Program-made: the position numbers and the translations under genes
NCBI GenBank assembly: GCA_026003335.1
Contig: BPHB01000001.1
Location: 890,591 to 954,590, forward strand
Source of the DNA: Chitinophagales bacterium
GTDB lineage: Bacteria; Bacteroidota; Bacteroidia; Chitinophagales; CAIOSU01
Direction: 5' to 3'
DNA: 64,000 nucleotides
Shown: one piece after another, positions 1-64,000 of the stretch
How the letters are laid out: each line of letters opens with the position of its first letter
Numbering within the stretch: the first letter of the stretch is position 1
Notes under the pieces: generated by a model
Seen by the model: only the letters and a program-made list of their open reading frames with translations
What the model was told of the DNA's origin: nothing
Databases searched by the model: none

Positions 1-551
1 CCAAACAGAAAAGCGGCCCCGTAATCAGACATGCTGAGAAATGCCGTCACCTTGTCACCCAGCGTTTTGAAAAGGTATTGACCGTGCCAGTTATTTACAA
101 CCATCAGGATGATAACCGAGGCAATAAGAAACACCGAAAAGAAGGGCTGCAGTGCAGGATTCCACCTGCGCCAGCTGTTAACCGCAAGGGAAATCAGCAA
201 CGCTGCAATTAGTATCTTAAGGGTAACAATGCCGGTATTGATAGTGAATGCATACACAATAGTGCCTGCCATCAACCCGATAAGGGATGTCGTGATGAAC
301 CTCAACCTGCGATTCTCAGAAAACGGCAGGGGTGCTTCTCTAAGCAGAAAAGTAATTATCAGCAAGCCAAGAATACTCATACCGATAAAGCTCCAATAAT
401 TATCCTTCAACACGATGAGAGCAAAAGTAACTTGCAACCCAAGGCCCCATCCCAGCTGCCTAATGTTCACTGCGGAGCGGTCATAGGAAAGCAGCCAGGC
501 CAAACCCAGAAGGGTAAGCATACCGGCCATACTGATAAGGCTGGCACTCAT
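1..551 (-). CDS. NupC-type concentrative nucleoside transporter, N-terminal part (cut by window edge)
   Basis: The minus strand is open without a stop from an ATG at 551 to the left edge, giving 183 codons. The protein begins MSASLISMAGMLTLLGLAWL and then shows hydrophobic segments typical of membrane helices. Two stretches match the concentrative nucleoside transporter (CNT/NupC) family: the NIRQLGWGLGLQ stretch after the first helix, and LFKTLGDKVTAFLSMSD followed by GAAFLFG, which is the entry to the transport core. Family members import nucleosides across the inner membrane using H+ or Na+. The C-terminal two thirds lie outside the window. It is divergent from panB with about 95 bp between the starts. 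The family call rests on these motifs only; substrate is unknown. Confidence 0.8.
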   Translation of the reverse strand, partial: MSASLISMAGMLTLLGLAWLLSYDRSAVNIRQLGWGLGLQVTFALIVLKDNYWSFIGMSILGLLIITFLLREAPLPFSENRRLRFITTSLIGLMAGTIVYAFTINTGIVTLKILIAALLISLAVNSWRRWNPALQPFFSVFLIASVIILMVVNNWHGQYLFKTLGDKVTAFLSMSDYGAAFLF

Positions 552-608
552 GTCAGTAAATATACAAATGCCTCGCAAAGCGCAATAATCTGCTTAAAAG
601 ATTGCGGC

Positions 609-639
609 TTTGTTAATCCTGTGCATTCTTTCTAATTTG
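609..639 (+). promoter_or_regulatory. Putative Bacteroidota promoter for panB
   Basis: TTTG at 609-612 is followed after 20 bp by TAATTTG at 633-639, close to the Bacteroidota -33/-7 pattern (TTTG, about 19-21 bp, TAnnTTTG). The -7 box is one base short of the consensus. It ends only 6 bp before the ATG at 646, so the transcript would be leaderless or nearly so. Confidence 0.45.
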
Positions 640-645
640 CGCCCC

Positions 646-1476
646 ATGCCTGAAAAGAAGAAATCCAACGGGAAACAGCCCAAGCGTATCACCACGCATG
701 TGCTGCGCTCTATGAAAGACAGTGGTGAAAAAATAGCCATGCTCACTGCCTATGATTATTCACTTGCCCGAATTGTAGATGCTGCCGGCATTGATATTAT
801 TCTTGTAGGCGACTCGGCCTCCAACGTAATGGCCGGACATGAAACCACACTCCCTATTACCCTTGATCAGATGATTTATCACGCAAGTTCCGTGGTGCGG
901 GCAGTTAAAAGAGCGCTGGTGGTGGTAGATCTGCCTTTCGGCTCCTATCAGGGTAATTCCCGGCTGGCACTGGAGTCTTCCATCCGCATCATGAAAGAAT
1001 CCGGAGCACATGCCGTGAAGCTGGAAGGCGGTGCCGAAGTGCAGGAGTCTGTAATCAGAATTTTATCTGCCGGTATTCCGGTAATGGGACATCTGGGGCT
1101 CACCCCTCAGTCCATTTATAAATTTGGCACCTATGAAGTGCGGGCTAAAGCAAAGGAAGAAGCCGAACGCCTTATCTCTGATGCCGTGCTGCTGGAGAAG
1201 CTGGGCTGCTTTGCCATTGTGCTGGAAAAAATACCTGCCACGTTGGGGGCTCAGATTGCAGGCATGCTTAAAATACCCGTTATTGGCATTGGTGCCGGCA
1301 ATGGAGTAGACGGCCAGGTACTCGTTCTGCATGATATGCTGGGTATTACCAAAGAATTTCAGCCGCGTTTTCTGAGACGGTATCTCAATCTGTTTGAAGA
1401 TATCAAAGGGGCTGTAGAACATTATGTGCATGACGTGAAAACCGGTGAATTTCCAAATGAAAAGGAACAATATTAA
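646..1476 (+). CDS. panB: 3-Methyl-2-oxobutanoate hydroxymethyltransferase
   Basis: This ketopantoate hydroxymethyltransferase transfers a hydroxymethyl group from methylene-tetrahydrofolate to 2-oxoisovalerate, the first committed step of pantothenate and coenzyme A synthesis. The 276-residue product has family length. It shows the metal and substrate motifs [42 protein letters not shown] and the [15 protein letters not shown] stretch. The ATG at 646 is preferred over an upstream in-frame codon at 610 because it follows a promoter-like -7 box directly and starts a typical basic N-terminus (MPEKKK). No panC, panD or panE is seen nearby. The next gene starts within 25 bp on the same strand, so co-transcription is possible. 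Confidence 0.95.
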
Positions 1477-1497
1477 TCCAACTGTTTGTGCTCAAAA

Positions 1498-3894
1498 GTG
1501 AATCGGGTAATCAAAGTGTTTGTCTTTTTCGTGCTACCGACATGTATGCCTGCAGCCGGTTGGACACAGCAGCCTTTTGACGTGCTGCACTATGCCATAC
1601 ATTTGAACCTGACAAACCTGAGCGCACGTACTCTAAGCGGGAAAACCACCGTAACAATCCGATCTGCTCAGCAGCCGCTTCAGCAGGTCAGTTTGAGTTT
1701 GCTCAGCCTGCAGGTTGATTCGGTGAGGGTGGGTAATCAGTCGGCTCCTTTTACCAATGACGATACGCTTATCCTGATTTCTTTGCCTCAGCCGGTCATT
1801 GCCGGTGACTCTGCTGAAATCACTATATGGTATCATGGACAGCCGGTAACCGATGCCTCCTGGGGCGGATTTTATTTTACAGGAAATTACGCCTTCAACA
1901 TAGGAGTGGGCTTTGATTCGGAGCCCCATAACTTCGGCCGGGTATGGTTTCCCTGTATAGATAATTTCACCGATAAAGCTACCTATGATATACAAGTCAC
2001 AACTGCACCCGGATATAAAGCATATTGCAGCGGTGTCCTTCAAGATGCCATCACCCATCCGGATCAAACTATAACCTGGCACTGGGCAATGCGCCAACCC
2101 ATCCCCACCTATCTAGCTTCGGTTGCTGTGTCTCCATACACAGAATTGACGGATACTTACTTCAGCAGGCGGGGAGATTCGGTTCCGGTGATTTTGGCAG
2201 CCCAACCTGCTGATACGTCTAAGTTGCGCAGTTCCTTTATTCACCTGCGGGCTGCCTTTGATGCTTTTGAGGCCTGCTTTGGCCCCTACCGGTTTGATCG
2301 CGTGGGCTTTGTTGTAGTTCCTTTTTCCGGAGGAGCGATGGAGCACGCTACCAATATTGCCTATCCCCGCTTCGCCATTACCGGCAATCTGAACTACGAA
2401 ACACTCATGGCGCATGAGTTCAGCCACCACTGGTGGGGCAACCTCGTTACCTGTACCTCAGCAGAAGACATGTGGCTCAACGAGGGCTGGGCGGTATATG
2501 CAGAACATATTTTTCTTGAAAAAACCTACGGGAAACCTGCCTATCAGAAAGCCGTACGCAGCAATCACCGGGAAGTACTTCAGTATGCGCATATTCGGGA
2601 TAACGGCTATCGTGCCGTATCAGGAGTGCCGCATGCCTACACCTACGGCTCCACAGTGTATAAAAAAGGAGCTGATGTAGCCCATACGTTACGGGGTTAT
2701 CTGGGTGATAGTCTTTTTTTCAACTGTCTCACTGCCTTTCTGGATTCCTTTCAGTTTGGTAATGCAAGCAGCTATGATTTCCGGGATTTTCTCAGTCAAT
2801 GCTCTGGTGTGCATCTGCAAACGTTTTTTGATAACTGGGTTTTCCATCCCGGCTTTCCGCATTTTTCCATTGATTCGCTCAGCGTACAGCAAACCGCTTC
2901 AGGCTGTGAGGCTTTTGTGTGGATACGGCAACGACTTAAAGAGGCTCCTGTTTTTTATACTTCCGTGCCCCTTGAACTCACTTTCTTCAGCTCATCGCTG
3001 GATTCCGTTACACAAAAAATTATTTTTCCGGGAGGTGATTGCGTATATTTTCAGTTTCATCTTGACTTCTATCCTGCTTTTGTAGCTCTGGATCTGCATG
3101 AAAAAATCAGCGATGCGATTACAGACAAATACCTGCACATAACCGATCCAGGCAGTTATGACTTTGAAGAGGCGCTTATGACCGTTTATGTGTCAGAAGT
3201 TCCGACAGAAGCCATATTGCGCATTGAACATAACTGGATAGCACCCGACCCCGGGAAGACTTCTGTTGCCGGTTTGCATATTTCCTCAGAACGTTACTGG
3301 AAAATTGATGGGGTCATTCCGGCCGGTTTCACCGCAGATGCCGTTGTGCAGTATGACGGAGCAACCCTAGGCAGTACTGATTACGGGCTTATCACCAATT
3401 CTGAAGACAGTCTGGTAGTGCTGTACAGGGCAAAGCCGGGCATGGAATGGATGATCCACCCGGCATACAGCATAAACACACAGGGGAGCTCCACCAATAA
3501 AAAAGGGCAGATCACCATTAACCAGATTGCTCAGGGAGAATATGCTCTCGCTATACGTGACTTTTCCCGACAGCCAACAGATACCGCAGCACCACCAGCA
3601 CCCTGTGTTTTTGCTGGTATAAACCTTAACGGCAAGCATTCTGCAGAGCTGGATTTTGAAATAACTCCTAATCCGGTAAATGATTCTTTTCTGATCACTT
3701 TCAGCAACCCACTCAAACAGCCTATGACATTTTCCCTGATTAGCTTGTATGGCGCACGCCTGCAAACGGGTGTGGCAGAAGCCGGCACCAGCCAGATAGC
3801 CTTGTCAGCATCCGGCCTATATGGTGGAACATATTTATGGATTGCACACAACGGAAACACCTTTGTCGCCAAAAAACTTATTGTAATACATTAA
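1498..3894 (+). CDS. Secreted M1 family metallopeptidase with T9SS sorting domain
   Basis: This is a zinc aminopeptidase of the M1 (gluzincin) family, exported and then handled by the type IX system. A signal peptide (VFVFFVLPTCMPAAG) is followed by the N-terminal beta domain. The exopeptidase motif appears as GGAMEH. The zinc site is HEFSHHWWGN with the third ligand in WLNEGWAVYAE. The last about 80 residues (ITPNPVNDSF to KKLIVIH) form a T9SS type A sorting domain. GTG at 1498 starts the signal peptide directly; an in-frame TTG at 1486 is the alternative. The usual GAMEN asparagine is replaced by histidine. Family membership is clear; the natural substrate is unknown, and peptide scavenging outside the cell is an inference. 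Confidence 0.9.
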   Translation: MNRVIKVFVFFVLPTCMPAAGWTQQPFDVLHYAIHLNLTNLSARTLSGKTTVTIRSAQQPLQQVSLSLLSLQVDSVRVGNQSAPFTNDDTLILISLPQPVIAGDSAEITIWYHGQPVTDASWGGFYFTGNYAFNIGVGFDSEPHNFGRVWFPCIDNFTDKATYDIQVTTAPGYKAYCSGVLQDAITHPDQTITWHWAMRQPIPTYLASVAVSPYTELTDTYFSRRGDSVPVILAAQPADTSKLRSSFIHLRAAFDAFEACFGPYRFDRVGFVVVPFSGGAMEHATNIAYPRFAITGNLNYETLMAHEFSHHWWGNLVTCTSAEDMWLNEGWAVYAEHIFLEKTYGKPAYQKAVRSNHREVLQYAHIRDNGYRAVSGVPHAYTYGSTVYKKGADVAHTLRGYLGDSLFFNCLTAFLDSFQFGNASSYDFRDFLSQCSGVHLQTFFDNWVFHPGFPHFSIDSLSVQQTASGCEAFVWIRQRLKEAPVFYTSVPLELTFFSSSLDSVTQKIIFPGGDCVYFQFHLDFYPAFVALDLHEKISDAITDKYLHITDPGSYDFEEALMTVYVSEVPTEAILRIEHNWIAPDPGKTSVAGLHISSERYWKIDGVIPAGFTADAVVQYDGATLGSTDYGLITNSEDSLVVLYRAKPGMEWMIHPAYSINTQGSSTNKKGQITINQIAQGEYALAIRDFSRQPTDTAAPPAPCVFAGINLNGKHSAELDFEITPNPVNDSFLITFSNPLKQPMTFSLISLYGARLQTGVAEAGTSQIALSASGLYGGTYLWIAHNGNTFVAKKLIVIH

Positions 3895-3910
3895 AACTTT
3901 ATTTAAAGCT

Positions 3911-4822
3911 ATGAACAAGATCTGCGTTATCGGAGGTGGGACAATGGGCAATGGGATTACCCATGTTTTTGCACAAAACGGTTTTCAGGTATCTCTTGTG
4001 GATGTTTCTCAGCAAGCCCTGGATAAAGCTCTGGCAACCATCCGTAGAAATCTGGATCGCATGGTTGCCAAAGGCACTCTCACAGAGGAGAAAAAAACCG
4101 CAACATTGACCAGCATCTCTGTAACCACCCGGCTGGAAGAAGGTGCCAAGGATGCAGAACTCGTTATAGAAGCTGTTTCAGAAAATACAGAATTGAAACT
4201 TTCTCTTTTCCGTAAGCTGGACGCCCTGTGTTCCCCGGATACTATTCTGGCATCCAATACATCATCCATTTCCATAACCCGTATTGCTGCAGCAACACAG
4301 CGTCCGGAGAAGGTCATTGGCATGCACTTTATGAATCCTGTTCCTATCATGAAACTGGTGGAAGTAATCTGTGGCTACGGTACCGCTAAGTCAACCAAGG
4401 AGGCCATCCTGCAGATGTGTATGGCAATCGGTAAAACCCCCGTTGTGGTGCAGGATTATCCCGGCTTTGTGTCCAATCGTATTCTCATGCCCATGATTAA
4501 TGAAGCCATCATTACTCTGCATGAGGGCGTTGCAGGAGTAGCTGAAATTGATACCGTGATGAAACTGGGCATGGCGCATCCCATGGGGCCGCTTCAGTTA
4601 GCCGACTTTATCGGGTTGGATGTGTGCTTAGCCATCCTGCGGGTATTGCATGAGGGTCTGGGTAATCCTAAATATGCTCCCTGTCCGCTCCTGGTGAACA
4701 TGGTAACATCAGGAAATCTTGGAGTCAAAACCGGAGAAGGTTTTTATAACTATAATACTAATACAATAGCTCCTACAAAAGAGCTGCAAGTGTCTGAACG
4801 CTTCAGAAACTATCCATACTGA
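3911..4822 (+). CDS. 3-Hydroxyacyl-CoA (3-hydroxybutyryl-CoA) dehydrogenase
   Basis: This cytoplasmic enzyme oxidises 3-hydroxyacyl-CoA to 3-ketoacyl-CoA with NAD(P)+, or runs the reverse reaction in butyrate-type pathways. The 303-residue length is that of the single-function Hbd/PaaH enzymes. The N-terminal Rossmann motif is IGGGTMGNGI. The catalytic region reads SNTSSISITRIA followed by GMHFMNPVPIMKLVE, which carries the catalytic histidine. The C-terminal dimerisation domain contains GFVSNRILMPMINEA. It starts 16 bp after the M1 peptidase gene. Two crotonases elsewhere in the window (22904 and 26730) could act just before it in fatty-acid or amino-acid degradation, but no single operon links them. 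Confidence 0.92.
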   Translation: MNKICVIGGGTMGNGITHVFAQNGFQVSLVDVSQQALDKALATIRRNLDRMVAKGTLTEEKKTATLTSISVTTRLEEGAKDAELVIEAVSENTELKLSLFRKLDALCSPDTILASNTSSISITRIAAATQRPEKVIGMHFMNPVPIMKLVEVICGYGTAKSTKEAILQMCMAIGKTPVVVQDYPGFVSNRILMPMINEAIITLHEGVAGVAEIDTVMKLGMAHPMGPLQLADFIGLDVCLAILRVLHEGLGNPKYAPCPLLVNMVTSGNLGVKTGEGFYNYNTNTIAPTKELQVSERFRNYPY

Positions 4823-5494
4823 TTACCTGGCAATGACCAGCCTGCCGGCAGACAGCACACCGGCGGTATGGAGCGAATAACTGTATAAACCCTCTGGTAA
4901 ATGTGAGAGGGTTATTTTCAGATTTCCCTGAGCAGAGGTAAAGGTATCGGTATAAACCATTTTGCCCTGCAAATCAAAGATGCGGAGGGTGACGAAAGGC
5001 ACGTTGCGGTTCACTTTCACGAAAATCACATCGCCAGCCGGATTAGGCGAAAGCAGCATATCCCCGGAATTTACGGCATCCGGCACGCCTGTGGCCGTAG
5101 TGACCGTAAACGAAGCTAATCCGATATCCCGCAGCAGGTAGGTGGCTGAGCCACAGACTGCCGGGGCGTTGGATGTGTTCAGCATAGCCCGGATTACATA
5201 GTTTCCCGGAGGAAGCTGCCCGATGGCAAAAGTATCGGTGGAGGTGCAGCCGCCAGAGCCGGATTGATAGCAATAAAATGCATTTAGAATGATTGTATCG
5301 TTCTGTATGGTCTTCAGGTATGATTCCCGTGAACAAGGACCGCCGGGGAATTCAGTCGTCACGGAGGCAATGATAAAATCATTTGCCGCAGGCGTTGCAG
5401 GCTGCACTTCAATAGAGCTCACTGCTACCGTCTGGGCATGTGTTCCGGCAACAACTGCCAGCATTGAAATACACCACATAAAATAATGCTTCAT
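4823..5494 (-). CDS. Small secreted protein with T9SS sorting domain
   Basis: The 223-residue product has a signal peptide (WCISMLAVVAGTHAQ) and then a beta-rich region of about 120 residues with four cysteines (for example GGPCSRESY and GSGGCTSTD). The C-terminal T9SS type A sorting domain runs from LLSPNPAGDVIFV to GRLVIAR. The middle resembles a single Ig-like or adhesin-like beta sandwich, but I do not recognise the family. Its stop codon abuts the stop of the convergent dehydrogenase gene with no spacing. Function is unknown; cell-surface location or release is inferred from the sorting domain. Confidence 0.82.
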   Translation of the reverse strand: MKHYFMWCISMLAVVAGTHAQTVAVSSIEVQPATPAANDFIIASVTTEFPGGPCSRESYLKTIQNDTIILNAFYCYQSGSGGCTSTDTFAIGQLPPGNYVIRAMLNTSNAPAVCGSATYLLRDIGLASFTVTTATGVPDAVNSGDMLLSPNPAGDVIFVKVNRNVPFVTLRIFDLQGKMVYTDTFTSAQGNLKITLSHLPEGLYSYSLHTAGVLSAGRLVIAR

Positions 5495-5578
5495 GTTACA
5501 GGCTATTTTTTAAGGAGTCAAAAAAAATTTCTTTCTCAAGCCAAAGAACAATCTTTATAATTTAGCCGACAAATAAAA

Positions 5579-6346
5579 ATGTCCACATCCAAATACAGCG
5601 CCCGAGGGGTATCGGCTCAAAAAGAAGACGTCCACCAGGCTATCAGGGATTCAGACCGGGGCATCTTCCCCGGTGCCTTCTGCAGAATATTACCCGATTA
5701 TGCAGGAGGTGATCCTGCTTACTGCAACATTCTCCATGCCGACACTGCCGGCACCAAGTCTGTTCTGGCTTACCTCTACTGGAAGGAAACCGGAGACCTC
5801 TCCGTGTGGAAAGGCATTGTACAAGACGCCCTGGTAATGAATACCGATGACATGGTTTGCTGCGGAGCAATCGGCAAAATCGTGGTCAGCAGCACGATCG
5901 GACGCAATAAACTGCTTATACCGGGAGAAGTAGTAAAACATCTTATTCAGGCGGTAAACGAACTTGCCGGCAAGTGGGCTTCCTGGGGTATGGAAATCTA
6001 TCCGGCTGGTGGTGAAACTGCTGACATAGGAGATGTGATTCGCACAGTTGACGTGGGCTTTACGGCCTTCACACGGATGCTCCGAGAGAAGGTGTTACAG
6101 ATACAAATCCGCCCCGGTGATGTCATCGTGGGTCTGGCATCCAGTGGGCAGACATCTTACGAAGAGGAATATAACAGCGGTATCGGCTGCAACGGTCTGA
6201 CCTCGGCCCGCCATGATGTGCTATCGCATGTATATGCCGAAAACTATCCGGAAACCTACGACCCGCAAATCAGCCCGTCACTGGTTTACTGCGGAAGCCG
6301 AAAGCTCACCGACATAGACCCCGTATACCGGCATTTCTGTGGGTAA
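5579..6346 (+). CDS. purM: Phosphoribosylformylglycinamidine cyclo-ligase (PurM), N-terminal part before a frameshift
   Basis: PurM (AIR synthase) closes the imidazole ring in purine synthesis using ATP. The 255-residue fragment covers the first two thirds of the Bacteroidota-type enzyme, which is about 390 residues. Recognisable stretches are RGVSAQKEDVHQAI, ILHADTAGTKS, YWKETGDLSVWKGI, VVSSTIGRNKLL, PAGGETADIGD, GLASSGQTSYEEEYN and GLTSARHDV. The reading then runs out of frame: after KLTDID it gives PVYRHFCG and a stop. Removing one base from the C run at 6319-6322 would restore a continuous protein into the next entry. The gene is otherwise intact and well conserved, so an assembly error is at least as likely as a real mutation. 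Confidence 0.88.
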   Translation: MSTSKYSARGVSAQKEDVHQAIRDSDRGIFPGAFCRILPDYAGGDPAYCNILHADTAGTKSVLAYLYWKETGDLSVWKGIVQDALVMNTDDMVCCGAIGKIVVSSTIGRNKLLIPGEVVKHLIQAVNELAGKWASWGMEIYPAGGETADIGDVIRTVDVGFTAFTRMLREKVLQIQIRPGDVIVGLASSGQTSYEEEYNSGIGCNGLTSARHDVLSHVYAENYPETYDPQISPSLVYCGSRKLTDIDPVYRHFCG

Positions 6347-6746
6347 GTTGCTGCTATCTCCCACCCGCACTTATTTCCCGGTTATCAAAAAGATTTTTGA
6401 AAATAAAATACCGCTGCATGGCATCATTCATTGCACCGGAGGAGGACAAACCAAAGTAATGAAATTTGCCAACAACGTACGTATCATTAAAGACAACCTT
6501 TTCCCTCTTCCACCCGTGTTCAGGCTGATACGGAAAGAATCAAGTGCTGCGCTGAAGGAAATGTTTGAAGTGTATAACATGGGGCACCGTATGGAAATTT
6601 ACTGTGATCCTGCAGTAGCTCCCGCCCTTATGGGAATAGCCAGCTCCTTTAACATGGATGCACGCATTATCGGCCGCGTGGAGAGCGCAGAGGGTAAGGA
6701 GCTGATAATACACAATGCAGGAGAACAGCTCAGATACTGTTTTTAA
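6339..6746 (+). CDS. purM: PurM, C-terminal part after a frameshift
   Basis: This second reading frame carries the C-terminal third of the same AIR synthase. It shows VGKLLLSPTRTYFPVIKK, HGIIHCTGGGQTKVMKF, KDNLFPLPPVFRLI and EVYNMGHRMEIYC, all in the order and spacing of the Bacteroidota enzyme. Reading this frame upstream of the nominal GTG at 6339 gives PYTGIS, which joins smoothly to KLTDID of the first fragment. The two pieces together give about 388 residues, the expected full length. There is no sign that this fragment has its own start signal. Treat both entries as one gene with a +1 nucleotide near 6319-6322. Confidence 0.85.
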   Translation: MGKLLLSPTRTYFPVIKKIFENKIPLHGIIHCTGGGQTKVMKFANNVRIIKDNLFPLPPVFRLIRKESSAALKEMFEVYNMGHRMEIYCDPAVAPALMGIASSFNMDARIIGRVESAEGKELIIHNAGEQLRYCF

Positions 6747-6817
6747 AATTTTGTTCATCCGGGAAGCCTCCGGTTATTGATTATTTTTTAATTTTCGCAG
6801 CACAAAAACTTTAAAAC

Positions 6818-7231
6818 ATGAAAAAATTACATCTTGCACCTGGAGCGCTTCTTTTGTTATCCCTACCCCTGTTACCGGGCTGTCAAAACTGTGACGAACA
6901 GGTAAAAGCAGCCCAGACTGCCTGTGAAAGCAGAATCACAACTGTAAGGGATTCTATCAATGGTATCTGGCAAACACGAATGGATTCGGTGAAAGGAGCT
7001 TATGAAGCCCAGATCACGGGATTACAGACTCAAATTGAAGAATTACAAGCCTCTGCTCAGGCTAAAACCTCCACCCCCACCAAGAAGCCGGCAACCACAT
7101 CTGCGCCCGCTCCCAAAAAGGAGGAGACACCCTCTAAAGTAACCAAAGGAGGGCAAAATCCTACGGGCACAAGTGGTGCCACCGAAGGTGAACAGAAACC
7201 TAAGGTTACGAAAGGCGGCCAGCCCAGATAA
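6818..7231 (+). CDS. Small lipoprotein with coiled coil and Lys/Thr-rich tail
   Basis: The 137-residue product starts with a lipoprotein signal (LLLLSLPLLPGC), so it is likely lipid-anchored through the cysteine in LPGC. Residues about 25-80 form a predicted alpha-helical coiled coil rich in Gln, Glu and Lys. The tail from about 85 is low-complexity (KTSTPTKKPATTS) and contains the repeat KVTKGGQ twice. I do not recognise a family; such proteins often span the periplasm or attach to the wall, which is only a guess here. A strong hairpin terminator follows 43 bp after the stop. Confidence 0.7.
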   Translation: MKKLHLAPGALLLLSLPLLPGCQNCDEQVKAAQTACESRITTVRDSINGIWQTRMDSVKGAYEAQITGLQTQIEELQASAQAKTSTPTKKPATTSAPAPKKEETPSKVTKGGQNPTGTSGATEGEQKPKVTKGGQPR

Positions 7232-7273
7232 AAGCTGCTACTAAATAATCTATCAGGTTTCAGTACTATTCTG

Positions 7274-7302
7274 AAAAGCTGCCTCTTGCGGGGCAGCTTT
7301 TT
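7274..7302 (+). terminator. Intrinsic terminator after the coiled-coil lipoprotein
   Basis: AAAAGCTGCC (7274-7283) pairs with GGCAGCTTTT (7292-7301) around an 8-base loop and runs into a T tract. A weaker hairpin with the same GCTGC/GGCAGC core occurs at about 57730. Confidence 0.75.
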
Positions 7303-7378
7303 GTTTTATACAGAGCGTACGCTTTCCTTAAGCCGCGGGCTTATGCATAGAGTCGGTTATTGCAAAGTGGCAGCAAAT

Positions 7379-7418
7379 CCAAAAGCCGCTTCAAATTACA
7401 ACCTGAAGCGGCTTTTGG
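7379..7418. terminator. Bidirectional hairpin terminator
   Basis: A perfect 15-bp stem, CCAAAAGCCGCTTCA (7379-7393) against TGAAGCGGCTTTTGG (7404-7418), surrounds a 10-base loop. A-rich and T-rich ends on both sides allow termination in either direction. It most likely serves the minus-strand lipoprotein ending at 7471. Confidence 0.7.
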
Positions 7419-7442
7419 ATGACTTAGCTTTGGCTTTTCTTT

Positions 7443-7480
7443 AAAAAAGAATCACTGCTTGAAAAAAGAATCACTGCTTG
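7443..7480. repeat. 19-bp perfect tandem duplication across a stop codon
   Basis: AAAAAAGAATCACTGCTTG occurs at 7443-7461 and again at 7462-7480 without a mismatch. The second copy contains the last codons and stop of the minus-strand lipoprotein; the first copy is a duplicate of that end just downstream. Confidence 0.9.
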
Positions 7481-7986
7481 GTGTATGTACCCGTGCAGGT
7501 TTCGGAGCTTCCACTCAAAGTGTAAGAATACGTAATAGTAATTGCGGTATTTGTTGCATTCATACTTCCGGAACCACTGTTTATCACCAGATCCCCACCG
7601 CAGAATGACTGGTTGGCAACTATTGTAATGTCTTTTCCATTTACAGTGGCCTCAACCACTATTGCCGTACCTGCACAATCAAAACCTCCAAAACCAGTGA
7701 TTAAAATTTTATTTATGGTGGTATTAGATGCATCAATGCTGGTTGGCCAATCTGTTATACTGCCGGACGGGCAATTTTCATTTAACTTGTAAGTGCCCAC
7801 AAACTTATCCACCATTTTTATTTCACAAGTTGTGCCTTCATAGCCGGGAGCACAGATGCAGTCTCCGTCAACGCACGTACCAGCGTTTAGACAGGTAACA
7901 TCCTTGCAGGCATCTTCCTCGCAAGCATTAAAAAACATAATAGCCGAAATGGCGAGGACGCTTAAAATAAGTTTTCTCACATTCAT
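7471..7986 (-). CDS. Lipoprotein with EGF-like domain
   Basis: The 171-residue product has a lipoprotein signal (SAIMFFNAC). An EGF-like module follows at residues about 26-55 with six cysteines (ACKDVTCLNAGTCVDGDC, then CAPGYEGTTC). The remaining 110 residues are beta-rich with two further cysteine pairs and resemble the small lipocalin-like C-terminal domains found in Bacteroidota lipoproteins; that is an inference. It is monocistronic, with a TAnnTTTG box upstream at 8024-8031 and a hairpin downstream. The 3' end is duplicated as a 19-bp tandem repeat. Function is unknown. Confidence 0.82.
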   Translation of the reverse strand: MNVRKLILSVLAISAIMFFNACEEDACKDVTCLNAGTCVDGDCICAPGYEGTTCEIKMVDKFVGTYKLNENCPSGSITDWPTSIDASNTTINKILITGFGGFDCAGTAIVVEATVNGKDITIVANQSFCGGDLVINSGSGSMNATNTAITITYSYTLSGSSETCTGTYTKQ

Positions 7987-8023
7987 AATAAAAGGGTTTT
8001 AGGTTTTACTTTTTTGTGTTTGC

Positions 8024-8031
8024 CAAAATTA
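8024..8031 (-). promoter_or_regulatory. TAATTTTG -7 box upstream of the EGF-like lipoprotein
   Basis: Read on the minus strand, the box is an exact TAnnTTTG match, 37 bp upstream of the ATG at 7986. No convincing -33 TTTG was found at the usual distance. Confidence 0.4.
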
Positions 8032-8073
8032 TATGAATTTGTCTGTATTTTATAATGCCTCACCGGAATTTAA

Positions 8074-8937
8074 TTATTTGCCGGAACGGGTTCCTGACTG
8101 ATTAAAATCCCGAACAAGGGGCAGCAACACATCAAGCTTGTCGGCAATTATAAAGTCACAGCCGGCTTTAAGTGCGCGTTGCATGAATTTCTTTCGCCCC
8201 CCCATCCAGAGCGCATTGATAAAAACCTGCTTCCCTCTGCGATGTATCTCGTGCACGTAAAACTCAGAAAAAGCCCCCCACCCTACACTGACAATCTGGG
8301 GGTCAATTTCGTGGAGCAACACTTCCAGTCCGGTTTCAGCTGTTCGGGACGTGGGACGCAGCAACAAACGGCCGGAAAGTTTTTTCACCTGCCGCAAAAC
8401 GTCCCAGCTTCCGGATAGAAAAGTCACATTGCTGTCAGCCAGATAGCCTTCTTCCTCCAGCAGGCGAACCAATGCTGCCACATCACCCGCTTTAAAATCT
8501 ATGTCCGGGAGCACCTTACCCTTTATAGCCCGTAGTACTTCCCGAAGCGTAGGTACAGACTCACCGGCAAATTCGGAACTAAACCACGACCCTGCATCCA
8601 GCTTTTTTATTTCTTCCAGGGTGAGATCAGCCACGCGGCCCTTCCCATCCGTTGTCCGTCTGACCGAGGCATCATGCATCAGCACAAAATGACCGTCTTT
8701 AGTCTGTCGTACATCCATCTCTACATAATCCACTCCCATTTCTGCGGCTTTCAGAAAAGCAGCCAGGGTATTTTCCGGGGCAACCTTACTTGCTCCCCGA
8801 TGCGCAACGGTTCTCACAGGCCGGCCCGCTTCAGCCTGACTCCACAGTTGGGCTGCGGGCACACACGTCAAAAGAACGCCCGCTGCAGGTAAAAACAGGG
8901 TGGCTACTAAGGCTCTAATTATCCGTATAAAACTCAT
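8074..8937 (-). CDS. Exported glycerophosphodiester phosphodiesterase
   Basis: This GDPD-family enzyme hydrolyses glycerophosphodiesters to glycerol 3-phosphate and an alcohol. A signal or anchor segment (ALVATLFLPAAGVLLTC) precedes the domain, which begins VAHRGASKVAPENTLAAF with the two catalytic arginine/histidine positions HR and the metal ligand in PENT. The metal motif DYVEMDVRQTKDG and the second histidine in VLMHDASVRRTTDG are present. The TIM-barrel end reads CDFIIADKLD. The ATG at 8937 is chosen over 8955 because it directly starts the basic and hydrophobic leader. The start lies inside the 3' end of bioA (overlap about 23 bp), so the two genes are probably translationally coupled. 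Confidence 0.9.
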   Translation of the reverse strand: MSFIRIIRALVATLFLPAAGVLLTCVPAAQLWSQAEAGRPVRTVAHRGASKVAPENTLAAFLKAAEMGVDYVEMDVRQTKDGHFVLMHDASVRRTTDGKGRVADLTLEEIKKLDAGSWFSSEFAGESVPTLREVLRAIKGKVLPDIDFKAGDVAALVRLLEEEGYLADSNVTFLSGSWDVLRQVKKLSGRLLLRPTSRTAETGLEVLLHEIDPQIVSVGWGAFSEFYVHEIHRRGKQVFINALWMGGRKKFMQRALKAGCDFIIADKLDVLLPLVRDFNQSGTRSGK

Positions 8938-10231
8938 TTCTATGAAAATGCTCATTGAGAAAACCCATTATGGCATTATAAACCGTATCCAGTTCTTCAT
9001 CAGTAATACAGTAAGGAGGCATAAGATAAATAGTATTTCCCAGCGGACGAATAAGAATACCCTGTTCCATGAAGAAGTAATAGATGCGATCCCGCATTGG
9101 GTTAAGATAGGATGTACCTTCCGGGCTTTTTAAATCAAAAGCCAGAATGGTCCCTGTCGTACGAACATGCTCAGCCAACGGATGCCGGGCCAGCTGAGCA
9201 CTAAAAACGCTGTGTTTATGGCTTATGCGTTTGAGGTTTTTGTTGAATGACGGTTCTGCACACAAATCCAGACTCGCTCCGGCTGCTGCACAGGCCAGTG
9301 GATTAGCAGTATAGGAATGACCATGAAAAAAAGTATGGGACTTATCGCTGCTACGAAAAGCGTGGAATATTTTTTCACTGCAGGCAGTTAAACCGAGAGG
9401 CATGAACCCTCCGGTAATTCCTTTTGAGAGGCAGATCAAATCCGGTTTTTGCTGCAGACGCTGGATAGCAAAAAGCGTTCCCGTCCGGCCAAAACCGGTC
9501 ATCACCTCATCAGCGATGGTAACAATATCATTTTGTCTGCACAGCAACAGCATGTTGTCCAGCGGTTCAGCATCATACATCAGCATGCCTCCGGCTCCCA
9601 AAACCAGCGGTTCAAAGATAAAGGCAGCAAGAGTGTCCCGGTGGTGCTTTATTTCGTATTCCAGCTGTGCCAGCGCATCCGATTCCTTTCCCGGCAGAGG
9701 TGGGTCTATACGCCTGACTTCAAAAAGCAGAGGGTCAAAAGGGCGGGTAAAAATGCTCCGGCTGCTTGCGGCCATCGCTCCGAAGGTATCTCCGTGATAC
9801 GCATGCTGAAAGGCAAGAATACGTGTTTTCTTCACACCCTGATTATACCAATACTGCAGCGCCATTTTCAGAGCTACCTCCACAGCGGTAGACCCATCAT
9901 CGGAAAAAAACACTCTGCTGAATTCTCCGGGCAACAGCTCTAGTATGCGCTCGGCCAGCGTAATGGCTGGCTCATGGGTAAACCCGGCAAAGATAACCTG
10001 CTCAAGAGTATGCAACTGAGCAGCTATCTTTCCGGCAATATAAGGATGCGCATGACCATGGATATTGACCCACCAGGAAGAGATAACATCCAGATATTTT
10101 TTACCGTTTTCATCATACAACCACGCACCTTTTCCTTTTACAATGGCTATAGGACCTGCTGATTGAGCGCTTATAGGTGTATAAGGATGCCAGATACACT
10201 TTTGATCGCGTTGCGTGAGGCTTTCAGTCAT
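8915..10231 (-). CDS. bioA: Adenosylmethionine-8-amino-7-oxononanoate aminotransferase
   Basis: BioA makes 7,8-diaminononanoate from 8-amino-7-oxononanoate with S-adenosylmethionine as amino donor, in biotin synthesis. It is a class III PLP aminotransferase. The N-terminus QKCIWHPYTP is typical of BioA rather than other family members. PLP-binding features include FSDDGSTAVEVALKMA, HGDTFGAM, IADEVMTGFGRTG and the lysine in CLSKGITGGFMPL. The ATG at 10231 (MTESLTQRDQ) is preferred to the one at 10249. No other bio gene is in the window. It sits between the AtoE-type transporter gene, 35 bp upstream, and the GDPD gene that overlaps its end. Confidence 0.93.
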   Translation of the reverse strand: MTESLTQRDQKCIWHPYTPISAQSAGPIAIVKGKGAWLYDENGKKYLDVISSWWVNIHGHAHPYIAGKIAAQLHTLEQVIFAGFTHEPAITLAERILELLPGEFSRVFFSDDGSTAVEVALKMALQYWYNQGVKKTRILAFQHAYHGDTFGAMAASSRSIFTRPFDPLLFEVRRIDPPLPGKESDALAQLEYEIKHHRDTLAAFIFEPLVLGAGGMLMYDAEPLDNMLLLCRQNDIVTIADEVMTGFGRTGTLFAIQRLQQKPDLICLSKGITGGFMPLGLTACSEKIFHAFRSSDKSHTFFHGHSYTANPLACAAAGASLDLCAEPSFNKNLKRISHKHSVFSAQLARHPLAEHVRTTGTILAFDLKSPEGTSYLNPMRDRIYYFFMEQGILIRPLGNTIYLMPPYCITDEELDTVYNAIMGFLNEHFHRNEFYTDN

Positions 10232-10266
10232 CCCTTCAATGATTAGCAATGCAGTAAAGATAAAAG

Positions 10267-11742
10267 CTAAAAAATAAGCAGTGCAGCCGAATAGACGATG
10301 CCACCGGCTATCATGATTAAAAAAGAATAAGGTAGAATATCTTTTGCATCCAGTCCGGTGATACCCAGTAGCGGCAGTGCCCAGAAAGGTTGTATCATGT
10401 TGGTAAGCTGGTCGCCATATGCAAGGGCCATAATGTTTTTAGGTACAGAAGAACCTAACTCCAGGGCGGTCTGCACAACCAGAGGACCCTGCACGGCCCA
10501 CTGTCCTCCCCCGCTGGGTACAAACAGATTTACTACAGCAGCACTCATAAATGTGAATAGCGGCAATGTGGTGCTGCCCGCCAGTTGTGCCAACCAATCA
10601 CTGAAAGTTGCTATAAGGCCGGAATATTTCATTATGCCCATAATGCCGGCATAAAGCGGAAACTGAATAATGATGCCTGATGCCCCACCCACAGCCTCAT
10701 CAATAGCCCTGAGGTAGCGGGAGAAATTACCGTGCAACAGAATGCCGATACCCAGGAGCAAAAAATTGATATAATTCAGGTTAATAAATGAAAATACCGA
10801 TACACCCCTGGAAATAAAGGCCTTGTAAACAGCAGCGGACAATATCAAAGCTGCAAACAAATAAGCCAACAGACGGGAGGAATCCAAGCGGGAAGCCGCT
10901 TCCGACACTGAAGCGGGCTGCTGTGACGGAAAAGCAGACGGAGGTAACCAGCCAGCAGGATGCTCCGCCCTGTGCCGGATGTTGCTGCCAACAATAAATA
11001 ACAATGCAGGTACGAGGAGTAAAAGCACGCTGTTGACGGTAATATTCATAGCGGACAGAAGTGTGAGGTCTATGGGAATAATACCGGTTTGTGCCACAAG
11101 GAAGTGATTAGGTTCTGCCACCTTCAGAGGCGCGGAGCCGGAGAAGCCGCCATGCCATACCATCATGCCTGCATAGCCAGCTGCGCCCAGCAACGGGTAG
11201 TTGACCCTAATACCTGTAGCCGAAGCTTTTTCCGCTACTTTCCTTGCCAGGATAGCTCCGAAAATCAAACCCAGCCCCCAGTTGATTAAAGCCACTGCCA
11301 TGGATGCCAGCGCAACAATCGCTGCTGCCTGTGCCGCACCTCTACACTGACGGGCAATTGCGTGGATAAAACCCGATACAGCCGGGGTGAGTGCCAGAGC
11401 ATGTCCAAGCACAAGAATAAGCACCATCTGCATAGCAAATTCCAGCAGTTCCCAAAACCCTTGCTCCCACCACTGCAGCAATGCAGGAAAAGAGAACTGC
11501 TGCTGGTGCGATTGACCAGCAGGCGGAATATGATACTTTCCGGCAAGCGCCTCATATTCTTCCTGGCTTAATGCCTTTTTTACTCCTCCGAGAATAATCT
11601 CATAACGGGGCACGGGTGCAGGAGGCTCAGGACGAATAATACATACCATGATAGCCGTAAACAGCGTGAGCAAAACGGCAATCGTAAAGGGAGAAGGCAC
11701 CCCTCTACGCATCAATGCTATAAGAACCTCTAAAAATTTCAC
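10267..11742 (-). CDS. AtoE-type short-chain fatty acid transporter
   Basis: The 491-residue protein has about twelve hydrophobic segments. Conserved stretches match the short-chain fatty acid transporter family (AtoE, PF02667): MRRGVPSPFTIAVLLTLFT at the N-terminus, MVWHGGFSGSAPLKVAEP, FPLYAGIMGIM, VNLFVPSGGGQWAVQGP and YGDQLTNMIQPFWALPLLGI. Family members move acetoacetate or butyrate-like acids across the inner membrane. A periplasmic loop of about 45 residues near the N-terminus is rich in Gln and Glu. It is 35 bp upstream of bioA on the same strand; the functional link is not obvious. Substrate is inferred from the family. Confidence 0.9.
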   Translation of the reverse strand: MKFLEVLIALMRRGVPSPFTIAVLLTLFTAIMVCIIRPEPPAPVPRYEIILGGVKKALSQEEYEALAGKYHIPPAGQSHQQQFSFPALLQWWEQGFWELLEFAMQMVLILVLGHALALTPAVSGFIHAIARQCRGAAQAAAIVALASMAVALINWGLGLIFGAILARKVAEKASATGIRVNYPLLGAAGYAGMMVWHGGFSGSAPLKVAEPNHFLVAQTGIIPIDLTLLSAMNITVNSVLLLLVPALLFIVGSNIRHRAEHPAGWLPPSAFPSQQPASVSEAASRLDSSRLLAYLFAALILSAAVYKAFISRGVSVFSFINLNYINFLLLGIGILLHGNFSRYLRAIDEAVGGASGIIIQFPLYAGIMGIMKYSGLIATFSDWLAQLAGSTTLPLFTFMSAAVVNLFVPSGGGQWAVQGPLVVQTALELGSSVPKNIMALAYGDQLTNMIQPFWALPLLGITGLDAKDILPYSFLIMIAGGIVYSAALLIF

Positions 11743-11899
11743 GAACTGAAGCTAATAAAAAGATGCTTTGAGCAAGCCCCGTTTTGCGCAGAAAAAAAAT
11801 TAGTCCTTAAATATTTTAACCTCATAAACATGACCCCCGCTGTCTTACAGCAACATCTATAGAGAACAGAAGCCTAAGCGTATTCATTGAAACATGCAA

Positions 11900-11912
11900 T
11901 TGTTATATTTGC
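11900..11912 (+). promoter_or_regulatory. -7 element of the tRNA-Met promoter
   Basis: TTGTTATATTTGC contains an exact TAnnTTTG box (11904-11911) ending 9 bp before the mature tRNA. The same 13 bases stand upstream of the tRNA-Gly gene on the other strand (17586-17598). Confidence 0.65.
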
Positions 11913-11920
11913 AGCCCGAA

Positions 11921-11994
11921 GGCGAGGTAGCTCAGTCGGTAAGAGCGCAGGATTCATAACCCTGAGGTCGAGGGTTCAACTCCCTCCCTCGCTA
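11921..11994 (+). tRNA. tRNA-Met (CAT)
   Basis: The 74-nt cloverleaf has acceptor GGCGAGG pairing with CCTCGCT, D-arm GCTC/GAGC, anticodon loop TTCATAA giving CAT, and T-arm GAGGG TTCAACT CCCTC. The anticodon stem lacks the three G-C pairs of initiator tRNA, so it is the elongator form (or, less likely, a lysidine-type tRNA-Ile). The innermost anticodon pair is an A-C mismatch. CCA is not encoded. Confidence 0.95.
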
Positions 11995-12424
11995 CAAGCG
12001 GATTTAGCCATATTCTGAGATGCGGTCTGCTTCCCGATTTTTCCATCAGTTAAAAGAAGCCGGCAAAACGAATACAAAAAAATTTCTGCTCATAAGTTTC
12101 AGATTTCCCCAATAGAAAAAAATCTTAAATAGCACACAGGGTGCATCAAGACATGGCATGTGCTTTTATAACAGCCAGCCTTGGAACTTCTATCAAATTA
12201 TATTCAGTACGATTTCAGAAGTTTTACGTCAAAGCGTTAAGAGTGCAGGTGGATCTCGCACCAGAATTAGAGGAGGCTATTTGCAGCTCAACTGCCGGGT
12301 TAGTCGGTTAGTCTGCTAAACCACTTTTATTATGCCTTCGGAAAATATTCCGAACAACAAATCATGCACATCCCCAGGCCTGGCGCAAGCGTCCGTTTAA
12401 ACCAGTATTAGAAGTCATATGAAT
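11995..12424. other. Intergenic stretch with no recognised gene
   Basis: About 430 bp between tRNA-Met and the T9SS protein gene. I see no open frame with protein-like composition, no tRNA fold and no clear terminator. It is AT-rich at 12050-12130. Confidence 0.5.
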
Positions 12425-13555
12425 TCAAAAACTTTTGAACAGTTTTCCTGTGTGACGTTGCTGGCTATTTTCAACTACAATCCAATATATCCCTTGTTTC
12501 CAGCCGGCAAGGTCAAGTGTTGCCAGTTTGGTAAGAGGCGCGATTGCTTTGAAATAAATCAATTGCCCATCAAGACTGAATATCCTGATTGAAACTGGCG
12601 CATTGTTACTAAGAGAAGCCACATCAACAATGATCTGATTGCTGGCAGGGTTTGGGAATATTTTCAGACTGTTGGCGGCCGGCTCCAGATCGGGCAGATC
12701 GCTGGTAAGACTCGTGTCAACGGCCCAGGCATAATCAATGGTAATAGAGTCAACAATTATTTTGGAATAATAAACAGATTTCAAATTGGCGGTATCCACA
12801 TACCATGCTTCTTCAAAATAAGATTGGCTGATCACATCCGCAAAATTGCTGAAACTGCCATACATGGATGAATCACCGACTACAATAGCCCAGGCCTGGG
12901 CATCCGGCCCGGCGCAGGCAATCACTCCGTTGATCAGGCCGGGGCATCCAAGCCTGACGGCAACAAAGGCGTTGCCCTGTCTTCCGAGCAGCCAGAGTCC
13001 GTCAACGAGGGTCTCATCAAAGTCAGCGGCATTCCAGTGCAGCGCCACTTCCGGATTATCCAAGCCAAAGAAGTCCAGCGCCTTTTCGTAACGATACATA
13101 ATCAGCGCCACATTTTTTTCCTGCTTTACATACGGAAGATGGTCATTCGCCCTGATTGAAGGGCGATCCGTCCAAACCGGCTTTACCGTTCCTGAAGCGG
13201 TCATTACTGCTGTGGTGCCAATGGCAGCTACGCAGGGGAATTGCTGATAGCCCGCCTTGCCTTTCCAAAAATCCTGAACCGATGACAATGTAACCGAATG
13301 GCTTTTGAAGATTGCAATATCCTGTCCGGAGATGACTGAGCTTTTCGAAATAGAACTGGCTAACTCGGCTATCAGTGGAGCCTGGGCAGGAGGTATGCCG
13401 GAGAACCGAACAAATTCAGTAAAATCAACATGATTCCACAGATTGGAATCCACAATAAGATTTACCGACTCCAACGCCACCTGGGGATGAAAATAAGCCC
13501 CAGCACTCCACTGAAAAATGATCCGGTCAAGCGTGGTTTGCGATTGATGGATGAC
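12425..13555 (-). CDS. T9SS-secreted protein, C-terminal part after a frameshift
   Basis: This frame carries about 375 residues that continue the protein begun at 14432. The start is not a real initiation site: the sequence becomes protein-like at about SQTTLDRIIFQWS. The body contains beta-rich stretches such as HWNAADFDETLVDGLWLLG and ends in a T9SS type A sorting domain (LKIFPNPASNQIIVDV to HTGKLFKSF). Upstream of about 13560 the same frame reads a basic, low-quality translation antisense in character to the real frame. The join lies between 13536 and 13560. The family is not recognised; an alpha/alpha-toroid N-domain plus beta C-domain would suit a polysaccharide lyase, but that is speculative. 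Confidence 0.72.
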   Translation of the reverse strand, partial: VIHQSQTTLDRIIFQWSAGAYFHPQVALESVNLIVDSNLWNHVDFTEFVRFSGIPPAQAPLIAELASSISKSSVISGQDIAIFKSHSVTLSSVQDFWKGKAGYQQFPCVAAIGTTAVMTASGTVKPVWTDRPSIRANDHLPYVKQEKNVALIMYRYEKALDFFGLDNPEVALHWNAADFDETLVDGLWLLGRQGNAFVAVRLGCPGLINGVIACAGPDAQAWAIVVGDSSMYGSFSNFADVISQSYFEEAWYVDTANLKSVYYSKIIVDSITIDYAWAVDTSLTSDLPDLEPAANSLKIFPNPASNQIIVDVASLSNNAPVSIRIFSLDGQLIYFKAIAPLTKLATLDLAGWKQGIYWIVVENSQQRHTGKLFKSF

Positions 13556-14432
13556 TAATGCTGTCAAGGCTATGCCCGATGGAATAAACGGTGTCAAGCA
13601 CCGGAGACCAGGAGGCAATAATGCTGTCAACCGGAATGGAAGAACTCGCCAAAAAACCTCCGGAATGTGATGCGCCAACCGGAGGCTGACCCAGACCGGT
13701 GAGCAGGTAAACCAAATGATGATGATTCTGATGATAGGGATCCTCATATTTCGAGTAATAATTCCTTCCTGCTACCGGATAGAAAACCCCTTTGTCGTTT
13801 ACCGGCATGAGCAGGTCTTTGAGTAAACGGATAGCCGCCTGCGTGGCGAGATTTTTGACTTCAGTATCCTGGGCAAAATCAGTCAGATTAAGTAATCCGC
13901 TGAGCGTATAAGGGGCGTAAGTGGAGGAGAAAAATTCATAAAATCCGTAGTGAATCTTCAATCTTAAATAATGTCTCAACCGGCTGCTGAGCGATGAATC
14001 CATTGGCCAGCCGTAGCGCTCATGCAGCAGCCAGTGTGACGACATCCACATGATCATATGATTTTCCGACCAATATACTCTCAGCTTATCGCCTTTGGTA
14101 AGCCAAAAAGGTACAGAGGCCAACACCGGCAATATCTGAGCGTCATAAGTGCCGTTGGTGAAAAACAGTATCCTGATGAGTTTGACGATGTCAAAATCGG
14201 AAGTGCTTTTCACCGGGACCGCAGCAAGAAGGTTATGCAAGGCCTGCGTGTCAACCGGCAGTCCGCGGTAAGCCTGCAACGTTACCGCATCATCGGAAAA
14301 ATTTGCCAACGCGGAATCAATATACGCTGTTCTGCGCTGCTCGTAATCGGGATTGTTGGCCCGAGCGCTTTTCCCGGTAATTCCAACAGTAAAAAACAAT
14401 GAACATATAATAAGCCAGCACGAAGTATTCAT
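13527..14432 (-). CDS. T9SS-secreted protein, N-terminal part before a frameshift
   Basis: The 301-residue fragment begins with a signal peptide (SCWLIICSLFFTVGITGKS) and then shows helix-rich sequence with Trp, His and Tyr-rich turns: WSENHMIMWMSSHWLLHER, GFYEFFSSTYAPYTLSGL and DPYHQNHHHLVYLLTG. Repeated helix pairs of this sort are seen in alpha/alpha-toroid enzymes such as polysaccharide lyases, but no diagnostic motif is firm enough to assign a function. The frame ends at a TGA at 13527 just after SHPSIANHA; shifting frame near 13545 gives a continuous chain of about 670 residues with a T9SS domain. Treat this and the previous entry as one broken gene. Confidence 0.72.
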   Translation of the reverse strand: MNTSCWLIICSLFFTVGITGKSARANNPDYEQRRTAYIDSALANFSDDAVTLQAYRGLPVDTQALHNLLAAVPVKSTSDFDIVKLIRILFFTNGTYDAQILPVLASVPFWLTKGDKLRVYWSENHMIMWMSSHWLLHERYGWPMDSSLSSRLRHYLRLKIHYGFYEFFSSTYAPYTLSGLLNLTDFAQDTEVKNLATQAAIRLLKDLLMPVNDKGVFYPVAGRNYYSKYEDPYHQNHHHLVYLLTGLGQPPVGASHSGGFLASSSIPVDSIIASWSPVLDTVYSIGHSLDSISHPSIANHA

Positions 14433-14710
14433 GTTTCAATATGCAGTACGGTGTCTGAATAAACAAGGTTGTAAAATAGTTGATTTGATGCGCAGTTTTG
14501 CGGATTTGAAAAAAATATTCTGAGGTATCAGGGTCTGTTCACCGTATTGTGTCAGTTAAGCGGTTAAAAATACCATTCGGGTTGTAATCTGATTGTGTAA
14601 GCAACGATGAACATCAGTCTAAATAGCACGCCAAAAGAGGTTCACGTAAGGTTTTGCCAGTGGCTCGGGGGGTGAGAATCCCCCTTGCTCAATCTTCTTT
14701 CTGTCATGAG
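14433..14710. other. Intergenic stretch with no recognised gene
   Basis: This region upstream of the T9SS gene holds its promoter presumably, but no clear TAnnTTTG box was found. A small hairpin with GGGGG and CCCCC arms lies at about 14668-14690; its role is unknown. Confidence 0.4.
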
Positions 14711-15021
14711 CTACTGCTTTATTAATTTACCGGTAAATATGTTCGTGCCACCTATTATCTGAAAAAAGTAAAGTCCTGAATTCAAGGCCGCCAAATGGAT
14801 TTGCATTTTACCCGTAATTGAGTTTTGGACCAATACACACCTGCCAGATAGGTCACAAACATTTGCTAAATACCTTTCGTCTGCAGATTAATATTTGCAA
14901 TATCATTTGCCGGATTAGGTACAATTGCAGGGTTTGAGTTGCCTTCAAACATAGTATTTGATAAGCCGGAAGCTAAATTATCGGTTAGCCTATAAGTCCA
15001 CACAGGAATAAATTGAAGTAG
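14711..15021 (-). pseudogene. Remnant of a T9SS sorting-domain protein
   Basis: Two minus-strand frames together spell a T9SS type A sorting domain. From about 15021 the first frame reads VWTYRLTDNLASG and then AIVPNPANDIANINLQTKG, ending at a TAG at 14866-14868. A second frame continues with ANVCDLSGRCVLVQN and LNSGLYFFQII and ends KLIKQ at the TAG at 14711-14713. NP near the start, the GLYF segment and the basic end are the usual landmarks. No upstream body of the protein remains; a stop lies just before residue 1 of the remnant. It is a decayed gene end, separate from the broken gene at 12425-14432. Confidence 0.75.
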
Positions 15022-15363
15022 CTACGACTTAATCTGACAGATGGGGTAAAATTGGAGTAGAAAACAAATTCAAATAAACCCCTTAAATCTGTCAGACATG
15101 AAATTCCCGAACCCTGGCACATTCGCCCAATTCCTTTCATAACTTAGTGTTCGCTGGCTGAAACGCGTCATATCCTCTTACCTATTACTTTAATCAACCC
15201 CAATAAGCTGAAAATACAAGCCCCGCATTGACAGTCCGTTGTAGCAATTCCGCTTCGTTACGGTTAAATGAATGGGCGTTCTTATTATGGGGAAGCCTAA
15301 CCTTATGGAATCTCTTTTTTTATACTAAATACCAAAGGCCAGTTGGATTATACCTCTGAGATG
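15022..15363. other. Decayed intergenic stretch with a small inverted repeat
   Basis: CTGACAGAT (15034-15042) is repeated in inverted orientation as ATCTGTCAG (15087-15095). Directly after the second arm an ATG at 15099 opens MKFPNPGTFAQFLS and a stop, and the next frame continues LSVRWLKRVISSY. This could be a relic of an insertion sequence end and the start of its transposase, but the evidence is weak. Confidence 0.3.
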
Positions 15364-15449
15364 TACCCGGGACGGGACTTGAACCCGTACAGGCATTGCT
15401 GCCCACAGGATTTTAAGTCCTGCGTGTCTACCGATTCCACCACCCGGGC
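15364..15449 (-). tRNA. tRNA-Leu (TAA)
   Basis: The 86-nt class II cloverleaf has acceptor GCCCGGG, D-arm GTGGAATCGGTAGACAC, anticodon stem CAGGA/TCCTG with loop CTTAAAA giving TAA, a long variable arm (GTGGGCAGCAATGCCTGT) and T-arm ACGGG TTCAAGT CCCGT. CCA is not encoded. Confidence 0.97.
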
Positions 15450-15573
15450 TTACAGCATAATGACATCATCTCTTCAGGGGTCAACCGCATTGCGAATTTA
15501 ATGTGTTTTAAGCAGCCTTACGAATTTAACGACACCTGAAGGTGGTATGCTTTGAGCAACCTAATTTTACCGT

Positions 15574-16419
15574 GTGTCAGCGCAGGCTTTTAGCATTATC
15601 ATCCCTACGTGGAATAATCTTGACTTTCTCCGCACATGCGTGGGAAGCATCAGACAAAACAGTGCATGGCGGCACGAAATCGTTGTGCACGTGAACGAAG
15701 GCGTGGATGGCACTCTACAATGGCTGCAGAGCGAGGGTATAGCCTTCACGCATAGTATCAGCAACATTGGTGTGTGTAAAGCTTTTAATACAGCCCTGAC
15801 AAGAGCATCCAGGCCGGTTATAGCTTTTTTAAACGATGACATGTACGTGCTGCCCGGCTGGGATGAGGCCCTGCTGCACATTATGCCTGACACCGATGCA
15901 TGGATGATATCGGCCACCATGATTGAGCCGCGGCACACTGGCAATCCGTGTGTGGTGGTTGCCGACTATGGCAGTGACCTGACATCTTTCCGTGAAGAAC
16001 AACTGCTTGCAGACTATTCTTCTCTGAAACGTGCCGACTGGAGTGGTTCGTCATGGCCTCCCGTGCTGATGCCTGCATCATTGTGGCGCAAAGCAGGTGG
16101 GCTGAGCGAAGAGTTCTCTCCGGGCTTATATTCCGACCCGGACCTGGCTATGAAAGTCTGGCAAGCCGGTGTACGCTATTTCCGGGGAGCAGGTAACAGC
16201 CTTGTTTACCATTTCCAGTGCAGATCTACCTCACGCATTAAACCTAATAATGGACGTCTCACCTTCATGAAAAAGTGGAGAATGACCCCTTCTTTTTTCT
16301 ACCGCCATTACCTGCGCATGGGCCAACCCTGGCAGGGAGAGCTGCACAGTGCGGGGCCCTCTGAGTTGCGGAAACGGTTAAACCGTCTGCGCGTGGGCAT
16401 TCAAACTCTTTTACAGTGA
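15574..16419 (+). CDS. Glycosyltransferase family 2
   Basis: A GT-A fold glycosyltransferase of 281 residues, cytoplasmic or membrane-associated. It opens with AFSIIIPTWNNLDFLRTCV, the usual nucleotide-sugar binding start, and contains the DXD-type motif in VIAFLNDDMYVLPGW. The region GGLSEEFSPGLYSDPDLAMK is the usual acceptor-side loop, and RMGQPWQGE lies near the end. The GTG at 15574 is the start that fits the family N-terminus; no ATG is available. Its end overlaps the next glycosyltransferase by 4 bp, so the pair is likely one operon making a surface glycan or a glycoconjugate. Sugar and acceptor are unknown. Confidence 0.9.
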   Translation: MSAQAFSIIIPTWNNLDFLRTCVGSIRQNSAWRHEIVVHVNEGVDGTLQWLQSEGIAFTHSISNIGVCKAFNTALTRASRPVIAFLNDDMYVLPGWDEALLHIMPDTDAWMISATMIEPRHTGNPCVVVADYGSDLTSFREEQLLADYSSLKRADWSGSSWPPVLMPASLWRKAGGLSEEFSPGLYSDPDLAMKVWQAGVRYFRGAGNSLVYHFQCRSTSRIKPNNGRLTFMKKWRMTPSFFYRHYLRMGQPWQGELHSAGPSELRKRLNRLRVGIQTLLQ

Positions 16420-17483
16420 AAATAGCCCTCATTCATTTCAGAATAGCTCAGGTAGGCGGTCTGGAAACACGTCTGAAAAATTACCTGCACTATTTCACAC
16501 AGCGCGGAGATGAGGTAACCATTGTACACGCACGACAAGACATGCACATCCAGCTGCCCGATAGAGTACATCTGCATAAAATTAATTGCCGGTGGATACC
16601 CAAACCTCTGCGCATGTGGTGGTTTGGAAAACACAGTGCTTCTTTTCTACAACAATCGCAGTTTGACCTGAGCCTGTCACTGGGTCGCACACCCGGACAG
16701 CAATTATTGATTTGCCCCGGTACGCATATCGGCTATCTGCAGGCTATGCATATCCAGGTGCCTTCACCGGTTGACTACCTGAACATATATCTTGATCGCC
16801 AGGCATTTCGCACGTCCGGAATCATTCTTTCAGCTTCCCGGATGATTGCCCGGGAAGTAACCGGGCTCTACCGGATAGCTCAGGAAAAAGTGCAAACCCT
16901 CTATCCCCCTTCTGATCCGGATGTTTTCAACTTCTCCCTGCGCAGGCAGCGCCTGCAACTGCAACGTGCATTGGGTATTGCCCCGCATAAAAAAAGTTTT
17001 CTTTTCGTATCCTCAGGACATCAGCGGAAGGGACTTCCCCTCTTACTGCAGATTTTCAGTAGCCTGCGCAGCAAAGCTGTGCATCTGTATATTGCCGGAG
17101 CACCGGTTAAGTATAGGCTTCCGGATAATGTATCTTTTCTGGGCTTTACTCCCGACATGCAAAAGGTTTACCCGGCAGTAGATGCACTCATTCATCCGGC
17201 TGCCTATGAACCTTTCGGACAAATCGTGAGTGAAAGCCTCATGTGTGGCACACCGGTTATAGTGTCGCAAAAAACGGGGGCTGCCGAACTGGTTCAGCCG
17301 GATGAAGGGCTCGTTATCCCTTCGTTCAAACCTGCAGACTGGCAGCAAGCTATTGAGCGCTTTTGTGATATGCGGCTTACGGTAAAAGAAGGATTTGCGG
17401 AAAGAAACCGCTTAACACCGGCTCATCATCTGGGGGATATGCTGGAAATCTGGTCTAAGGCCAGAAGCCGGCAACTCATCTGA
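16416..17483 (+). CDS. Glycosyltransferase family 4 (GT-B)
   Basis: The 355-residue product has the N-terminal GT-B signature MKIALIHFRIAQVGGLETRL and the C-terminal donor-binding region of GT4 enzymes: VSSGHQRKGLPLLLQIF, VSFLGFTPDMQKVYPAVDA, HPAAYEPFGQIVSESLMCG and VSQKTGAAELV. The E-x7-E motif is present as EPFGQIVSE. It starts with GTG inside the end of the preceding GT2 gene (GTGA overlap), which points to translational coupling. Together they probably add successive sugars to one glycan. Retaining mechanism and nucleotide-sugar donor are family knowledge; specificity cannot be read. Confidence 0.9.
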   Translation: MKIALIHFRIAQVGGLETRLKNYLHYFTQRGDEVTIVHARQDMHIQLPDRVHLHKINCRWIPKPLRMWWFGKHSASFLQQSQFDLSLSLGRTPGQQLLICPGTHIGYLQAMHIQVPSPVDYLNIYLDRQAFRTSGIILSASRMIAREVTGLYRIAQEKVQTLYPPSDPDVFNFSLRRQRLQLQRALGIAPHKKSFLFVSSGHQRKGLPLLLQIFSSLRSKAVHLYIAGAPVKYRLPDNVSFLGFTPDMQKVYPAVDALIHPAAYEPFGQIVSESLMCGTPVIVSQKTGAAELVQPDEGLVIPSFKPADWQQAIERFCDMRLTVKEGFAERNRLTPAHHLGDMLEIWSKARSRQLI

Positions 17484-17501
17484 GCGATAAAACATCCTTT
17501 G

Positions 17502-17574
17502 AGCGGGAGACGGGACTCGAACCCGCGACCCTAACCTTGGCAAGGTTATGCTCTACCAGCTGAGCTACTCCCGC
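17502..17574 (-). tRNA. tRNA-Gly (GCC)
   Basis: The 73-nt cloverleaf has acceptor GCGGGAG/CTCCCGC, D-arm GCTC/GAGC, anticodon stem TAACC/GGTTA with loop TTGCCAA giving GCC, and T-arm GCGGG TTCGAGT CCCGT. CCA is not encoded. Confidence 0.97.
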
Positions 17575-17585
17575 AAAAAGCGCTG

Positions 17586-17598
17586 GCAAATATAACAA
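17586..17598 (-). promoter_or_regulatory. -7 element of the tRNA-Gly promoter
   Basis: On the minus strand the 13 bases read TTGTTATATTTGC, identical to the element before tRNA-Met at 11900-11912, with an exact TAnnTTTG box 12 bp before the mature tRNA. Confidence 0.65.
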
Positions 17599-17669
17599 AA
17601 TACTTACTCAACACCAGCATGTTTTTGCTTCTTTTGGGGCTCACCTTCGGAAAGCGCTATCGTGTGGTT

Positions 17670-18881
17670 TTAATGCAATGTATCCAGTGCTTCCCGGATG
17701 ATGTCAATACATTCTTCCAGTTGCACTTCATTAATAATTAAGGGCGGTGCGAAACGCACTTTGTCGCCATGCGTGGGTTTTGCCAGCAAGCCGTTTTCTT
17801 TCAATTGCAGGCAGAAATTCCACGCTACATTATTGTCTGCAAGAGTAATAGCATTCAACAAGCCCTTACCTCTGATTTCCCGCAGGGCAGGACTTTTTAT
17901 TGCGCGTAGCGCATTTCTGAATAGTTCGCCCATGCGAAAGGCATTTTCAGCCAGGTTTTCTTCACGGACAACGGCCAGTGCGGCCATAGCCACCTTACAG
18001 GCCAGTGGATTGCCGCCAAAGGTTGAACCATGTTCTCCAGGCCGCAGGGTAAGCATTACTTCATCATCAGACAAAACCGCAGAAACGGGCATCACGCCCC
18101 CACCCAGGGCTTTTCCCAAAATCAAAATGTCAGGTCGCACCTCCTCATAGTCACAGCACAGCAAACGTCCGGTTCGTCCCAAACCGGTTTGAATTTCATC
18201 GGCAATGAATAACACGTTGGCAGCCCGGCATAACTGCTGAGCCTGCTTTAAGTATCCCTCTGCCGGAACGAGCACTCCCGCCTCACCCTGAATGGGCTCC
18301 ACAATAAAACCAGCTACAGTAGGGTCGGTAAGTGCTTCCTGAAGGGCGGTGAGATCGTTGTATGGTATGACCACCAGCCCGGGCATATAAGGGCCAAAAT
18401 GCTTTCTGGCAGCTTCATCAGTTGAAGCAGAGATGATGGTTGTGGTGCGTCCATGAAAGTTATTTTCACAAAAAATCAGCTTAGCCTGGTTTTCAGGAAT
18501 GCCTTTCTTTTTATATCCCCACTTCCGCGCGAGCTTAATGGCTGTTTCCACGGCTTCGGCACCCGTATTCATGGGAAGTACCCGCTGATAACCGAAATAC
18601 TCACATATATATTGCTCAAAGACCCCCAGCATATCACTATGAAATGCCCGGGAGGTTAGGGTCAGACGCTCTGCCTGTTCACACAGAGCGCGGATAATTT
18701 TCGGATGGCAGTGCCCCTGATTTACCGCGGAATAGGCTGACAGAAAATCGTAGTATTTTTTGCCTTCCACATCCCACACGTGCACCCCGCGCCCTCGTGT
18801 AAGCACTACCGGTAGCGGATGATAGTTATATGCCCCATAACGCTCTTCCAGCGCAATAGCAGATAAAGAAGCAGTTTCCAT
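17670..18881 (-). CDS. rocD: Ornithine aminotransferase
   Basis: This PLP enzyme interconverts ornithine and glutamate semialdehyde, linking arginine and proline metabolism. The N-terminus [18 protein letters not shown] is diagnostic for ornithine aminotransferase within the class III family. Further motifs are [63 protein letters not shown] and the PLP lysine in [16 protein letters not shown]. The ATG at 18881 ([16 protein letters not shown]) gives about 403 residues, the family length; an in-frame start at 18914 would add 11 residues. It is the last of three same-strand genes with glmM and the cysteine desulfurase, although the gap before it is 70 bp. Confidence 0.95.
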
Positions 18882-18950
18882 ATTGCTTAAAGTTAACAGT
18901 ATGCCCTTATTCAACGCGATTCAATTAAACCCTGACGGCTAAACCAACTG

Positions 18951-20072
18951 TCAAGGTCTGATTATTTCTTTGAGCTTTTCAATGGTATAATCCATTTCCT
19001 CGGTGGTATTATACCGGGAGAAAGAGAAACGTACTCCTTCATACCGATCCGTAACACCAAGGGCTGCAAGCACATGTGATCCGACATCTGACCCGGAAGA
19101 GCAGGCACTGCCTGCGGAGGCTGAAACGCCATGAATATCCAGATTAAATACCAGCATGCCGGAATCCTGTTTTCTGGGGAATCCGATATTCAACACGGTA
19201 TATAAACTGTTTTCTGCTTCATTACCATGCACCCGTATGTCGGGAAAATGTTGCCTTAGCTTTTCGAGAAAATATTTTTTTAAACCGCTGATATGCCTAC
19301 GGTCTTCCTCCAGTCTGGCGTAAGCCAGAGACATTGCTTTTTCCATTCCCACAATGCCGGGTAAATTTTCCGTGCCGGCCCGCATGTTACGCTCCTGAGC
19401 TCCCCCATGCAGGAGCGGACGCAGCATAGAGTCGCTGCGGATATAGGCAAACCCCACTCCTTTAGGTCCGTGAAACTTATGAGCCGACCCGCTAATGAAG
19501 TGAACATGCACTGCCTGCAGGTCAATCGGATAATGTGCAACCGTTTGCACAGTGTCGGAAAAGAACAGGGCTCCGTGTTGTTTGCATAGTTCGCCTACCC
19601 TGGCGATGTTGGTAATAGTGCCGATTTCATTATTGGCGTGCATCAGGCAAACCAGAGTCTTATGCTGATTTTTCAGCAGTTGCTCCAGTGATTCATACAA
19701 AATGTTCCCATGCTCGTCAAGCTCCACATAATCAATCTTCAGGCGTCTGAACAACGATTCAGCAGTATGCAACACACAATGGTGTTCCATTTTTGAGGTG
19801 ATGATACGGGAAACTCCCAGATGGTGCACAGCCTGATAAATAATTAGGTTGGCTGTTTCGGTACCTCCTGAGGTGAAAAAGATTTCTGCCGGTGCTGCAT
19901 GAAGTAATCCGGCAATGGTTTTTCGGGCTTTCTCCAATGCAGCCCTGGCCGCCCGTCCATGTGCATGAATGGATGACGGATTCCCGTAATGCTCCGTAAA
20001 GTAAGGCATCATAGCCTCAACTACTTCCGGAGCCACAGGCGTGGTAGCGGCATTATCCAGATACACCCGCAT
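18951..20072 (-). CDS. Cysteine desulfurase (NifS/IscS family)
   Basis: This PLP enzyme takes sulfur from cysteine as a persulfide for Fe-S cluster or tRNA thiolation pathways. It begins MRVYLDNAATTPVAPEVVEA. The PLP lysine lies in ISGSAHKFHGPKGVGFAY, and the catalytic cysteine in SAGSACSSGSDVGSHVL. The cysteine loop is long, as in the group I NifS/IscS enzymes. Length (373) is normal. No iscU or scaffold gene is adjacent; glmM lies 15 bp upstream, so co-transcription with it is likely. Whether it serves Fe-S or tRNA modification cannot be told from the sequence. Confidence 0.95.
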   Translation of the reverse strand: MRVYLDNAATTPVAPEVVEAMMPYFTEHYGNPSSIHAHGRAARAALEKARKTIAGLLHAAPAEIFFTSGGTETANLIIYQAVHHLGVSRIITSKMEHHCVLHTAESLFRRLKIDYVELDEHGNILYESLEQLLKNQHKTLVCLMHANNEIGTITNIARVGELCKQHGALFFSDTVQTVAHYPIDLQAVHVHFISGSAHKFHGPKGVGFAYIRSDSMLRPLLHGGAQERNMRAGTENLPGIVGMEKAMSLAYARLEEDRRHISGLKKYFLEKLRQHFPDIRVHGNEAENSLYTVLNIGFPRKQDSGMLVFNLDIHGVSASAGSACSSGSDVGSHVLAALGVTDRYEGVRFSFSRYNTTEEMDYTIEKLKEIIRP

Positions 20073-20087
20073 GATTGTTATCCCTCT

Positions 20088-21482
20088 TCAGGATTGTGCT
20101 TGCTTTGACAACTCTCCTATTTCTTTCATTATCCGCTGCGCTATACTTTCAGCAGTAGTTAAATTCTTGCTTTCGGTATAGATACGTAAAATGGGTTCTG
20201 TATTGGATTTGCGGAGGTGAATCCAATGATCATCAAAATCAATCTTTAACCCGTCAATGGTCGCATGTGGATACTTTTTGTATTTTTCCTGCATCTTTAG
20301 AAGAACCCGGTCAATGTCCACAGCGGGATTCAGTTCAATTTTATTTTTAGACATGTAATAGTTAGGATATTCGGCACGCAGCATGGAAACGGTTTTACCC
20401 GACCTGGCCAGATGACTGAGAAACAAGGCAATGCCCACCAACGCATCGCGGCCATAATGTAATTCAGGATAGATAATGCCTCCATTGCCTTCTCCTCCTA
20501 TCACCGCCTTTACTTTTTTCATCATCTCTACCACATGCACTTCTCCTACGGCAGCACTGTGATGCTTTACTTTGCGTTTTTCGGCAACGTCACGTAATGC
20601 TCTGGTTGAAGAAAGGTTGCTCACGGTATCGCCCTTCTTGTGCTGCAACACATAATCCGCTACGGCCACAAGGGTATATTCTTCGCCAAAAGGGCTGCCG
20701 TCTTCCATTATCAGGGCAAGGCGGTCCACATCAGGATCAACGGCAATGCCCAAATCGGCTTTTTGTTTTTTTACCATCTTGCTTATTTCCAGCAGATGCT
20801 CCGGAAGAGGTTCGGGATTGTGCGGAAAGCGTCCATCAGGCTCACAATACAATTCTACAATTTGCTCCACTCCGAGTGCACGGAGCAGTTTTGGTACGGC
20901 TATGCCTCCGGAAGAGTTGACCGCATCTACAACTATTTTAAAATTTCTTTTGCGGATAGCCTCTGTATCTACCAGGGAAAGAGCAAGAATTTTTTGTATG
21001 TGGATTTCCAGGTAGTGATTTTTTATTTCCAGACCACCCAATTCATTGACTGGCACAAAGTGAAACTGCCCTTTATCTGCTATTTGAAGAATTTCCTGTC
21101 CGTCAGCAGCTGACACAAACTCTCCTTTCTCGTTGAGTAGTTTCAGGGCATTCCATTCTTTAGGATTATGGCTTGCGGTGATGATAATACCTCCAGCGGC
21201 TTTTTCTTCCGGAATGGCAATTTCCACCGTAGGCGTAGTGGACAGATCCAGGTCAATGACATGCAGCCCGCAGCCCTGTAAGGCTCCAGCCACGAGCTGT
21301 TTTACCATGGGTCCGGACAAACGGGCATCACGACCAATAACCACCTTTCTGCTTTTTGCACGTTTACGCAGCCAGGTGCCAAAAGCCGATGTATATTTCA
21401 CAATATCAGGCGGAGTAAGTGCTTCGCCTGCAGTACCTCCGATAGTTCCTCTGATTCCCGAGATAGATTTTATCAGTGTCAA
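20088..21482 (-). CDS. glmM: Phosphoglucosamine mutase
   Basis: GlmM converts glucosamine 6-phosphate to glucosamine 1-phosphate for peptidoglycan and LPS precursors. The phosphoserine loop is TASHNPKEWNALKLL, the metal loop DPDVDRLALIMEDG, the sugar-binding loop GGEGNGGIIYPE and the C-terminal phosphate loop RKSNTEPILRIYTES. The N-terminus SISGIRGTIGG is usual. Among alpha-D-phosphohexomutases the Bacteroidota enzymes with these loops are annotated as GlmM; a phosphomannomutase role cannot be excluded. It precedes the cysteine desulfurase gene by 15 bp. Confidence 0.88.
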   Translation of the reverse strand: MTLIKSISGIRGTIGGTAGEALTPPDIVKYTSAFGTWLRKRAKSRKVVIGRDARLSGPMVKQLVAGALQGCGLHVIDLDLSTTPTVEIAIPEEKAAGGIIITASHNPKEWNALKLLNEKGEFVSAADGQEILQIADKGQFHFVPVNELGGLEIKNHYLEIHIQKILALSLVDTEAIRKRNFKIVVDAVNSSGGIAVPKLLRALGVEQIVELYCEPDGRFPHNPEPLPEHLLEISKMVKKQKADLGIAVDPDVDRLALIMEDGSPFGEEYTLVAVADYVLQHKKGDTVSNLSSTRALRDVAEKRKVKHHSAAVGEVHVVEMMKKVKAVIGGEGNGGIIYPELHYGRDALVGIALFLSHLARSGKTVSMLRAEYPNYYMSKNKIELNPAVDIDRVLLKMQEKYKKYPHATIDGLKIDFDDHWIHLRKSNTEPILRIYTESKNLTTAESIAQRIMKEIGELSKQAQS

Positions 21483-21563
21483 GTTTCCTTATTTTTGCGA
21501 GGCTAAATTAGTATCGGCTGCAAGTTTAAAACAATCTTCGTCATTATATAAATATCGGCTGTT

Positions 21564-22298
21564 GTGGAGAAAGACTGGTACGAAACATGGTTTCATTCCC
21601 CTTACTATGAAGCGCTTTATTATCATCGTGATGAAACCGAAGCGCGGGTGTTTATTGATGCCCTTGTTGCATTTTTGAAGCCCGCTCCGCAATCACGCAT
21701 ACTGGATCTGGCCTGTGGCAGCGGACGCCATGCTGTTTACCTGGCTTCCCTCGGCTACCAGGTAACCGGCATTGACCTTTCCGCAGAACTGATTGAAAAA
21801 GCGCGCAGCTCTGAAAGCGACAAGCTGGAGTTTTTTGTTCACGACATGCGAAACGAGTTCAGAATAAACTTTTATAACTATATCCTGAATCTTTTTACCA
21901 GTTTCGGCTATTTTAAATCCGACCATGATCATAAACGTGTTTTGAAAAATATTTTTCTGGGACTGAAAAGCGGGGGGCGCTTTGTGCTGGATTTTTTCAA
22001 TACCGTGAAATTAAGCCGCACCCTGGTAAAACATGAGAACAAACACATCGGAAAAGTGCAGTTTGATATTCAACGCAGCCTGGAAAAGGGTTTCGTTATA
22101 AAGACAATCAAAGTTGTGCACAACGGTCAAACATACAATTACCTGGAACGGGTGCGCGCCTTCACTCCGGTTGAACTGCTTCGGCTCATATCAGAATCCG
22201 GACTTGTGGTGGAGGAGCAATTCGGCTCCTATGACCTGCAGCCTTATGTTCCGCAATCGTCAGACAGACTGATTATCATCGCACGCAAACCGGAATGA
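21564..22298 (+). CDS. Class I SAM-dependent methyltransferase
   Basis: The 244-residue cytoplasmic protein has the S-adenosylmethionine motif ILDLACGSGRHAVYLASLG followed by the acidic strand VTGIDLS, and motif regions FVHDMRNEF and NLFTSFGYF. The C-terminal part (QFGSYDLQPYVPQSSDRL) is the pattern of the small cyclopropane/ubiquinone-type class I enzymes with unknown substrate. It starts with GTG or an adjacent codon at 21564 and overlaps the next gene by 4 bp. The genes are divergent from glmM by about 80 bp. Substrate is unknown. Confidence 0.85.
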   Translation: MEKDWYETWFHSPYYEALYYHRDETEARVFIDALVAFLKPAPQSRILDLACGSGRHAVYLASLGYQVTGIDLSAELIEKARSSESDKLEFFVHDMRNEFRINFYNYILNLFTSFGYFKSDHDHKRVLKNIFLGLKSGGRFVLDFFNTVKLSRTLVKHENKHIGKVQFDIQRSLEKGFVIKTIKVVHNGQTYNYLERVRAFTPVELLRLISESGLVVEEQFGSYDLQPYVPQSSDRLIIIARKPE

Positions 22299-22861
22299 CA
22301 GACTGGCTCCTTCAACTGGATAAAGAGCTTTTTACATGTATCAATGTAAAATGGACGTCTCCCTTGCTGGATTCGGTGTTGCCCTGGATGAGAAACAAAT
22401 ATGTGTGGGCCCCTCTCTATCTGTTTATAGGCAGTTTTTTATTACTGAATTATCATAAAAAGGGACTACTGATCAGCATTTATCTCGCTTTGACGGTTTT
22501 ACTGTGTGATCAGATCAGCAGCGATCTGATTAAGCCCTTGCTGGCTCGTCCCCGCCCGTGTCATCATACGGAGTGGCTGGAAGAAATACGCGTTTTGGTG
22601 AGCTGTGGCACCGGCTATAGCTTTGTATCCTCGCATGCAACGAACCATTTTGGTGTGGCCCTGTTTCTTGGGCTATTGCTAAAGAAAAAATTCAGCTGGG
22701 TACTGCCTGTCGGGCTGATCTGGGCACTGCTTATTGCCTACAGTCAAATATATGTGGGGGTGCATTATCCGCTGGATATTGCGGGTGGCGCACTGTTGGG
22801 TGCCGCTATCGGTTCCCTGATGTATGGTATGGTTTACCGACATTTAAAAGGCGATTTTTAA
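22295..22861 (+). CDS. PAP2-type phosphatase, membrane-bound
   Basis: The 188-residue protein has five or six hydrophobic segments and the three PAP2 motifs: KPLLARPRP, SSHATNHFG with the first histidine, and SQIYVGVHYPLDIAGG with the second. The usual arginine of motif 3 is replaced by glutamine (SQ instead of SR), while the second histidine is kept. Family members dephosphorylate lipid pyrophosphates such as undecaprenyl pyrophosphate or phosphatidylglycerophosphate, on the periplasmic side. The start overlaps the methyltransferase stop (ATGA), indicating coupling. Confidence 0.88.
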   Translation: MTDWLLQLDKELFTCINVKWTSPLLDSVLPWMRNKYVWAPLYLFIGSFLLLNYHKKGLLISIYLALTVLLCDQISSDLIKPLLARPRPCHHTEWLEEIRVLVSCGTGYSFVSSHATNHFGVALFLGLLLKKKFSWVLPVGLIWALLIAYSQIYVGVHYPLDIAGGALLGAAIGSLMYGMVYRHLKGDF

Positions 22862-22903
22862 TATTTTAGCGCCAACTCTTAACTCTGAAAAAAACTTCCC
22901 TGT

Positions 22904-23683
22904 ATGCAGTTTGAGTATATTCTTGTTGAACCCGAATATGAAAAACACATCGCGCTGGTCCGTTTTAACCGGCCTAATGAACTGAATGCCCTCAATCGCA
23001 AGCTGATGAGTGAACTGCGGGATGCATTAAAAATGCTGGATGATGACGAAGAGGTGCGCGTCATTATTCTCACGGGCAATGCACGTGCTTTTGCTGCAGG
23101 AGCCGACATAAAAGAAATGGCCGACAAGTCAGCAATTGACATGGTGAAGATAGACCAGTTTTCCACCTGGGATCAGATTAAAAAAACCAAAAAACCCATC
23201 ATAGCTGCCGTTTCTGGCTTTGCGCTGGGCGGAGGTTGCGAACTGGCCATGACCTGCGATATGATTATTGCTTCGGAAACGGCTCAGTTTGGACAGCCGG
23301 AAATTAAAATCGGTGTCATACCCGGAGCCGGAGGCACGCAGCGCCTGACGCATGCGGTAGGAAAAGTTAAGGCTATGGAAATGGTTTTGACCGGTAAATT
23401 TATTTCTGCAGAAGAAGCGTTGCGGTGGGGTCTTATCAATAAGGTAGTACCTGCCGAACTCTATCTGGATGAGGCAGTGAAGCTTGCCCGCGACATTGCC
23501 GCAATGTCTCCGATTGCGGTAAGACTTGCCAAAGAAGCAGTGTTGCAATCGTTTAACTCAAGCCTGGATGAAGGGCTTGCCTTTGAAAGAAAAAACTTTT
23601 ACATGCTCTTTGCTTCGGAAGACCAGAAGGAAGGCATGCAGGCATTTATTGAAAAACGCAAACCGCAATTTAAGGGACGATAG
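22904..23683 (+). CDS. Enoyl-CoA hydratase
   Basis: A crotonase of 259 residues that adds water to trans-2-enoyl-CoA. Both catalytic glutamates are present, in GGGCELAMTCDMI and FGQPEIKIGVIPGAGGTQRL. The oxyanion hole strand AFAAGADIKEM is also typical. It is a full-length, catalytically complete hydratase, in contrast to the paralogue at 26730. It starts 42 bp after the PAP2 gene. A role in beta-oxidation or branched-chain amino acid degradation is inferred. Confidence 0.93.
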   Translation: MQFEYILVEPEYEKHIALVRFNRPNELNALNRKLMSELRDALKMLDDDEEVRVIILTGNARAFAAGADIKEMADKSAIDMVKIDQFSTWDQIKKTKKPIIAAVSGFALGGGCELAMTCDMIIASETAQFGQPEIKIGVIPGAGGTQRLTHAVGKVKAMEMVLTGKFISAEEALRWGLINKVVPAELYLDEAVKLARDIAAMSPIAVRLAKEAVLQSFNSSLDEGLAFERKNFYMLFASEDQKEGMQAFIEKRKPQFKGR

Positions 23684-23739
23684 CATTTTTCCGGGCTGCT
23701 TCAACAGGTTCGGCCTGGAGATAACCGGAGTGGTAATAG

Positions 23740-23934
23740 CTAAAATACATTCCAGAGTCCCTTGGCAACCAGATAAGGAATGAGTATATAAAGAATGGAA
23801 TCACGGATCAAATAATATAAAAACAGGATAACCAACAGTCTCCATCCGCCTTTTTTAATCAGTCCTTTGATTCCTTCCTGACGATATATCTCTTTATATC
23901 GTTGAACCCATTTTGGTGTAAAAAATCTACGCAT
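23740..23934 (-). CDS. Small membrane protein, 64 residues
   Basis: The product has a basic N-terminal half (FTPKWVQRYKEIYRQEGIKG, then LIKKGGW) and one hydrophobic segment (RLLVILFLYYLIRDSILYIL) that could be one long or two short membrane helices. The composition is protein-like and the frame is not antisense to another gene. Similar short proteins with a YKEIYR-x-EG core occur widely in Bacteroidota to my knowledge, but no function is known. Confidence 0.65.
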   Translation of the reverse strand: MRRFFTPKWVQRYKEIYRQEGIKGLIKKGGWRLLVILFLYYLIRDSILYILIPYLVAKGLWNVF

Positions 23935-24028
23935 GCATTATTATCCGGAAAATAATTGTCCTTTACAATAACTCTGCAAAAATACCGGATAATAAGCCGC
24001 CTGTCGGGGATAAACATGTGCCAATACC

Positions 24029-24036
24029 TAACTTTG
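24029..24036 (+). promoter_or_regulatory. TAACTTTG -7 box before the radical SAM gene
   Basis: An exact TAnnTTTG match ends 5 bp before the ATG at 24042. This favours 24042 as start and a leaderless transcript over the GTG at 24018, which would lie upstream of the transcription start. Confidence 0.5.
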
Positions 24037-24041
24037 CTGAA

Positions 24042-25361
24042 ATGAAAAACGGCAAACACCCATCCAGAGTACCTTACATGGTTTATGCCGATGAGAAGGG
24101 GCGCATTCGGGAAAACCCTCTTTATGAAGCAGTGGGGCGCAGCGGGAAAAACATCTACAGGCTCCGGCCCTCTGATTTTATTGAGCTACCCGAAGGCAGT
24201 GAGCTTTTTTTTCTTCCGGGGCGTACACCTCTTGGCTATAATAAACAAACCCGTAAAATAGAGTCCTCTCCTGCGGGAGTAGCTGTAGCCGCTTTTATTG
24301 CACCCGCGCACACCCAAACTTTTCTCTCTGCCTATGCCTCTTCAGCGGAAGCACCGGTGTTGCCTCTGTATGCCTACACTGCTGCAGGTTGGCTGAATGG
24401 TAAATTTTATGTCACCGCTCTGCGTGTGGATTCTGATATCCGCCAGGATGTAAACCAATTCAGGCTCTCCACGATACAAAGGCAGGTGGCATTGTTCCGG
24501 AAAAAATATCCCGACAACAGGCTGGTAGATCACCTGGCAACAAACTGCGCCCTTAGCTATCATTGCCGGGCTGCACAGAATTACTTTCTCAACCGCTGGG
24601 AATGTCCGTTGCCGGTTTCTCCGGCCTGCAATGCAGAATGTATCGGCTGCATCTCCCTGCAGCCTGAAGAACATCCCGTATCATCGGCTCACTTCCGGCT
24701 GAAATACTCTCCTTCCGCTGAAGAAATAGCGGAAATAGCCATTGACCATCTGAACACGGCTACCAATCCTATTGTAAGCTTTGGACAGGGATGCGAAGGA
24801 GAGCCTTTGCTGGTTTGGGAAACGCTACGGGAGGCTATTTATCTCATCAGAAAAAAAACACAAAAAGGAATTATCAATCTCAATACCAATGGCAGCCGTC
24901 CACAGGCAGTGAAAGAACTCTGCCGGGCAGGTCTTCAAAGTATTCGGGTAAGTATGAACAGCGCTCAGCCGGAATGGTACACCCGTTACTATCTGCCACG
25001 CAATTACAACTTTGATGATGTGAAGGCTTCCATAAGCGTGGTGCGCAGTTTTGGGGGCTGGGCATCCATTAATTATTTTACATATCCCGGCCTCACTGAC
25101 AGCCAGGAAGAATACTATGCTTTGCGCAAGCTGATTCGGGAAACCGACCTGTCCATGATTCAGTGGCGCAATTTCAATATTGACCCTGACTGGTACCTCA
25201 AAAAGACCGGTATTGAACCCGGTGGTGCTCCGCTGGGAATACCCCGCATGATGCAGTTATTGAAAAAAGAATTCCCCCGTCTGCGATATGGATACTTCAA
25301 TCCTTACTTTCCAGCGCAAAGCAATAACAAAAAAATTTATCCTGCCGCACAAGGGAGCTGA
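24042..25361 (+). CDS. Radical SAM protein with long N-terminal domain
   Basis: The 4Fe-4S binding motif CNAECIGC (C-x3-C-x2-C) stands at residue about 196, unusually deep in the chain. Before it lies a domain of about 190 residues that starts MKNGKHPSRVPYMVYADEKG and looks beta-rich. After it come radical SAM barrel features: the GQGCEGEPLLVWETL segment (a GGE-type SAM-binding strand), INLNTNGSRPQAVKEL and SIRVSMNSAQPEWY. This is a catalytic-type radical SAM enzyme, but the substrate is unknown. It stands alone, divergent from the small membrane protein and convergent with a T9SS gene. Confidence 0.87.
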   Translation: MKNGKHPSRVPYMVYADEKGRIRENPLYEAVGRSGKNIYRLRPSDFIELPEGSELFFLPGRTPLGYNKQTRKIESSPAGVAVAAFIAPAHTQTFLSAYASSAEAPVLPLYAYTAAGWLNGKFYVTALRVDSDIRQDVNQFRLSTIQRQVALFRKKYPDNRLVDHLATNCALSYHCRAAQNYFLNRWECPLPVSPACNAECIGCISLQPEEHPVSSAHFRLKYSPSAEEIAEIAIDHLNTATNPIVSFGQGCEGEPLLVWETLREAIYLIRKKTQKGIINLNTNGSRPQAVKELCRAGLQSIRVSMNSAQPEWYTRYYLPRNYNFDDVKASISVVRSFGGWASINYFTYPGLTDSQEEYYALRKLIRETDLSMIQWRNFNIDPDWYLKKTGIEPGGAPLGIPRMMQLLKKEFPRLRYGYFNPYFPAQSNNKKIYPAAQGS

Positions 25362-25378
25362 TGCTCCGGCTTTGCTGC

Positions 25379-26599
25379 TTATTGTCTGAGCAGCCGGTAT
25401 GTCAAACGGCCTGATTTGCCTTCCAGCGTAAGCAGGTAAAATCCAGCAGTAAGACTCTCGGTCTGCAACGGATACACATTGAGCCCTGCCTGCGCATCCA
25501 AAACGGTATGGAAAAGCTGCTTGCCGGTTACATCATGCAGTGTCAGGCTCAGGCGATCATTCTGCATGACTGAAAAAAGAATCCGGGTATTCTCCGCAAC
25601 CGGATTAGGAGACACGGAAAGAGTCCGTAAAGCAGTCTTTTCGTGCACAGCAGTTACCCCGGGTAATTGCGTTTTTGCAAATACTACTTTGCCCGAAGAC
25701 GAGCCTCCAAAAGCGGTGAATACAACCTTGTAGATAAAACCATCCTGCGCTTCAATGAAATAAGCCAGCGAGTCAGCCAACTGCCATTGAAATGTGGACA
25801 TATTAAAGCTTTTCCAGTCATAGCCTATTACCGAGATGTTGGAAGAAAAGCTTAACCCCGCATAATCATCAGAAGATACATCCACACCCCTGGCCTCGGC
25901 CACCTGCACATCAGGATGGGATAAAACTCCGGTCACCACATAGGAGGTATCCGTGGCCCAGTATTTTCTGAATACAATATCCCAATTGGTTTTATCCGGC
26001 TCGGCATCTATTATTTGCATGGAGTCAATACCATACATAACAAAGGCTTTGGCTCCATAGTCACTCTTGCGGATGGAAAAGGTTTGCTCCTGGGAGCCAT
26101 CCAGATTGGCTACTGTAAACTGATATTCATCACCACTCACCAGGCGCTTTATCCAGATTTTTTTATAGTTACCGTTGGCGGTTTTGATGACAAAAATTTT
26201 TATTCCCAGCAGATTGCCCGCTCCCTGATAAACTCCCCAGCCATAGTTAGGATGACCCGTTTGATGTGCATTAAATGCGCTGACCTCCCATGAAGTATCC
26301 GCATTGTACACAGGAACCATCCCGGTAGTATCCAGCGATGTCCAGAAAGCAGTATCATGATTCACCGGCTCATACAATTGCACTCCGGCCGCGTCATTCG
26401 TACGCACAGAAGCCGACATCAGGTTAGTCCATATCTGCAAATCCCAGCCGGCGGCCGGCACTACCGTCTGTGCACCACTTCCCAGATTATAATAAACCAT
26501 ATTGGAATATCCGGGACCCAGCACCACACTATCGCTTACAGTAGTTTGTGCATGCAGGACACCAAAACAGAAAAGACATATAAATACAATATTTTTCAT
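25379..26599 (-). CDS. T9SS-secreted protein, beta-rich, possibly HmuY-like
   Basis: The 406-residue product has a signal peptide (IVFICLFCFGVLHAQ) and a C-terminal T9SS type A domain (LSVSPNPVAENTRILF to RLTYRLLRQ). The middle has two similar halves with the pattern of HmuY-like haem-binding beta proteins: AGWDLQIWTNLMSASVRTND early and TNWDIVFRKYWATDT later, plus NYKKIWIKRLVSGDEYQF. The WD-I-xF motif is the reason for the HmuY suggestion; no haem-ligand histidine pair was identified, so this is a fold-level guess. It is convergent with the radical SAM gene (17 bp between stops). Confidence 0.72.
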   Translation of the reverse strand: MKNIVFICLFCFGVLHAQTTVSDSVVLGPGYSNMVYYNLGSGAQTVVPAAGWDLQIWTNLMSASVRTNDAAGVQLYEPVNHDTAFWTSLDTTGMVPVYNADTSWEVSAFNAHQTGHPNYGWGVYQGAGNLLGIKIFVIKTANGNYKKIWIKRLVSGDEYQFTVANLDGSQEQTFSIRKSDYGAKAFVMYGIDSMQIIDAEPDKTNWDIVFRKYWATDTSYVVTGVLSHPDVQVAEARGVDVSSDDYAGLSFSSNISVIGYDWKSFNMSTFQWQLADSLAYFIEAQDGFIYKVVFTAFGGSSSGKVVFAKTQLPGVTAVHEKTALRTLSVSPNPVAENTRILFSVMQNDRLSLTLHDVTGKQLFHTVLDAQAGLNVYPLQTESLTAGFYLLTLEGKSGRLTYRLLRQ

Positions 26600-26729
26600 G
26601 TGTTCGGATTTGTTTAATAAGCAATGGACGCAAATCTCTCACATCACATCGTGTCTGACAATACCCAATAGTAAGTAGCGTGGTTTTTTGACTTTGTAAT
26701 GACAATGCAAAATTAGCCGGGCAAAATGC

Positions 26730-27530
26730 TTACTTGAACCACTGGCGATTACCTTGTATAAATTGCTCCACTCCTCTGCGGATACTCTCACCGCGGAGCA
26801 CTTCATACATCTTGCTGGCCTCCAGTTTAAGCGCTTCATTCCAGGAAAGATGCAGCCCATGTATGGCTGAAGAAAGGTCAGCGAGCATGGCTTCACGAGG
26901 AAGCAAACAAATTTGTCGTGCATATTCCATAGCTCTTTCCAATCCCTTACCTTGAGGTACAACCTCCCAGACCAACCCAATTTCGTAAGCCCGTTTGGCA
27001 TCAATTTTCTGGCCGGTAATGATCAGCGGTAAGGCATAGCCAAGCCCGATAAGTCGGGGTAGATACACTGTGCCGCCATCCACCAGCGGAACTCCCCACC
27101 GTCTGCAGGAAACCGAAAAAGTAGCCTTCTCTTCTGCAAGACGGATATGCCCGTGGCAATACAATTCCAATCCTCCGGCAAACGTGTATCCCTGACTTAC
27201 GGCAATAACCGGCTTTGTCTGCAGGAGACGGGTTCCGCCCAGAGGTCCAGTGCCGTGCTCAATAAAGTGCTGTTGCTGCTGCTGATCGGCCTCCACGTTT
27301 ACCAGAGTATGCAGAGCTTTTAGGTCAGCACCGGAGCAAAAGGCTTCCTCCCCCGCTCCGTGCAGCACAGCTACCACCAGATCATCTTCATCGCTAAAGC
27401 GTTGCCATGCCTGAAGGAGCATCTGTGCAGCCTCTCCATCAATACAATTATGTACCTCAGGGCGATTCAACGTAATTTGCAATATCTTCCCGTTGCCGGT
27501 TTCATGTTCCTGCAAGATGACGGATGCCAT
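26730..27530 (-). CDS. Crotonase-family protein, one catalytic Glu replaced
   Basis: A crotonase-fold protein of 266 residues. The first glutamate region GGLELYCHGHI and the oxyanion strand AFCSGADLKAL are kept. In the position of the second catalytic glutamate the sequence reads SVSCRRWGVPLVDGGT, without the usual PE. Such enzymes may act as enoyl-CoA isomerases, hydrolases or weak hydratases. The start at 27530 is directly adjacent to and divergent from the glycoside hydrolase reading frame. Precise reaction is unknown. Confidence 0.85.
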   Translation of the reverse strand: MASVILQEHETGNGKILQITLNRPEVHNCIDGEAAQMLLQAWQRFSDEDDLVVAVLHGAGEEAFCSGADLKALHTLVNVEADQQQQQHFIEHGTGPLGGTRLLQTKPVIAVSQGYTFAGGLELYCHGHIRLAEEKATFSVSCRRWGVPLVDGGTVYLPRLIGLGYALPLIITGQKIDAKRAYEIGLVWEVVPQGKGLERAMEYARQICLLPREAMLADLSSAIHGLHLSWNEALKLEASKMYEVLRGESIRRGVEQFIQGNRQWFK

Positions 27531-27629
27531 ATGTGTGCACTTTTGTTTGGTGAAAGTGGCACAAATTGTTCATTTTACAAACCGCAAAAATCTGTTTTGA
27601 AATCTTTATTCTCCAGACAGAATCAAGCT

Positions 27630-29915
27630 GTGCACCGGAATACTTACCGGCACAGCCGGTTGCAGCCCGGTTTATGGATTGCCTGCCTGGTGACCGTACT
27701 TTTAACAGTTGTGTTCTCTCCTGCATCAGCGTGGGATCCGCATGCGGGAGTCATCCCTTCCTATACATGGAAAGCCACAGTCACCGTATCTTCAGGAGGG
27801 AATGCACACCTGGTTGTTGACCATGACGAAAATACGGCCTGGCAATCAGCCGCTCCGCTGCCGCAGGGATTTGTTGGCCGCAAGGATCAAAACTTTTTTC
27901 TGCATGCCAGTGTAGCCGGCTGGTGTAAAAGCTCCGGTGACGGCAGCATTTCTCCCGCAACAGATGGGAATTTAAATACCAGCGCTACGATTTCCGGCAA
28001 AAGTACTTTCTGGTTTGAAGTGGGTTTCCCTGCCCAAATGGTGCATTCGATATCGCTGAAATGGCATTCTGAAACGCAGATGGAGATGTATATTTTCCAT
28101 ACTACAGGTGATTCTCAACGAGTAGCTGTGTTGCTCCCTTCTGACAGTTACAAATGGAAACGATTCCCGATAGGAACTACCATCAAAGGTGTCAAACTGA
28201 TATGCAGAAAGACTTTCCGCATTTTTGAAATCTCTGCTATCACTCAGCCTCTGAAAGAAAATGTCGTTCTGGATCTTGGCGCTCCGAAAAGTATATCATG
28301 GGTTGAAACACGCCACTGGGCGGGAGGAAAAGCAAAGGAAACCGAACTACTGGCCAGCAATGATTTAATTACCTGGACTTCGCTGGCTAAACTTAACCCT
28401 GCAGCGCATCATCGTGTTACTACTTATCTGCCGTATCCGGTCAAAGCACGCTATCTGAAAGTAGAACACACGCTGGAAGAAACTGACTATGCAAAAGTTT
28501 TCATCTGGGAAATCAACGCATGGGATGCAGATGGCCCCTATGGGCCCATGCCCCCGCCCAAAAGGTCTGGCGAGCCTCTGCAGCAGCTTCTGGGTATCAA
28601 TGCAATCTGGGGCTGGGGCTTTGATAGATATGCCGTAAACCTGGCGGCAGACTCTGGCCCGCAAAAATTCAGTGCCCTGTTCCGTCATGCCAGAAATTTT
28701 CATGATATGAAGTGGGATGTGACGGATCCTGACATTATTCCTGATTATGCCGCCATGCCCGTAAAAGGCACGCAGGCAATGAAGTGGCTAAACTGGGATC
28801 GCGAGTATCAGGCGTGGAAAGACGCAGGCTTAACTATTCAGGCTTCCATCCAGTTTACCGGTAAAACTTTTCCTCAGGCTGATTGGGAGAATCCCTACCG
28901 GGCTGCCTACAACTACGGATATGCCATCGCCCGCCACTTCGGGCCTACAGCAGGTAACAGCCTGATTGAAGGCATTGAAATAGGCAACGAGCCATGGGAC
29001 TATGCGGCCTCCTTTTACCGTGAGGTGCTGCTGGGAATGGCCAGAGGAATCAAAGAAGCTGACCCAGCCATAGAGGTATTCCCCTGCGCATTACAGTCGG
29101 CTTTCCCTTACGAAGAGCGCCCGCAGGGAGGAAATTTTGCCGGAGCCCGCTTAACCGAGCAGGCCATTCCCTATATAGATGGTCTGAATGTGCACCACTA
29201 CAGCTATGTGCAAAACGAAAAAGGTCTGCGCATAGGCATTTTTCCAGAGCACCCGCAATCCACACTACGGGCAATCTTTAATGATCTGCGTTTTCGGGAT
29301 GCCAACATGCCGGGCAAGAAAATCTTCGTGACCGAATGGGGATGGGACAGCGCAGGAGCAGGGGAAGATTGCCGGCATAGTGAATGTGTTTCCGAACAGG
29401 CGCAAGCCCTGTATGCTGTAAGAGGAGCTCTCTTCTTTATCAGGCTGGGGGTTGATCGTCTGTTCTGGTATTTTTTTGCAAACGGAACAGGTGGTTTGTA
29501 CAGCCGCTGCGGACTGCTGGGGTCAAAAAAAACCGGATTTGCCGAGAAGCAGTCCTTCCGCGCCTTGCAGGCGCTGGTGTTGCACAGCGGAAGGGATTAT
29601 TTTCTGGATGTGCTCCGCGAAGATGATGCTGCCTGGGTTTACCTTATGGGCGATTCGGCAGGCAATCCTACCCACCTGATCGCCTGGCGCCCCGTCAGCG
29701 CTGACGATACAAATACGAATGTCATTCACCTTCCCTTTACCTCTGAAGCTGAATCGGTTTGGCTTATTGATGGGCAGTCTGCACAGGGCACTTTACGCAA
29801 CACCCTCGTCCACTCTGACCGCCCATCAAAGACCATGCATATTACGGTAGCGGCAACTCCGGTGATTATTCATCTGAAGAAGTCCGGTCACGCTCCATCT
29901 CCAAAAAAGGAATAA
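27630..29915 (+). CDS. Secreted glycoside hydrolase with discoidin-like domains
   Basis: A signal peptide (LWIACLVTVLLTVVFSPASA) is followed by two beta-sandwich regions of the F5/8 type C (discoidin) kind: residues about 35-180 (HLVVDHDENTAWQS, LVLSISLKWHS-like strand) and about 185-300 (NVVLDLGAPKSISWVETRH, ARYLKVEHTLEE). A TIM-barrel glycosidase of clan GH-A type follows, with acid/base IEIGNEPWD and nucleophile KIFVTEWGWDS. No T9SS domain is present at the C-terminus. The reading frame stays open far upstream into the opposite gene; GTG at 27630 is chosen because it precedes the signal peptide, with TTG at 27597 and ATG at 27531 as alternatives. GH family number and sugar are not determined. 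Confidence 0.82.
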   Translation: MHRNTYRHSRLQPGLWIACLVTVLLTVVFSPASAWDPHAGVIPSYTWKATVTVSSGGNAHLVVDHDENTAWQSAAPLPQGFVGRKDQNFFLHASVAGWCKSSGDGSISPATDGNLNTSATISGKSTFWFEVGFPAQMVHSISLKWHSETQMEMYIFHTTGDSQRVAVLLPSDSYKWKRFPIGTTIKGVKLICRKTFRIFEISAITQPLKENVVLDLGAPKSISWVETRHWAGGKAKETELLASNDLITWTSLAKLNPAAHHRVTTYLPYPVKARYLKVEHTLEETDYAKVFIWEINAWDADGPYGPMPPPKRSGEPLQQLLGINAIWGWGFDRYAVNLAADSGPQKFSALFRHARNFHDMKWDVTDPDIIPDYAAMPVKGTQAMKWLNWDREYQAWKDAGLTIQASIQFTGKTFPQADWENPYRAAYNYGYAIARHFGPTAGNSLIEGIEIGNEPWDYAASFYREVLLGMARGIKEADPAIEVFPCALQSAFPYEERPQGGNFAGARLTEQAIPYIDGLNVHHYSYVQNEKGLRIGIFPEHPQSTLRAIFNDLRFRDANMPGKKIFVTEWGWDSAGAGEDCRHSECVSEQAQALYAVRGALFFIRLGVDRLFWYFFANGTGGLYSRCGLLGSKKTGFAEKQSFRALQALVLHSGRDYFLDVLREDDAAWVYLMGDSAGNPTHLIAWRPVSADDTNTNVIHLPFTSEAESVWLIDGQSAQGTLRNTLVHSDRPSKTMHITVAATPVIIHLKKSGHAPSPKKE

Positions 29916-29925
29916 TAAAAGGGCA

Positions 29926-30336
29926 TCAATGTGGGAGCCATTTCTTTGTGATACCATATACAAGCACACCAATAATGGCGCTGAGAAGCGTAACTGCCAT
30001 AATCCAGTAGCCGCTTCCTACCAATGCATACAGCGGACCGGGGCAGGCTCCAACCATTGCCCAGCCTAAACCAAACAAAAGTCCCCCAATAACGTGACCT
30101 TTGCTAAAGGTATGCCTGCTGAAATTGAGAGGTTCTCCATCTAAAGACTTCAGGCCAAACCGCCTGAGTATTTGCACGGAAATGGCACCCACTATCACAG
30201 CCAATCCGATAATACCATACATATGAAAAGACTGAAAGCGAAACATCTCCTGAATGCGAAACCAGGAAATCACTTCTGTCTTGTATAATACAATTCCAAA
30301 ATAGAACCCAAATAGAAGATAACCAATCTGTTTCAT
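29926..30336 (-). CDS. YeeE/YedE-type sulfur transporter half, second copy
   Basis: The 136-residue membrane protein has about four hydrophobic segments and the motif MVGACPGPLYALVGSG, which carries the cysteine typical of YeeE/YedE (TsuA-like) thiosulfate-type transport halves. The ATG at 30336 (MKQIGYLLFGFYFGIVLYKT) is chosen because upstream residues in this frame (to 30465) are not membrane-like and overlap the preceding gene. It starts 2 bp after the stop of the other half, indicating one transcript. The two halves probably form one inner-membrane transporter for thiosulfate or another sulfur compound; the substrate is inferred. Confidence 0.85.
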   Translation of the reverse strand: MKQIGYLLFGFYFGIVLYKTEVISWFRIQEMFRFQSFHMYGIIGLAVIVGAISVQILRRFGLKSLDGEPLNFSRHTFSKGHVIGGLLFGLGWAMVGACPGPLYALVGSGYWIMAVTLLSAIIGVLVYGITKKWLPH

Positions 30337-30338
30337 AC

Positions 30339-30908
30339 CTACTGCAGAATATAGGGTAAAATAAAATGCGTCATCAGTATGCCTCCGACCATAAAACAGA
30401 CAGTTGCCACCAGTGAAGGCCAACTGAGCATAGATAATCCTGTGATAGAGTGGCCTGAAGTGCACCCATCAGCATAGCGCGTACCAAAGCCAATCAGAAA
30501 GCCCCCTATCACAATTAAAATAAATCCAGGAAGGGTGAACAGGTTATCCCAGTTAATAATTTCACGAGGAACATAACCACTGAAATCGGTAATGCCTAAT
30601 GCAGTAAGATCAGCCTTTGTGCGTTCCGAAATGGCTATAGGTGCAGGATTGTTCAGAAAAGTGGCTCCTACAAAGCCTCCGATAGCTATACCGGCAACCA
30701 ACAGCAAGTTCCACCGATATGCCTTCCAGTCATAATTAAAGAATTCCATCTTTGCCGGAATCACCGCGGCACAAATATGCCGGAAGGAAGAGGACAACCC
30801 AAATCGCTTATTGCCATATATCAGCAACAAGGGTACCATCAACCCTATTAAAACACCACCCACATACCAAGGCCAAGGTTGGCGCAAAAAATCCATTATG
30901 TTATCCAT
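30339..30908 (-). CDS. YeeE/YedE-type sulfur transporter half, first copy
   Basis: The 190-residue membrane protein has about five hydrophobic segments. The signature GTRYADGCTSGHSITGL carries the CTSGH cysteine seen in this family. The loop between helices 2 and 3 is long and contains TDFSGYVPREIINWDN. The ATG at 30908 (MDNIMDFLRQPWPWYVGG) gives a proper first helix; an in-frame start at 30953 would add a basic leader. It is located between the persulfide dioxygenase fusion and the second half. The pair matches the DUF6691-YeeE arrangement known from sulfur-oxidising and Bacteroidota genomes. Confidence 0.87.
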   Translation of the reverse strand: MDNIMDFLRQPWPWYVGGVLIGLMVPLLLIYGNKRFGLSSSFRHICAAVIPAKMEFFNYDWKAYRWNLLLVAGIAIGGFVGATFLNNPAPIAISERTKADLTALGITDFSGYVPREIINWDNLFTLPGFILIVIGGFLIGFGTRYADGCTSGHSITGLSMLSWPSLVATVCFMVGGILMTHFILPYILQ

Positions 30909-30980
30909 AACACATTGACCTTTTATCCGTGAAAATTTTCTCCGAGAGTGCAAATACCACTACCCGTTACTTCAAAAATA

Positions 30981-32393
30981 TCATGTTGTGACCATTGGTG
31001 GGCCTGAAACAACAGGTAGGCCGGTATCAGCAATAGCTTTAAACCCACCTTTTATATTTACCAGATGGCGATAACCTCTCCCTTTTAGAATAGATAAAGC
31101 TATCATGGAACGGTAGCCTCCGGCACAATGGATGAAGTAGCGGGCATTTCTGTCCAGCTCCCGCATATGGCTATTGATTTGATCAAGCGGTAAATGCAAG
31201 GCTTTGTTCAGACGGTTGGAGAAGTATTCCTGCCGATTTCTTACATCTACAATGTTGAGTGCGTCCGGATTTTCGGAATACAATTTTTTCAAATCTTCCG
31301 CGGTAATCTCTTCACAGGTTTCTATGGGCCTGCCCGCCTGCCGCCAGGATTCCATTCCTCCCTTCAGATAGCCCAGGGTATTGTCAAAACCCACGCGGGA
31401 GAGACGCATGACCACCTCCTGTTCACGCCCCTCGTCAGCCACGAATAAAATAGGCTGATTGAGGTCAGGGATAAGCGCTCCCGCCCAGGGAGCAAAATTT
31501 CCATCAATACCAATAAAAACGGAGCCGGGAATATGTCCACTGGCAAAAGCATCAGGAGAACGTGTATCCAGAATAAGGGCATGATGCTGATTGGCTGTTT
31601 CAATAAACTCATCCACACTATGGGCAACCAATCCCTTTTGCTCCACCGTTTCAAAGCTCGGATAGCCTTTCCTGTTCAGGACTGCATTTTTGGGGAAATA
31701 CTGAGGAGGTGGAGTGAGCCCTTCCAGAACAGCATGAATAAATTCTTCACGGCTCATGTCGCTGCGCAGAGCGTAGTTGAATTTTTTCTGATTGCCCAGT
31801 GTGTCAAAGGTTTCTTTGCTCATGGACTTGCCACAGGCCGACCCCGCACCGTGAGCGGGATAAACGATTAGATGATCCGGCAGAGGCATGATTTTATTGC
31901 GTAGAGAGTCGTAAAGAAGGCTGGCAAGATCTTCCTTAGTCAGATCAGATTTTACGGCCAGATCAGGCCGGCCAACGTCACCGATAAAAAGCGTGTCACC
32001 GGTAAATATGGCATGCTCCTTTCCGTTTTCGTCAATCAGCAAATACGTGGTTGACTCCAACGTGTGTCCTGGTGTATGGATAACACGGATTGTTGCCTTT
32101 CCAAGTTTAAGCTCTTCTCCGTCTTTGGCGATGTAGGCGTCAAAAGCCGTTTCGGCATTGGGACCATACACGATAGTAGCTCCGGTAGCTCTGGCCAGAT
32201 CCAGATGACCCGAAACAAAGTCTGCGTGGAAATGGGTTTCTAATACGTATTTTATTTTTGCTTTATCCTGTTCTGCCCGTTCAATATAGGGTCGTGGATC
32301 ACGCAGGGGGTCAATGACTGCAGCCTCTCCCTGCGATTCAATATAATATGCGGCTTCCGCAAGGCAACCGGTGTAAATCTGTTCTACCTTCAT
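30981..32393 (-). CDS. Persulfide dioxygenase (ETHE1-like)-rhodanese fusion
   Basis: The N-terminal 250 residues are a metallo-beta-lactamase fold of the ETHE1/Blh kind: THFHADFVSGHLDLA, HTPGHTLESTTYLL, FTGDTLFIGDVGRPDLA and YPAHGAGSACG. Two rhodanese domains follow. The first (about 265-355; ALILDTRSPDAFASGHIPG) reads ILFVADEGREQEVV where the catalytic cysteine loop should be, so it has no active cysteine. The second (about 370-465) has the loop HCAGGYRSMI with its cysteine. The protein likely oxidises glutathione or other persulfide to sulfite, with the second rhodanese moving sulfane sulfur. Neighbours (TauE exporter and YeeE halves) support sulfur detoxification. Confidence 0.92.
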   Translation of the reverse strand: MKVEQIYTGCLAEAAYYIESQGEAAVIDPLRDPRPYIERAEQDKAKIKYVLETHFHADFVSGHLDLARATGATIVYGPNAETAFDAYIAKDGEELKLGKATIRVIHTPGHTLESTTYLLIDENGKEHAIFTGDTLFIGDVGRPDLAVKSDLTKEDLASLLYDSLRNKIMPLPDHLIVYPAHGAGSACGKSMSKETFDTLGNQKKFNYALRSDMSREEFIHAVLEGLTPPPQYFPKNAVLNRKGYPSFETVEQKGLVAHSVDEFIETANQHHALILDTRSPDAFASGHIPGSVFIGIDGNFAPWAGALIPDLNQPILFVADEGREQEVVMRLSRVGFDNTLGYLKGGMESWRQAGRPIETCEEITAEDLKKLYSENPDALNIVDVRNRQEYFSNRLNKALHLPLDQINSHMRELDRNARYFIHCAGGYRSMIALSILKGRGYRHLVNIKGGFKAIADTGLPVVSGPPMVTT

Positions 32394-32420
32394 GGTGAAA
32401 AAGTTTATTTATTAAACAAA

Positions 32421-33218
32421 TCAGCGAATAAATAATTCCTTTATCAGTATGGCGATTCCCATTATCAAGATAAAATAACCAAATGCCGGCTTCAGGCGCG
32501 CACTGGATATGAGGCGCGAGAGGCTACTTCCCACCAGTATGCCAACGACAGATAAAAAGGAAAAAGACAGCAGCAGGAACCATTGAATATCAACCTGAGA
32601 AGAGAGATCACCCAAAAACCCCATCATGGAATTCAGACAGATAGTAAGTAAAGAAGTGCCAACAGCCATTTTTATGGGGATATTAGAAAACAGCACCAAA
32701 GCCGGCACAATCATAAATCCGCCTCCTGATCCCACCAATCCGGTAAAGAAACCTATCAGCACTCCCTGCAGTAATACGCTGTAGTTATACCTGCTACCCG
32801 TATTCGTAATCGGCAATTCCGGCCGTACAGAGTTTTTTATCATATAATAGGATGCAGCAATCATCATCAGGGCAAAAAATGTCAAAAGCGCATGATTGGT
32901 GGTAAGCTCAAACGTTCCTGCACGCAGAAGCACTTCCGGCAGCACATGCACGGTTTTGCGGGCAAGGAAAATGGATATCATGGAGGGTACGGAAAACAAT
33001 AATGCTGTTTTCAGGTGCACATTGCCCTGCCTGTAGTACTGCACAAAGCCGACAGAGCTGGTGAGGGCAACTACAAACAGGCTATATCCTGTAGCTATCA
33101 CTGCCGGTATATGGAATAAATACACCAGGATAGGAACTGTCAGAATAGCGCCACCGCTTCCTGTCAGTCCCAGCATAATACCCATGACTATGGCTCCCAA
33201 ATAACCCAGTACGTGCAT
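32421..33218 (-). CDS. TauE/SafE-type sulfite or organosulfonate exporter
   Basis: The 265-residue membrane protein has about seven to eight hydrophobic segments and the repeated family motif: GIMLGLTGSGGAILTVPILV in the first half and GLVGSGGGFMIVPALVLF in the second. Family members export sulfite or sulfoacetate-like anions. It starts immediately at the end of the Nudix gene (stop at 33219, start at 33218) and lies 27 bp before the persulfide dioxygenase fusion. Since persulfide dioxygenases yield sulfite, an exporter for that product fits; this is an inference from gene order. Confidence 0.9.
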   Translation of the reverse strand: MHVLGYLGAIVMGIMLGLTGSGGAILTVPILVYLFHIPAVIATGYSLFVVALTSSVGFVQYYRQGNVHLKTALLFSVPSMISIFLARKTVHVLPEVLLRAGTFELTTNHALLTFFALMMIAASYYMIKNSVRPELPITNTGSRYNYSVLLQGVLIGFFTGLVGSGGGFMIVPALVLFSNIPIKMAVGTSLLTICLNSMMGFLGDLSSQVDIQWFLLLSFSFLSVVGILVGSSLSRLISSARLKPAFGYFILIMGIAILIKELFIR

Positions 33219-33863
33219 TCAGTAATGCAGTTTTTCTTTTTCCGACAAATATCGCCTGATCAGGAGCTCTACATTGTGATACGTATCACAGAAAATATGG
33301 GGTAGATCAACGGGGCTGAACCATGTTGCCTTTTCAATGCCTTCTTCCCGCTGCGGAGTGAGTTGTGTATCCGTGGCGGACATCAGATACCAGAGCGTTT
33401 CCTTGAAAAAGCGCCTTCCATTAAGCGTATAAGTATAATAGCTTGCATCAAAGAAGGAAAGTAGCATCAATTGCTTTAGGCCTGTTTCCTCCTTCACCTC
33501 CCTTAGTGCAGCCTCCGCGACAATCTCTCCTTCTTCTACTTTCCCCTTCGGAAGATCCCATTTTCCATTGCGGTAGATCATCAGCAACTGACCGGCAGGA
33601 TTTATTACCAGCCCCCCGGCTGCCAACACGAAGGCATCATAAAAGGATTTGATGGTTTCCAGAGCTTGCCCGGCATCCGGCACCGAGAGAACGACTGCTC
33701 GATTCTGGCCATTTTCAATCATTTCCACATAGGGCCGGATATCTGCCAGCCGCTCTACATGTTTGGTTTTGCCATCCGCTTCAACCGTTATGTTATCAGA
33801 GGTTGCATTTTCCTGTATGGAAATGCTATTGGTGCCACAAAAAATTAAATACTTTTGAGACAT
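33219..33863 (-). CDS. Nudix hydrolase
   Basis: The 214-residue cytoplasmic protein has the complete Nudix box GKVEEGEIVAEAALREVKEETG (G-x5-E-x7-REUxEExGU in full) within residues about 105-130. The preceding strand GGLVINPAGQLLMIYRNGKWDLPKG is typical. The first 75 residues (ENATSDNITVEADGK) form an extra N-terminal domain without a recognised family. The ATG at 33863 is chosen; it shares the tetranucleotide CATG with the divergent pyrE start. Its stop abuts the TauE start, so it may head the sulfur cluster transcript. Substrate is unknown (nucleoside diphosphate derivative). Confidence 0.88.
   Translation of the reverse strand: MSQKYLIFCGTNSISIQENATSDNITVEADGKTKHVERLADIRPYVEMIENGQNRAVVLSVPDAGQALETIKSFYDAFVLAAGGLVINPAGQLLMIYRNGKWDLPKGKVEEGEIVAEAALREVKEETGLKQLMLLSFFDASYYTYTLNGRRFFKETLWYLMSATDTQLTPQREEGIEKATWFSPVDLPHIFCDTYHNVELLIRRYLSEKEKLHY
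33829..33857 (+). promoter_or_regulatory. Putative promoter for pyrE inside the Nudix gene
   Basis: TTG (33829-33831) is followed after 18 bp by TACTTTTG (33850-33857), an exact TAnnTTTG match 4 bp before the pyrE ATG. The element lies within the first codons of the divergent Nudix gene. Confidence 0.55.
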
Positions 33864-34509
33864 GATAGAAGGAGATGAAACGGCAATCAAATTAGCCGAA
33901 CAATTGCTGCAAGTTAATGCAATAAAAATTCAACCTAAAACTCCGTTTACGTGGGCTTCCGGATGGCTCTCTCCGGTGTATTGCGATAACCGGGTTACTT
34001 TATCCTACCCTGAACTTCGCTCTTTCATCTGCCATCAGCTGGTAAAAAGAATCAGGGACACATTTTCTGAAGCAGAGCTTATAGCCGGAGTAGCCACAGC
34101 CGGCATTCCACAGGGGGTGCTCGTAGCTGACCGGTTAAACCTTCCCTTTGCCTACGTGCGCCCAGAGCCCAAAAAACACGGACTGGCCAAACAGATAGAA
34201 GGCAGGGTGTTTCCAGAGCAGAAAGTGGTGGTCATAGAAGACCTTATCTCCACGGGAAAAAGCTCGCTGAATGCACTTCGCCCGCTTGAAGCTGAGGGCT
34301 GTAAGATACTGGGCATAGTTGCCACTTTCAGCTATGGCTTTCCGGAAGCGGAAAATAACTTCAGGAAGGCAGGCTACACCTACGAGGCTCTCACCGGATG
34401 GGAGGCTTTGCTGAAAGCAGGCTTGCGAAAAAAATGCATCTCGCCTGATGATTTGGAACTACTTCATCAATGGAGGCAGCATCCCGATAGGTGGCGGCCT
34501 GTTCGTTAG
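33862..34509 (+). CDS. pyrE: Orotate phosphoribosyltransferase
   Basis: PyrE joins orotate and PRPP to orotidine 5'-monophosphate in pyrimidine synthesis. The 215-residue product shows FTWASGWLSPVYCDNR (orotate-binding start), GVATAGIPQGVLVAD, AYVRPEPKKHGLAKQ and the PRPP loop VVVIEDLISTGKSSLNA. It is leaderless or nearly so, with the -7 box just before the ATG. Its ATG overlaps by two bases with the divergent Nudix start (CATG). No other pyr gene is in the window. Four base pairs separate its stop from the convergent lipoprotein stop. Confidence 0.95.
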   Translation: MIEGDETAIKLAEQLLQVNAIKIQPKTPFTWASGWLSPVYCDNRVTLSYPELRSFICHQLVKRIRDTFSEAELIAGVATAGIPQGVLVADRLNLPFAYVRPEPKKHGLAKQIEGRVFPEQKVVVIEDLISTGKSSLNALRPLEAEGCKILGIVATFSYGFPEAENNFRKAGYTYEALTGWEALLKAGLRKKCISPDDLELLHQWRQHPDRWRPVR

Positions 34510-34513
34510 CTGC

Positions 34514-34981
34514 CTACTTCCGCAGATAGTATTCGGTCTGCAAATCCATGTACCCGTAGTCAATCACCAGAGTATCATCTTTAAAATATACAAATGCGGG
34601 AGGCTTATCGCCAATCACAATAACCGGGCGGTTTTCGCGCATGAGATTATAATCAATGCGGTAGGATAGCGAATCTGTAAGTTTATCTCCTGAGAAATAT
34701 TTTACTGTGCCCTCATTAAAATCCAGTACTTTAGGCTGGGGAAGTGAATCTCCGTAGGTAATGCGCGGCATTCTGAAACAGCAACTGGTTTTATACCATC
34801 TCCATGCTCCCTGAATCTTTTTCTCTATACCACCTTCCTCCACCGAATCAGAGGGAGCAGGATGGGTGCTCTGCATGTCAACAGGCTTTTCGGGAGCGGT
34901 GTTTTGTGATTTTTCCGGATAGGCCTTACAGGCAAAAAGTGCCATCATCCATCCGATAGTGAACAGCAAAGAGAATTTCAT
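34514..34981 (-). CDS. Small lipoprotein, lipocalin-like
   Basis: The 155-residue product has a lipoprotein signal (IGWMMALFAC), a short linker rich in Pro, Ser and Glu, and then a beta-rich domain of about 105 residues (KKIQGAWRWYKTSCC, VLDFNEGTVKYFSGD, DDTLVIDYGYMDLQ). The pattern of an initial GxW motif followed by antiparallel strands is that of lipocalin-like Bacteroidota lipoproteins; assignment is by pattern only. It is convergent with pyrE, and function is unknown. Confidence 0.75.
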   Translation of the reverse strand: MKFSLLFTIGWMMALFACKAYPEKSQNTAPEKPVDMQSTHPAPSDSVEEGGIEKKIQGAWRWYKTSCCFRMPRITYGDSLPQPKVLDFNEGTVKYFSGDKLTDSLSYRIDYNLMRENRPVIVIGDKPPAFVYFKDDTLVIDYGYMDLQTEYYLRK

Positions 34982-35095
34982 AGAGGTTTGTTATCCGATG
35001 ATCAGAGTTCTGCAAAAACCAACTGCCCGAAGATAAGATTTTGCCCTGCATTCCCTGAACTCCGGCAGCTCTGTGAGCTGCTTTTCCTTTTTGCC

Positions 35096-36136
35096 TCATG
35101 CTTCTACGGAAGCAAACAAGTCATTGAGGCGCTTTTCTTTTCTGCTCTTCCAGTTTTGTTTGTGATAGGCGTAGCCTGCAATTAATGGAAAAGCAATGGT
35201 AGCTTCTGAGAAGACCATTTGCTCATGGACAGTGTCCACCTTGCCCCATGAACAAGCCTCCTTAAGAGTTGAACCTGATAAAGCTCCGTCACGCTCATCG
35301 GCCACAGTTATCTGAACGGCATATTTGTGCATGGGCGCCTCGTCACCAAGAATGTCGGTAGCCACCACGATGTCCTGTACGAAGTTTTTAGGTACTCCAC
35401 CTCCAATCATGAAAATACCCGACTCGCGGTATTGCATTTTTATTTTGGTAATCTCCAGAAAATCGGCTGCCGCATCAATAGTGACCTTCGGCCCCTGCGT
35501 ATGGTATTGATGATAAACCAGTCCGAAGCCGGCCGAACAATCGGAAAAAGCAGGCACAAAAACGGGTACACCTTTTTTATAACACTGGTACACGATAGAT
35601 TCTTCACGGGTGGCAACATATTGTTCGTTTTTATCCAGATAGCGCCCCATCTCATAAATAAACTCACGGGAAGAATAAGGACGTTTTTCCAGCAGCCCGC
35701 AGATTTTGGCTATCGTTTCATCACATACGCGCAGGTCTTCTTCATCAATATAAGTATCATAAATACGGTCAATCATCAGCTCCCTCAGTTTCTGGTCGTC
35801 AACATAGGGAGTGCCTTTATAATGGCTGAAACCAAGTGCCTCAAAGAAATCCTGATCTACGATATTAGCCCCGGTAGAGACAATGGCATCTACCATGTTG
35901 TTTTCTACGAGCGTGACAATCACTTTCTTCAGACCCGCACTGATGAGCGAACCGGCCAGAGTAAGAAACACCACACATTCTTTATCTTTTTGCATCATAT
36001 CAAAAATGGCCGAAGCCTTATACAGGTTACGGGCTTGAAATGCCATGTCTTTCATGGACTCCACCAGCGGCACCACATTGTACCTGGTGATGTCCATATG
36101 TTGAATCTTTTCTTTAAGAAAATCTTCTTTTTTCAT
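35096..36136 (-). CDS. Deoxyhypusine synthase-like protein
   Basis: The 346-residue product belongs to the deoxyhypusine synthase family. The NAD-binding and spermidine-binding regions are seen in FLTLAGSLISAGLKKVI, IVSTGANIVDQDFFEAL and PVFVPAFSDCSAGFG. The catalytic lysine region reads MIGGGVPKNFVQDIVV, and TVADERDGALSGSTLKEA follows. Bacteria lack the eIF5A lysine that classic enzymes modify; bacterial members of the family make homospermidine or related polyamines (for example SpeY-type enzymes), so polyamine synthesis is the favoured inference. It lies 52 bp after trkH on the same strand. Confidence 0.9.
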   Translation of the reverse strand: MKKEDFLKEKIQHMDITRYNVVPLVESMKDMAFQARNLYKASAIFDMMQKDKECVVFLTLAGSLISAGLKKVIVTLVENNMVDAIVSTGANIVDQDFFEALGFSHYKGTPYVDDQKLRELMIDRIYDTYIDEEDLRVCDETIAKICGLLEKRPYSSREFIYEMGRYLDKNEQYVATREESIVYQCYKKGVPVFVPAFSDCSAGFGLVYHQYHTQGPKVTIDAAADFLEITKIKMQYRESGIFMIGGGVPKNFVQDIVVATDILGDEAPMHKYAVQITVADERDGALSGSTLKEACSWGKVDTVHEQMVFSEATIAFPLIAGYAYHKQNWKSRKEKRLNDLFASVEA

Positions 36137-36187
36137 TGCAAGGAATTTTTATTCTGCAAAAGTAACCAATCAAAGCGGATAAGGAGA

Positions 36188-37636
36188 CTAAATCTTCTTC
36201 CAGAAGGCGGGAATAAGAATAAGCAAGACGGTAAAAATCTCCAACCGGCCCATCAGCATAAGGAAAGACAATAGCCACTTTCCTGCAATCGGCACGTGGG
36301 CATAATTATCCATAGCACCTACCGTACCTATTCCCGGGCCTACATTACTCAGACAGGCTACTGCACTTCCCATAGCCGAGATCAGGTCCATGCCTAACAC
36401 AGCGAGCAGCAACGAGGCAACTCCGAATACCAGAATATAGAAAAAGAAAAATGCCAATACATTCGCCATAATCTCACGAGGCACGTTTTTGCCGTTTATT
36501 CTCACGGGAATGACTGCGCGGGGATGCAGCAGGCGCTTCAGCTCCAGGGCGCTGTCATTGAGCAGCAACCTGACGCGGACCATTTTCAGTCCTCCGGCCG
36601 TAGAGCCCGCACAACCCCCGAAAAACGATATGACAAAAATGAGATACACCAGAAACGGTGACCACTGCTCATAATCTGTAGCCACAAATCCGGTAGTGGT
36701 GATGATGGAAACCACATGAAAAAAAGCCTGCCTGAAAGCTTCTTCCAACGGCAGATGATGCCGCCAGAACAGCGAAATTGTTACAACACAGCCAAGCAGA
36801 GCCGTAATCACCGTATAGAAAATAAACTCTTCATTGCGAAAAACTTTACCGAATCTGCCTTTCAGCACAAAGTAATGCAGGGAGAAGTTGATGCCGGCAA
36901 TAAACATAAAAATGGTAACCACATACTGTGTATACACCGATGCATCTACCAGACTTGTATTATAAGTGGAGAATCCTCCGGTTGCAATGGTTGCCATGGA
37001 ATGATTAAGGGCTTCATAGAAATCCATTTCCCCCAACATCAGCAAAACCGTTTCCAGGCCCGTAAACAATACATAAATTATCCATAGCCGTTTGGCTGTG
37101 TCTGTAATGCGGGGATGCAGCTTATCGGTAGTCAATCCCGAGGCCTCAGCTGCGAACATTTGCATGCCTCCAAAGCCCAACACCGGCATGACGGCAATAG
37201 CCAGCACGATAATACCCATGCCGCCTATCCAGTGTGTTAGGCTACGCCAGAACAAGATTCCCTGCGGGAGCGATTCAATATCCGGGAGAATGGTGGCTCC
37301 GGTTGTAGTAAACCCGGACATCGTCTCAAAAAAGGCATCCGTATAGGAAGGTATTGCTCCGCTGAGCACATAGGGCAGCGCCCCGGTAAGAGACATGAAA
37401 ACCCACGCCAAGGCTACTACCAGATACCCTTCCTTCATGTGCATATCCAGACTGATTTTGCGGGTTGTAAACAGCCGAAAACTCAGTCCGATCAACAGGG
37501 TGATGCCTCCCGATAGCATCAAGGGAATTAAATCTTCCTTAAAATGCCAGGAGAAAAACAGTGCAAGCAACATGAATGCCCCATTAAAGAGCAGCAGCGT
37601 GCCCAGAATGTTAAATACCAGCCGGTAATTAATCAT
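36188..37636 (-). CDS. trkH: Trk potassium uptake protein, TrkH/KtrB type
   Basis: The 482-residue inner-membrane protein is the channel part of the Trk K+ uptake system. Four selectivity-filter repeats are visible around glycines in FFETMSGFTTTGATI, MATIATGGFSTYNT, FFHVVSIITTTGFVATDY and SAVACLSNVGPGIGTVG. The pattern THWIGGMGIIVLAIAVMP and GGCAGSTAGGLKMVRV are TrkH hallmarks. It is 18 bp downstream of the TrkA gene, consistent with one operon and a TrkH-TrkA complex. Regulation of uptake by nucleotides through TrkA is family knowledge. Confidence 0.95.
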   Translation of the reverse strand: MINYRLVFNILGTLLLFNGAFMLLALFFSWHFKEDLIPLMLSGGITLLIGLSFRLFTTRKISLDMHMKEGYLVVALAWVFMSLTGALPYVLSGAIPSYTDAFFETMSGFTTTGATILPDIESLPQGILFWRSLTHWIGGMGIIVLAIAVMPVLGFGGMQMFAAEASGLTTDKLHPRITDTAKRLWIIYVLFTGLETVLLMLGEMDFYEALNHSMATIATGGFSTYNTSLVDASVYTQYVVTIFMFIAGINFSLHYFVLKGRFGKVFRNEEFIFYTVITALLGCVVTISLFWRHHLPLEEAFRQAFFHVVSIITTTGFVATDYEQWSPFLVYLIFVISFFGGCAGSTAGGLKMVRVRLLLNDSALELKRLLHPRAVIPVRINGKNVPREIMANVLAFFFFYILVFGVASLLLAVLGMDLISAMGSAVACLSNVGPGIGTVGAMDNYAHVPIAGKWLLSFLMLMGRLEIFTVLLILIPAFWKKI

Positions 37637-37653
37637 GCGAAGTGCGGATGATG

Positions 37654-38994
37654 CTATTTAAAGAAACTTTCCACTTCATGAATAGCTTCCGGAAGCGCAA
37701 AAACCACTACCCTATCGCGGGGCTCAATCTTAAAATCGCCACGTGGAATATAACTCTCCAGCCCGCGCACAACACCTCCGATAATTGCTTTCTTCGGAAA
37801 ATGCAAATCCCGGATCATCCGATTGGTTATTCTGGAGCGCGGTTTAACGATAAATTCCAGCACTTCTGCATTTACTCCATGAATACTGGTCAGGGCGTTT
37901 ACGTCTCCTTCGCGCACGTAGCGGAAAATGTAACTTGCCGCAATAAGTTTTTTGTTGATGAGTGCATCCACTCCTATATCCTGCGACAAATTGAGCAGGT
38001 CAATATTTTCCACAAGGGCTACGGTTTTTTTAACTCCGTATTTTTTTGCAACCAGGCTGGTAATGATATTGGTTTCTGAATCACCGGTTACGGCAATGAA
38101 GGCATCCATACTGGAAATATTTTCCTCTTCCAGGAGGTTTACATCACGACCATCACCGTGAATCACCAAAGTATTTAAAAGCTCTTCGGTAAGGTCTTCA
38201 CACTTTTCGCGGTCCATCTCCAGAATCTTGACACGATATTTTTGCTCCAGACGCTGGGCAGTCATTTTGCCGATTTTACCACCTCCCAGAATCATAATAT
38301 CCCTCACTTCTATTTCTTTTCGCCCGCTGAGCGCAATGATATACTTAACCCCTTCGGGATGAGAAATAAAATAGAGATGATCATCTGCCTTAAAAACACT
38401 GTTTCCTCTTGGAATGATGGTTTCGGTGCCCCTGCGAATTGCCACCAGCATAAAATTCAGCTCCGGATTAAAACCAGCCGATTCAGCAACACTTTTGCCC
38501 ACAACTGGTGAGTCAGGTGTAAGCCGGATACCGCTGAAAGTCAGCTTGCCTTCGGCAAAATCAAACGACTCTGATAAAGATGCCCGTTTGATGAGGCGTT
38601 TGATTTCTTTGGCTGCCAGTTCTTCGGGGAATATCAGATTATCTATGCCCAGCGCATGAAAGTCAAAATGATCCTTTTCCTGAATAAATTCCGGATTATT
38701 CACCCGCGCAATGGTGCGCCCAGCTCCCAGCTTTTTGCCCAATATAGCAGTGGCTATGTTTACTTCTTCTGAGTCGGTTACAGCAACCAGCATATCCGCA
38801 GCATGTACACGGGCATTCTTGAGCGTGGTCAAGGAAGTAGAGGAGCCTTCAAGGGCCAGTACATCAAAATGAGATTCTATATTTTTCAGCTTTTCCTCAT
38901 CTATATCAATCACGGTGATGTCCAGTGATTCATGGGAAAGCATGTCCGCGAGGTGAAAGCCTACCTCACCAGCACCGGCTATAACGATTTTCAT
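37654..38994 (-). CDS. trkA: Trk potassium uptake regulatory subunit TrkA
   Basis: TrkA is the cytoplasmic NAD(H)-binding regulator of TrkH. The 446-residue product has two tandem RCK units. The first starts KIVIAGAGEVGFHLADMLS with the Rossmann acidic end TVIDIDEEKLKNIE; the second starts IMILGGGKIGKMTAQRLEQ with KILEMDREKCEDL. Each unit is followed by a TrkA_C-type domain (for example FSGIRLTPDSPVVGKSV and FIVKPRSRITNRMIRDL). It precedes trkH by 18 bp. Together they make a complete constitutive-type Trk system. Confidence 0.95.
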   Translation of the reverse strand: MKIVIAGAGEVGFHLADMLSHESLDITVIDIDEEKLKNIESHFDVLALEGSSTSLTTLKNARVHAADMLVAVTDSEEVNIATAILGKKLGAGRTIARVNNPEFIQEKDHFDFHALGIDNLIFPEELAAKEIKRLIKRASLSESFDFAEGKLTFSGIRLTPDSPVVGKSVAESAGFNPELNFMLVAIRRGTETIIPRGNSVFKADDHLYFISHPEGVKYIIALSGRKEIEVRDIMILGGGKIGKMTAQRLEQKYRVKILEMDREKCEDLTEELLNTLVIHGDGRDVNLLEEENISSMDAFIAVTGDSETNIITSLVAKKYGVKKTVALVENIDLLNLSQDIGVDALINKKLIAASYIFRYVREGDVNALTSIHGVNAEVLEFIVKPRSRITNRMIRDLHFPKKAIIGGVVRGLESYIPRGDFKIEPRDRVVVFALPEAIHEVESFFK

Positions 38995-39067
38995 TGCCTA
39001 CAGAAGCTCAAAATTATACAAAGCTTTGCATCATAACTGCCCGGTTTTTGCCACAAAAAATGAAGAA

Positions 39068-40195
39068 TCAGTGAGGACTAGCATACTCCGGATTGGTAAC
39101 AAACGCCTCATCCGTGAGTGTATAAAGGAAGTTCAGCAGGTCTTGTTTTTGTTGCGGAGTTAGGTGCACGCCTCCGGCCTGTGCTCCCTTCATAAGCGGA
39201 TCTACGTTGGGCGAACGCTTTAGTCCTTCGCTGTAAAAATCAATCACTTCCTCCAGCGTGGCAAAGCGCCCGTCATGCATATATGGAGCCGTCAGCGCGA
39301 TATTGCGCAGGGAGGGCACTTTAAATTTTCCATTATCCTGCGGGTTGCCAGTGACTGCCCCTCTTCCCTTGTCCGCGAAATCATTGAGTGTAGCAGCTTC
39401 CTGCAAACCGTTGTTGCGAAACTGAAGAGAGGGATCTACATTCTGGAAAAGAATACCCCCATGGCAATGGAAGCAGTCCCCTCCACCTTCGGGGTTGCCG
39501 AATTCATTCATAAAAATCTGCAAACCGCGTTCCTCAGACTCCGTAAATTCATTGCCTGTTCCAAATAGCTCACCTCTGAGGTATTTGTCATAGCGGGAAT
39601 TACCGGAAATCAGCGTGCGCAGAAACTGCGCCATAGCCTTTGCCGCATTATCTCTGTTGATGATGGAGTCGCCAAAAGCTGCATAAAACAGGCACGGATA
39701 TTCAGGATGATTTTGGAGCTTTTTAATAGCTTCAGGCCACTCCTGATGCATTTCAATAGGATTGGGAACAGGCTCAATGACCTGTTCTTCCAGAGTGGCA
39801 GCCCGCCCGTCCCAGAAAAAACTACTTGCATAGGCCAGGTTAAATAATGCCATTGCATTGCGTGTTCCGGCAATGCCGTCTATACCCGTGCTGTATCTTT
39901 TGCCCTGGTCACTGAATGCATAAGTCTGATTATGACAACCGGCACAGGACAAGGTCGTGTCGGCAGAAAGCAGAGGTTCGTAAAACAATTTTCTTCCCAA
40001 GCGGATGCCCTCTTCCGTCAACGGATTATCAGGAGGGCTCTCCAGAGGGGGCAGATAGTCCGGAGGGTCAATCATTACCGGAGTGGGATCATATACACAG
40101 GAGCCGGGAGGAGGGTTTTTATCCGGTTTACTGCAGGCATGAAAAAGTAAAGGCAGGAGTATGCAGAGAAAAAGAAGCCTTATTCTTACCATCAT
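39068..40195 (-). CDS. Diheme cytochrome c peroxidase/MauG-family protein, lipoprotein
   Basis: The 375-residue product has a lipoprotein signal (LCILLPLLFHAC). Two heme c sites are present: CAGCHNQ in the N-terminal domain and CFHCHGG in the C-terminal domain. The conserved strand FKVPSLRNIALTAPYMHDG and the SADTTLSCAGCHN context are those of the bacterial cytochrome c peroxidase/MauG family. The third gene of a set with an MbnP-like protein and a second diheme enzyme. It may oxidise the MbnP-like partner rather than hydrogen peroxide; this is inferred from gene order. It lies 24 bp after the other diheme gene. Confidence 0.9.
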   Translation of the reverse strand: MMVRIRLLFLCILLPLLFHACSKPDKNPPPGSCVYDPTPVMIDPPDYLPPLESPPDNPLTEEGIRLGRKLFYEPLLSADTTLSCAGCHNQTYAFSDQGKRYSTGIDGIAGTRNAMALFNLAYASSFFWDGRAATLEEQVIEPVPNPIEMHQEWPEAIKKLQNHPEYPCLFYAAFGDSIINRDNAAKAMAQFLRTLISGNSRYDKYLRGELFGTGNEFTESEERGLQIFMNEFGNPEGGGDCFHCHGGILFQNVDPSLQFRNNGLQEAATLNDFADKGRGAVTGNPQDNGKFKVPSLRNIALTAPYMHDGRFATLEEVIDFYSEGLKRSPNVDPLMKGAQAGGVHLTPQQKQDLLNFLYTLTDEAFVTNPEYASPH

Positions 40196-40219
40196 ATTTC
40201 AAATTTACTATTCCATATC

Positions 40220-41239
40220 TTAAGGATGTAGGGACGAATTTTCAATAAATGTTAAATCCGTCAGTGCATGCAGGAAATGCTCCAGGTCTTCCACTTCGGT
40301 TGCCGTGAGATGCAGGGGCCGGATAAGTGGGTCTTTATAAGGGTTATTGGCTCCACCGGCATTGTAATGCAAAATGACTTCACGAAGCGTTGCAATGCTG
40401 CCATCATGCATGTAGGGAGCTGTGAGTTGTACATTCCGCAGCGAAGGCACCTTGAACTTGCCATAATCACTATCCATGCCGGTGATGCGCTTACGGCCGG
40501 TATCAGGATATGCTTCGTAAAGCCCGATATTCCTGAAAGAGTAATCCGTAAAATCAAAGCCGGCATGACATACAGAACAGCTGGTTTTTGGACTGGTGAA
40601 TAGTTGAAATCCTCTCAATGCCGAAGGGCTGATTGCTGCCGTATCTTTTTTGAAGAAAAAATGGTCAAAAGGAGCATTGCCGGTAATGAGGGTTCGTTCA
40701 AATGCAGCCAGGGCCCGGGTAAGTACGAAGGCGTCCGGCTGTCGTCCGTATGCAACCTGCGACAGTGCAACGTAACGCGGATTGCCCATCATACGGTCAA
40801 CCACTCCCCACACGCTGAATCCCATTTCAGCGGGATCTTCAATCGGAGCCAGTACCTGCTGCTCCAGAGTAGGCACTCCGCCATCCCGAAAAAAATAGGG
40901 ATGATAGGCAATATTGCCTAAGGTAGGGGCATTGCGAAAACCTGGCGCCTGTTGAATGCCTTGGCTCACCTTCCGACCATCAGTAAATGCAAGAGCGGGT
41001 AAATGGCAAGAGGCACATGCTAATGTGGAATCCGCCGAGAGGGCTTTGTCAAAAAAGAGCATTCTGCCCAGCTCCACACGCTTCTGCGTGAGTTGATTCT
41101 CAGCCGGCATCGGTGGGGAGGGAAAGCCTTCAGGTATTTGAAGCAAATAAGGTTCATCAACCTCCAGAGGCACATCTTTGCCGCACCCGGCAACTCCGAT
41201 AATCAGCAAAATGATACTGCCAAGATAGGTGTAGGACAT
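40220..41239 (-). CDS. Diheme cytochrome c peroxidase/MauG (MbnH-like) family protein
   Basis: The 339-residue product has a lipoprotein-like signal (LLIIGVAGC) and two heme c sites, CASCHLP and CSVCHAG. Conserved context includes LGRMLFFDKALSADSTLACAS, PFDHFFFKKD and FKVPSLRNVQLTAPYMHDG. It directly follows the MbnP-like gene with 6 bp between them. MbnH, a MauG-like diheme enzyme, oxidises a tryptophan of MbnP to kynurenine in methanobactin operons; this gene is the closest candidate for that role here. The two diheme enzymes share similar sequences and probably arose by duplication. Confidence 0.9.
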   Translation of the reverse strand: MSYTYLGSIILLIIGVAGCGKDVPLEVDEPYLLQIPEGFPSPPMPAENQLTQKRVELGRMLFFDKALSADSTLACASCHLPALAFTDGRKVSQGIQQAPGFRNAPTLGNIAYHPYFFRDGGVPTLEQQVLAPIEDPAEMGFSVWGVVDRMMGNPRYVALSQVAYGRQPDAFVLTRALAAFERTLITGNAPFDHFFFKKDTAAISPSALRGFQLFTSPKTSCSVCHAGFDFTDYSFRNIGLYEAYPDTGRKRITGMDSDYGKFKVPSLRNVQLTAPYMHDGSIATLREVILHYNAGGANNPYKDPLIRPLHLTATEVEDLEHFLHALTDLTFIENSSLHP

Positions 41240-41245
41240 GTGTGT

Positions 41246-42016
41246 TCACCTGGGCATAAATGCCTCCGAAAAATGATCGGCTACCCGCTCGGCAAGAGGA
41301 AAGTTTTCCATCGTTTGCGTGACACCCTCTGAAGCCGGGTTGATGGTGTCTCCCGGACTGCTGAAGACGCGGTTGATGTCCAACTTTAACCGGAAACGAT
41401 GGGTAGTTTCCCCGCCTATTGTAAAATTCTGATCAAACCGAACCGCACGATACAAGGGTTGCGTGCCTATGTGATAAACAATTGCTTTATCCAGGGTTCC
41501 ATTGCCATGCGGCACCGAATCTGTTCGGCCTTCTATCATAAAAAAGATATAGCCTGTGTTCCAGTTCCAGTGCATGCCATTGTATATGCTTAGGGGATGC
41601 GAGCGAGTGTATTGTCCCGGATCCTGAAAATTGCGGGCGGAGTCCACCCCTACTGCAAAACGCACAGCTTTATACGTCCCTTCCTCCACCGTGCCTGAAA
41701 CTTCCTCTCCCTGCATACTGGGTGTACTGTGGTTGTTTTCAAAGTTCAGAAAAGCCACATCGTTTACCTCATACTCAGAGCCGTCCTCCCGCACAAGTAC
41801 AAGATGTGAGACATACAGGCGCAGCTTTTCAATACTAAACTTGTATTGCTGATCATTGAGGTAAGTTTGTCCCAGCACCAGTATGCTGTCACCTACCATA
41901 GCTTTAACGTCCAGGATAAAGGTGGCCTTTTTGTTTTTATCCGGACGACAACCGGAAAAGGAGACTGCTGCAATCAAAAGCGGGATAAGTAATCGCCAGA
42001 AGTGCATATTTTTCAA
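41246..42016 (-). CDS. MbnP-like lipoprotein
   Basis: The 256-residue product has a lipoprotein signal (IAAVSFSGC). The body matches the MbnP-like family: YKFSIEKLRLYVSHLVLV, EVNDVAFLNFEN, GVDSARNFQDPGQY, MHWNWNTGYIFFMIEGR and RFRLKLDINRVF. The tryptophan-rich MHWNWNTGY segment is the family hallmark and includes candidate tryptophans for oxidation. It is followed at 6 bp by a diheme MauG-family gene, the arrangement known for MbnP and MbnH. In methanobactin producers MbnP binds copper after modification; here no methanobactin biosynthesis genes are present, so another metal-related role is likely. Confidence 0.88.
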   Translation of the reverse strand: MKNMHFWRLLIPLLIAAVSFSGCRPDKNKKATFILDVKAMVGDSILVLGQTYLNDQQYKFSIEKLRLYVSHLVLVREDGSEYEVNDVAFLNFENNHSTPSMQGEEVSGTVEEGTYKAVRFAVGVDSARNFQDPGQYTRSHPLSIYNGMHWNWNTGYIFFMIEGRTDSVPHGNGTLDKAIVYHIGTQPLYRAVRFDQNFTIGGETTHRFRLKLDINRVFSSPGDTINPASEGVTQTMENFPLAERVADHFSEAFMPR

Positions 42017-42201
42017 ATTTACAAAATGGACACTGCAGATGCGTTTAGAAAGTTCCTTTTAAAAAATCCCTTTCTTAACGGTAAAATTATTTTACCTGTT
42101 ATCTTCAACGAATAACTGTCGCTAAACAAAAATATTGCTTTAATTATCAGATGCTCGTTAACTTGGATGGCAAGTAAAACAAATTGCACTCTTTTAAGGC
42201 T

Positions 42202-42762
42202 ATGAAACACGCTCTGTTACTGATTAAAATGCTGCTCGTATTTTCTCTTACGTCTGCCGCACAAACCTGTGTGGGGGTATTTACCATCGGAGTCTATGAC
42301 AAAAAAAACCAGAAGCCTCTGGCTGAAAAGGTACAGAAAAACATCTGGTATGTTTTTACTCATGATGAAAATGAATTTTATGAAGAAACGCAGCCTGTTC
42401 AGCCGCTGGACACTATTTTCAGGTATCCTGAAGTGTATCGCATACGCCATAATGAGAAAGGATATAATTTCATTTCAACGGACAGTCAGGCTCAACTGAT
42501 GTTTCCCACCCTATGCGGTCTTTACCTGATTCATTTTGAACTGATAAACAAAAAAGACACCATGCGCATCAGCCTTTATAACATACCGGCTCACCAATCT
42601 TTTCAGATTGATTCTCTTTTTTTTGAGAAAGGGGATTTCATAGCTGATTTTCAGGGGAGTGATCTGCTGGGTGAATTTAATTTTCTGGATGACAAAGGAT
42701 ATTTTGTGGTTCCTGCCTCTTTTGTTCAGCCTTTGAAACAAGAAGACGAGCCTGGTAAGTAA
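42202..42762 (+). CDS. Secreted protein of unknown function
   Basis: The 186-residue product starts at ATG 42202 with a signal peptide (KHALLLIKMLLVFSLTSAAQ). The mature part has alternating beta-strand-like sequence (CVGVFTIGVYDKKN, IWYVFTHDENEFYEETQ, GDFIADFQGSD) and no T9SS domain or lipobox. An upstream in-frame TTG at 42184 would only add six residues before the same signal peptide. It is unrecognised. It is 66 bp before the QTMAN-like gene on the same strand. Confidence 0.7.
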   Translation: MKHALLLIKMLLVFSLTSAAQTCVGVFTIGVYDKKNQKPLAEKVQKNIWYVFTHDENEFYEETQPVQPLDTIFRYPEVYRIRHNEKGYNFISTDSQAQLMFPTLCGLYLIHFELINKKDTMRISLYNIPAHQSFQIDSLFFEKGDFIADFQGSDLLGEFNFLDDKGYFVVPASFVQPLKQEDEPGK

Positions 42763-42837
42763 AGGGATTCTTTGCATATTCCCGAAGCCCGAACCTTCAA
42801 GGAGTAGCTTCGGGGATAAGTCTGAAATTTGTGGCAT

Positions 42838-43959
42838 ATGCGCATAGCCCTCATAGAACCTTTTTTCAGCGGATCGCATCGGGCATGGGCGGAAGGCTAT
42901 GCGCAACACAGCAAATATGAAGTACGGATATTTTCTTTGAGCGGGCACCACTGGAAATGGCGCATGCACGGAGGAGCAGTCACTCTGGCCCGCATGTATA
43001 TGGAAAGTCATTTCCAGGCCGATGTCATCCTCGCGTCCGATATGCTCAACCTCCCGGTATTTTTAAGCATTACCCGGAAGAAAACAGCTTCCACTCCGGT
43101 GGTTTTATACTTTCACGAAAACCAGCTCACTTATCCCTGGTCGCCTGCTGATCCGGATGCCGTTGCCGGAAGAGACAATCACTACAGCTTTATCAATTAC
43201 GCTTCTGCACTAGTAGCAGACCATGTGTTTTTCAATTCCCAGTATCACCGGGAAGCCCTGTTGAATGCGCTGCCGCAATTTCTGAGAGCCTTTCCGGACT
43301 ATCAGGAAACTACAACGGTGCGCGCCATTGAAAGAAAAAGCTCGGTATTACCTCTGGGATTGGATCTAAAACAGCTTGGCTTGCAGCAGCACGAAGCACC
43401 TTCCAAACCGCTCAGGGCAGTAATTCTGTGGAATCATCGCTGGGAGTATGATAAAAACCCTGAAGACTTTTTCAATGCCCTGTTTGCATTACAGGAGCGT
43501 GGAATTGTATTTCATCTGGTTGTACTGGGTCAAAAATTTGATCGCTATCCGCCAATCTTTGATGAAGCAAGACAACGGCTGAAAGAAAAAATTCTGCACT
43601 TTGGTTTTGTTGAAGAAAAAAAAGAATATGGCAAATGGCTTCAAATGAGCGATATATTGCCGGTAACTTCCCGCCAGGATTTCTTTGGTGCAAGCGTAGT
43701 GGAAGCCATGTATTGCAATGTGGTGCCCTTGCTGCCGAAGCGGTTGGCCTATCCGGAACATATTCCGCCACAGCTCCATTATACTTTCTTTTATACCGAA
43801 GACAACTCCCGTGCGTTCATCAACCGCCTGCAACGAATGATTATGGATGTGAAAGTATTGCGCAAGCAAAACGTGGCTCAGTTTGTTGAACATTATGACT
43901 GGTGCAGCATGGCTCCGCGTTACGATGAAGCCCTCTTCTCTTTGACCAAAGGGAAATAA
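42838..43959 (+). CDS. tRNA-queuosine mannosyltransferase-like glycosyltransferase (DUF3524/QTMAN type)
   Basis: This GT-B enzyme of 373 residues matches the GTDC1/QTMAN group with its characteristic N-terminal domain. Key stretches are MRIALIEPFFSGSHRAWAEG, SGHHWKWRMHGGAVTLAR, DVILASDMLNLPVF, VVLYFHENQLTYPW, the Asp-rich DNHYSFINYASALVAD and the C-terminal donor side with WNHRWEYDKNPEDFF and SRQDFFGASVVEAMY. QTMAN adds mannose to queuosine in tRNA-Asp in animals; bacterial homologues are thought to act similarly. ATG at 42838 (MRIALIE) fits the family N-terminus better than 42829. It is convergent with an unusual tRNA-like RNA gene. Confidence 0.88.
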   Translation: MRIALIEPFFSGSHRAWAEGYAQHSKYEVRIFSLSGHHWKWRMHGGAVTLARMYMESHFQADVILASDMLNLPVFLSITRKKTASTPVVLYFHENQLTYPWSPADPDAVAGRDNHYSFINYASALVADHVFFNSQYHREALLNALPQFLRAFPDYQETTTVRAIERKSSVLPLGLDLKQLGLQQHEAPSKPLRAVILWNHRWEYDKNPEDFFNALFALQERGIVFHLVVLGQKFDRYPPIFDEARQRLKEKILHFGFVEEKKEYGKWLQMSDILPVTSRQDFFGASVVEAMYCNVVPLLPKRLAYPEHIPPQLHYTFFYTEDNSRAFINRLQRMIMDVKVLRKQNVAQFVEHYDWCSMAPRYDEALFSLTKGK

Positions 43960-43986
43960 AAAACCCCTGCAAAAATTCTGCAGGGG
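43958..43986 (-). terminator. Intrinsic terminator of the tRNA-like RNA
   Basis: On the minus strand CCCCTGCA (43986-43979) pairs with TGCAGGGG (43971-43964) around a 7-base loop and is followed by six T (43963-43958). No T tract follows on the plus strand, so it serves the minus-strand RNA. Confidence 0.8.
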
Positions 43987-43990
43987 CTTG

Positions 43991-44130
43991 CTGTTAGGGA
44001 AGGATTCGAACCTTCACGGGGAAGTTAGCCAAAGCAACGGCATCCCTTGCAGAATAGTGTTGCCCGGTTTATCCCTGTATCCCCACCCCCGAGACAGGAG
44101 GGCATGGCTGCCGGTTTCATCACCTAACAG
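43991..44130 (-). ncRNA. Unidentified structured RNA with tRNA-like ends
   Basis: Read on the minus strand, CTGTTAGG at the 5' end pairs perfectly with CCTAACAG at the 3' end. As in class II tRNA, a TG dinucleotide and a D-arm-like hairpin follow (ATG-AAACCGGCAGC-CAT), and a perfect T-arm GAAGG-TTCGAAT-CCTTC abuts the 3' strand of the terminal helix. Between them lie about 86 nt instead of a normal anticodon and variable region. CCCTC-CTGTCTC-GGGGG can form an anticodon-arm-like hairpin; its loop CTGT can also pair with ACAG downstream, making a pseudoknot. GGGG/CCCC and GCAAC/GTTGC close the rest. It has its own promoter and terminator. It is not recognisable tmRNA, SRP, RNase P or 6S RNA. 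Confidence 0.72.
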
Positions 44131-44151
44131 TATCATTGAAAGAACTAATAG

Positions 44152-44183
44152 CAAATCTATTATCCTTCTACGTATGTTGCAAT
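44152..44183 (-). promoter_or_regulatory. Promoter of the tRNA-like RNA
   Basis: On the minus strand TATTG (to 44180) is followed after 20 bp by TAGATTTG (44159-44152), an exact TAnnTTTG. The predicted start is about 15-20 nt before the terminal helix at 44130. Confidence 0.6.
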
Positions 44184-44230
44184 ATTTTTACTTTGAAACG
44201 TAAAAATTTATAGATTTTTCAATAAAGACG

Positions 44231-44238
44231 TACTTTTG
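44231..44238 (+). promoter_or_regulatory. TACTTTTG -7 box before the Lrp/AsnC gene
   Basis: An exact TAnnTTTG match, 30 bp before the ATG at 44269, giving a short leader. No convincing -33 box was found. Confidence 0.4.
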
Positions 44239-44268
44239 TTAAAAATATTTTAATAATCAATCAACTCA

Positions 44269-44781
44269 ATGAGCGAAAATTTTAAAATTGATAACACGGA
44301 CCTTCAGATTCTTGCCTTTCTTACCCGGGATGCTATGATGCCTTACACCGAAATAGCCAAAAAAATCTACGTTTCTGTAGGTACCGTGCATGTAAGAATG
44401 AAGCGCATGCAGGATATGGGCATCGTCCGGGGCTCCCAGATTCTGATTGATTACGCCAGACTTGGCTATGATGTAAAGGCTTTTCTGGGCATCTTCCTGC
44501 AAAAAAATTCACTGTATGACAAGGTAGCCGCTCAGCTAAAAAAAATTCCCGAAATCGTGGAATTAAACTATACCACCGGTAATTACAGCATGTTTTTAAA
44601 AATTATCTGTCGTGACACACAGCACCTCCGCCAGGTGCTGCATGATAAGATTCAGAAAATTGATGGGATTGAACGCACCGAAACCTTTATCTCCCTGGAA
44701 GAGAGCATAAATCGGCCCGTACAACTTTATGAAGAAAAGGACCATGCACAGCGTAATAAAAGCTCCACCCGTATGAAATAA
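44269..44781 (+). CDS. Lrp/AsnC family transcription regulator
   Basis: The 170-residue protein has an N-terminal winged helix (NTDLQILAFLTRDAMMPYTE and then IAKKIYVSVGTVHVRMKRMQ) and a C-terminal ligand-binding RAM domain (VKAFLGIFLQKNSLYDKVAA, IVELNYTTGNYSMFLKIICR). The family forms octamers that bind amino acids and regulate amino acid or other metabolic genes. The tail EEKDHAQRNKSSTRMK is longer than in most members. It has its own promoter, divergent from the tRNA-like RNA, so it could regulate that promoter region; target genes are unknown. Confidence 0.9.
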   Translation: MSENFKIDNTDLQILAFLTRDAMMPYTEIAKKIYVSVGTVHVRMKRMQDMGIVRGSQILIDYARLGYDVKAFLGIFLQKNSLYDKVAAQLKKIPEIVELNYTTGNYSMFLKIICRDTQHLRQVLHDKIQKIDGIERTETFISLEESINRPVQLYEEKDHAQRNKSSTRMK

Positions 44782-45044
44782 CTTTACAGCAATCAACCGG
44801 CTTCAGGAAGATACAGACATGAATATTCTAACCCATAACTTTGGATTTCTTTTCTCTCTGAATGGAACAAATGCCTGCGTAACCGAAGATAAAGATTAAT
44901 AACTTTTAAGTGCATACACGAATACGAAGAGTCGGAAATGTTTTTAAATACAGGGATGCTTCTTTTTCAACCAATAGGATAAGATAAATAGATCAACCCG
45001 TTGCGGAGTTCTTTTTCTAATCCGCTTAAAAAACACAGGTAGCG

Positions 45045-46271
45045 ATGCTGTGCAGTTATATCACGCTAAAGCCCCTCGTACACAGTATTATTTTGCAGCT
45101 GACAGGTATTTTATTCTTCCTGGGCAGCTGTGCCGGAAATGCATCTGGTCAGATTCAGAGTTTTTTTGTCAAACCTTCAGCTACCGATGTTGCCTATGCC
45201 GAACAGGATAGCCATCTGGTGGTCTACAACAACACGCTACGTATCCATAAACTGCTTCTGTTTATAGGCGGCACATTCAGCAGCCCGAAACACTACGCTT
45301 ATTTCGCAGGCTATGCGGCCTCGCTGGGCTTTGATGTAATCAGCCTCACCTATCCAAATAGTGTACTCACCACACTGCTTGCCGGCAGCAGCGACAGCCT
45401 TGCTTTTAACAAATTCCGTCAGGAAATATGCTTTGGCACACCCCTTAGTCCCTGGGTGAATGTTGATAGCCTGAACTCCATTTATACCCGAACGGTAAAA
45501 CTCCTCCGATATCTAGACTCTGCCTATCCGGCACACAACTGGGCACAGTATCTTTCCGCCCCCGACTCTCCTGACTGGAGCCAAATCATCCTCAGTGGAC
45601 ACTCACAGGGTTCAGGGCATGCCTGCTATTTATCCAAGCTATATGCTGCTGAACGGGTGGTAATGTTTTCAGGACCTAACGATTATAGCACGTATTACAG
45701 CCGTCCTGCTCCCTGGCTCAGCGAGCAAGGACAGACACCTGCCGGCCGGTATTATGTCTTTTTACACCTGCAGGATGAAATCGTTCCCTTTGAAAGGCAA
45801 TATGCCAACATTGCCGCTCTCGGCATGCTGATTGCCGATGACACAACCTGCATTGACCAGCTTACACCACCCTTTTTAAACTCTCACTGCCTTTACAGCA
45901 ACAGTACTATAAGTGGTTCTCCGCATAACGCACCCGTTATCTATCCGGATACCCCGCTGGACAACCAGGGTAACCCCCTGTTTGGAGCAGTCTGGCGTTA
46001 TATGCTGCTGGAAGCGATACCTGCTTCTGCAGCTGTAAGCAAAAAACCACAACTGCTATACATTTATCCAAATCCCACTACCACTTTACTTTGCATAAAA
46101 CTATTCCCCGAACGTGTGTCCTTTGTGAGAATTTATTCGGCTTCGGGCACTCTGATGGGCAACTATCCTCTGAAAAGCAATCCGCAATGTATAGCAATAA
46201 GAGATTGGCCGGCCGGGTTGTATTATGTGCAGGTAAAGGATGCCGTTACCCGATTAATTATTAGCCGGTAA
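45045..46271 (+). CDS. T9SS-secreted alpha/beta hydrolase-like protein
   Basis: The 408-residue product has an N-terminal hydrophobic segment (IILQLTGILFFLGSCAGNAS) that can be read as a signal peptide or lipobox-like. An alpha/beta-hydrolase core follows: LLLFIGGTFSSPKHYAYFAG, a nucleophile elbow ILSGHSQGSGHACY and an acidic loop LHLQDEIVPFERQ. The histidine candidate lies in ISGSPHNAPVIY. A T9SS type A domain ends the protein (LYIYPNPTTTLLCIKL to TRLIISR). The elbow fits an esterase or related hydrolase acting outside the cell; substrate is unknown. Confidence 0.83.
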   Translation: MLCSYITLKPLVHSIILQLTGILFFLGSCAGNASGQIQSFFVKPSATDVAYAEQDSHLVVYNNTLRIHKLLLFIGGTFSSPKHYAYFAGYAASLGFDVISLTYPNSVLTTLLAGSSDSLAFNKFRQEICFGTPLSPWVNVDSLNSIYTRTVKLLRYLDSAYPAHNWAQYLSAPDSPDWSQIILSGHSQGSGHACYLSKLYAAERVVMFSGPNDYSTYYSRPAPWLSEQGQTPAGRYYVFLHLQDEIVPFERQYANIAALGMLIADDTTCIDQLTPPFLNSHCLYSNSTISGSPHNAPVIYPDTPLDNQGNPLFGAVWRYMLLEAIPASAAVSKKPQLLYIYPNPTTTLLCIKLFPERVSFVRIYSASGTLMGNYPLKSNPQCIAIRDWPAGLYYVQVKDAVTRLIISR

Positions 46272-46288
46272 ACGGCATTCTTAACTCC

Positions 46289-46444
46289 CTATGAGGAAAG
46301 GTTGTGGAAAAGAGCTTCATTGATTTCCTGCAATTTCGCAACTTCCTTTTCCCGTTTTGTTAAACTTGTCTTCCAATCGGGCTCAGGTAGAGCCAGAACG
46401 AGGAAGCTTGTCCTGCCTGTGTAATTAAATCTTGAAAGTGCCAT
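46289..46444 (-). CDS. Possible 51-residue ORF, LuxR-like fragment
   Basis: An ATG at 46444 opens 51 codons ending at 46289. The second half reads PDWKTSLTKREKEVAKLQEI, which resembles the first helix of a LuxR-type DNA-binding domain or a coiled coil. There is no DNA-binding helix after it. It may be a decayed regulator end or a chance frame; it lies in a gene-free stretch between two T9SS genes. Confidence 0.3.
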   Translation of the reverse strand: MALSRFNYTGRTSFLVLALPEPDWKTSLTKREKEVAKLQEINEALFHNLSS

Positions 46445-46531
46445 AATCAGAATATACATTGCTATGAGTTGTTACAAGTGTAACCCGACCAGAATCTTCA
46501 ACCCCAATGATAAAATTTTACCCAATATCCT

Positions 46532-49500
46532 ATGAATCGAATCATTACCCTCAACATTTATTCCTGCCCTGTCCTGTTTCCATGCTTTTTAGTTTTTCTC
46601 CTCACCTTCCTGCTGTCGGTGGGCGTATCCGCTCAGACAGTAAGTTTTACATCCAGTAACCTCATAGGCGAAAACCTTTCCAACCCTACTTCCTTGCAGT
46701 TTGGTCCTGACGGGCGACTGTATGTAGCGCAGCAAAACGGGGCGATACTCGTCTACACTATTGTAAAGAACGCCCCCAACAACTATCAGGTAGTAGCCAC
46801 GGAAGTTATCAATTTGATACAGCAAATACCCAATCATAATGATGACGGTAGTCTTGCTCCAACAGTAAACACCCGTCAGGTTACCGGTCTGCTGGTTACC
46901 GGCACACCTACCAACCCGGTGATTTACGTTACTTCCAGTGACCCCCGTATCGGAGGCGGCTTCAACGCCCAGAATTTGAATCTGGATACCAACTCAGGTG
47001 TCATTTCGCGCCTGACCTGGAATGGCACTGAATGGGTTAAGCTTGATCTTGTTCGCGGGTTGCCACGCTCCGAGGAAAATCACTCCATTAATGGCCTTGC
47101 TCTGGATGCCGCTACAAACACTCTTTATGTAGCCCAAGGCTGCAATACCAATATGGGTGCCCCCTCCAACAACTTTGTGATGCTGCCCGAATACGCGTAC
47201 TCCACAGCTATACTGAAGGTAGACCTCAATGCCATTGGAGAAACCACCTATGACCTGCCCACTCTGGATGATGAAGACCGGACCAACATTAACTCCATTA
47301 CCGGTTTTGAAGACCCCTATGATCCCTTCGGAGGCAATAATGGTAAGAATCAGGCTATCCTTGTACCCAACGGCCCTGTTCAGATATACTCACCGGGCTG
47401 GAGAAACAACTATGATATCGTCATCACCAAGGCGGGTAAAATGTACAGCTTTGACAATGGCCCCAATGCCGGCTGGGGAGGTCCTCCCATCAACTGCACT
47501 AACCAGCAAAGCGAACCGGGTGTCACCTACTGTGATGTTTTGATTCACGTGACCGGCCCCGGCCACTATGCCGGCAGCCCCAACCCCACCCGTGCGAACC
47601 GAAATAATACATTCAACATTACCAATCCGCAATCGCCTATACCTCCGGGTATGGAAAACCCCATAGAATGCAATTACCTGCCGCCGGGAAGCAAACCCGG
47701 CCAGATATCTGATGTGTGCTCCTCCACCAACGGTCTGTGCGAATACACAGCCTCTAACTTCAGCAACGCCATGAAAGGCAACCTCATCGCTGCGTCCTTT
47801 AACGGTAAGCTCTACCGCTTTCAGCTCAACGCTACAGGTGACGCACTCGTGCCCGGAGGAAAAACCGTACTTGCCTCCAACTTCGGTTCCACCCCCCTGG
47901 ATGTCATTGCACAGGGCGATAACGACATCTTCCCCGGCACTATATGGGTAGTTACCTATGGCTCAGGCAACATCACCATCTTTGAGCCCACTGACGCTCC
48001 CTCCTGTGCTGGCGACCCCAACAGCATGCTGGTTGACTCAGACGGTGACGGCTACAAAAATGGCGATGAAACCCTCAACAGCACCGACCCCTGCTCCCCG
48101 GCCAGCATACCCCCTGACTTTGACCATGACTTCCTCACCGACCTGCTGGACCCCGATGATGACAATGACGGCATCAACGACATCAACGACAAATTCGCCT
48201 TAGACTTTTATAACGGCATGAACACACCTATCCCCATCAGTTTGGATTTTGACAATTCAGACGATGGCGGAATAGAAAACTGGGGGTTCACGGGTCTGAT
48301 GATCAATGGAGTTTCCAACTACAAAAACCTCTATAATCCTGTAGGTATGACAGTTGGCGGGGCCGCCCTGAAGTTTACCATTGATGCCGTTTCTGAAGGA
48401 GAAGCCTTTGGCGCTACCAACACTCAGGAAAATGCCTTTCAGTTTGGAGTGAAAATCACTAATACACAGTGGAACTATATTGTACACACCCGCATCATGG
48501 GCCCCTATCAGGGTTTTACTCCCGTAAATTATCAATCCATGGGTATGTTTATCGGCACAGGCGATCAGGATAACTATCTACGCATAATTTGTCATGCCAA
48601 CAACGGTGCCGGTGGTATTCAGGTGCTGAAAGAAGTAGGTGGAGTGCCGACTGGCACCGTTTATGCTGCGCCCATCTTAAACACCAGCTATGTGGACTTT
48701 TTTTTCAACATCAACCCCACCACATTGATGGTGCAGCCCAGCTATTCTATTAACGGAGGCACCCCCATCAATGTGGGGCCGCCTGTTTCCATTCCTGCCA
48801 ACTGGATATCACCCAATGCCCTCGCAGTGGGCATTATATCTTCATCCAATGGTCCGGGCGCTCCTTTCCCTGCCACGTGGGATTTTATCCGGGTTTACTT
48901 TGACCAGTCTACTGTAACCGGCAACTGGTATACCATCAACACCACTACAACCCCTACGGCCCGCCACGAGTGTGCTTATGTACAAGCGGGAGACAAATTT
49001 TATTTACTGGGAGGCAGAGGCATCAAACCCGTACAGTGCTACCATCCCACTGACAGTGTCTGGGCAAGCCGCTCAGCACCGCCAGTTCAGATTCATCATT
49101 TTCAGGCGGTTGAATTCAACGGTCTTATTTATGCCATTTGCGCATTCACGGGAAATTTTCCCAACGAAACGCCCCTGCCCAATATTTACATTTATGACCC
49201 CGTGGCCGATAGCTGGTCTGTAGGACCCGAAATTCCGGCCAACCGCAGACGTGGCTCAGCCGGATGCGTAGTGTATAACAACAAAATCTATGTAGTAGGT
49301 GGTATCCAAAATGGTCATATTGACGGATGGGTACCCTGGCTGGATGTATTTGATCCGATAACGAATACCTGGACTCCTCTGCAGAATGCTCCACGTGAGC
49401 GTGACCATTTCAGCGTAGCTCTTGTCAATGGAAAGATTTACTGCATCGGTGGTCGCAAAACAGGCTATGGCGGCAGTACCTTTAATGCAACAGTGCCCGA

Positions 49501-52500
49501 AGTGGACATTTATGACATAGTCACCGGAACATGGTCTACGTTACCCTCGCCTTCCGGCAATCTACCCACGCCCAGGGCTGCTGCATCTGTGGCCGTATTA
49601 GGTAACGAAATTCTCGTCATTGGCGGGGAAAGCGGAGCCTCCTCCAGTGCCCACAGTGAAACTGAAGCCCTTAACATCATCAGCCATACCTGGCGCACGC
49701 TGGCTCCCCTCAATCAAGGTCGGCATGGTACCCAGGCCATCGTCTCAAACGGAGGCGTGTTTGTCGCTGCAGGAAGTAAAATAAGAGGCAATGATGAAAT
49801 CAACTCCCAGGAAGTATTTTACTTCTTCAACCCTACGCCACCCACTACCACGACCATAACAAAAGGCAACCTGCAACCCGGCACTACGACAAAAAATTTC
49901 AGTCTCGTTTTACTTGCTGACACTGTTTCTTCCACTATCAATCTGGTCAGTACCGGAGGCAATCAGGTATTGATGATTAACGAAATATCTCTGAGCGACT
50001 CGGTGAACTACAGAATAACCAACATGCCCAACCTTCCACTGGCTGTTACTCCCAACCAGCAAGTACCCCTCAACATTCAGTTTCACCCTCTCTCACTGGG
50101 AGTAAAAAATGCTTTTATCCATATAGAACATACAGGAGCCAACGGCCCGATTGATATCTTCTTAACCGGTGAATGCGTGGAAACTATCCCCTGCGAGGAA
50201 TATCCCACCGAAGAAAACGGATTGCTGATAGTGGAATGTGAAATAGCTACCAACAGGCCGGCAAACTGGAAACTCGTCACAGACGTAAGCGGCTATACTG
50301 GTAGCGGTTTCCTGCGCTATGAAGGTCCGGAATATCTGTATACCCCCGGCAATCAGCTTATCGTTTACAAAGTAAATATCAATCATCCGGGTCGCTACCG
50401 CTTTCAAAACCGGTCAAGAAACAATAGTTCTGTGAGCAACATTCACAATGATTACTGGCTGAAATTTCCTCATGGCGGAGCAAGAAAATTCCAGTTGGGA
50501 GTGGACAAAGGTCCTCTGATCGGTTGGTTTAAAGTGTATCAGAATCATCCCAACACATGGAGCTATCAAACCTCTACGGTAGAAGAGAACCCGCATGATA
50601 TCTATGTAGACTTCAATGCACCGGGCACCTATGAAATTCATGTATCAGCACGAGCAAATATGTTTATGCTTGACCGCTTCATTCTGTATCAAAGCCCCAT
50701 TACAGAAGCTCAGGCCACTACCGCTCTGCCGCCTGCTTCTCCCATAAGCTGCATTGAACTACCCTGGTATGCTGATAATGACGCTGACCTGTTTGGTAAC
50801 CTAGGCGATGTGGTTTACTCGGTAGTGCAGCCCGCAGGCTATGTACTGAACAATAAAGACTGTGATGATAACAATCCGGCTGTTAAACCCTCAGCTGTGG
50901 AGGTGCAAGACGGAATAGATAATAACTGCAACGGAGTTATTGACGAAGGCTTCGGGGCGCCAAAGGCCCTACTGGTAGTTGGCAACATTCCCTTAAGCTC
51001 ATCCGATCAGGCTATTAAAGATCGCCTCATTCAGCTCGGATTTGATGTTACTGTGATGACCGGAGCTCAGGCAACCTCACTGATTGCATCAGCTATGGAT
51101 CTGATTTTTGTGAGCTCCACGATTAATTCATCCGATGTGGGCACTAAATTCACCAACCTGGAGGTACCGCTTATCAACTGTGAATCCTCACTCATGGATG
51201 ATCTGCTGATGACAGCAGCCAGCACATCTAATTTCGGAGCGGATAATAACCAGACTCAAATTAAACTCACAGGTGCTCCGCACCCACTGGCAGGGTCTTT
51301 AACGAATGGCGTTATTCCTGTTTACAATAGTCTGGACAAAATAACCTGGGGCAAACCTGAGCCGGCTGCTACCATTATAGCCCGGTCGCTGACGGACACC
51401 ACCAAAATAGCCATTTTCGGCTATGAGAATAATACGCAAATGGTCAGCATAAAAGCTCCTGCACGCAGGGTGGGCTTTTTCCTAAACGACCTCAGCGCCA
51501 GCAAGCTGACTAACGCTGGACTTACTCTGCTGGATGCAGCTATACGCTGGGCTGCCAATTATAATTACTCCGGAGCTACCATAGGGGATGCCCTTTTTGT
51601 GGCAGGGGATACCAGCCTCACCACCGCTGACCTTGCTGTAAAAACGCGGCTTCAGAACCTTGGCTTCAATGTCATCACCAAAAGCGCCAAAAACGCACAA
51701 CCCGCTGATGCTAACGGCAAAGAACTGATTGTAATTTCTTCCACCAGCTTGTCAACCGATATCAATACGAAATTCACCAACGTCAATGTGCCGCTGCTGA
51801 ACTGGGAGCCAGCGCTATCTGACGATTTAAAAATGACCTCCAGCAGTTCCAATACCAATACCGGTGTAAACAAGATTCAGATTCTCAATTCCGCACACCC
51901 TCTGGCTGGTGGATTGCCTGCCGGGCAGGCCATTGTATACTCAGCTAATGACAATATTATTTATTCTTCCACTACCGGCAGCAGTGCAATTAAAATTGCC
52001 GCCACTGCCGGCAACGCCAACAACATCTCCATATATGGATACGAAGAAGGCGCTCCTATGATAGGCATTAATGCCCCGGCACGAAGGGTTGGGTTTTTCC
52101 TGCATGACCAGGGAGCCGGATTACTTACTTCCAATGGCTGGAGGCTGTTTGATGCGGCAGTCCGTTGGCTAACAGAAGGCCTGAATGTTCCGCCAGCCTT
52201 TAACATTTCCGGAGATACTGTTGCTACCGAAGACTTTGTCGGAACAAAAACCATTTACGTCAACCCGCTGCCTCCGGTTGTCGGAGAAGAGAACCAGGTG
52301 CCGGTTTACAATCTTTCTCCCACCACTTCCAGTTTTGTCAATGTATCATTTAGCCCCGCAACCGGTAATGTGACCTTCACAGCAAAACCCAATGCTTCCG
52401 GGTCACAGCAGTTTACTATCACCGCTGATGACGGACAATCCAAAAACAATTTGTTCAGTAAGACCTTTACCTTTACCGTTACCCCGGTAAATGACCCGCC

Positions 52501-55500
52501 CACCTTTCATGTCAGCGGAAATATTTCGGTAAACAAAAATTTCTCCGGTACTCAAACAGTCACCATTATCCCCGATCCGGTGCCGGCAAATGAAGCCGGG
52601 CAAACGGTAACCTATTCTCTCTCCCCTACGTCTGTACCCTTTGCAAATGTCTCCATCAACAGTGCTACCGGCACTGTAAGCATTACAGCCAAACCTGATT
52701 CTTTCGGATTTCAGGTATTTACCATTACTGCCAATGACGGACAAACTCTAAACAACACAGCCACTCAACAATTCTATCTTGCCGTAAAAAATCCGGATAG
52801 CCGGGCACTGTGCTTCAACTGTGGTGGCTCACAATATGTATCGGTCATGGGCGATACCTTTAAATCCGACTATTACTTTTCCACGGGAACCCTTACCTAC
52901 ACAAATGAAAACATTCCTGACTTTGCTAACACCTTTGACGATTTCATCTTTAAATCTGAACGAAACGCCACAACTTTCAGCTACAACATCCCGGTAGCTA
53001 ACGGAGTCTATAAAGTAAGGCTCTACTTTGCCGAAACGTATTTCGGGGCAACGGGTGGTAATCCCACCGGAGGTGTGGGCAGCCGCGTTTTCCATGTAAC
53101 CCTTGAAGGCACTCAGGTGCTAAGCTACTTTGACATATTCGCCCAGGCCGGAGGTGCTGAAAAAGCAATCAAGCGTGAATTCAGCAATGTGGTGGTGAAT
53201 GATGGCATGCTGGATATACAGTTTAATGCCGTAATCAACAAGGCTAAAATCTCCGGCATCTGCATTGTGCCGGATGAAAACGCTAATCGTCCGCCAACTT
53301 TTACCATCAGCGGAAACGTGATAGAGGTTAAAAATTTCACCGGAACCCGCACAGTCACTGTCATCCCCGATCCGGTTCCGCCCGGGGAAGCAAATCAAAC
53401 GGTTACCTACACTCTCACGCCACCTGCTGTAAGTTTTGCAAGTATCTCCTTCAACAGCAACACCGGTCAGGTAGATATTCTTTCAGTTCCTGATGCTACC
53501 GGTATCCAGGAGTTCACCATTACGGCCAATGATGGGCAGGCTGTAAACAACACTGCATCCAAAAAATTTATTCTTGCAGTAAATGAAACCTATAGTCGTG
53601 CCTTTTGCTGGAACTGCGGAGGTCCTCAGTATCTTTCTTTTTCCGGTGATACGTTCCGTTCGGATTTCTACTTCTCCAGCGGCACATTTACGTATTCCAA
53701 TAATGCCATTCCGGATATCCAGAACACCTATGATGACCTGGTTTACCGCTCCGAACGCAACGGAAACTCTTTCAGTTACAACATCCCACTTCCTGAAGGA
53801 TATTATAAAGTCAAACTTCTCTTTTCTGAAATATACTTTGGCGCCACTGGTGGAAATCAGGCTGCGGGACCTGGCAGCCGTGTATTTGACGTAACTCTTG
53901 AAGGTAATCTGGTGCTGGACAACTTTGATATCTATACCCAGGCACTTGGAGCGGAACGTGCGCTGATCCGGGAATTTGATAGTGTGCTGGTCAATGACGG
54001 CATTCTGAATATCGGCTTTGAAGGCGTTGTTAACAAAGCCAAAGTATCAGGTATTTGCGTAATTCCCTACACCGACAACACACCACCTGCTTTCAATCTC
54101 AGTACTGTTGTACTCAATCTGCTGGAAGATTTCCCTACCACGGAAACAATTAGCGTGATTCCGGATCCCGTGCCTCCTTCCGATTCGGCTGATGTGGTTA
54201 CCTACACGCTGTCGCCATCCACATCCTCTCTGGCCAACGTATCCATTAACCCAACTACAGGTACCGTTACCATAACCAAAATCCCGAACAAAAATGGTAG
54301 TGCCGTGTTCACGGTTACTGCCAATGACGGACGCATGTTCGGTACCTTCTCGCGCAGCTTTACACTGAATATTGAGCCGGTGAATGATCCTCCCGTGTTC
54401 TCCCTGACCAGCAATGTAGTTTTAGCTAAAAACTTTTCTCCTCCGGTAAGCATACAGGTAGTGCCCGCTCCGGTGCCTGCCGATGAAGTCGGTCAGGTAG
54501 TAAAATATTCCCTGTCGCCCCCATCAGCAAACTTTGCAACCGTTACTATTGACAGCCTTACCGGTATCATCACCTTCTCTTCCATTAATAATGCTTACGG
54601 TACTCAGGTATTTACCGTGTTTGCGGATGATCAGCAGCCTGTCAATAATGTTGCCAGCCAAACCTTTACCCTTACAGTATCCCCCTACACAGCCAATCAG
54701 CCGTTGCCGGTTTTTGTAAATTGCGGTGGCCCTCAGTACCTGTCACTGGATGGAGACACCTTTAAGGCAGACAACTACTACTCCACACCCAGCTTTGCTT
54801 ATACAAATAATAGTATCCCGGATATTCAAAACACCGGGGATGATCCGCTTTTCCGAACAGAACGCTATGCCGGAACTCTGAGCTACAACATCCCGGTTAG
54901 AAATGGCATCTACAACATTAAAATCTATTTTGCAGAAATATACTACGGTGCTACGGGAGGTGCTCCGCTTAACGGAGGTCCCGGAAAACGGATTTTCAAT
55001 ATTTACGTGGAAGACTCCCTTGTAAAAGCTGGTTACGACATCTGGGTAGCCGCTGGAGGAGCTGAAAAGGCTGTTATTGAGACGTTCAACAACGTTTCCA
55101 TTAATGACAGCTTCGTGAATATCCGCCTGGCAGCTGTGGTAGGCAACGCTAAACTATCCGCCATAGCAATTATCCCCGCCCCATTTGACTGTAATGGAGA
55201 ACAAAACGGAAGCGCCTACCTTAATGACTGCGGTATCTGTGTAGGCGGCTCTACCGGCCTCAATGCAAATGAAGGAAAAGACTGCAATGGCGTTTGCGGA
55301 GGAACAGCCTTCATCAATGACTGCGGTATCTGCGTAGGCGGCTCTACAGGCCTCAATGCAAATGAAGGAAAAGACTGCAATGGCGTTTGCGGAGGAACAG
55401 CCTTCATCAATGACTGCGGTATCTGTGTGGGCGGCACTACAGGCCTCAATACCAATGAAGGAAAAGACTGCAATGGCGTTTGCGGAGGAACAGCCTCGTT

Positions 55501-57658
55501 GGATGATTGCGGCATTTGCTCCGGAGGCACTACAGGACTTGTTCCCAATGCAAACAAAGATTCCTGCGGAGTGTGCTTTGGTGATGGCTCTTCCTGTGCC
55601 CCTCCACCTTGTGTGCCCAACGAAGTAGTTTCTTTCACCCTCATGCATGCGGGTACAGCAGGTGAAATAGCCCCCCTCACCAGCGGCATGACCATAAATA
55701 AGGCAATCATTGGTGCCTTCAGCATCCGTGCTAATACCTGCAATGGTCAGAATGTGGGCAGCGTAAAATTTATCCTCAATGGCTCCACCATCAGAACTGA
55801 AAGTGCAGCACCTTATGCGATCAACGGAGATAGTCCAGCTGGAAATTACATAGCCTGGAACCCGGCTCCGGGTAACTATACTCTTACCGCCATACCCTAT
55901 ACAGGTAGCGGTGGCACAGGCACTGCCGGCATCAGCGAAACCATAACCTTTACAATCATTGATCAGCCCAATACTACTGACTGTGCCGGAGTACTCAACG
56001 GAACGGCCTTTATGAACGCCTGCGGCATCTGTGTGGGCGGTACTACAGGCTTGCCTGCCAACCAAGGTATGGATTGCAACGGAACCTGCAACGGGTCGGC
56101 ATATTTGAACGAATGCGGGGTTTGCGTAGGAGGCACCACCGGTCTGAATGCCAATGCCGGTAAAGATTGCGCTGGTGTATGCAACGGCTCGGCAAGCATA
56201 GACGACTGCGGTATTTGTGCTGGCGGCACCACCGGCATCACGCCCAATGCCGATAAGGACAGCTGCGGAGTATGCTTCGGTGATGGCTCTTCCTGCTCTG
56301 GTTCAGCCTGTCAACCGCTGCAAATTGTTGCTCTCACCCTGATTGATGCAAATACAGATCTGGATATTGTTACCATGACCAATGGCATGACAATTAATCT
56401 TGCCGTTACGCCTTCCATAAGCGTACGTGCCAATACATGCAATAACCAGAATGTGGGAAGCGTAAAATTTTTCTTAAACAATACATTGATTAAAACAGAA
56501 AACATTCCTCCCTATGCTGTAAATGGTGACAGCCCGTACGGAAATTACCTGGCATGGAATGTACCGTTAGGTAACCACACCCTTACAGCTACACCCTATT
56601 CAGGCCCCAGCGGTTCAGGTACTGTAGGCATAAGCAAAACCATATCATTCACGGTGATAAACCAACCCAACGGAACTGATTGTGCAGGAGTTACCAATGG
56701 AACGGCCTACGTAAATGAGTGCGGCATTTGTGTAGGTGGCACTACCGGCCTGCCAGCCGATCAGGGTAAAGACTGTGCGGGTGTTTGCGGTGGCAGTGCT
56801 TCTGTGAACGATTGCGGCATCTGCGTAGGAGGCACCACCGGCCTGAATGCCAATGCCGGTAAAGATTGCGCTGGTGTATGCAACGGCTCGGCAAGCATAG
56901 ACGACTGCGGCATTTGTGCTGGCGGCACCACCGGCATCACGCCCGATGCCGATAAGGACAGCTGCGGAGTATGCTTCGGTGATGGCTCTTCCTGCATAGG
57001 GGGTCCATGCGCTCCCCTGTCTGTTACTTCAGTGACTATCGTAGGCATTTGTACCAGTGGTGATATTGCTCAGCTGACCGAAGGTATGGTGATTAATCTG
57101 GCAATACATCCTGAATTCAGCTTACGTGCCAATGTATGCTCTGAAGGCGCTGTGGGTAGTGTGAAATTCATTGTAAACGGCACCACTGTAAGAGTGGAAA
57201 ATACAGCACCCTTTGCCATTAATGGCGATAGCCCCATAGGATGCTTTAAGAAATGGTATGTAGGCACCATTCCCTACACGCTCACGGTCATCCCATACAG
57301 CGGAACAGGCGCCACAGGTACCGAAGGTCCGGCTTATACGGTTCACTTTACCATCGTAAACCAGGGTGCCAAGCGTGAACAGTCCGACTATCCACCTGCT
57401 GACGATCAAGACATTGCTATTTATCCTAACCCCAATAGCGGCAGCTTCACGCTGGAATTCATGGTGAATGAACCAAATGATGTGGGTATCCAGATATTCA
57501 ATCATCTGGGACAGATTATCTATCACGAATCAAAAGCTGATTTTACCGGTGAGCTAAAAGAAAACATCAGTCTGGAAAACCATGCACCAGGAATATACTA
57601 CCTGAAGCTGGTATCCGGTGAAAATAGTATCATCAGAAAAGTGGTGTACAAAAATTAA
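46532..57658 (+). CDS. Giant modular T9SS-secreted protein (3708 residues)
   Basis: Order of parts, by rough residue: signal peptide 1-35; a beta-propeller of the glucose/sorbosone dehydrogenase type 36-485; thrombospondin-3-like calcium loops 500-560 (DSDGDGYKNGDE); a LamG-like region 570-790; Kelch repeats 797-1100; a HYDIN/ASPM-like sandwich 1105-1215; a CBM6-like region 1217-1387; a MopE-type metal motif 1408-1473 (DNNCNGVIDEGF); two about 205-residue repeats 1475-1880 of a flavodoxin-like fold; five cadherin-like domains and three malectin-like domains between 1887 and 2884 (each starting NCGG); three Cys-rich cassettes with Ig-like domains 2886-3610; T9SS type A domain from about 3630 (IAIYPNPNSGSF to RKVVYKN). 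A large surface protein likely binding carbohydrates; enzymatic activity of the propeller is uncertain. Confidence 0.92.
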   Translation: MNRIITLNIYSCPVLFPCFLVFLLTFLLSVGVSAQTVSFTSSNLIGENLSNPTSLQFGPDGRLYVAQQNGAILVYTIVKNAPNNYQVVATEVINLIQQIPNHNDDGSLAPTVNTRQVTGLLVTGTPTNPVIYVTSSDPRIGGGFNAQNLNLDTNSGVISRLTWNGTEWVKLDLVRGLPRSEENHSINGLALDAATNTLYVAQGCNTNMGAPSNNFVMLPEYAYSTAILKVDLNAIGETTYDLPTLDDEDRTNINSITGFEDPYDPFGGNNGKNQAILVPNGPVQIYSPGWRNNYDIVITKAGKMYSFDNGPNAGWGGPPINCTNQQSEPGVTYCDVLIHVTGPGHYAGSPNPTRANRNNTFNITNPQSPIPPGMENPIECNYLPPGSKPGQISDVCSSTNGLCEYTASNFSNAMKGNLIAASFNGKLYRFQLNATGDALVPGGKTVLASNFGSTPLDVIAQGDNDIFPGTIWVVTYGSGNITIFEPTDAPSCAGDPNSMLVDSDGDGYKNGDETLNSTDPCSPASIPPDFDHDFLTDLLDPDDDNDGINDINDKFALDFYNGMNTPIPISLDFDNSDDGGIENWGFTGLMINGVSNYKNLYNPVGMTVGGAALKFTIDAVSEGEAFGATNTQENAFQFGVKITNTQWNYIVHTRIMGPYQGFTPVNYQSMGMFIGTGDQDNYLRIICHANNGAGGIQVLKEVGGVPTGTVYAAPILNTSYVDFFFNINPTTLMVQPSYSINGGTPINVGPPVSIPANWISPNALAVGIISSSNGPGAPFPATWDFIRVYFDQSTVTGNWYTINTTTTPTARHECAYVQAGDKFYLLGGRGIKPVQCYHPTDSVWASRSAPPVQIHHFQAVEFNGLIYAICAFTGNFPNETPLPNIYIYDPVADSWSVGPEIPANRRRGSAGCVVYNNKIYVVGGIQNGHIDGWVPWLDVFDPITNTWTPLQNAPRERDHFSVALVNGKIYCIGGRKTGYGGSTFNATVPEVDIYDIVTGTWSTLPSPSGNLPTPRAAASVAVLGNEILVIGGESGASSSAHSETEALNIISHTWRTLAPLNQGRHGTQAIVSNGGVFVAAGSKIRGNDEINSQEVFYFFNPTPPTTTTITKGNLQPGTTTKNFSLVLLADTVSSTINLVSTGGNQVLMINEISLSDSVNYRITNMPNLPLAVTPNQQVPLNIQFHPLSLGVKNAFIHIEHTGANGPIDIFLTGECVETIPCEEYPTEENGLLIVECEIATNRPANWKLVTDVSGYTGSGFLRYEGPEYLYTPGNQLIVYKVNINHPGRYRFQNRSRNNSSVSNIHNDYWLKFPHGGARKFQLGVDKGPLIGWFKVYQNHPNTWSYQTSTVEENPHDIYVDFNAPGTYEIHVSARANMFMLDRFILYQSPITEAQATTALPPASPISCIELPWYADNDADLFGNLGDVVYSVVQPAGYVLNNKDCDDNNPAVKPSAVEVQDGIDNNCNGVIDEGFGAPKALLVVGNIPLSSSDQAIKDRLIQLGFDVTVMTGAQATSLIASAMDLIFVSSTINSSDVGTKFTNLEVPLINCESSLMDDLLMTAASTSNFGADNNQTQIKLTGAPHPLAGSLTNGVIPVYNSLDKITWGKPEPAATIIARSLTDTTKIAIFGYENNTQMVSIKAPARRVGFFLNDLSASKLTNAGLTLLDAAIRWAANYNYSGATIGDALFVAGDTSLTTADLAVKTRLQNLGFNVITKSAKNAQPADANGKELIVISSTSLSTDINTKFTNVNVPLLNWEPALSDDLKMTSSSSNTNTGVNKIQILNSAHPLAGGLPAGQAIVYSANDNIIYSSTTGSSAIKIAATAGNANNISIYGYEEGAPMIGINAPARRVGFFLHDQGAGLLTSNGWRLFDAAVRWLTEGLNVPPAFNISGDTVATEDFVGTKTIYVNPLPPVVGEENQVPVYNLSPTTSSFVNVSFSPATGNVTFTAKPNASGSQQFTITADDGQSKNNLFSKTFTFTVTPVNDPPTFHVSGNISVNKNFSGTQTVTIIPDPVPANEAGQTVTYSLSPTSVPFANVSINSATGTVSITAKPDSFGFQVFTITANDGQTLNNTATQQFYLAVKNPDSRALCFNCGGSQYVSVMGDTFKSDYYFSTGTLTYTNENIPDFANTFDDFIFKSERNATTFSYNIPVANGVYKVRLYFAETYFGATGGNPTGGVGSRVFHVTLEGTQVLSYFDIFAQAGGAEKAIKREFSNVVVNDGMLDIQFNAVINKAKISGICIVPDENANRPPTFTISGNVIEVKNFTGTRTVTVIPDPVPPGEANQTVTYTLTPPAVSFASISFNSNTGQVDILSVPDATGIQEFTITANDGQAVNNTASKKFILAVNETYSRAFCWNCGGPQYLSFSGDTFRSDFYFSSGTFTYSNNAIPDIQNTYDDLVYRSERNGNSFSYNIPLPEGYYKVKLLFSEIYFGATGGNQAAGPGSRVFDVTLEGNLVLDNFDIYTQALGAERALIREFDSVLVNDGILNIGFEGVVNKAKVSGICVIPYTDNTPPAFNLSTVVLNLLEDFPTTETISVIPDPVPPSDSADVVTYTLSPSTSSLANVSINPTTGTVTITKIPNKNGSAVFTVTANDGRMFGTFSRSFTLNIEPVNDPPVFSLTSNVVLAKNFSPPVSIQVVPAPVPADEVGQVVKYSLSPPSANFATVTIDSLTGIITFSSINNAYGTQVFTVFADDQQPVNNVASQTFTLTVSPYTANQPLPVFVNCGGPQYLSLDGDTFKADNYYSTPSFAYTNNSIPDIQNTGDDPLFRTERYAGTLSYNIPVRNGIYNIKIYFAEIYYGATGGAPLNGGPGKRIFNIYVEDSLVKAGYDIWVAAGGAEKAVIETFNNVSINDSFVNIRLAAVVGNAKLSAIAIIPAPFDCNGEQNGSAYLNDCGICVGGSTGLNANEGKDCNGVCGGTAFINDCGICVGGSTGLNANEGKDCNGVCGGTAFINDCGICVGGTTGLNTNEGKDCNGVCGGTASLDDCGICSGGTTGLVPNANKDSCGVCFGDGSSCAPPPCVPNEVVSFTLMHAGTAGEIAPLTSGMTINKAIIGAFSIRANTCNGQNVGSVKFILNGSTIRTESAAPYAINGDSPAGNYIAWNPAPGNYTLTAIPYTGSGGTGTAGISETITFTIIDQPNTTDCAGVLNGTAFMNACGICVGGTTGLPANQGMDCNGTCNGSAYLNECGVCVGGTTGLNANAGKDCAGVCNGSASIDDCGICAGGTTGITPNADKDSCGVCFGDGSSCSGSACQPLQIVALTLIDANTDLDIVTMTNGMTINLAVTPSISVRANTCNNQNVGSVKFFLNNTLIKTENIPPYAVNGDSPYGNYLAWNVPLGNHTLTATPYSGPSGSGTVGISKTISFTVINQPNGTDCAGVTNGTAYVNECGICVGGTTGLPADQGKDCAGVCGGSASVNDCGICVGGTTGLNANAGKDCAGVCNGSASIDDCGICAGGTTGITPDADKDSCGVCFGDGSSCIGGPCAPLSVTSVTIVGICTSGDIAQLTEGMVINLAIHPEFSLRANVCSEGAVGSVKFIVNGTTVRVENTAPFAINGDSPIGCFKKWYVGTIPYTLTVIPYSGTGATGTEGPAYTVHFTIVNQGAKREQSDYPPADDQDIAIYPNPNSGSFTLEFMVNEPNDVGIQIFNHLGQIIYHESKADFTGELKENISLENHAPGIYYLKLVSGENSIIRKVVYKN
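50956..52170 (+). repeat. Two tandem about 205-residue domains in the giant protein
   Basis: The segment starting GAPKALLVVGNIPLSSSDQ and the segment starting GDALFVAGDTSLTTADLAV are paralogous. Both share the pattern LGF(D/N)V, STxLSxDxxTKFTNxxVPL, SAHPLAG and APARRVGFFL. They were probably duplicated within the gene. The fold resembles glutamine-amidotransferase/ThuA-like domains; no catalytic triad was identified. Confidence 0.8.
52803..55182 (+). repeat. Three malectin-like domains separated by cadherin-like domains
   Basis: Malectin-like units lie at about 52803-53271, 53599-54069 and 54709-55182. Each begins with a variant of FNCGG and contains SxRNxxxFSYNIP, YFAExYFGATGG and a late IxxxAxSGIxIxP. 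Cadherin-like units with the IIPDPVP and FTITANDGQ motifs precede each. Malectin domains bind di- and oligosaccharides in other proteins. Confidence 0.85.
55188..55620 (+). repeat. 93-bp tandem repeat, Cys-rich (31-residue unit), first cassette
   Basis: Four units of 31 residues (DCNGVCGGTAFINDCGICVG-type) are arrayed in tandem and then capped by DSCGVCFGDGSSC. The DNA period is exactly 93 bp: gaaggaa recurs at 55271, 55364 and 55457. Neighbouring units are nearly identical at the DNA level, so duplication is recent. The array is coding and in frame; it is not a CRISPR. Confidence 0.9.
56126..56296 (+). repeat. 171-bp dispersed repeat, copy 1 (second Cys-rich cassette)
   Basis: This stretch is almost identical to 56825-56995, exactly 699 bp downstream, with only three differences (C/T twice and A/G once). 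It encodes the last Cys-rich units of the second cassette and its cap. Confidence 0.9.
56825..56995 (+). repeat. 171-bp dispersed repeat, copy 2 (third Cys-rich cassette)
   Basis: Partner of 56126-56296. The 699-bp spacing is 233 codons, so the unit of duplication or gene conversion is probably cassette plus Ig-like domain. Confidence 0.9.
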
Positions 57659-57728
57659 GTTGCCTCATTTGCCCTGGCCACGGTCTGCAGTAAAGTAAAA
57701 AGCCATTAACTACGTTGTGCTCCTAGTT

Positions 57729-57753
57729 AAAGCTGCTTGCGGGGCAGCCTTTA
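57729..57753 (+). terminator. Weak hairpin after the giant protein gene
   Basis: AGCTGC and GCAGC arms around a TTGCGG-type loop resemble the hairpin at 7274-7302, followed by only three T. It could be a weak terminator. Confidence 0.35.
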
Positions 57754-57787
57754 TGGCAATTTGATTGTTATCCTTTGTAAAATTACG

Positions 57788-57817
57788 TTTGCCACTCACT
57801 GCCGGTAACTAAATTTG
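57788..57817 (+). promoter_or_regulatory. Promoter for the ABC exporter gene
   Basis: TTTG (57788-57791), 18 bp, then TAAATTTG (57810-57817), an exact -7 match 16 bp before the GTG start at 57834. Confidence 0.6.
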
Positions 57818-57833
57818 TAGCCGAAACCAGCAG

Positions 57834-59663
57834 GTGGAAAAACCCAACTCCAGCAACGAAACTCCGGGACAATCATCCAACGCATCAGCAAGGCGGGCCA
57901 TACGCTGGGCTGACGTGAAAAAGACTCTGGAAATTTTCAGATATGTAAAGCCCTACCGCGGCCAGTTTATTGCCGGCATCATTTTTCTTCTGCTTTCCAG
58001 CGCCACCGTATTAGCCTTCCCTGCAGTGGCGGGCAAGCTTATGGATGCTGCAACAGGCAAAATACACTGGATAGTGAATGACATCAACAGCATTGCCGGA
58101 CTGCTCATTGCCATTCTGGTGCTACAGGGAGTATTCTCTTACTGGAGGGTGATGTTTTTCGCCAAAGTCAGTGAGTATGCCATTGCCGATATACGAAAAG
58201 ATTTATATGCACGTATCATTTCTCTGCCTATTCCTTTTTTTGAACAAAGACGAGTCGGAGAACTTATCAGCAGAATCACTTCGGATGTAACCCAGCTTCA
58301 GGATACCATTTCCATTAACGCTGCTGAATTTTTCCGGCAGGTTGCCACTATCATCGTAGGGACCACCGTAATTTTTGTCACCTCTCCCAATCTTTCCCTT
58401 CTTGTCATTGTTACATATCCCCCTTTGATCATCCTTGCTGTCATTTTCGGACGCTACATCAGGCGGCTTTCCCGTCAGGCTCAGGATGCACTGGCCGAAT
58501 CTAACGTGATTGTGGAGGAAACTCTGCAAAATGCACCCGTGGTAAAAGCTTTTACCAATGAGCAACTGGAAAAAAACCGTTTCGCGGCAAGCATACAAAA
58601 GGTAGCCCAACTGGCTATTCGGGCATCAAAATTCCGAGCCGTATTCATCACCTTTGTCATCGTTGGGCTGTTTGGAGGGCTGGTATTGGTACTCTGGTAC
58701 GGAGCCCGCCTGGTTTATCTCGGCAACATGACGATAGGTGAACTGACTGCATTTCTGATATATTCGGTTTTTATCGGGGGTGCTGCCGGAAGCATGGCAG
58801 AGATGTATAGCAAGATTCAAAAAACCATAGGAGCCTCAGAAAGATTGCTGGAGATAATGCAGGAAGAACCGGAAATGAAAACACCTTATGCGGCCAAGGA
58901 GGTGAAACGTATGCAGGGATATATCCGGTTTGAACATGTTACCTTCAGCTACCCCTCCCGCAAAGAAATTCCCGTTTTGAAAGACATCAGTTTTAAAATC
59001 AACAAAGGCGAAAAGGTCGCTCTTGTGGGGCCCAGCGGAGCCGGAAAATCCACTATCATTCAGCTTCTGATTCGGTTTCACAGCCCTGACAGCGGACAAA
59101 TTTTCCTTGATGATAAGCCTTATGAGCAATATCACCTGTACGAATTGCGCAGAAACATAGGGATGGTACCGCAGGAAATCATTCTGTTTGGCGGCACCAT
59201 CAGGGAAAATATAGCCTACGGGAACCCTCATGCCTCAGAAGAAGCCATCCTGGAGGCTGCTGCAAAAGCCAATGCCCTGGAATTCATTCAATCGTTTCCC
59301 GATGGAATGAATACCCGCGTGGGAGAACGGGGAGTAAAGCTTTCCGGCGGGCAAAAGCAACGCATAGCCATAGCCAGAGCAATACTCAAAGATCCGGCAA
59401 TTCTGATTCTGGATGAGGCTACCAGCTCACTGGATAGCGCATCTGAAATTCTTGTGCAGCAGGCGCTGGAAGAGCTCATGAAAGGACGCACGAGTATCAT
59501 CATAGCACATCGGCTTTCCACCATTCGCAAGGCCGATCATATCCTTGTGTTGAACAAAGGCGAACTGATAGAACAGGGTACACATGAGGAGCTGATGCAA
59601 AATGAATATGGTTTGTATCGCCATCTGGTACATCTGCAGTTTGCATTGATTGAACAGTCATAA
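57834..59663 (+). CDS. MsbA-like ABC exporter (fused permease and ATPase)
   Basis: The 609-residue protein has a six-helix transmembrane domain (residues about 30-330) and an ATPase domain (about 360-600) with Walker A GPSGAGKST, signature LSGGQKQRIAIARAI, Walker B AILILDEATSSLD and the switch histidine in IIIAHRLST. The Bacteroidota proteins of this type are annotated as MsbA-like lipid or drug exporters that work as homodimers. The GTG at 57834 is the only fitting start and is preceded by a good promoter. The first 30 residues are Ser/Asn-rich and outside the conserved region. Substrate is unknown. Confidence 0.92.
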   Translation: MEKPNSSNETPGQSSNASARRAIRWADVKKTLEIFRYVKPYRGQFIAGIIFLLLSSATVLAFPAVAGKLMDAATGKIHWIVNDINSIAGLLIAILVLQGVFSYWRVMFFAKVSEYAIADIRKDLYARIISLPIPFFEQRRVGELISRITSDVTQLQDTISINAAEFFRQVATIIVGTTVIFVTSPNLSLLVIVTYPPLIILAVIFGRYIRRLSRQAQDALAESNVIVEETLQNAPVVKAFTNEQLEKNRFAASIQKVAQLAIRASKFRAVFITFVIVGLFGGLVLVLWYGARLVYLGNMTIGELTAFLIYSVFIGGAAGSMAEMYSKIQKTIGASERLLEIMQEEPEMKTPYAAKEVKRMQGYIRFEHVTFSYPSRKEIPVLKDISFKINKGEKVALVGPSGAGKSTIIQLLIRFHSPDSGQIFLDDKPYEQYHLYELRRNIGMVPQEIILFGGTIRENIAYGNPHASEEAILEAAAKANALEFIQSFPDGMNTRVGERGVKLSGGQKQRIAIARAILKDPAILILDEATSSLDSASEILVQQALEELMKGRTSIIIAHRLSTIRKADHILVLNKGELIEQGTHEELMQNEYGLYRHLVHLQFALIEQS

Positions 59664-59685
59664 TGCACCGACCTGCCTGTGGGTG

Positions 59686-59841
59686 TCAGGAATTTCCCCA
59701 TACGGCAATAAGAAAAAGAAACAGTATAAGCGTTACTGAAAGCCAAAACTTGCCTTCCTGCCAGCAGTTTTTCCCTTTCTCATCAATTACGGAAACCAGG
59801 TGCAGCAAAAAGAAAATTACCAGTAAGGACAAGCCCACCAT
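59686..59841 (-). CDS. 51-residue membrane protein, too short for usual gene calling
   Basis: An ATG at 59841 starts a protein of two hydrophobic segments, MVGLSLLVIFFLLHLVSV and WLSVTLILFLFLIAVWG, joined by the charged loop IDEKGKNCWQEGKF. It fills the gap between the ABC exporter stop and the hydrolase stop. The composition is clearly that of a two-helix membrane protein rather than chance. Function is unknown. Confidence 0.5.
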   Translation of the reverse strand: MVGLSLLVIFFLLHLVSVIDEKGKNCWQEGKFWLSVTLILFLFLIAVWGNS

Positions 59842-59897
59842 ACACTTTCATACAACATCTCACCTATGTGTACGATAAGAAAGCAATAAGGTTAGCA

Positions 59898-60668
59898 TTA
59901 GCTGCTGCCCAGAAAAGTTTGAACCGCTAGAAGCAGTTTTTCTGGCGCTTCGGCATGAACCCAGTGGCCTGCTTCCGGAATCGTGATAATCTGCACTCGC
60001 TTAAATAATTGCTCAAACAGGGGTAGATCGCGTGCTTCATCCACATAGTCAGAGCGGCCACCCCGGATAACCAAAGTATCCACGTCCACAGGCACATCAG
60101 CCCGAACCGGAGCATTAATGTTGGAGTAATTTGCAAGCAATGCATGAAGGTTAAATTTCCAGCGAAAGCCGCCTTCGGGCATTCTATCCAGGTTTTTGAG
60201 TAAAAACTGGCGTACTTCCTGCTGAGGAATATATTTAGCCAGGAGGGTATCCGCTTCCTCACGGGTTTTGAGGTCTGATGGATGGAGAGAGGAAAGCGCC
60301 CGGAGAATATGCTCATGTCTGTCAGGGTAAACGCGAGGACTAATGTCCACCACCACCAGCTTGATCAACCTTTCCGGATACTTCAAGGCAAAAGTCATAG
60401 CTGCTTTTCCGCCCATAGAGTGTCCTATCATATGAGCCCGTGTGAGATTATGTGTTTCAAAAAATTCAAGTAGGTCATCTGCCATTTCAGGATAACTATG
60501 AACCTGGCTATGAGGCGATTTTCCATGATTGCGTAAATCCACCGCAATCACGTGAAAGGCGGTAGCCAGTTTGCGGGAAAAGGTTTGCCAGTTATCAAGT
60601 GAACCGAAAAGACCGTGGAGTATGATAACCGGTGTGCCTTGTCCGAATGATTTATAGTGCAGTTGCAT
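59898..60668 (-). CDS. Alpha/beta hydrolase, YbfF-like esterase
   Basis: The roughly 256-residue protein shows ILHGLFGSLDNWQTFS, DLRNHGKSPHS, the nucleophile elbow IGHSMGGKAAMTFAL with serine, and a histidine in AGHWVHAEAPEKLL; an aspartate lies in the RGGRSDYVDE region. The motifs match the YbfF-type acyl-CoA/ester hydrolases. ATG at 60668 overlaps the TGA of the DUF58 gene by one base (TGATG); a GTG at 60671 is the alternative. This coupling puts it in the trxA/DUF58 transcript. Confidence 0.88.
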   Translation of the reverse strand: MQLHYKSFGQGTPVIILHGLFGSLDNWQTFSRKLATAFHVIAVDLRNHGKSPHSQVHSYPEMADDLLEFFETHNLTRAHMIGHSMGGKAAMTFALKYPERLIKLVVVDISPRVYPDRHEHILRALSSLHPSDLKTREEADTLLAKYIPQQEVRQFLLKNLDRMPEGGFRWKFNLHALLANYSNINAPVRADVPVDVDTLVIRGGRSDYVDEARDLPLFEQLFKRVQIITIPEAGHWVHAEAPEKLLLAVQTFLGSS

Positions 60669-61582
60669 CACATCATCTTAGCCCTTCGTGTAAGATAGGG
60701 CAACAAAATCTGCATATAATCACGGGAGATATCCGCTTCCACAAAATCAATTTTATATTGGCCGCAACGGAGCATGAGTTCTTTTTTATAGCGTTGCATC
60801 TGACGGGTGTAATATTCTTTCACCTCTCCGGCCCGTAGTTTGATTTTCTCATTTGTCTCCATATCCACAAACACATAGGGCCTGTTTTCAAATTCAAAGT
60901 CTAGCTCGCTGCGTGTATCTGTAACATGAAAAAGCACGACCTCATGGCGTGCGTATTTGAGATGTTGTAAAGCGGAAAACAATTCGGCCTCGCTTTCCAT
61001 ATTATCAAACATGTCACTGAAAATTATCACCAGGGAGCGCTTGGGGATATGATCGGCTATTTGATGAAGACAGGCAGCGGCCGCAGTTGTCTTTGTGCCA
61101 GGCCCGGAGGCCAGCAACCTTTCCAAATGTGTCATCAGGAGTTTATGATGTATGCTGGTAGAGCGGGCTTGGGTATGTACTTCCAGTTGATTATCAAAAA
61201 TGGATAACCCCACGGCATCTCTCTGTTTCCGCATCAGATACATCAGCGCAGCTGCGCTGACCACTGAAAACCGGATTTTGTTATTCGGGCTTCCCTTAGG
61301 GTAATACATGGATGACGAAGCATCCAGAACAAGCTGGCAGCGCAGGTTGGTTTCTTCTTCAAACCTTTTGACAAAAAGCTTGTCAGTTCGGGCATAGACC
61401 TTCCAATCGATGTCTTTTACCGATTCGCCAGAGTTGTAGAGGCGATGTTCGGCAAACTCTACTGAAAACCCATGATAAGGGCTTTTATGGAGCCCAATAA
61501 TGAAACCTTCCACTACCTGGCGGGCAATGAACTCCAGGTTATCCAGCCGGTGGAGGTCTTCGGGGTTTTGAATGGCAGCCAA
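60668..61582 (-). CDS. DUF58 domain protein
   Basis: DUF58 proteins have a von Willebrand-like region and often travel with MoxR ATPases. The product shows IARQVVEGFIIGLHKSPYHG, FSVEFAEHRLYNSGESVKDI, DWKVYARTDKLFVKRFEEET, the metal-site-like VLDASSSMYY, and VIIFSDMFDNMESEAEL. No MoxR gene is seen here. A TTG at 61582 (giving about 304 residues) begins AAIQNPEDLHRLDNLEF, the family N-terminus. An ATG at 61642 would overlap trxA by 50 bp. It lies between trxA and the hydrolase, coupled to both. Confidence 0.85.
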   Translation of the reverse strand: MAAIQNPEDLHRLDNLEFIARQVVEGFIIGLHKSPYHGFSVEFAEHRLYNSGESVKDIDWKVYARTDKLFVKRFEEETNLRCQLVLDASSSMYYPKGSPNNKIRFSVVSAAALMYLMRKQRDAVGLSIFDNQLEVHTQARSTSIHHKLLMTHLERLLASGPGTKTTAAAACLHQIADHIPKRSLVIIFSDMFDNMESEAELFSALQHLKYARHEVVLFHVTDTRSELDFEFENRPYVFVDMETNEKIKLRAGEVKEYYTRQMQRYKKELMLRCGQYKIDFVEADISRDYMQILLPYLTRRAKMM

Positions 61583-61592
61583 GCAAACAGGA

Positions 61593-61910
61593 TTACAGGT
61601 GAGCCTTGAGCTTGGCTTCCAGAACGCTCTTGGGAACAGCACCTACCTGCTTATCCACGATTTGTCCGTTTTTAATAAATAAGAGAGTAGGTATGTTCCG
61701 TATACCGTAACGAGTAGTTACCTCTGGATTTTCATCTACATTCACTTTGCCGATAATTGCCCTGCCTTCATACTCTTTGGATAATTCGTCCACAATTGGA
61801 GCGATGGCGCGGCAGGGGCCGCACCACTCAGCCCAAAAATCAAGGAGGGACAACTTATCAGACTTCAGGACTTCATTTTCAAAGTTGGCATCCGTTACTT
61901 CTAAAGGCAT
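61593..61910 (-). CDS. trxA: Thioredoxin
   Basis: Thioredoxin of 105 residues with the redox motif in [14 protein letters not shown] (WCGPC), the cis-proline region [14 protein letters not shown] and the following strand [20 protein letters not shown]. It reduces disulfides in cytoplasmic proteins. It is the first gene of a probable trxA-DUF58-hydrolase transcript, 11 bp before the DUF58 start. Confidence 0.97.
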
Positions 61911-62028
61911 AAAACATCAGGTTTAGAATTTGAAAAATAGGTGACAGCAAATTTAACAATAACCCTGCGGAATAGTTCCAGCAAGGTGTGTGGGTTTTTA
62001 CCGGCCTTCAGGCAAGGGAATATCCCCT

Positions 62029-64000
62029 TTATTCGGTATTGAGCTTTAAATCCACATACTCATAATCTTCCAGAGAAGCGATGAGCTCGTTGTTCAGATC
62101 CACCTTATACTTCTGGGACAACAGCTCTACGTTGTAAGCATCTTTGCGATTCACCAGATGCACTTTGAGCGGATACCTACCGGGGTATGCACAGCATATC
62201 CGCTCCAGATCGTCAATAAAATGCCGGTCAACTTCTTCAAAAGGTATCTGAAGAGTAAGCCCTTTTGAATATCGTTCCCTGACTTCCGACAGTGGCATGA
62301 TAGCGGTGATGCGTATCTCATTGGCTTTTCTCCACTCATTATATTGAAAGATGCCTTTCACCAGCACCAGCAGACCGGTTTCTATCAGATGTTTAAAGCG
62401 CAGATAATCTTCTTCACGATATACGCCCAGTTCGCATGAGCCTGAGTAATCTTCCAGGGTGAAGATTCCTATGTCCGTGCCACTCCGGGATGGGCGATGC
62501 ACCGCTTTGGTTATAATGCCCGCCAACGATACCTCCTGACCCATGGGCTTCATCTTTTCTATATCAGCGATGTGGGTGTGGGCAAATGTCTTTACTTCAA
62601 GACGATAAGTGTCCAATGGGTGGGCGGAAAGGTATATGCCGATGTATTCTTTTTCCAGCTTGAGCTCCTGAACAAGTGGCCATGGGGTTACTTCGGGCAT
62701 TGGTGGCTCCTGAAAGGCAGTGGCTATGGGCATCTCAGAAAACAGCGTGTTTTGTGCCGCGGTGCTGTTTTTTTGTACTTGCCCGCCAAAACGAATAGCT
62801 TTTTCAATAACGGTGATTTTTTCATCAGGAAGCTCCTGGAAATAAACCGAGCGCGGATAGCCAAAACAGTCAAACGCTCCGGCATAGGCAAGACTTTCAA
62901 ATGTCTTTTTGTTTACACTTCTGAGGTTTACCCGTCTGGCGAAATCAAAAATGCTCTTATAAGGCCCGTTTTCATTGCGCTCCCTGACTATCTCTTTCAC
63001 GGCTGACTCTCCCACGCCCTTAATAGCCGATAACGATATACGGATTTGACCGGCTTGATTGACTGTAAATTGCACATCGCTTTCATTTACATCCGGACCC
63101 AACACCTGTAATTTCATCCGTCTGCATTCTTTCAGGAAAAAGTTGATCTTACTGATATTTTGCATGTTGTGTGATAAGACCGAAGCCATATATTCTGCCG
63201 GGTAATTGGCTTTCAGATAGGCTGTCTGGTAAGCCAGTAAGGCGTAACATGTGGAATGGGATTTATTAAATCCATATTCGGCAAATGCTTTCCAGTCATT
63301 CCAGATCTTTTCACTCACCTTGCGGTCATAGCCATTTTTCTGCATACCCTCCATAAACCGCTCATACATCTTGTCCAGCTCTTCTTTCTTTTTTTTGCCC
63401 ATTGCTTTACGCAATATGTCTGCTTCGCCCTTAGTGAATCCGGCCAGTTTTTGGGATAGTAGCATCACCTGTTCCTGATACACCGTGATGCCATATGTTT
63501 CCCGAAGTATTTCTTCCATTTCAGGGAGGTCATATTCAATAGGTTTACGGCCATGTTTGCATGCAATAAAATCAGGAATATATTTCATCGGACCCGGCCG
63601 ATAGAGGGCATTCATAGCAATAAGGTCTTCAAATTTATCGGGCTGGAGTTCTTTCAGATATTTCTGCATGCCCGGACTTTCAAACTGAAAGGTGGCATTG
63701 GTTGCCCCTTTTTGATAGAGTTCAAAGGTTTTCGGATCATCCAGAGGAATTTTATCTATGTCTATGCGAATACCTCTCTTTTTCCATATCAGTTCAAGGG
63801 TATCACGGATATCCGAAAGTGTTTTTAGCCCCAGAAAATCCATCTTAAGCACTCCAGCATCTTCAATGACTTTTCCCTCATACTGTGTAACAAGCAGGTT
63901 AGAGTCCTTAGCAGTACATACCGGTATGATTTCCATCAAATCTTTCGGGGCAATGATGATCCCGGCAGCATGTATACCCGTTCCGCGGACGGATCCTTCC
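62029..64000 (-). CDS. dnaE: DNA polymerase III alpha subunit, C-terminal part (cut by window edge)
   Basis: The minus strand is open to the right edge. The first visible residues read RGTGIHAAGIIIAPKDL, which places the cut within the palm. Then MKMDFLGLKTLSDIRDTL, ATFQFESPGMQKYLKEL, MNALYRPGPMKYIPDFI, YGITVYQEQVMLLSQKLAG, the helix-hairpin-helix region SLSAIKGVGESAVKEIV and the OB-fold VSLAGIITKAVHRPS follow. This is the replicative DNA polymerase. The 3' end is normal, so the gene is complete on that side. Its PHP domain and the rest of the N-terminal half are outside the window. Confidence 0.96.
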   Translation of the reverse strand, partial: EGSVRGTGIHAAGIIIAPKDLMEIIPVCTAKDSNLLVTQYEGKVIEDAGVLKMDFLGLKTLSDIRDTLELIWKKRGIRIDIDKIPLDDPKTFELYQKGATNATFQFESPGMQKYLKELQPDKFEDLIAMNALYRPGPMKYIPDFIACKHGRKPIEYDLPEMEEILRETYGITVYQEQVMLLSQKLAGFTKGEADILRKAMGKKKKEELDKMYERFMEGMQKNGYDRKVSEKIWNDWKAFAEYGFNKSHSTCYALLAYQTAYLKANYPAEYMASVLSHNMQNISKINFFLKECRRMKLQVLGPDVNESDVQFTVNQAGQIRISLSAIKGVGESAVKEIVRERNENGPYKSIFDFARRVNLRSVNKKTFESLAYAGAFDCFGYPRSVYFQELPDEKITVIEKAIRFGGQVQKNSTAAQNTLFSEMPIATAFQEPPMPEVTPWPLVQELKLEKEYIGIYLSAHPLDTYRLEVKTFAHTHIADIEKMKPMGQEVSLAGIITKAVHRPSRSGTDIGIFTLEDYSGSCELGVYREEDYLRFKHLIETGLLVLVKGIFQYNEWRKANEIRITAIMPLSEVRERYSKGLTLQIPFEEVDRHFIDDLERICCAYPGRYPLKVHLVNRKDAYNVELLSQKYKVDLNNELIASLEDYEYVDLKLNTE

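Follow-up and report, generated by a model that had tools for sequence, protein, structure and literature searches.

The window analysed here, a 64,000-nt stretch of DNA from a Chitinophagales bacterium, carries on its minus strand a gene for an RNA with the outline of a tRNA. The features of this locus are:

44184–44152, minus strand: promoter-like signals, with a −33 element TATTG at 44184–44180, 20 nt, and a −7 element TAGATTTG at 44159–44152
44130–43991, minus strand: tRNA-like RNA from position −1 to G73, 140 nt (covariance model match 125.4 bits, E 2.7e-35)
44130–44123 and 43998–43991, minus strand: 8-bp end helix, CTGTTAGG with CCTAACAG, read in the sequence
44129–44123, minus strand: acceptor 5′ strand TGTTAGG (U1, G2), paired with 43998–43992
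44120–44104, minus strand: D-arm (ATG, loop AAACCGGCAGC, CAT), with a covarying D-stem and loop GG in 81/81 copies
44102–44086, minus strand: anticodon arm CCCTC-CTGTCTC-GGGGG, anticodon GTC at 44095–44093, with a covarying stem
44084–44018, minus strand: long variable arm, 67 nt, with two covarying proximal stems
44084–44081 and 44021–44018, minus strand: variable-arm stem GGGG/CCCC, followed by the bulge ATAC
44076–44074 and 44024–44022, minus strand: variable-arm stem AGG/CTT, covarying
44073–44068 and 44028–44025, minus strand: variable-arm internal loop GATAAA/CTAA, conserved
44067–44029, minus strand: distal hairpin of the variable arm
44015–43999, minus strand: T-arm GAAGG-TTCGAAT-CCTTC, perfect, with 100% paired cells in 81 copies
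43998–43990, minus strand: acceptor 3′ strand CCTAACA, G73 and C74; the CA beyond C74 is not encoded
43986–43958, minus strand: intrinsic terminator, hairpin CCCCTGCA/TGCAGGGG at 43986–43964, then T6
44269–44781, plus strand: AsnC-type transcriptional regulator (PF01037), divergent and 138 nt from the tRNA-like RNA

The window RNA fits the tRNA numbering throughout. It has a 7-bp acceptor, U8 and G9, a 3-bp D-stem, GG in the D-loop and base 26, followed by a 5-bp anticodon stem with the 7-nt loop CTGTCTC, the 67-nt variable arm, two spacer bases, the T-arm and G73. The initial annotation, which gave no function for the RNA, had described a stand-alone RNA gene with tRNA-like ends and a class II (Leu-like) outline. 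Both descriptions were upheld, as the gene has its own promoter-like and terminator-like signals, homologues and compensatory changes, and the −33/−7 promoter-like elements, 8-bp terminal helix, D-arm-like hairpin, perfect T-arm and terminator hairpin with T6 named there are all present at the coordinates listed above. Two further claims did not survive. An insert of ~86 nt was thought to replace both the anticodon and the variable region, but a 5-bp stem with a 7-nt loop occupies 44102–44086; because this anticodon arm is intact, the insert is confined to the variable region (44084–44018). The proposed pseudoknot CTGT/ACAG is merely the end of the acceptor helix.

Standard annotation tools passed over the gene. 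ARAGORN and Rfam (at gathering scores) reported only three ordinary tRNAs in the whole window, all away from the locus, so no known Rfam family was matched there. When Rfam was searched at E ≤10, the best sub-threshold match at the locus was chance-like (E 0.12–0.22). At homologous loci, the RNA was called by ARAGORN in 0 of 28, and Rfam at gathering scores gave no match in 17. The stability of the window RNA, folded as a single sequence, was ordinary (z −0.03). A literature search, with subscription journals mostly outside its coverage, yielded no description of the tRNA-like RNA.

Known RNA classes and other origins were also considered. tmRNA was rejected, as ARAGORN and Rfam report none at the locus and a GUC anticodon arm is present. 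tRNA-Sec and allo-tRNAs have a long acceptor, with acceptor/T-stem lengths of 8/5, 8/4 or 9/3; this class was rejected on the 7-bp acceptor, the 5-bp T-stem, the GUC anticodon and the lack of an RF01852 match at gathering scores. A small open reading frame starting at the D-arm ATG was dropped by eye, as its end point differs between the copies read. With regard to a mobile or phage origin, no match was found in viral contigs (searched with one pattern), and blastn of the window copy gave none in phages and plasmids.

Conservation and distribution of the RNA family

When the locus was compared by blastn with 60 relatives, 27 of them (the own genome included) were matched, several with at least two tandem copies; an absence of homologues would have refuted the initial annotation's proposal. 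A covariance model built from 25 copies upheld 23 of these 27; the matches in the other four (G017, G028, G038, and G050) were short T-arm or D-arm matches. The model separated the family (at least 78 bits) from ordinary ~85-nt tRNAs (about 50–60 bits). With this model, 69 of 149 genomes of the host's order had a match at E ≤1e-20 (table counted by hand), and 41 of 395 genomes of the phylum had a match at E ≤1e-16. Of these 41, 40 were full-length, and one genome, G215, had only a 77-nt variant. A pattern scan of named genomes gave at least 120 stretches; since the search pattern fixes the anticodon loop, these loci were kept out of the loop statistics. Among the matches listed, 80 loci were distributed over Cytophagales (45), Saprospirales (17), Chitinophagales (11) and Flavobacteriales (1), with six assigned to no order, and the named hosts included Chitinophaga, Dyadobacter, Cyclobacterium, Belliella, Emticicia, Aquirufa, Portibacter, and Flammeovirga. 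Tandem arrays of 2–4 copies were found at 28 of 130 loci.

The tRNA fold was supported by covariation. In a plain MAFFT alignment of 25 copies, 98.9% of the cells were paired and two-sided changes occurred in 18 of 29 pairs, compared to 9.5 in shuffles. In 81 distinct copies found with the model (alignment A2), whose counts lean towards structure because A2 was fitted to the model, 98.2% of the cells were standard pairs and two-sided changes occurred in 20 of 29 pairs, compared to 14.5 in shuffles. None of 500 shuffles of A2 scored as high on any of five measures, and pairing fell to 48–57% when the partner strand was slid. The MAFFT alignment agrees with the A2 picture, and compensatory changes, whose absence would also have refuted the initial annotation, were seen in both sets. 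The D and anticodon stems were intact in 78 of 81 copies and covary; a rival hairpin GGCA/TGCC proposed by RNAalifold in their place was intact in 58 of 81 and was rejected.

The cloverleaf is accompanied by the tRNA core (U8, A14, GG in the D-loop, and TTCRA in the T-loop). The variable arm of the family consists of a 4-bp stem, a 4-nt bulge, a strongly covarying 3-bp stem, an internal loop and a distal hairpin. The internal loop GAYAAA/CTAA is conserved, with variants, and the size of the distal hairpin varies, so the length of the RNA ranges from 109 to 196 nt. At position −1, C was found in 41, T in 31 and A in 9 of the 81 distinct copies. G73 is followed by C74 in 186 of 186 copies with flanking sequence, and C75 and A76 are generally absent. 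Of note, a 3′ end with C74 only is common to ordinary tRNA-Asn genes in the same genomes. Gene signals recur as well. Of 163 distinct copies, 105 are preceded by the Bacteroidota promoter box TAnnTTTG, compared to a mean of 13 in shuffles and 23 on the opposite strand, and 90 by the box together with a −33 element (1.9 in shuffles, 4 on the opposite strand). A terminator-like hairpin lay downstream of 69 of the 163 (shuffles 1–7). The RNA family is conserved and widespread, and is missed by two standard annotation tools.

Aspartate identity bases and the anticodon loop

The main aspartate determinants are given in PMC9976931 as G73, G34, U35, C36 and C38, with G10 also listed, and G1-C72 and G2-C71 are described there as strictly conserved in bacterial tRNA-Asp; bacterial GatCAB is described as recognizing U1-A72 (PMC4206432). 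The consensus of the anticodon loop in the 81 distinct copies is [C/U]N-GUC-YC. G34 U35 C36 were found in 79 of 81 copies and C38 and G73 in all 81, so that the main determinants of tRNA-Asp are present. G1:C72 and G10 are not: U1:A72 and G2:C71 are invariant (81/81), and G10 occurs in only 6 of 81 copies. Because U1:A72 is invariant and G10 is rare, AspRS may charge the RNA weakly.

The ribosome needs U33 and a purine at position 37 of the decoding loop. The RNA family does not keep to either of them, since position 37 is a pyrimidine in 80 of 81 copies and U33 is missing in 18 of 81. Judged from its sequence, the RNA retains the main bases read by AspRS and gives up decoding bases, with G1:C72 changed to U1:A72.

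These data also bear on whether the RNA is an odd yet working tRNA-Asp (GUC) isoacceptor that takes part in translation. The GUC anticodon and the full tRNA core would agree with such a role. It conflicts with the pyrimidine at position 37, with the copies in which U33 is absent and with the length of the RNA (109–196 nt), and U1:A72 would let GatCAB form Asn-tRNA that reads Asp codons. We therefore regard a role as isoacceptor as extremely improbable. A link to queuosine, considered on account of a QTMAN gene near the locus and the GUC anticodon, was dropped because of the missing U33 and because, of 130 loci, tblastn found QTMAN only at that of the window (for most of these loci, only 1.5 kb of flank per side was covered). 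The queuosine-inserting enzyme requires U33.

Exceptions to the identity bases were few, and among positions 34–36 and 38, base 34 alone was altered. The anticodon is UUC in genome G452, CUC in G303 and G518, and AUC in the short variant of G215. G303 and G518 belong to one genus, have no GlnRS and have a tRNA-Asn with G1:C72; G303 also has AsnA. Their relative G215 has the 77-nt form without the long arm. These exceptions may reflect drift where other routes to asparagine exist, or a shifted preference of the synthetase. The UUC of G452 is not simple decay, as this genome has neither AsnA nor a TIGR01536 match.

Partner genes and the regulator beside the RNA

Genes for asparagine and glutamine metabolism were compared between 37 genomes with the RNA (RNA+) and 32 without it (RNA−), a set that is not a random sample. 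The RNA+ genomes are the 41 phylum matches minus G100, G124, G129 and the short-variant G215. The RNA− genomes are 20 of the unmatched phylum genomes (334 others are unlisted) and 12 of the host's order, their absence calls resting on a filtered first-pass search that scored few candidates. AsnRS was found in all 69 genomes. GatB, through which alone the presence of GatCAB was scored, was found in 37 of 37 RNA+ and in 9 of 32 RNA− genomes, and these nine coincide with the RNA− genomes that lack GlnRS, in which the formation of Gln-tRNA is expected to depend on GatCAB. GatB therefore occurs in every genome that has the RNA or lacks GlnRS, and in no other (69/69). In the 54 genomes that have AsnRS as well as GlnRS, GatB was found in 31 of 31 RNA+ and in 0 of 23 RNA− genomes.

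Because TIGR01536, a model for asparagine synthetase, also takes in other amidotransferases (it matched 66 of 69 genomes, 63 of them above its cut-off), canonical AsnB was scored with a protein query, and was found in 0 of 37 RNA+ and 16 of 32 RNA− genomes. AsnA was found in 3 of 37 and 4 of 32, respectively, and either enzyme in 3 of 37 RNA+ compared to 19 of 32 RNA− genomes. In 32 of 37 RNA+ genomes, paralogues of the AsnB superfamily scored above the TIGR01536 cut-off, and these could supply asparagine; four of them scored 233–280 bits, compared to 499 for the AsnB equivalog. Neither AsnA nor a TIGR01536 match above the cut-off was found in the RNA+ genomes G094, G106, G326, G385 and G452 and in the RNA− genome G039.

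It has been proposed that asparagine may be made on tRNA-Asn in bacteria, Bacteroidetes included, that lack an asparagine synthetase and have AsnRS, GlnRS and GatCAB (PMC4206432). tRNA-Asn itself may serve as the carrier in RNA+ genomes. It keeps U1:A72 in 28 of 35 RNA+ genomes, and the anticodon-loop site of AspRS, which we take as a marker of specificity, is alike in RNA+ and RNA− genomes. However, two results favour a different carrier. tRNA-Asn has G1:C72 in the remaining 7 of 35 RNA+ genomes, so that the pair recognized by GatCAB is missing there, whereas U1:A72 was found in each of the 31 RNA− genomes read (sequences of tRNA-Asn were obtained from 66 of 69 genomes; G000 and G197 were unmatched by the pattern and G193 lies at a contig end). 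Four of the genomes with G1:C72 in tRNA-Asn (G023, G036, G048, and G070) have GlnRS, neither AsnA nor canonical AsnB, and a TIGR01536 paralogue each. In addition, the AspRS site was never His in 19 RNA+ genomes (Leu 6, Phe 7, Lys 6); this residue is His in the dual-specificity enzyme of P. aeruginosa and Leu in E. coli and T. thermophilus.

The regulator divergent to the RNA is AsnC-like. It is 44% identical to E. coli AsnC over 150 residues without gaps, and its best solved relative is E. coli AsnC (2cg4, E 1.3e-34; the next, 9.4e-22); its own score is under the cut-off of the NCBI AsnC equivalog (167.9 vs 227). Of 50 model-found loci, 38 have a divergent AsnC relative at a distance of up to 1.5 kb and 12 have none. 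Among the matches listed, such a relative was found at 42 of 68 named loci with enough flank and not at 26; at 12 of the 80 named loci, the upstream DNA was too short for judgement. The E. coli genes asnC and asnA are divergent, with a gap of 151 bp, and AsnC is described as activating asnA unless asparagine is present (PMC4482635). Five RNA− genomes (G008, G037, G049, G150, and G263) have kept a close AsnC relative with no RNA beside the gene, and all five encode AsnA or canonical AsnB. An AsnC-like gene and an AsnB-type gene are arranged divergently in G197. The neighbours examined at RNA loci included no common transferase, and the AsnC-type gene alone recurs clearly.

With this regulator at its side, the RNA could be a regulatory tRNA mimic, a decoy or sensor that binds AspRS and/or GatCAB and tunes the supply of Asp and Asn under AsnC-type control without making asparagine in bulk. 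Besides the divergent AsnC-type gene, the identity bases for both enzymes and the presence of other AsnB-type proteins in many genomes point this way. We consider such a mimic unlikely, as a decoy would leave unexplained why GatB and GlnRS occur together only with the RNA, and why canonical synthetases are lacking. The absence of a shared transferase weighs on another reading, in which aspartyl- or asparaginyl-RNA is a donor for a non-ribosomal reaction, such as modification of the cell wall, a lipid or a peptide. The non-decoding loop with its synthetase identity bases and the tandem copies in several genomes are compatible with a donor, but the link to the missing canonical synthetases would again be unexplained, and we consider this role distinctly unlikely.

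Kinship of the genomes was taken into account with a tree of AspRS from 30 genomes (AspRS was searched in 30 of 69). It gave 2–3 independent contrasts between the RNA and its partners on well-supported branches, and 3–5 on all branches. None of the contrasts of the RNA with GatB ran in the wrong direction, and a few random pairings of the RNA with synthetase loss did; neither association was significant. The co-occurrence of the RNA and GatB is exact, yet phylogenetically not significant so far. These 2–3 contrasts would leave room for an RNA unrelated to GatCAB and asparagine, whose co-occurrence with GatB reflects shared ancestry and whose GUC loop is read by another factor. However, the loop bases, U1:A72, the AsnC neighbour, GatB and the synthetases are independent lines that point in one direction, which makes an unrelated RNA very unlikely.

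A possible route of asparagine synthesis and its relation to known systems

Taken together, the identity bases and the partner genes suggest that the RNA is probably a non-decoding, tRNA-shaped carrier for asparagine synthesis by AspRS and GatCAB. After maturation by RNase P and the CCA-adding enzyme, the RNA would be charged with Asp by AspRS, which would read G34, U35, C36, C38 and G73. GatCAB would then recognize U1:A72 and turn Asp-RNA into Asn-RNA. The changes at positions 33 and 37, together with the large variable arm, would exclude this product from the ribosome and so spare Asp codons from Asn. Finally, asparagine would be freed from the RNA and supplied to AsnRS; this release is the weakest link of the proposal. 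The AsnC-type regulator would adjust the supply of the RNA to asparagine, like E. coli AsnC does with asnA, and the tandem copies would fit a need for high amounts of the RNA. A bolder version is possible but doubtful: the RNA could be the first one devoted solely to the synthesis of a free amino acid, a tRNA that has lost its role in translation and gained a large structured variable arm. With AspRS and GatCAB, it would then be the chief source of asparagine in many Chitinophagales, Saprospirales and Cytophagales, and the arm would organize the AspRS-GatCAB complex or control the release of Asn.

If correct, the carrier proposal would explain how asparagine is supplied in bacteria that have AsnRS but no canonical synthetase and whose AspRS does not resemble a non-discriminating enzyme, and why GatCAB persists alongside GlnRS and AsnRS. 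It would mean that an amino acid is synthesized on an RNA reserved for this purpose and no longer part of translation. In this RNA, synthetase recognition would be naturally split from decoding, with positions 34–36, 38 and 73 retained and positions 33 and 37 changed.

The proposed chemistry and enzymes are the same as in the tRNA-dependent synthesis of asparagine on tRNA-Asn in Deinococcus, Bdellovibrio and Staphylococcus aureus. In that route, as described in PMC4206432 and PMC6523644, AspRS loads Asp and GatCAB amidates it through U1:A72 where asparagine synthetases are lacking. The carrier there is the decoding tRNA-Asn, and AspRS is non-discriminating, whereas the route proposed here would use a separate RNA that has the anticodon for aspartate, changes at decoding positions and a very large variable arm.

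In its structure, the RNA combines features of two tRNAs. tRNA-Leu, a class II tRNA, has T44, a variable arm that starts at once, two bases before the T-stem and a 3-bp D-stem. The RNA shares these features and differs from tRNA-Leu in G73 (instead of A73), the GUC anticodon and the arm of ~67 nt (in the window). With tRNA-Asp (GUC) it shares G34, U35, C36, C38, G73 and G2:C71; it differs in U1:A72 (instead of G1:C72), the rare G10, the pyrimidine at position 37 and the class II variable arm.

Use of a tRNA outside translation has a precedent in the staphylococcal tRNA-Gly of cell-wall synthesis. Both this tRNA-Gly and the pseudo-tRNA of Bacillus cereus are tRNA-shaped and not meant to decode, like the RNA described here. 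They differ from it in amino acid identity and structure, and are not known to be linked to the synthesis of the amino acid itself. The locus itself resembles asnC-asnA of E. coli, with a divergent AsnC-type regulator and a gap of similar size (138 nt compared to 151 bp), but here the RNA gene occupies the place of asnA.

Copy number and a short variant of the RNA

The tRNA-shaped RNA occurs in tandem arrays of three to four copies each at six loci (L067, L068, L168, L041, L089 and L090). A degenerate copy was found at a further locus (L167:5160-5293), where it is flanked by two good copies. Genome G215 carries a short relative:
L324:539-615, minus strand, 77-nt relative of the RNA
The long variable arm is missing from this relative, its anticodon loop reads CTATCTC, and its acceptor ends are identical to those of the RNA.

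Asparagine genes in genomes without a match to the RNA

In G197, which gave no covariance-model match in the filtered search, 118 bp separate two divergent genes:
L335:151-2290, AsnC-like gene and AsnB-type gene
G039 was searched for the RNA, GatB, AsnA and TIGR01536 (the wide AsnB-type family), each without a match, yet AsnRS was found. This genome is therefore predicted, from its gene content, to be an asparagine auxotroph.

Other genes in the window and beside the RNA

Two plus-strand features of the window were noted:
42829-43959, plus strand, tRNA-queuosine alpha-mannosyltransferase gene (QTMAN_N, E 1e-58)
46532-57658, plus strand, 3708-aa open frame with Cys-rich repeats
The former lies directly past the RNA terminator, convergent to the RNA; by tblastn, it was present at only 1 of the 130 RNA loci (mostly 1.5 kb each side), the window's own. 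In the open frame, Cys-rich units of the type NDCGICVGGTTGLNANEGKDC recur. At L080, L088, L094, L120 and L163, several loci of Chitinophagaceae type, a short gene starting MGQKKL.RF...FPNVL adjoins the RNA. Judged by eye, its predicted product resembles tRNA m7G46 methyltransferase.
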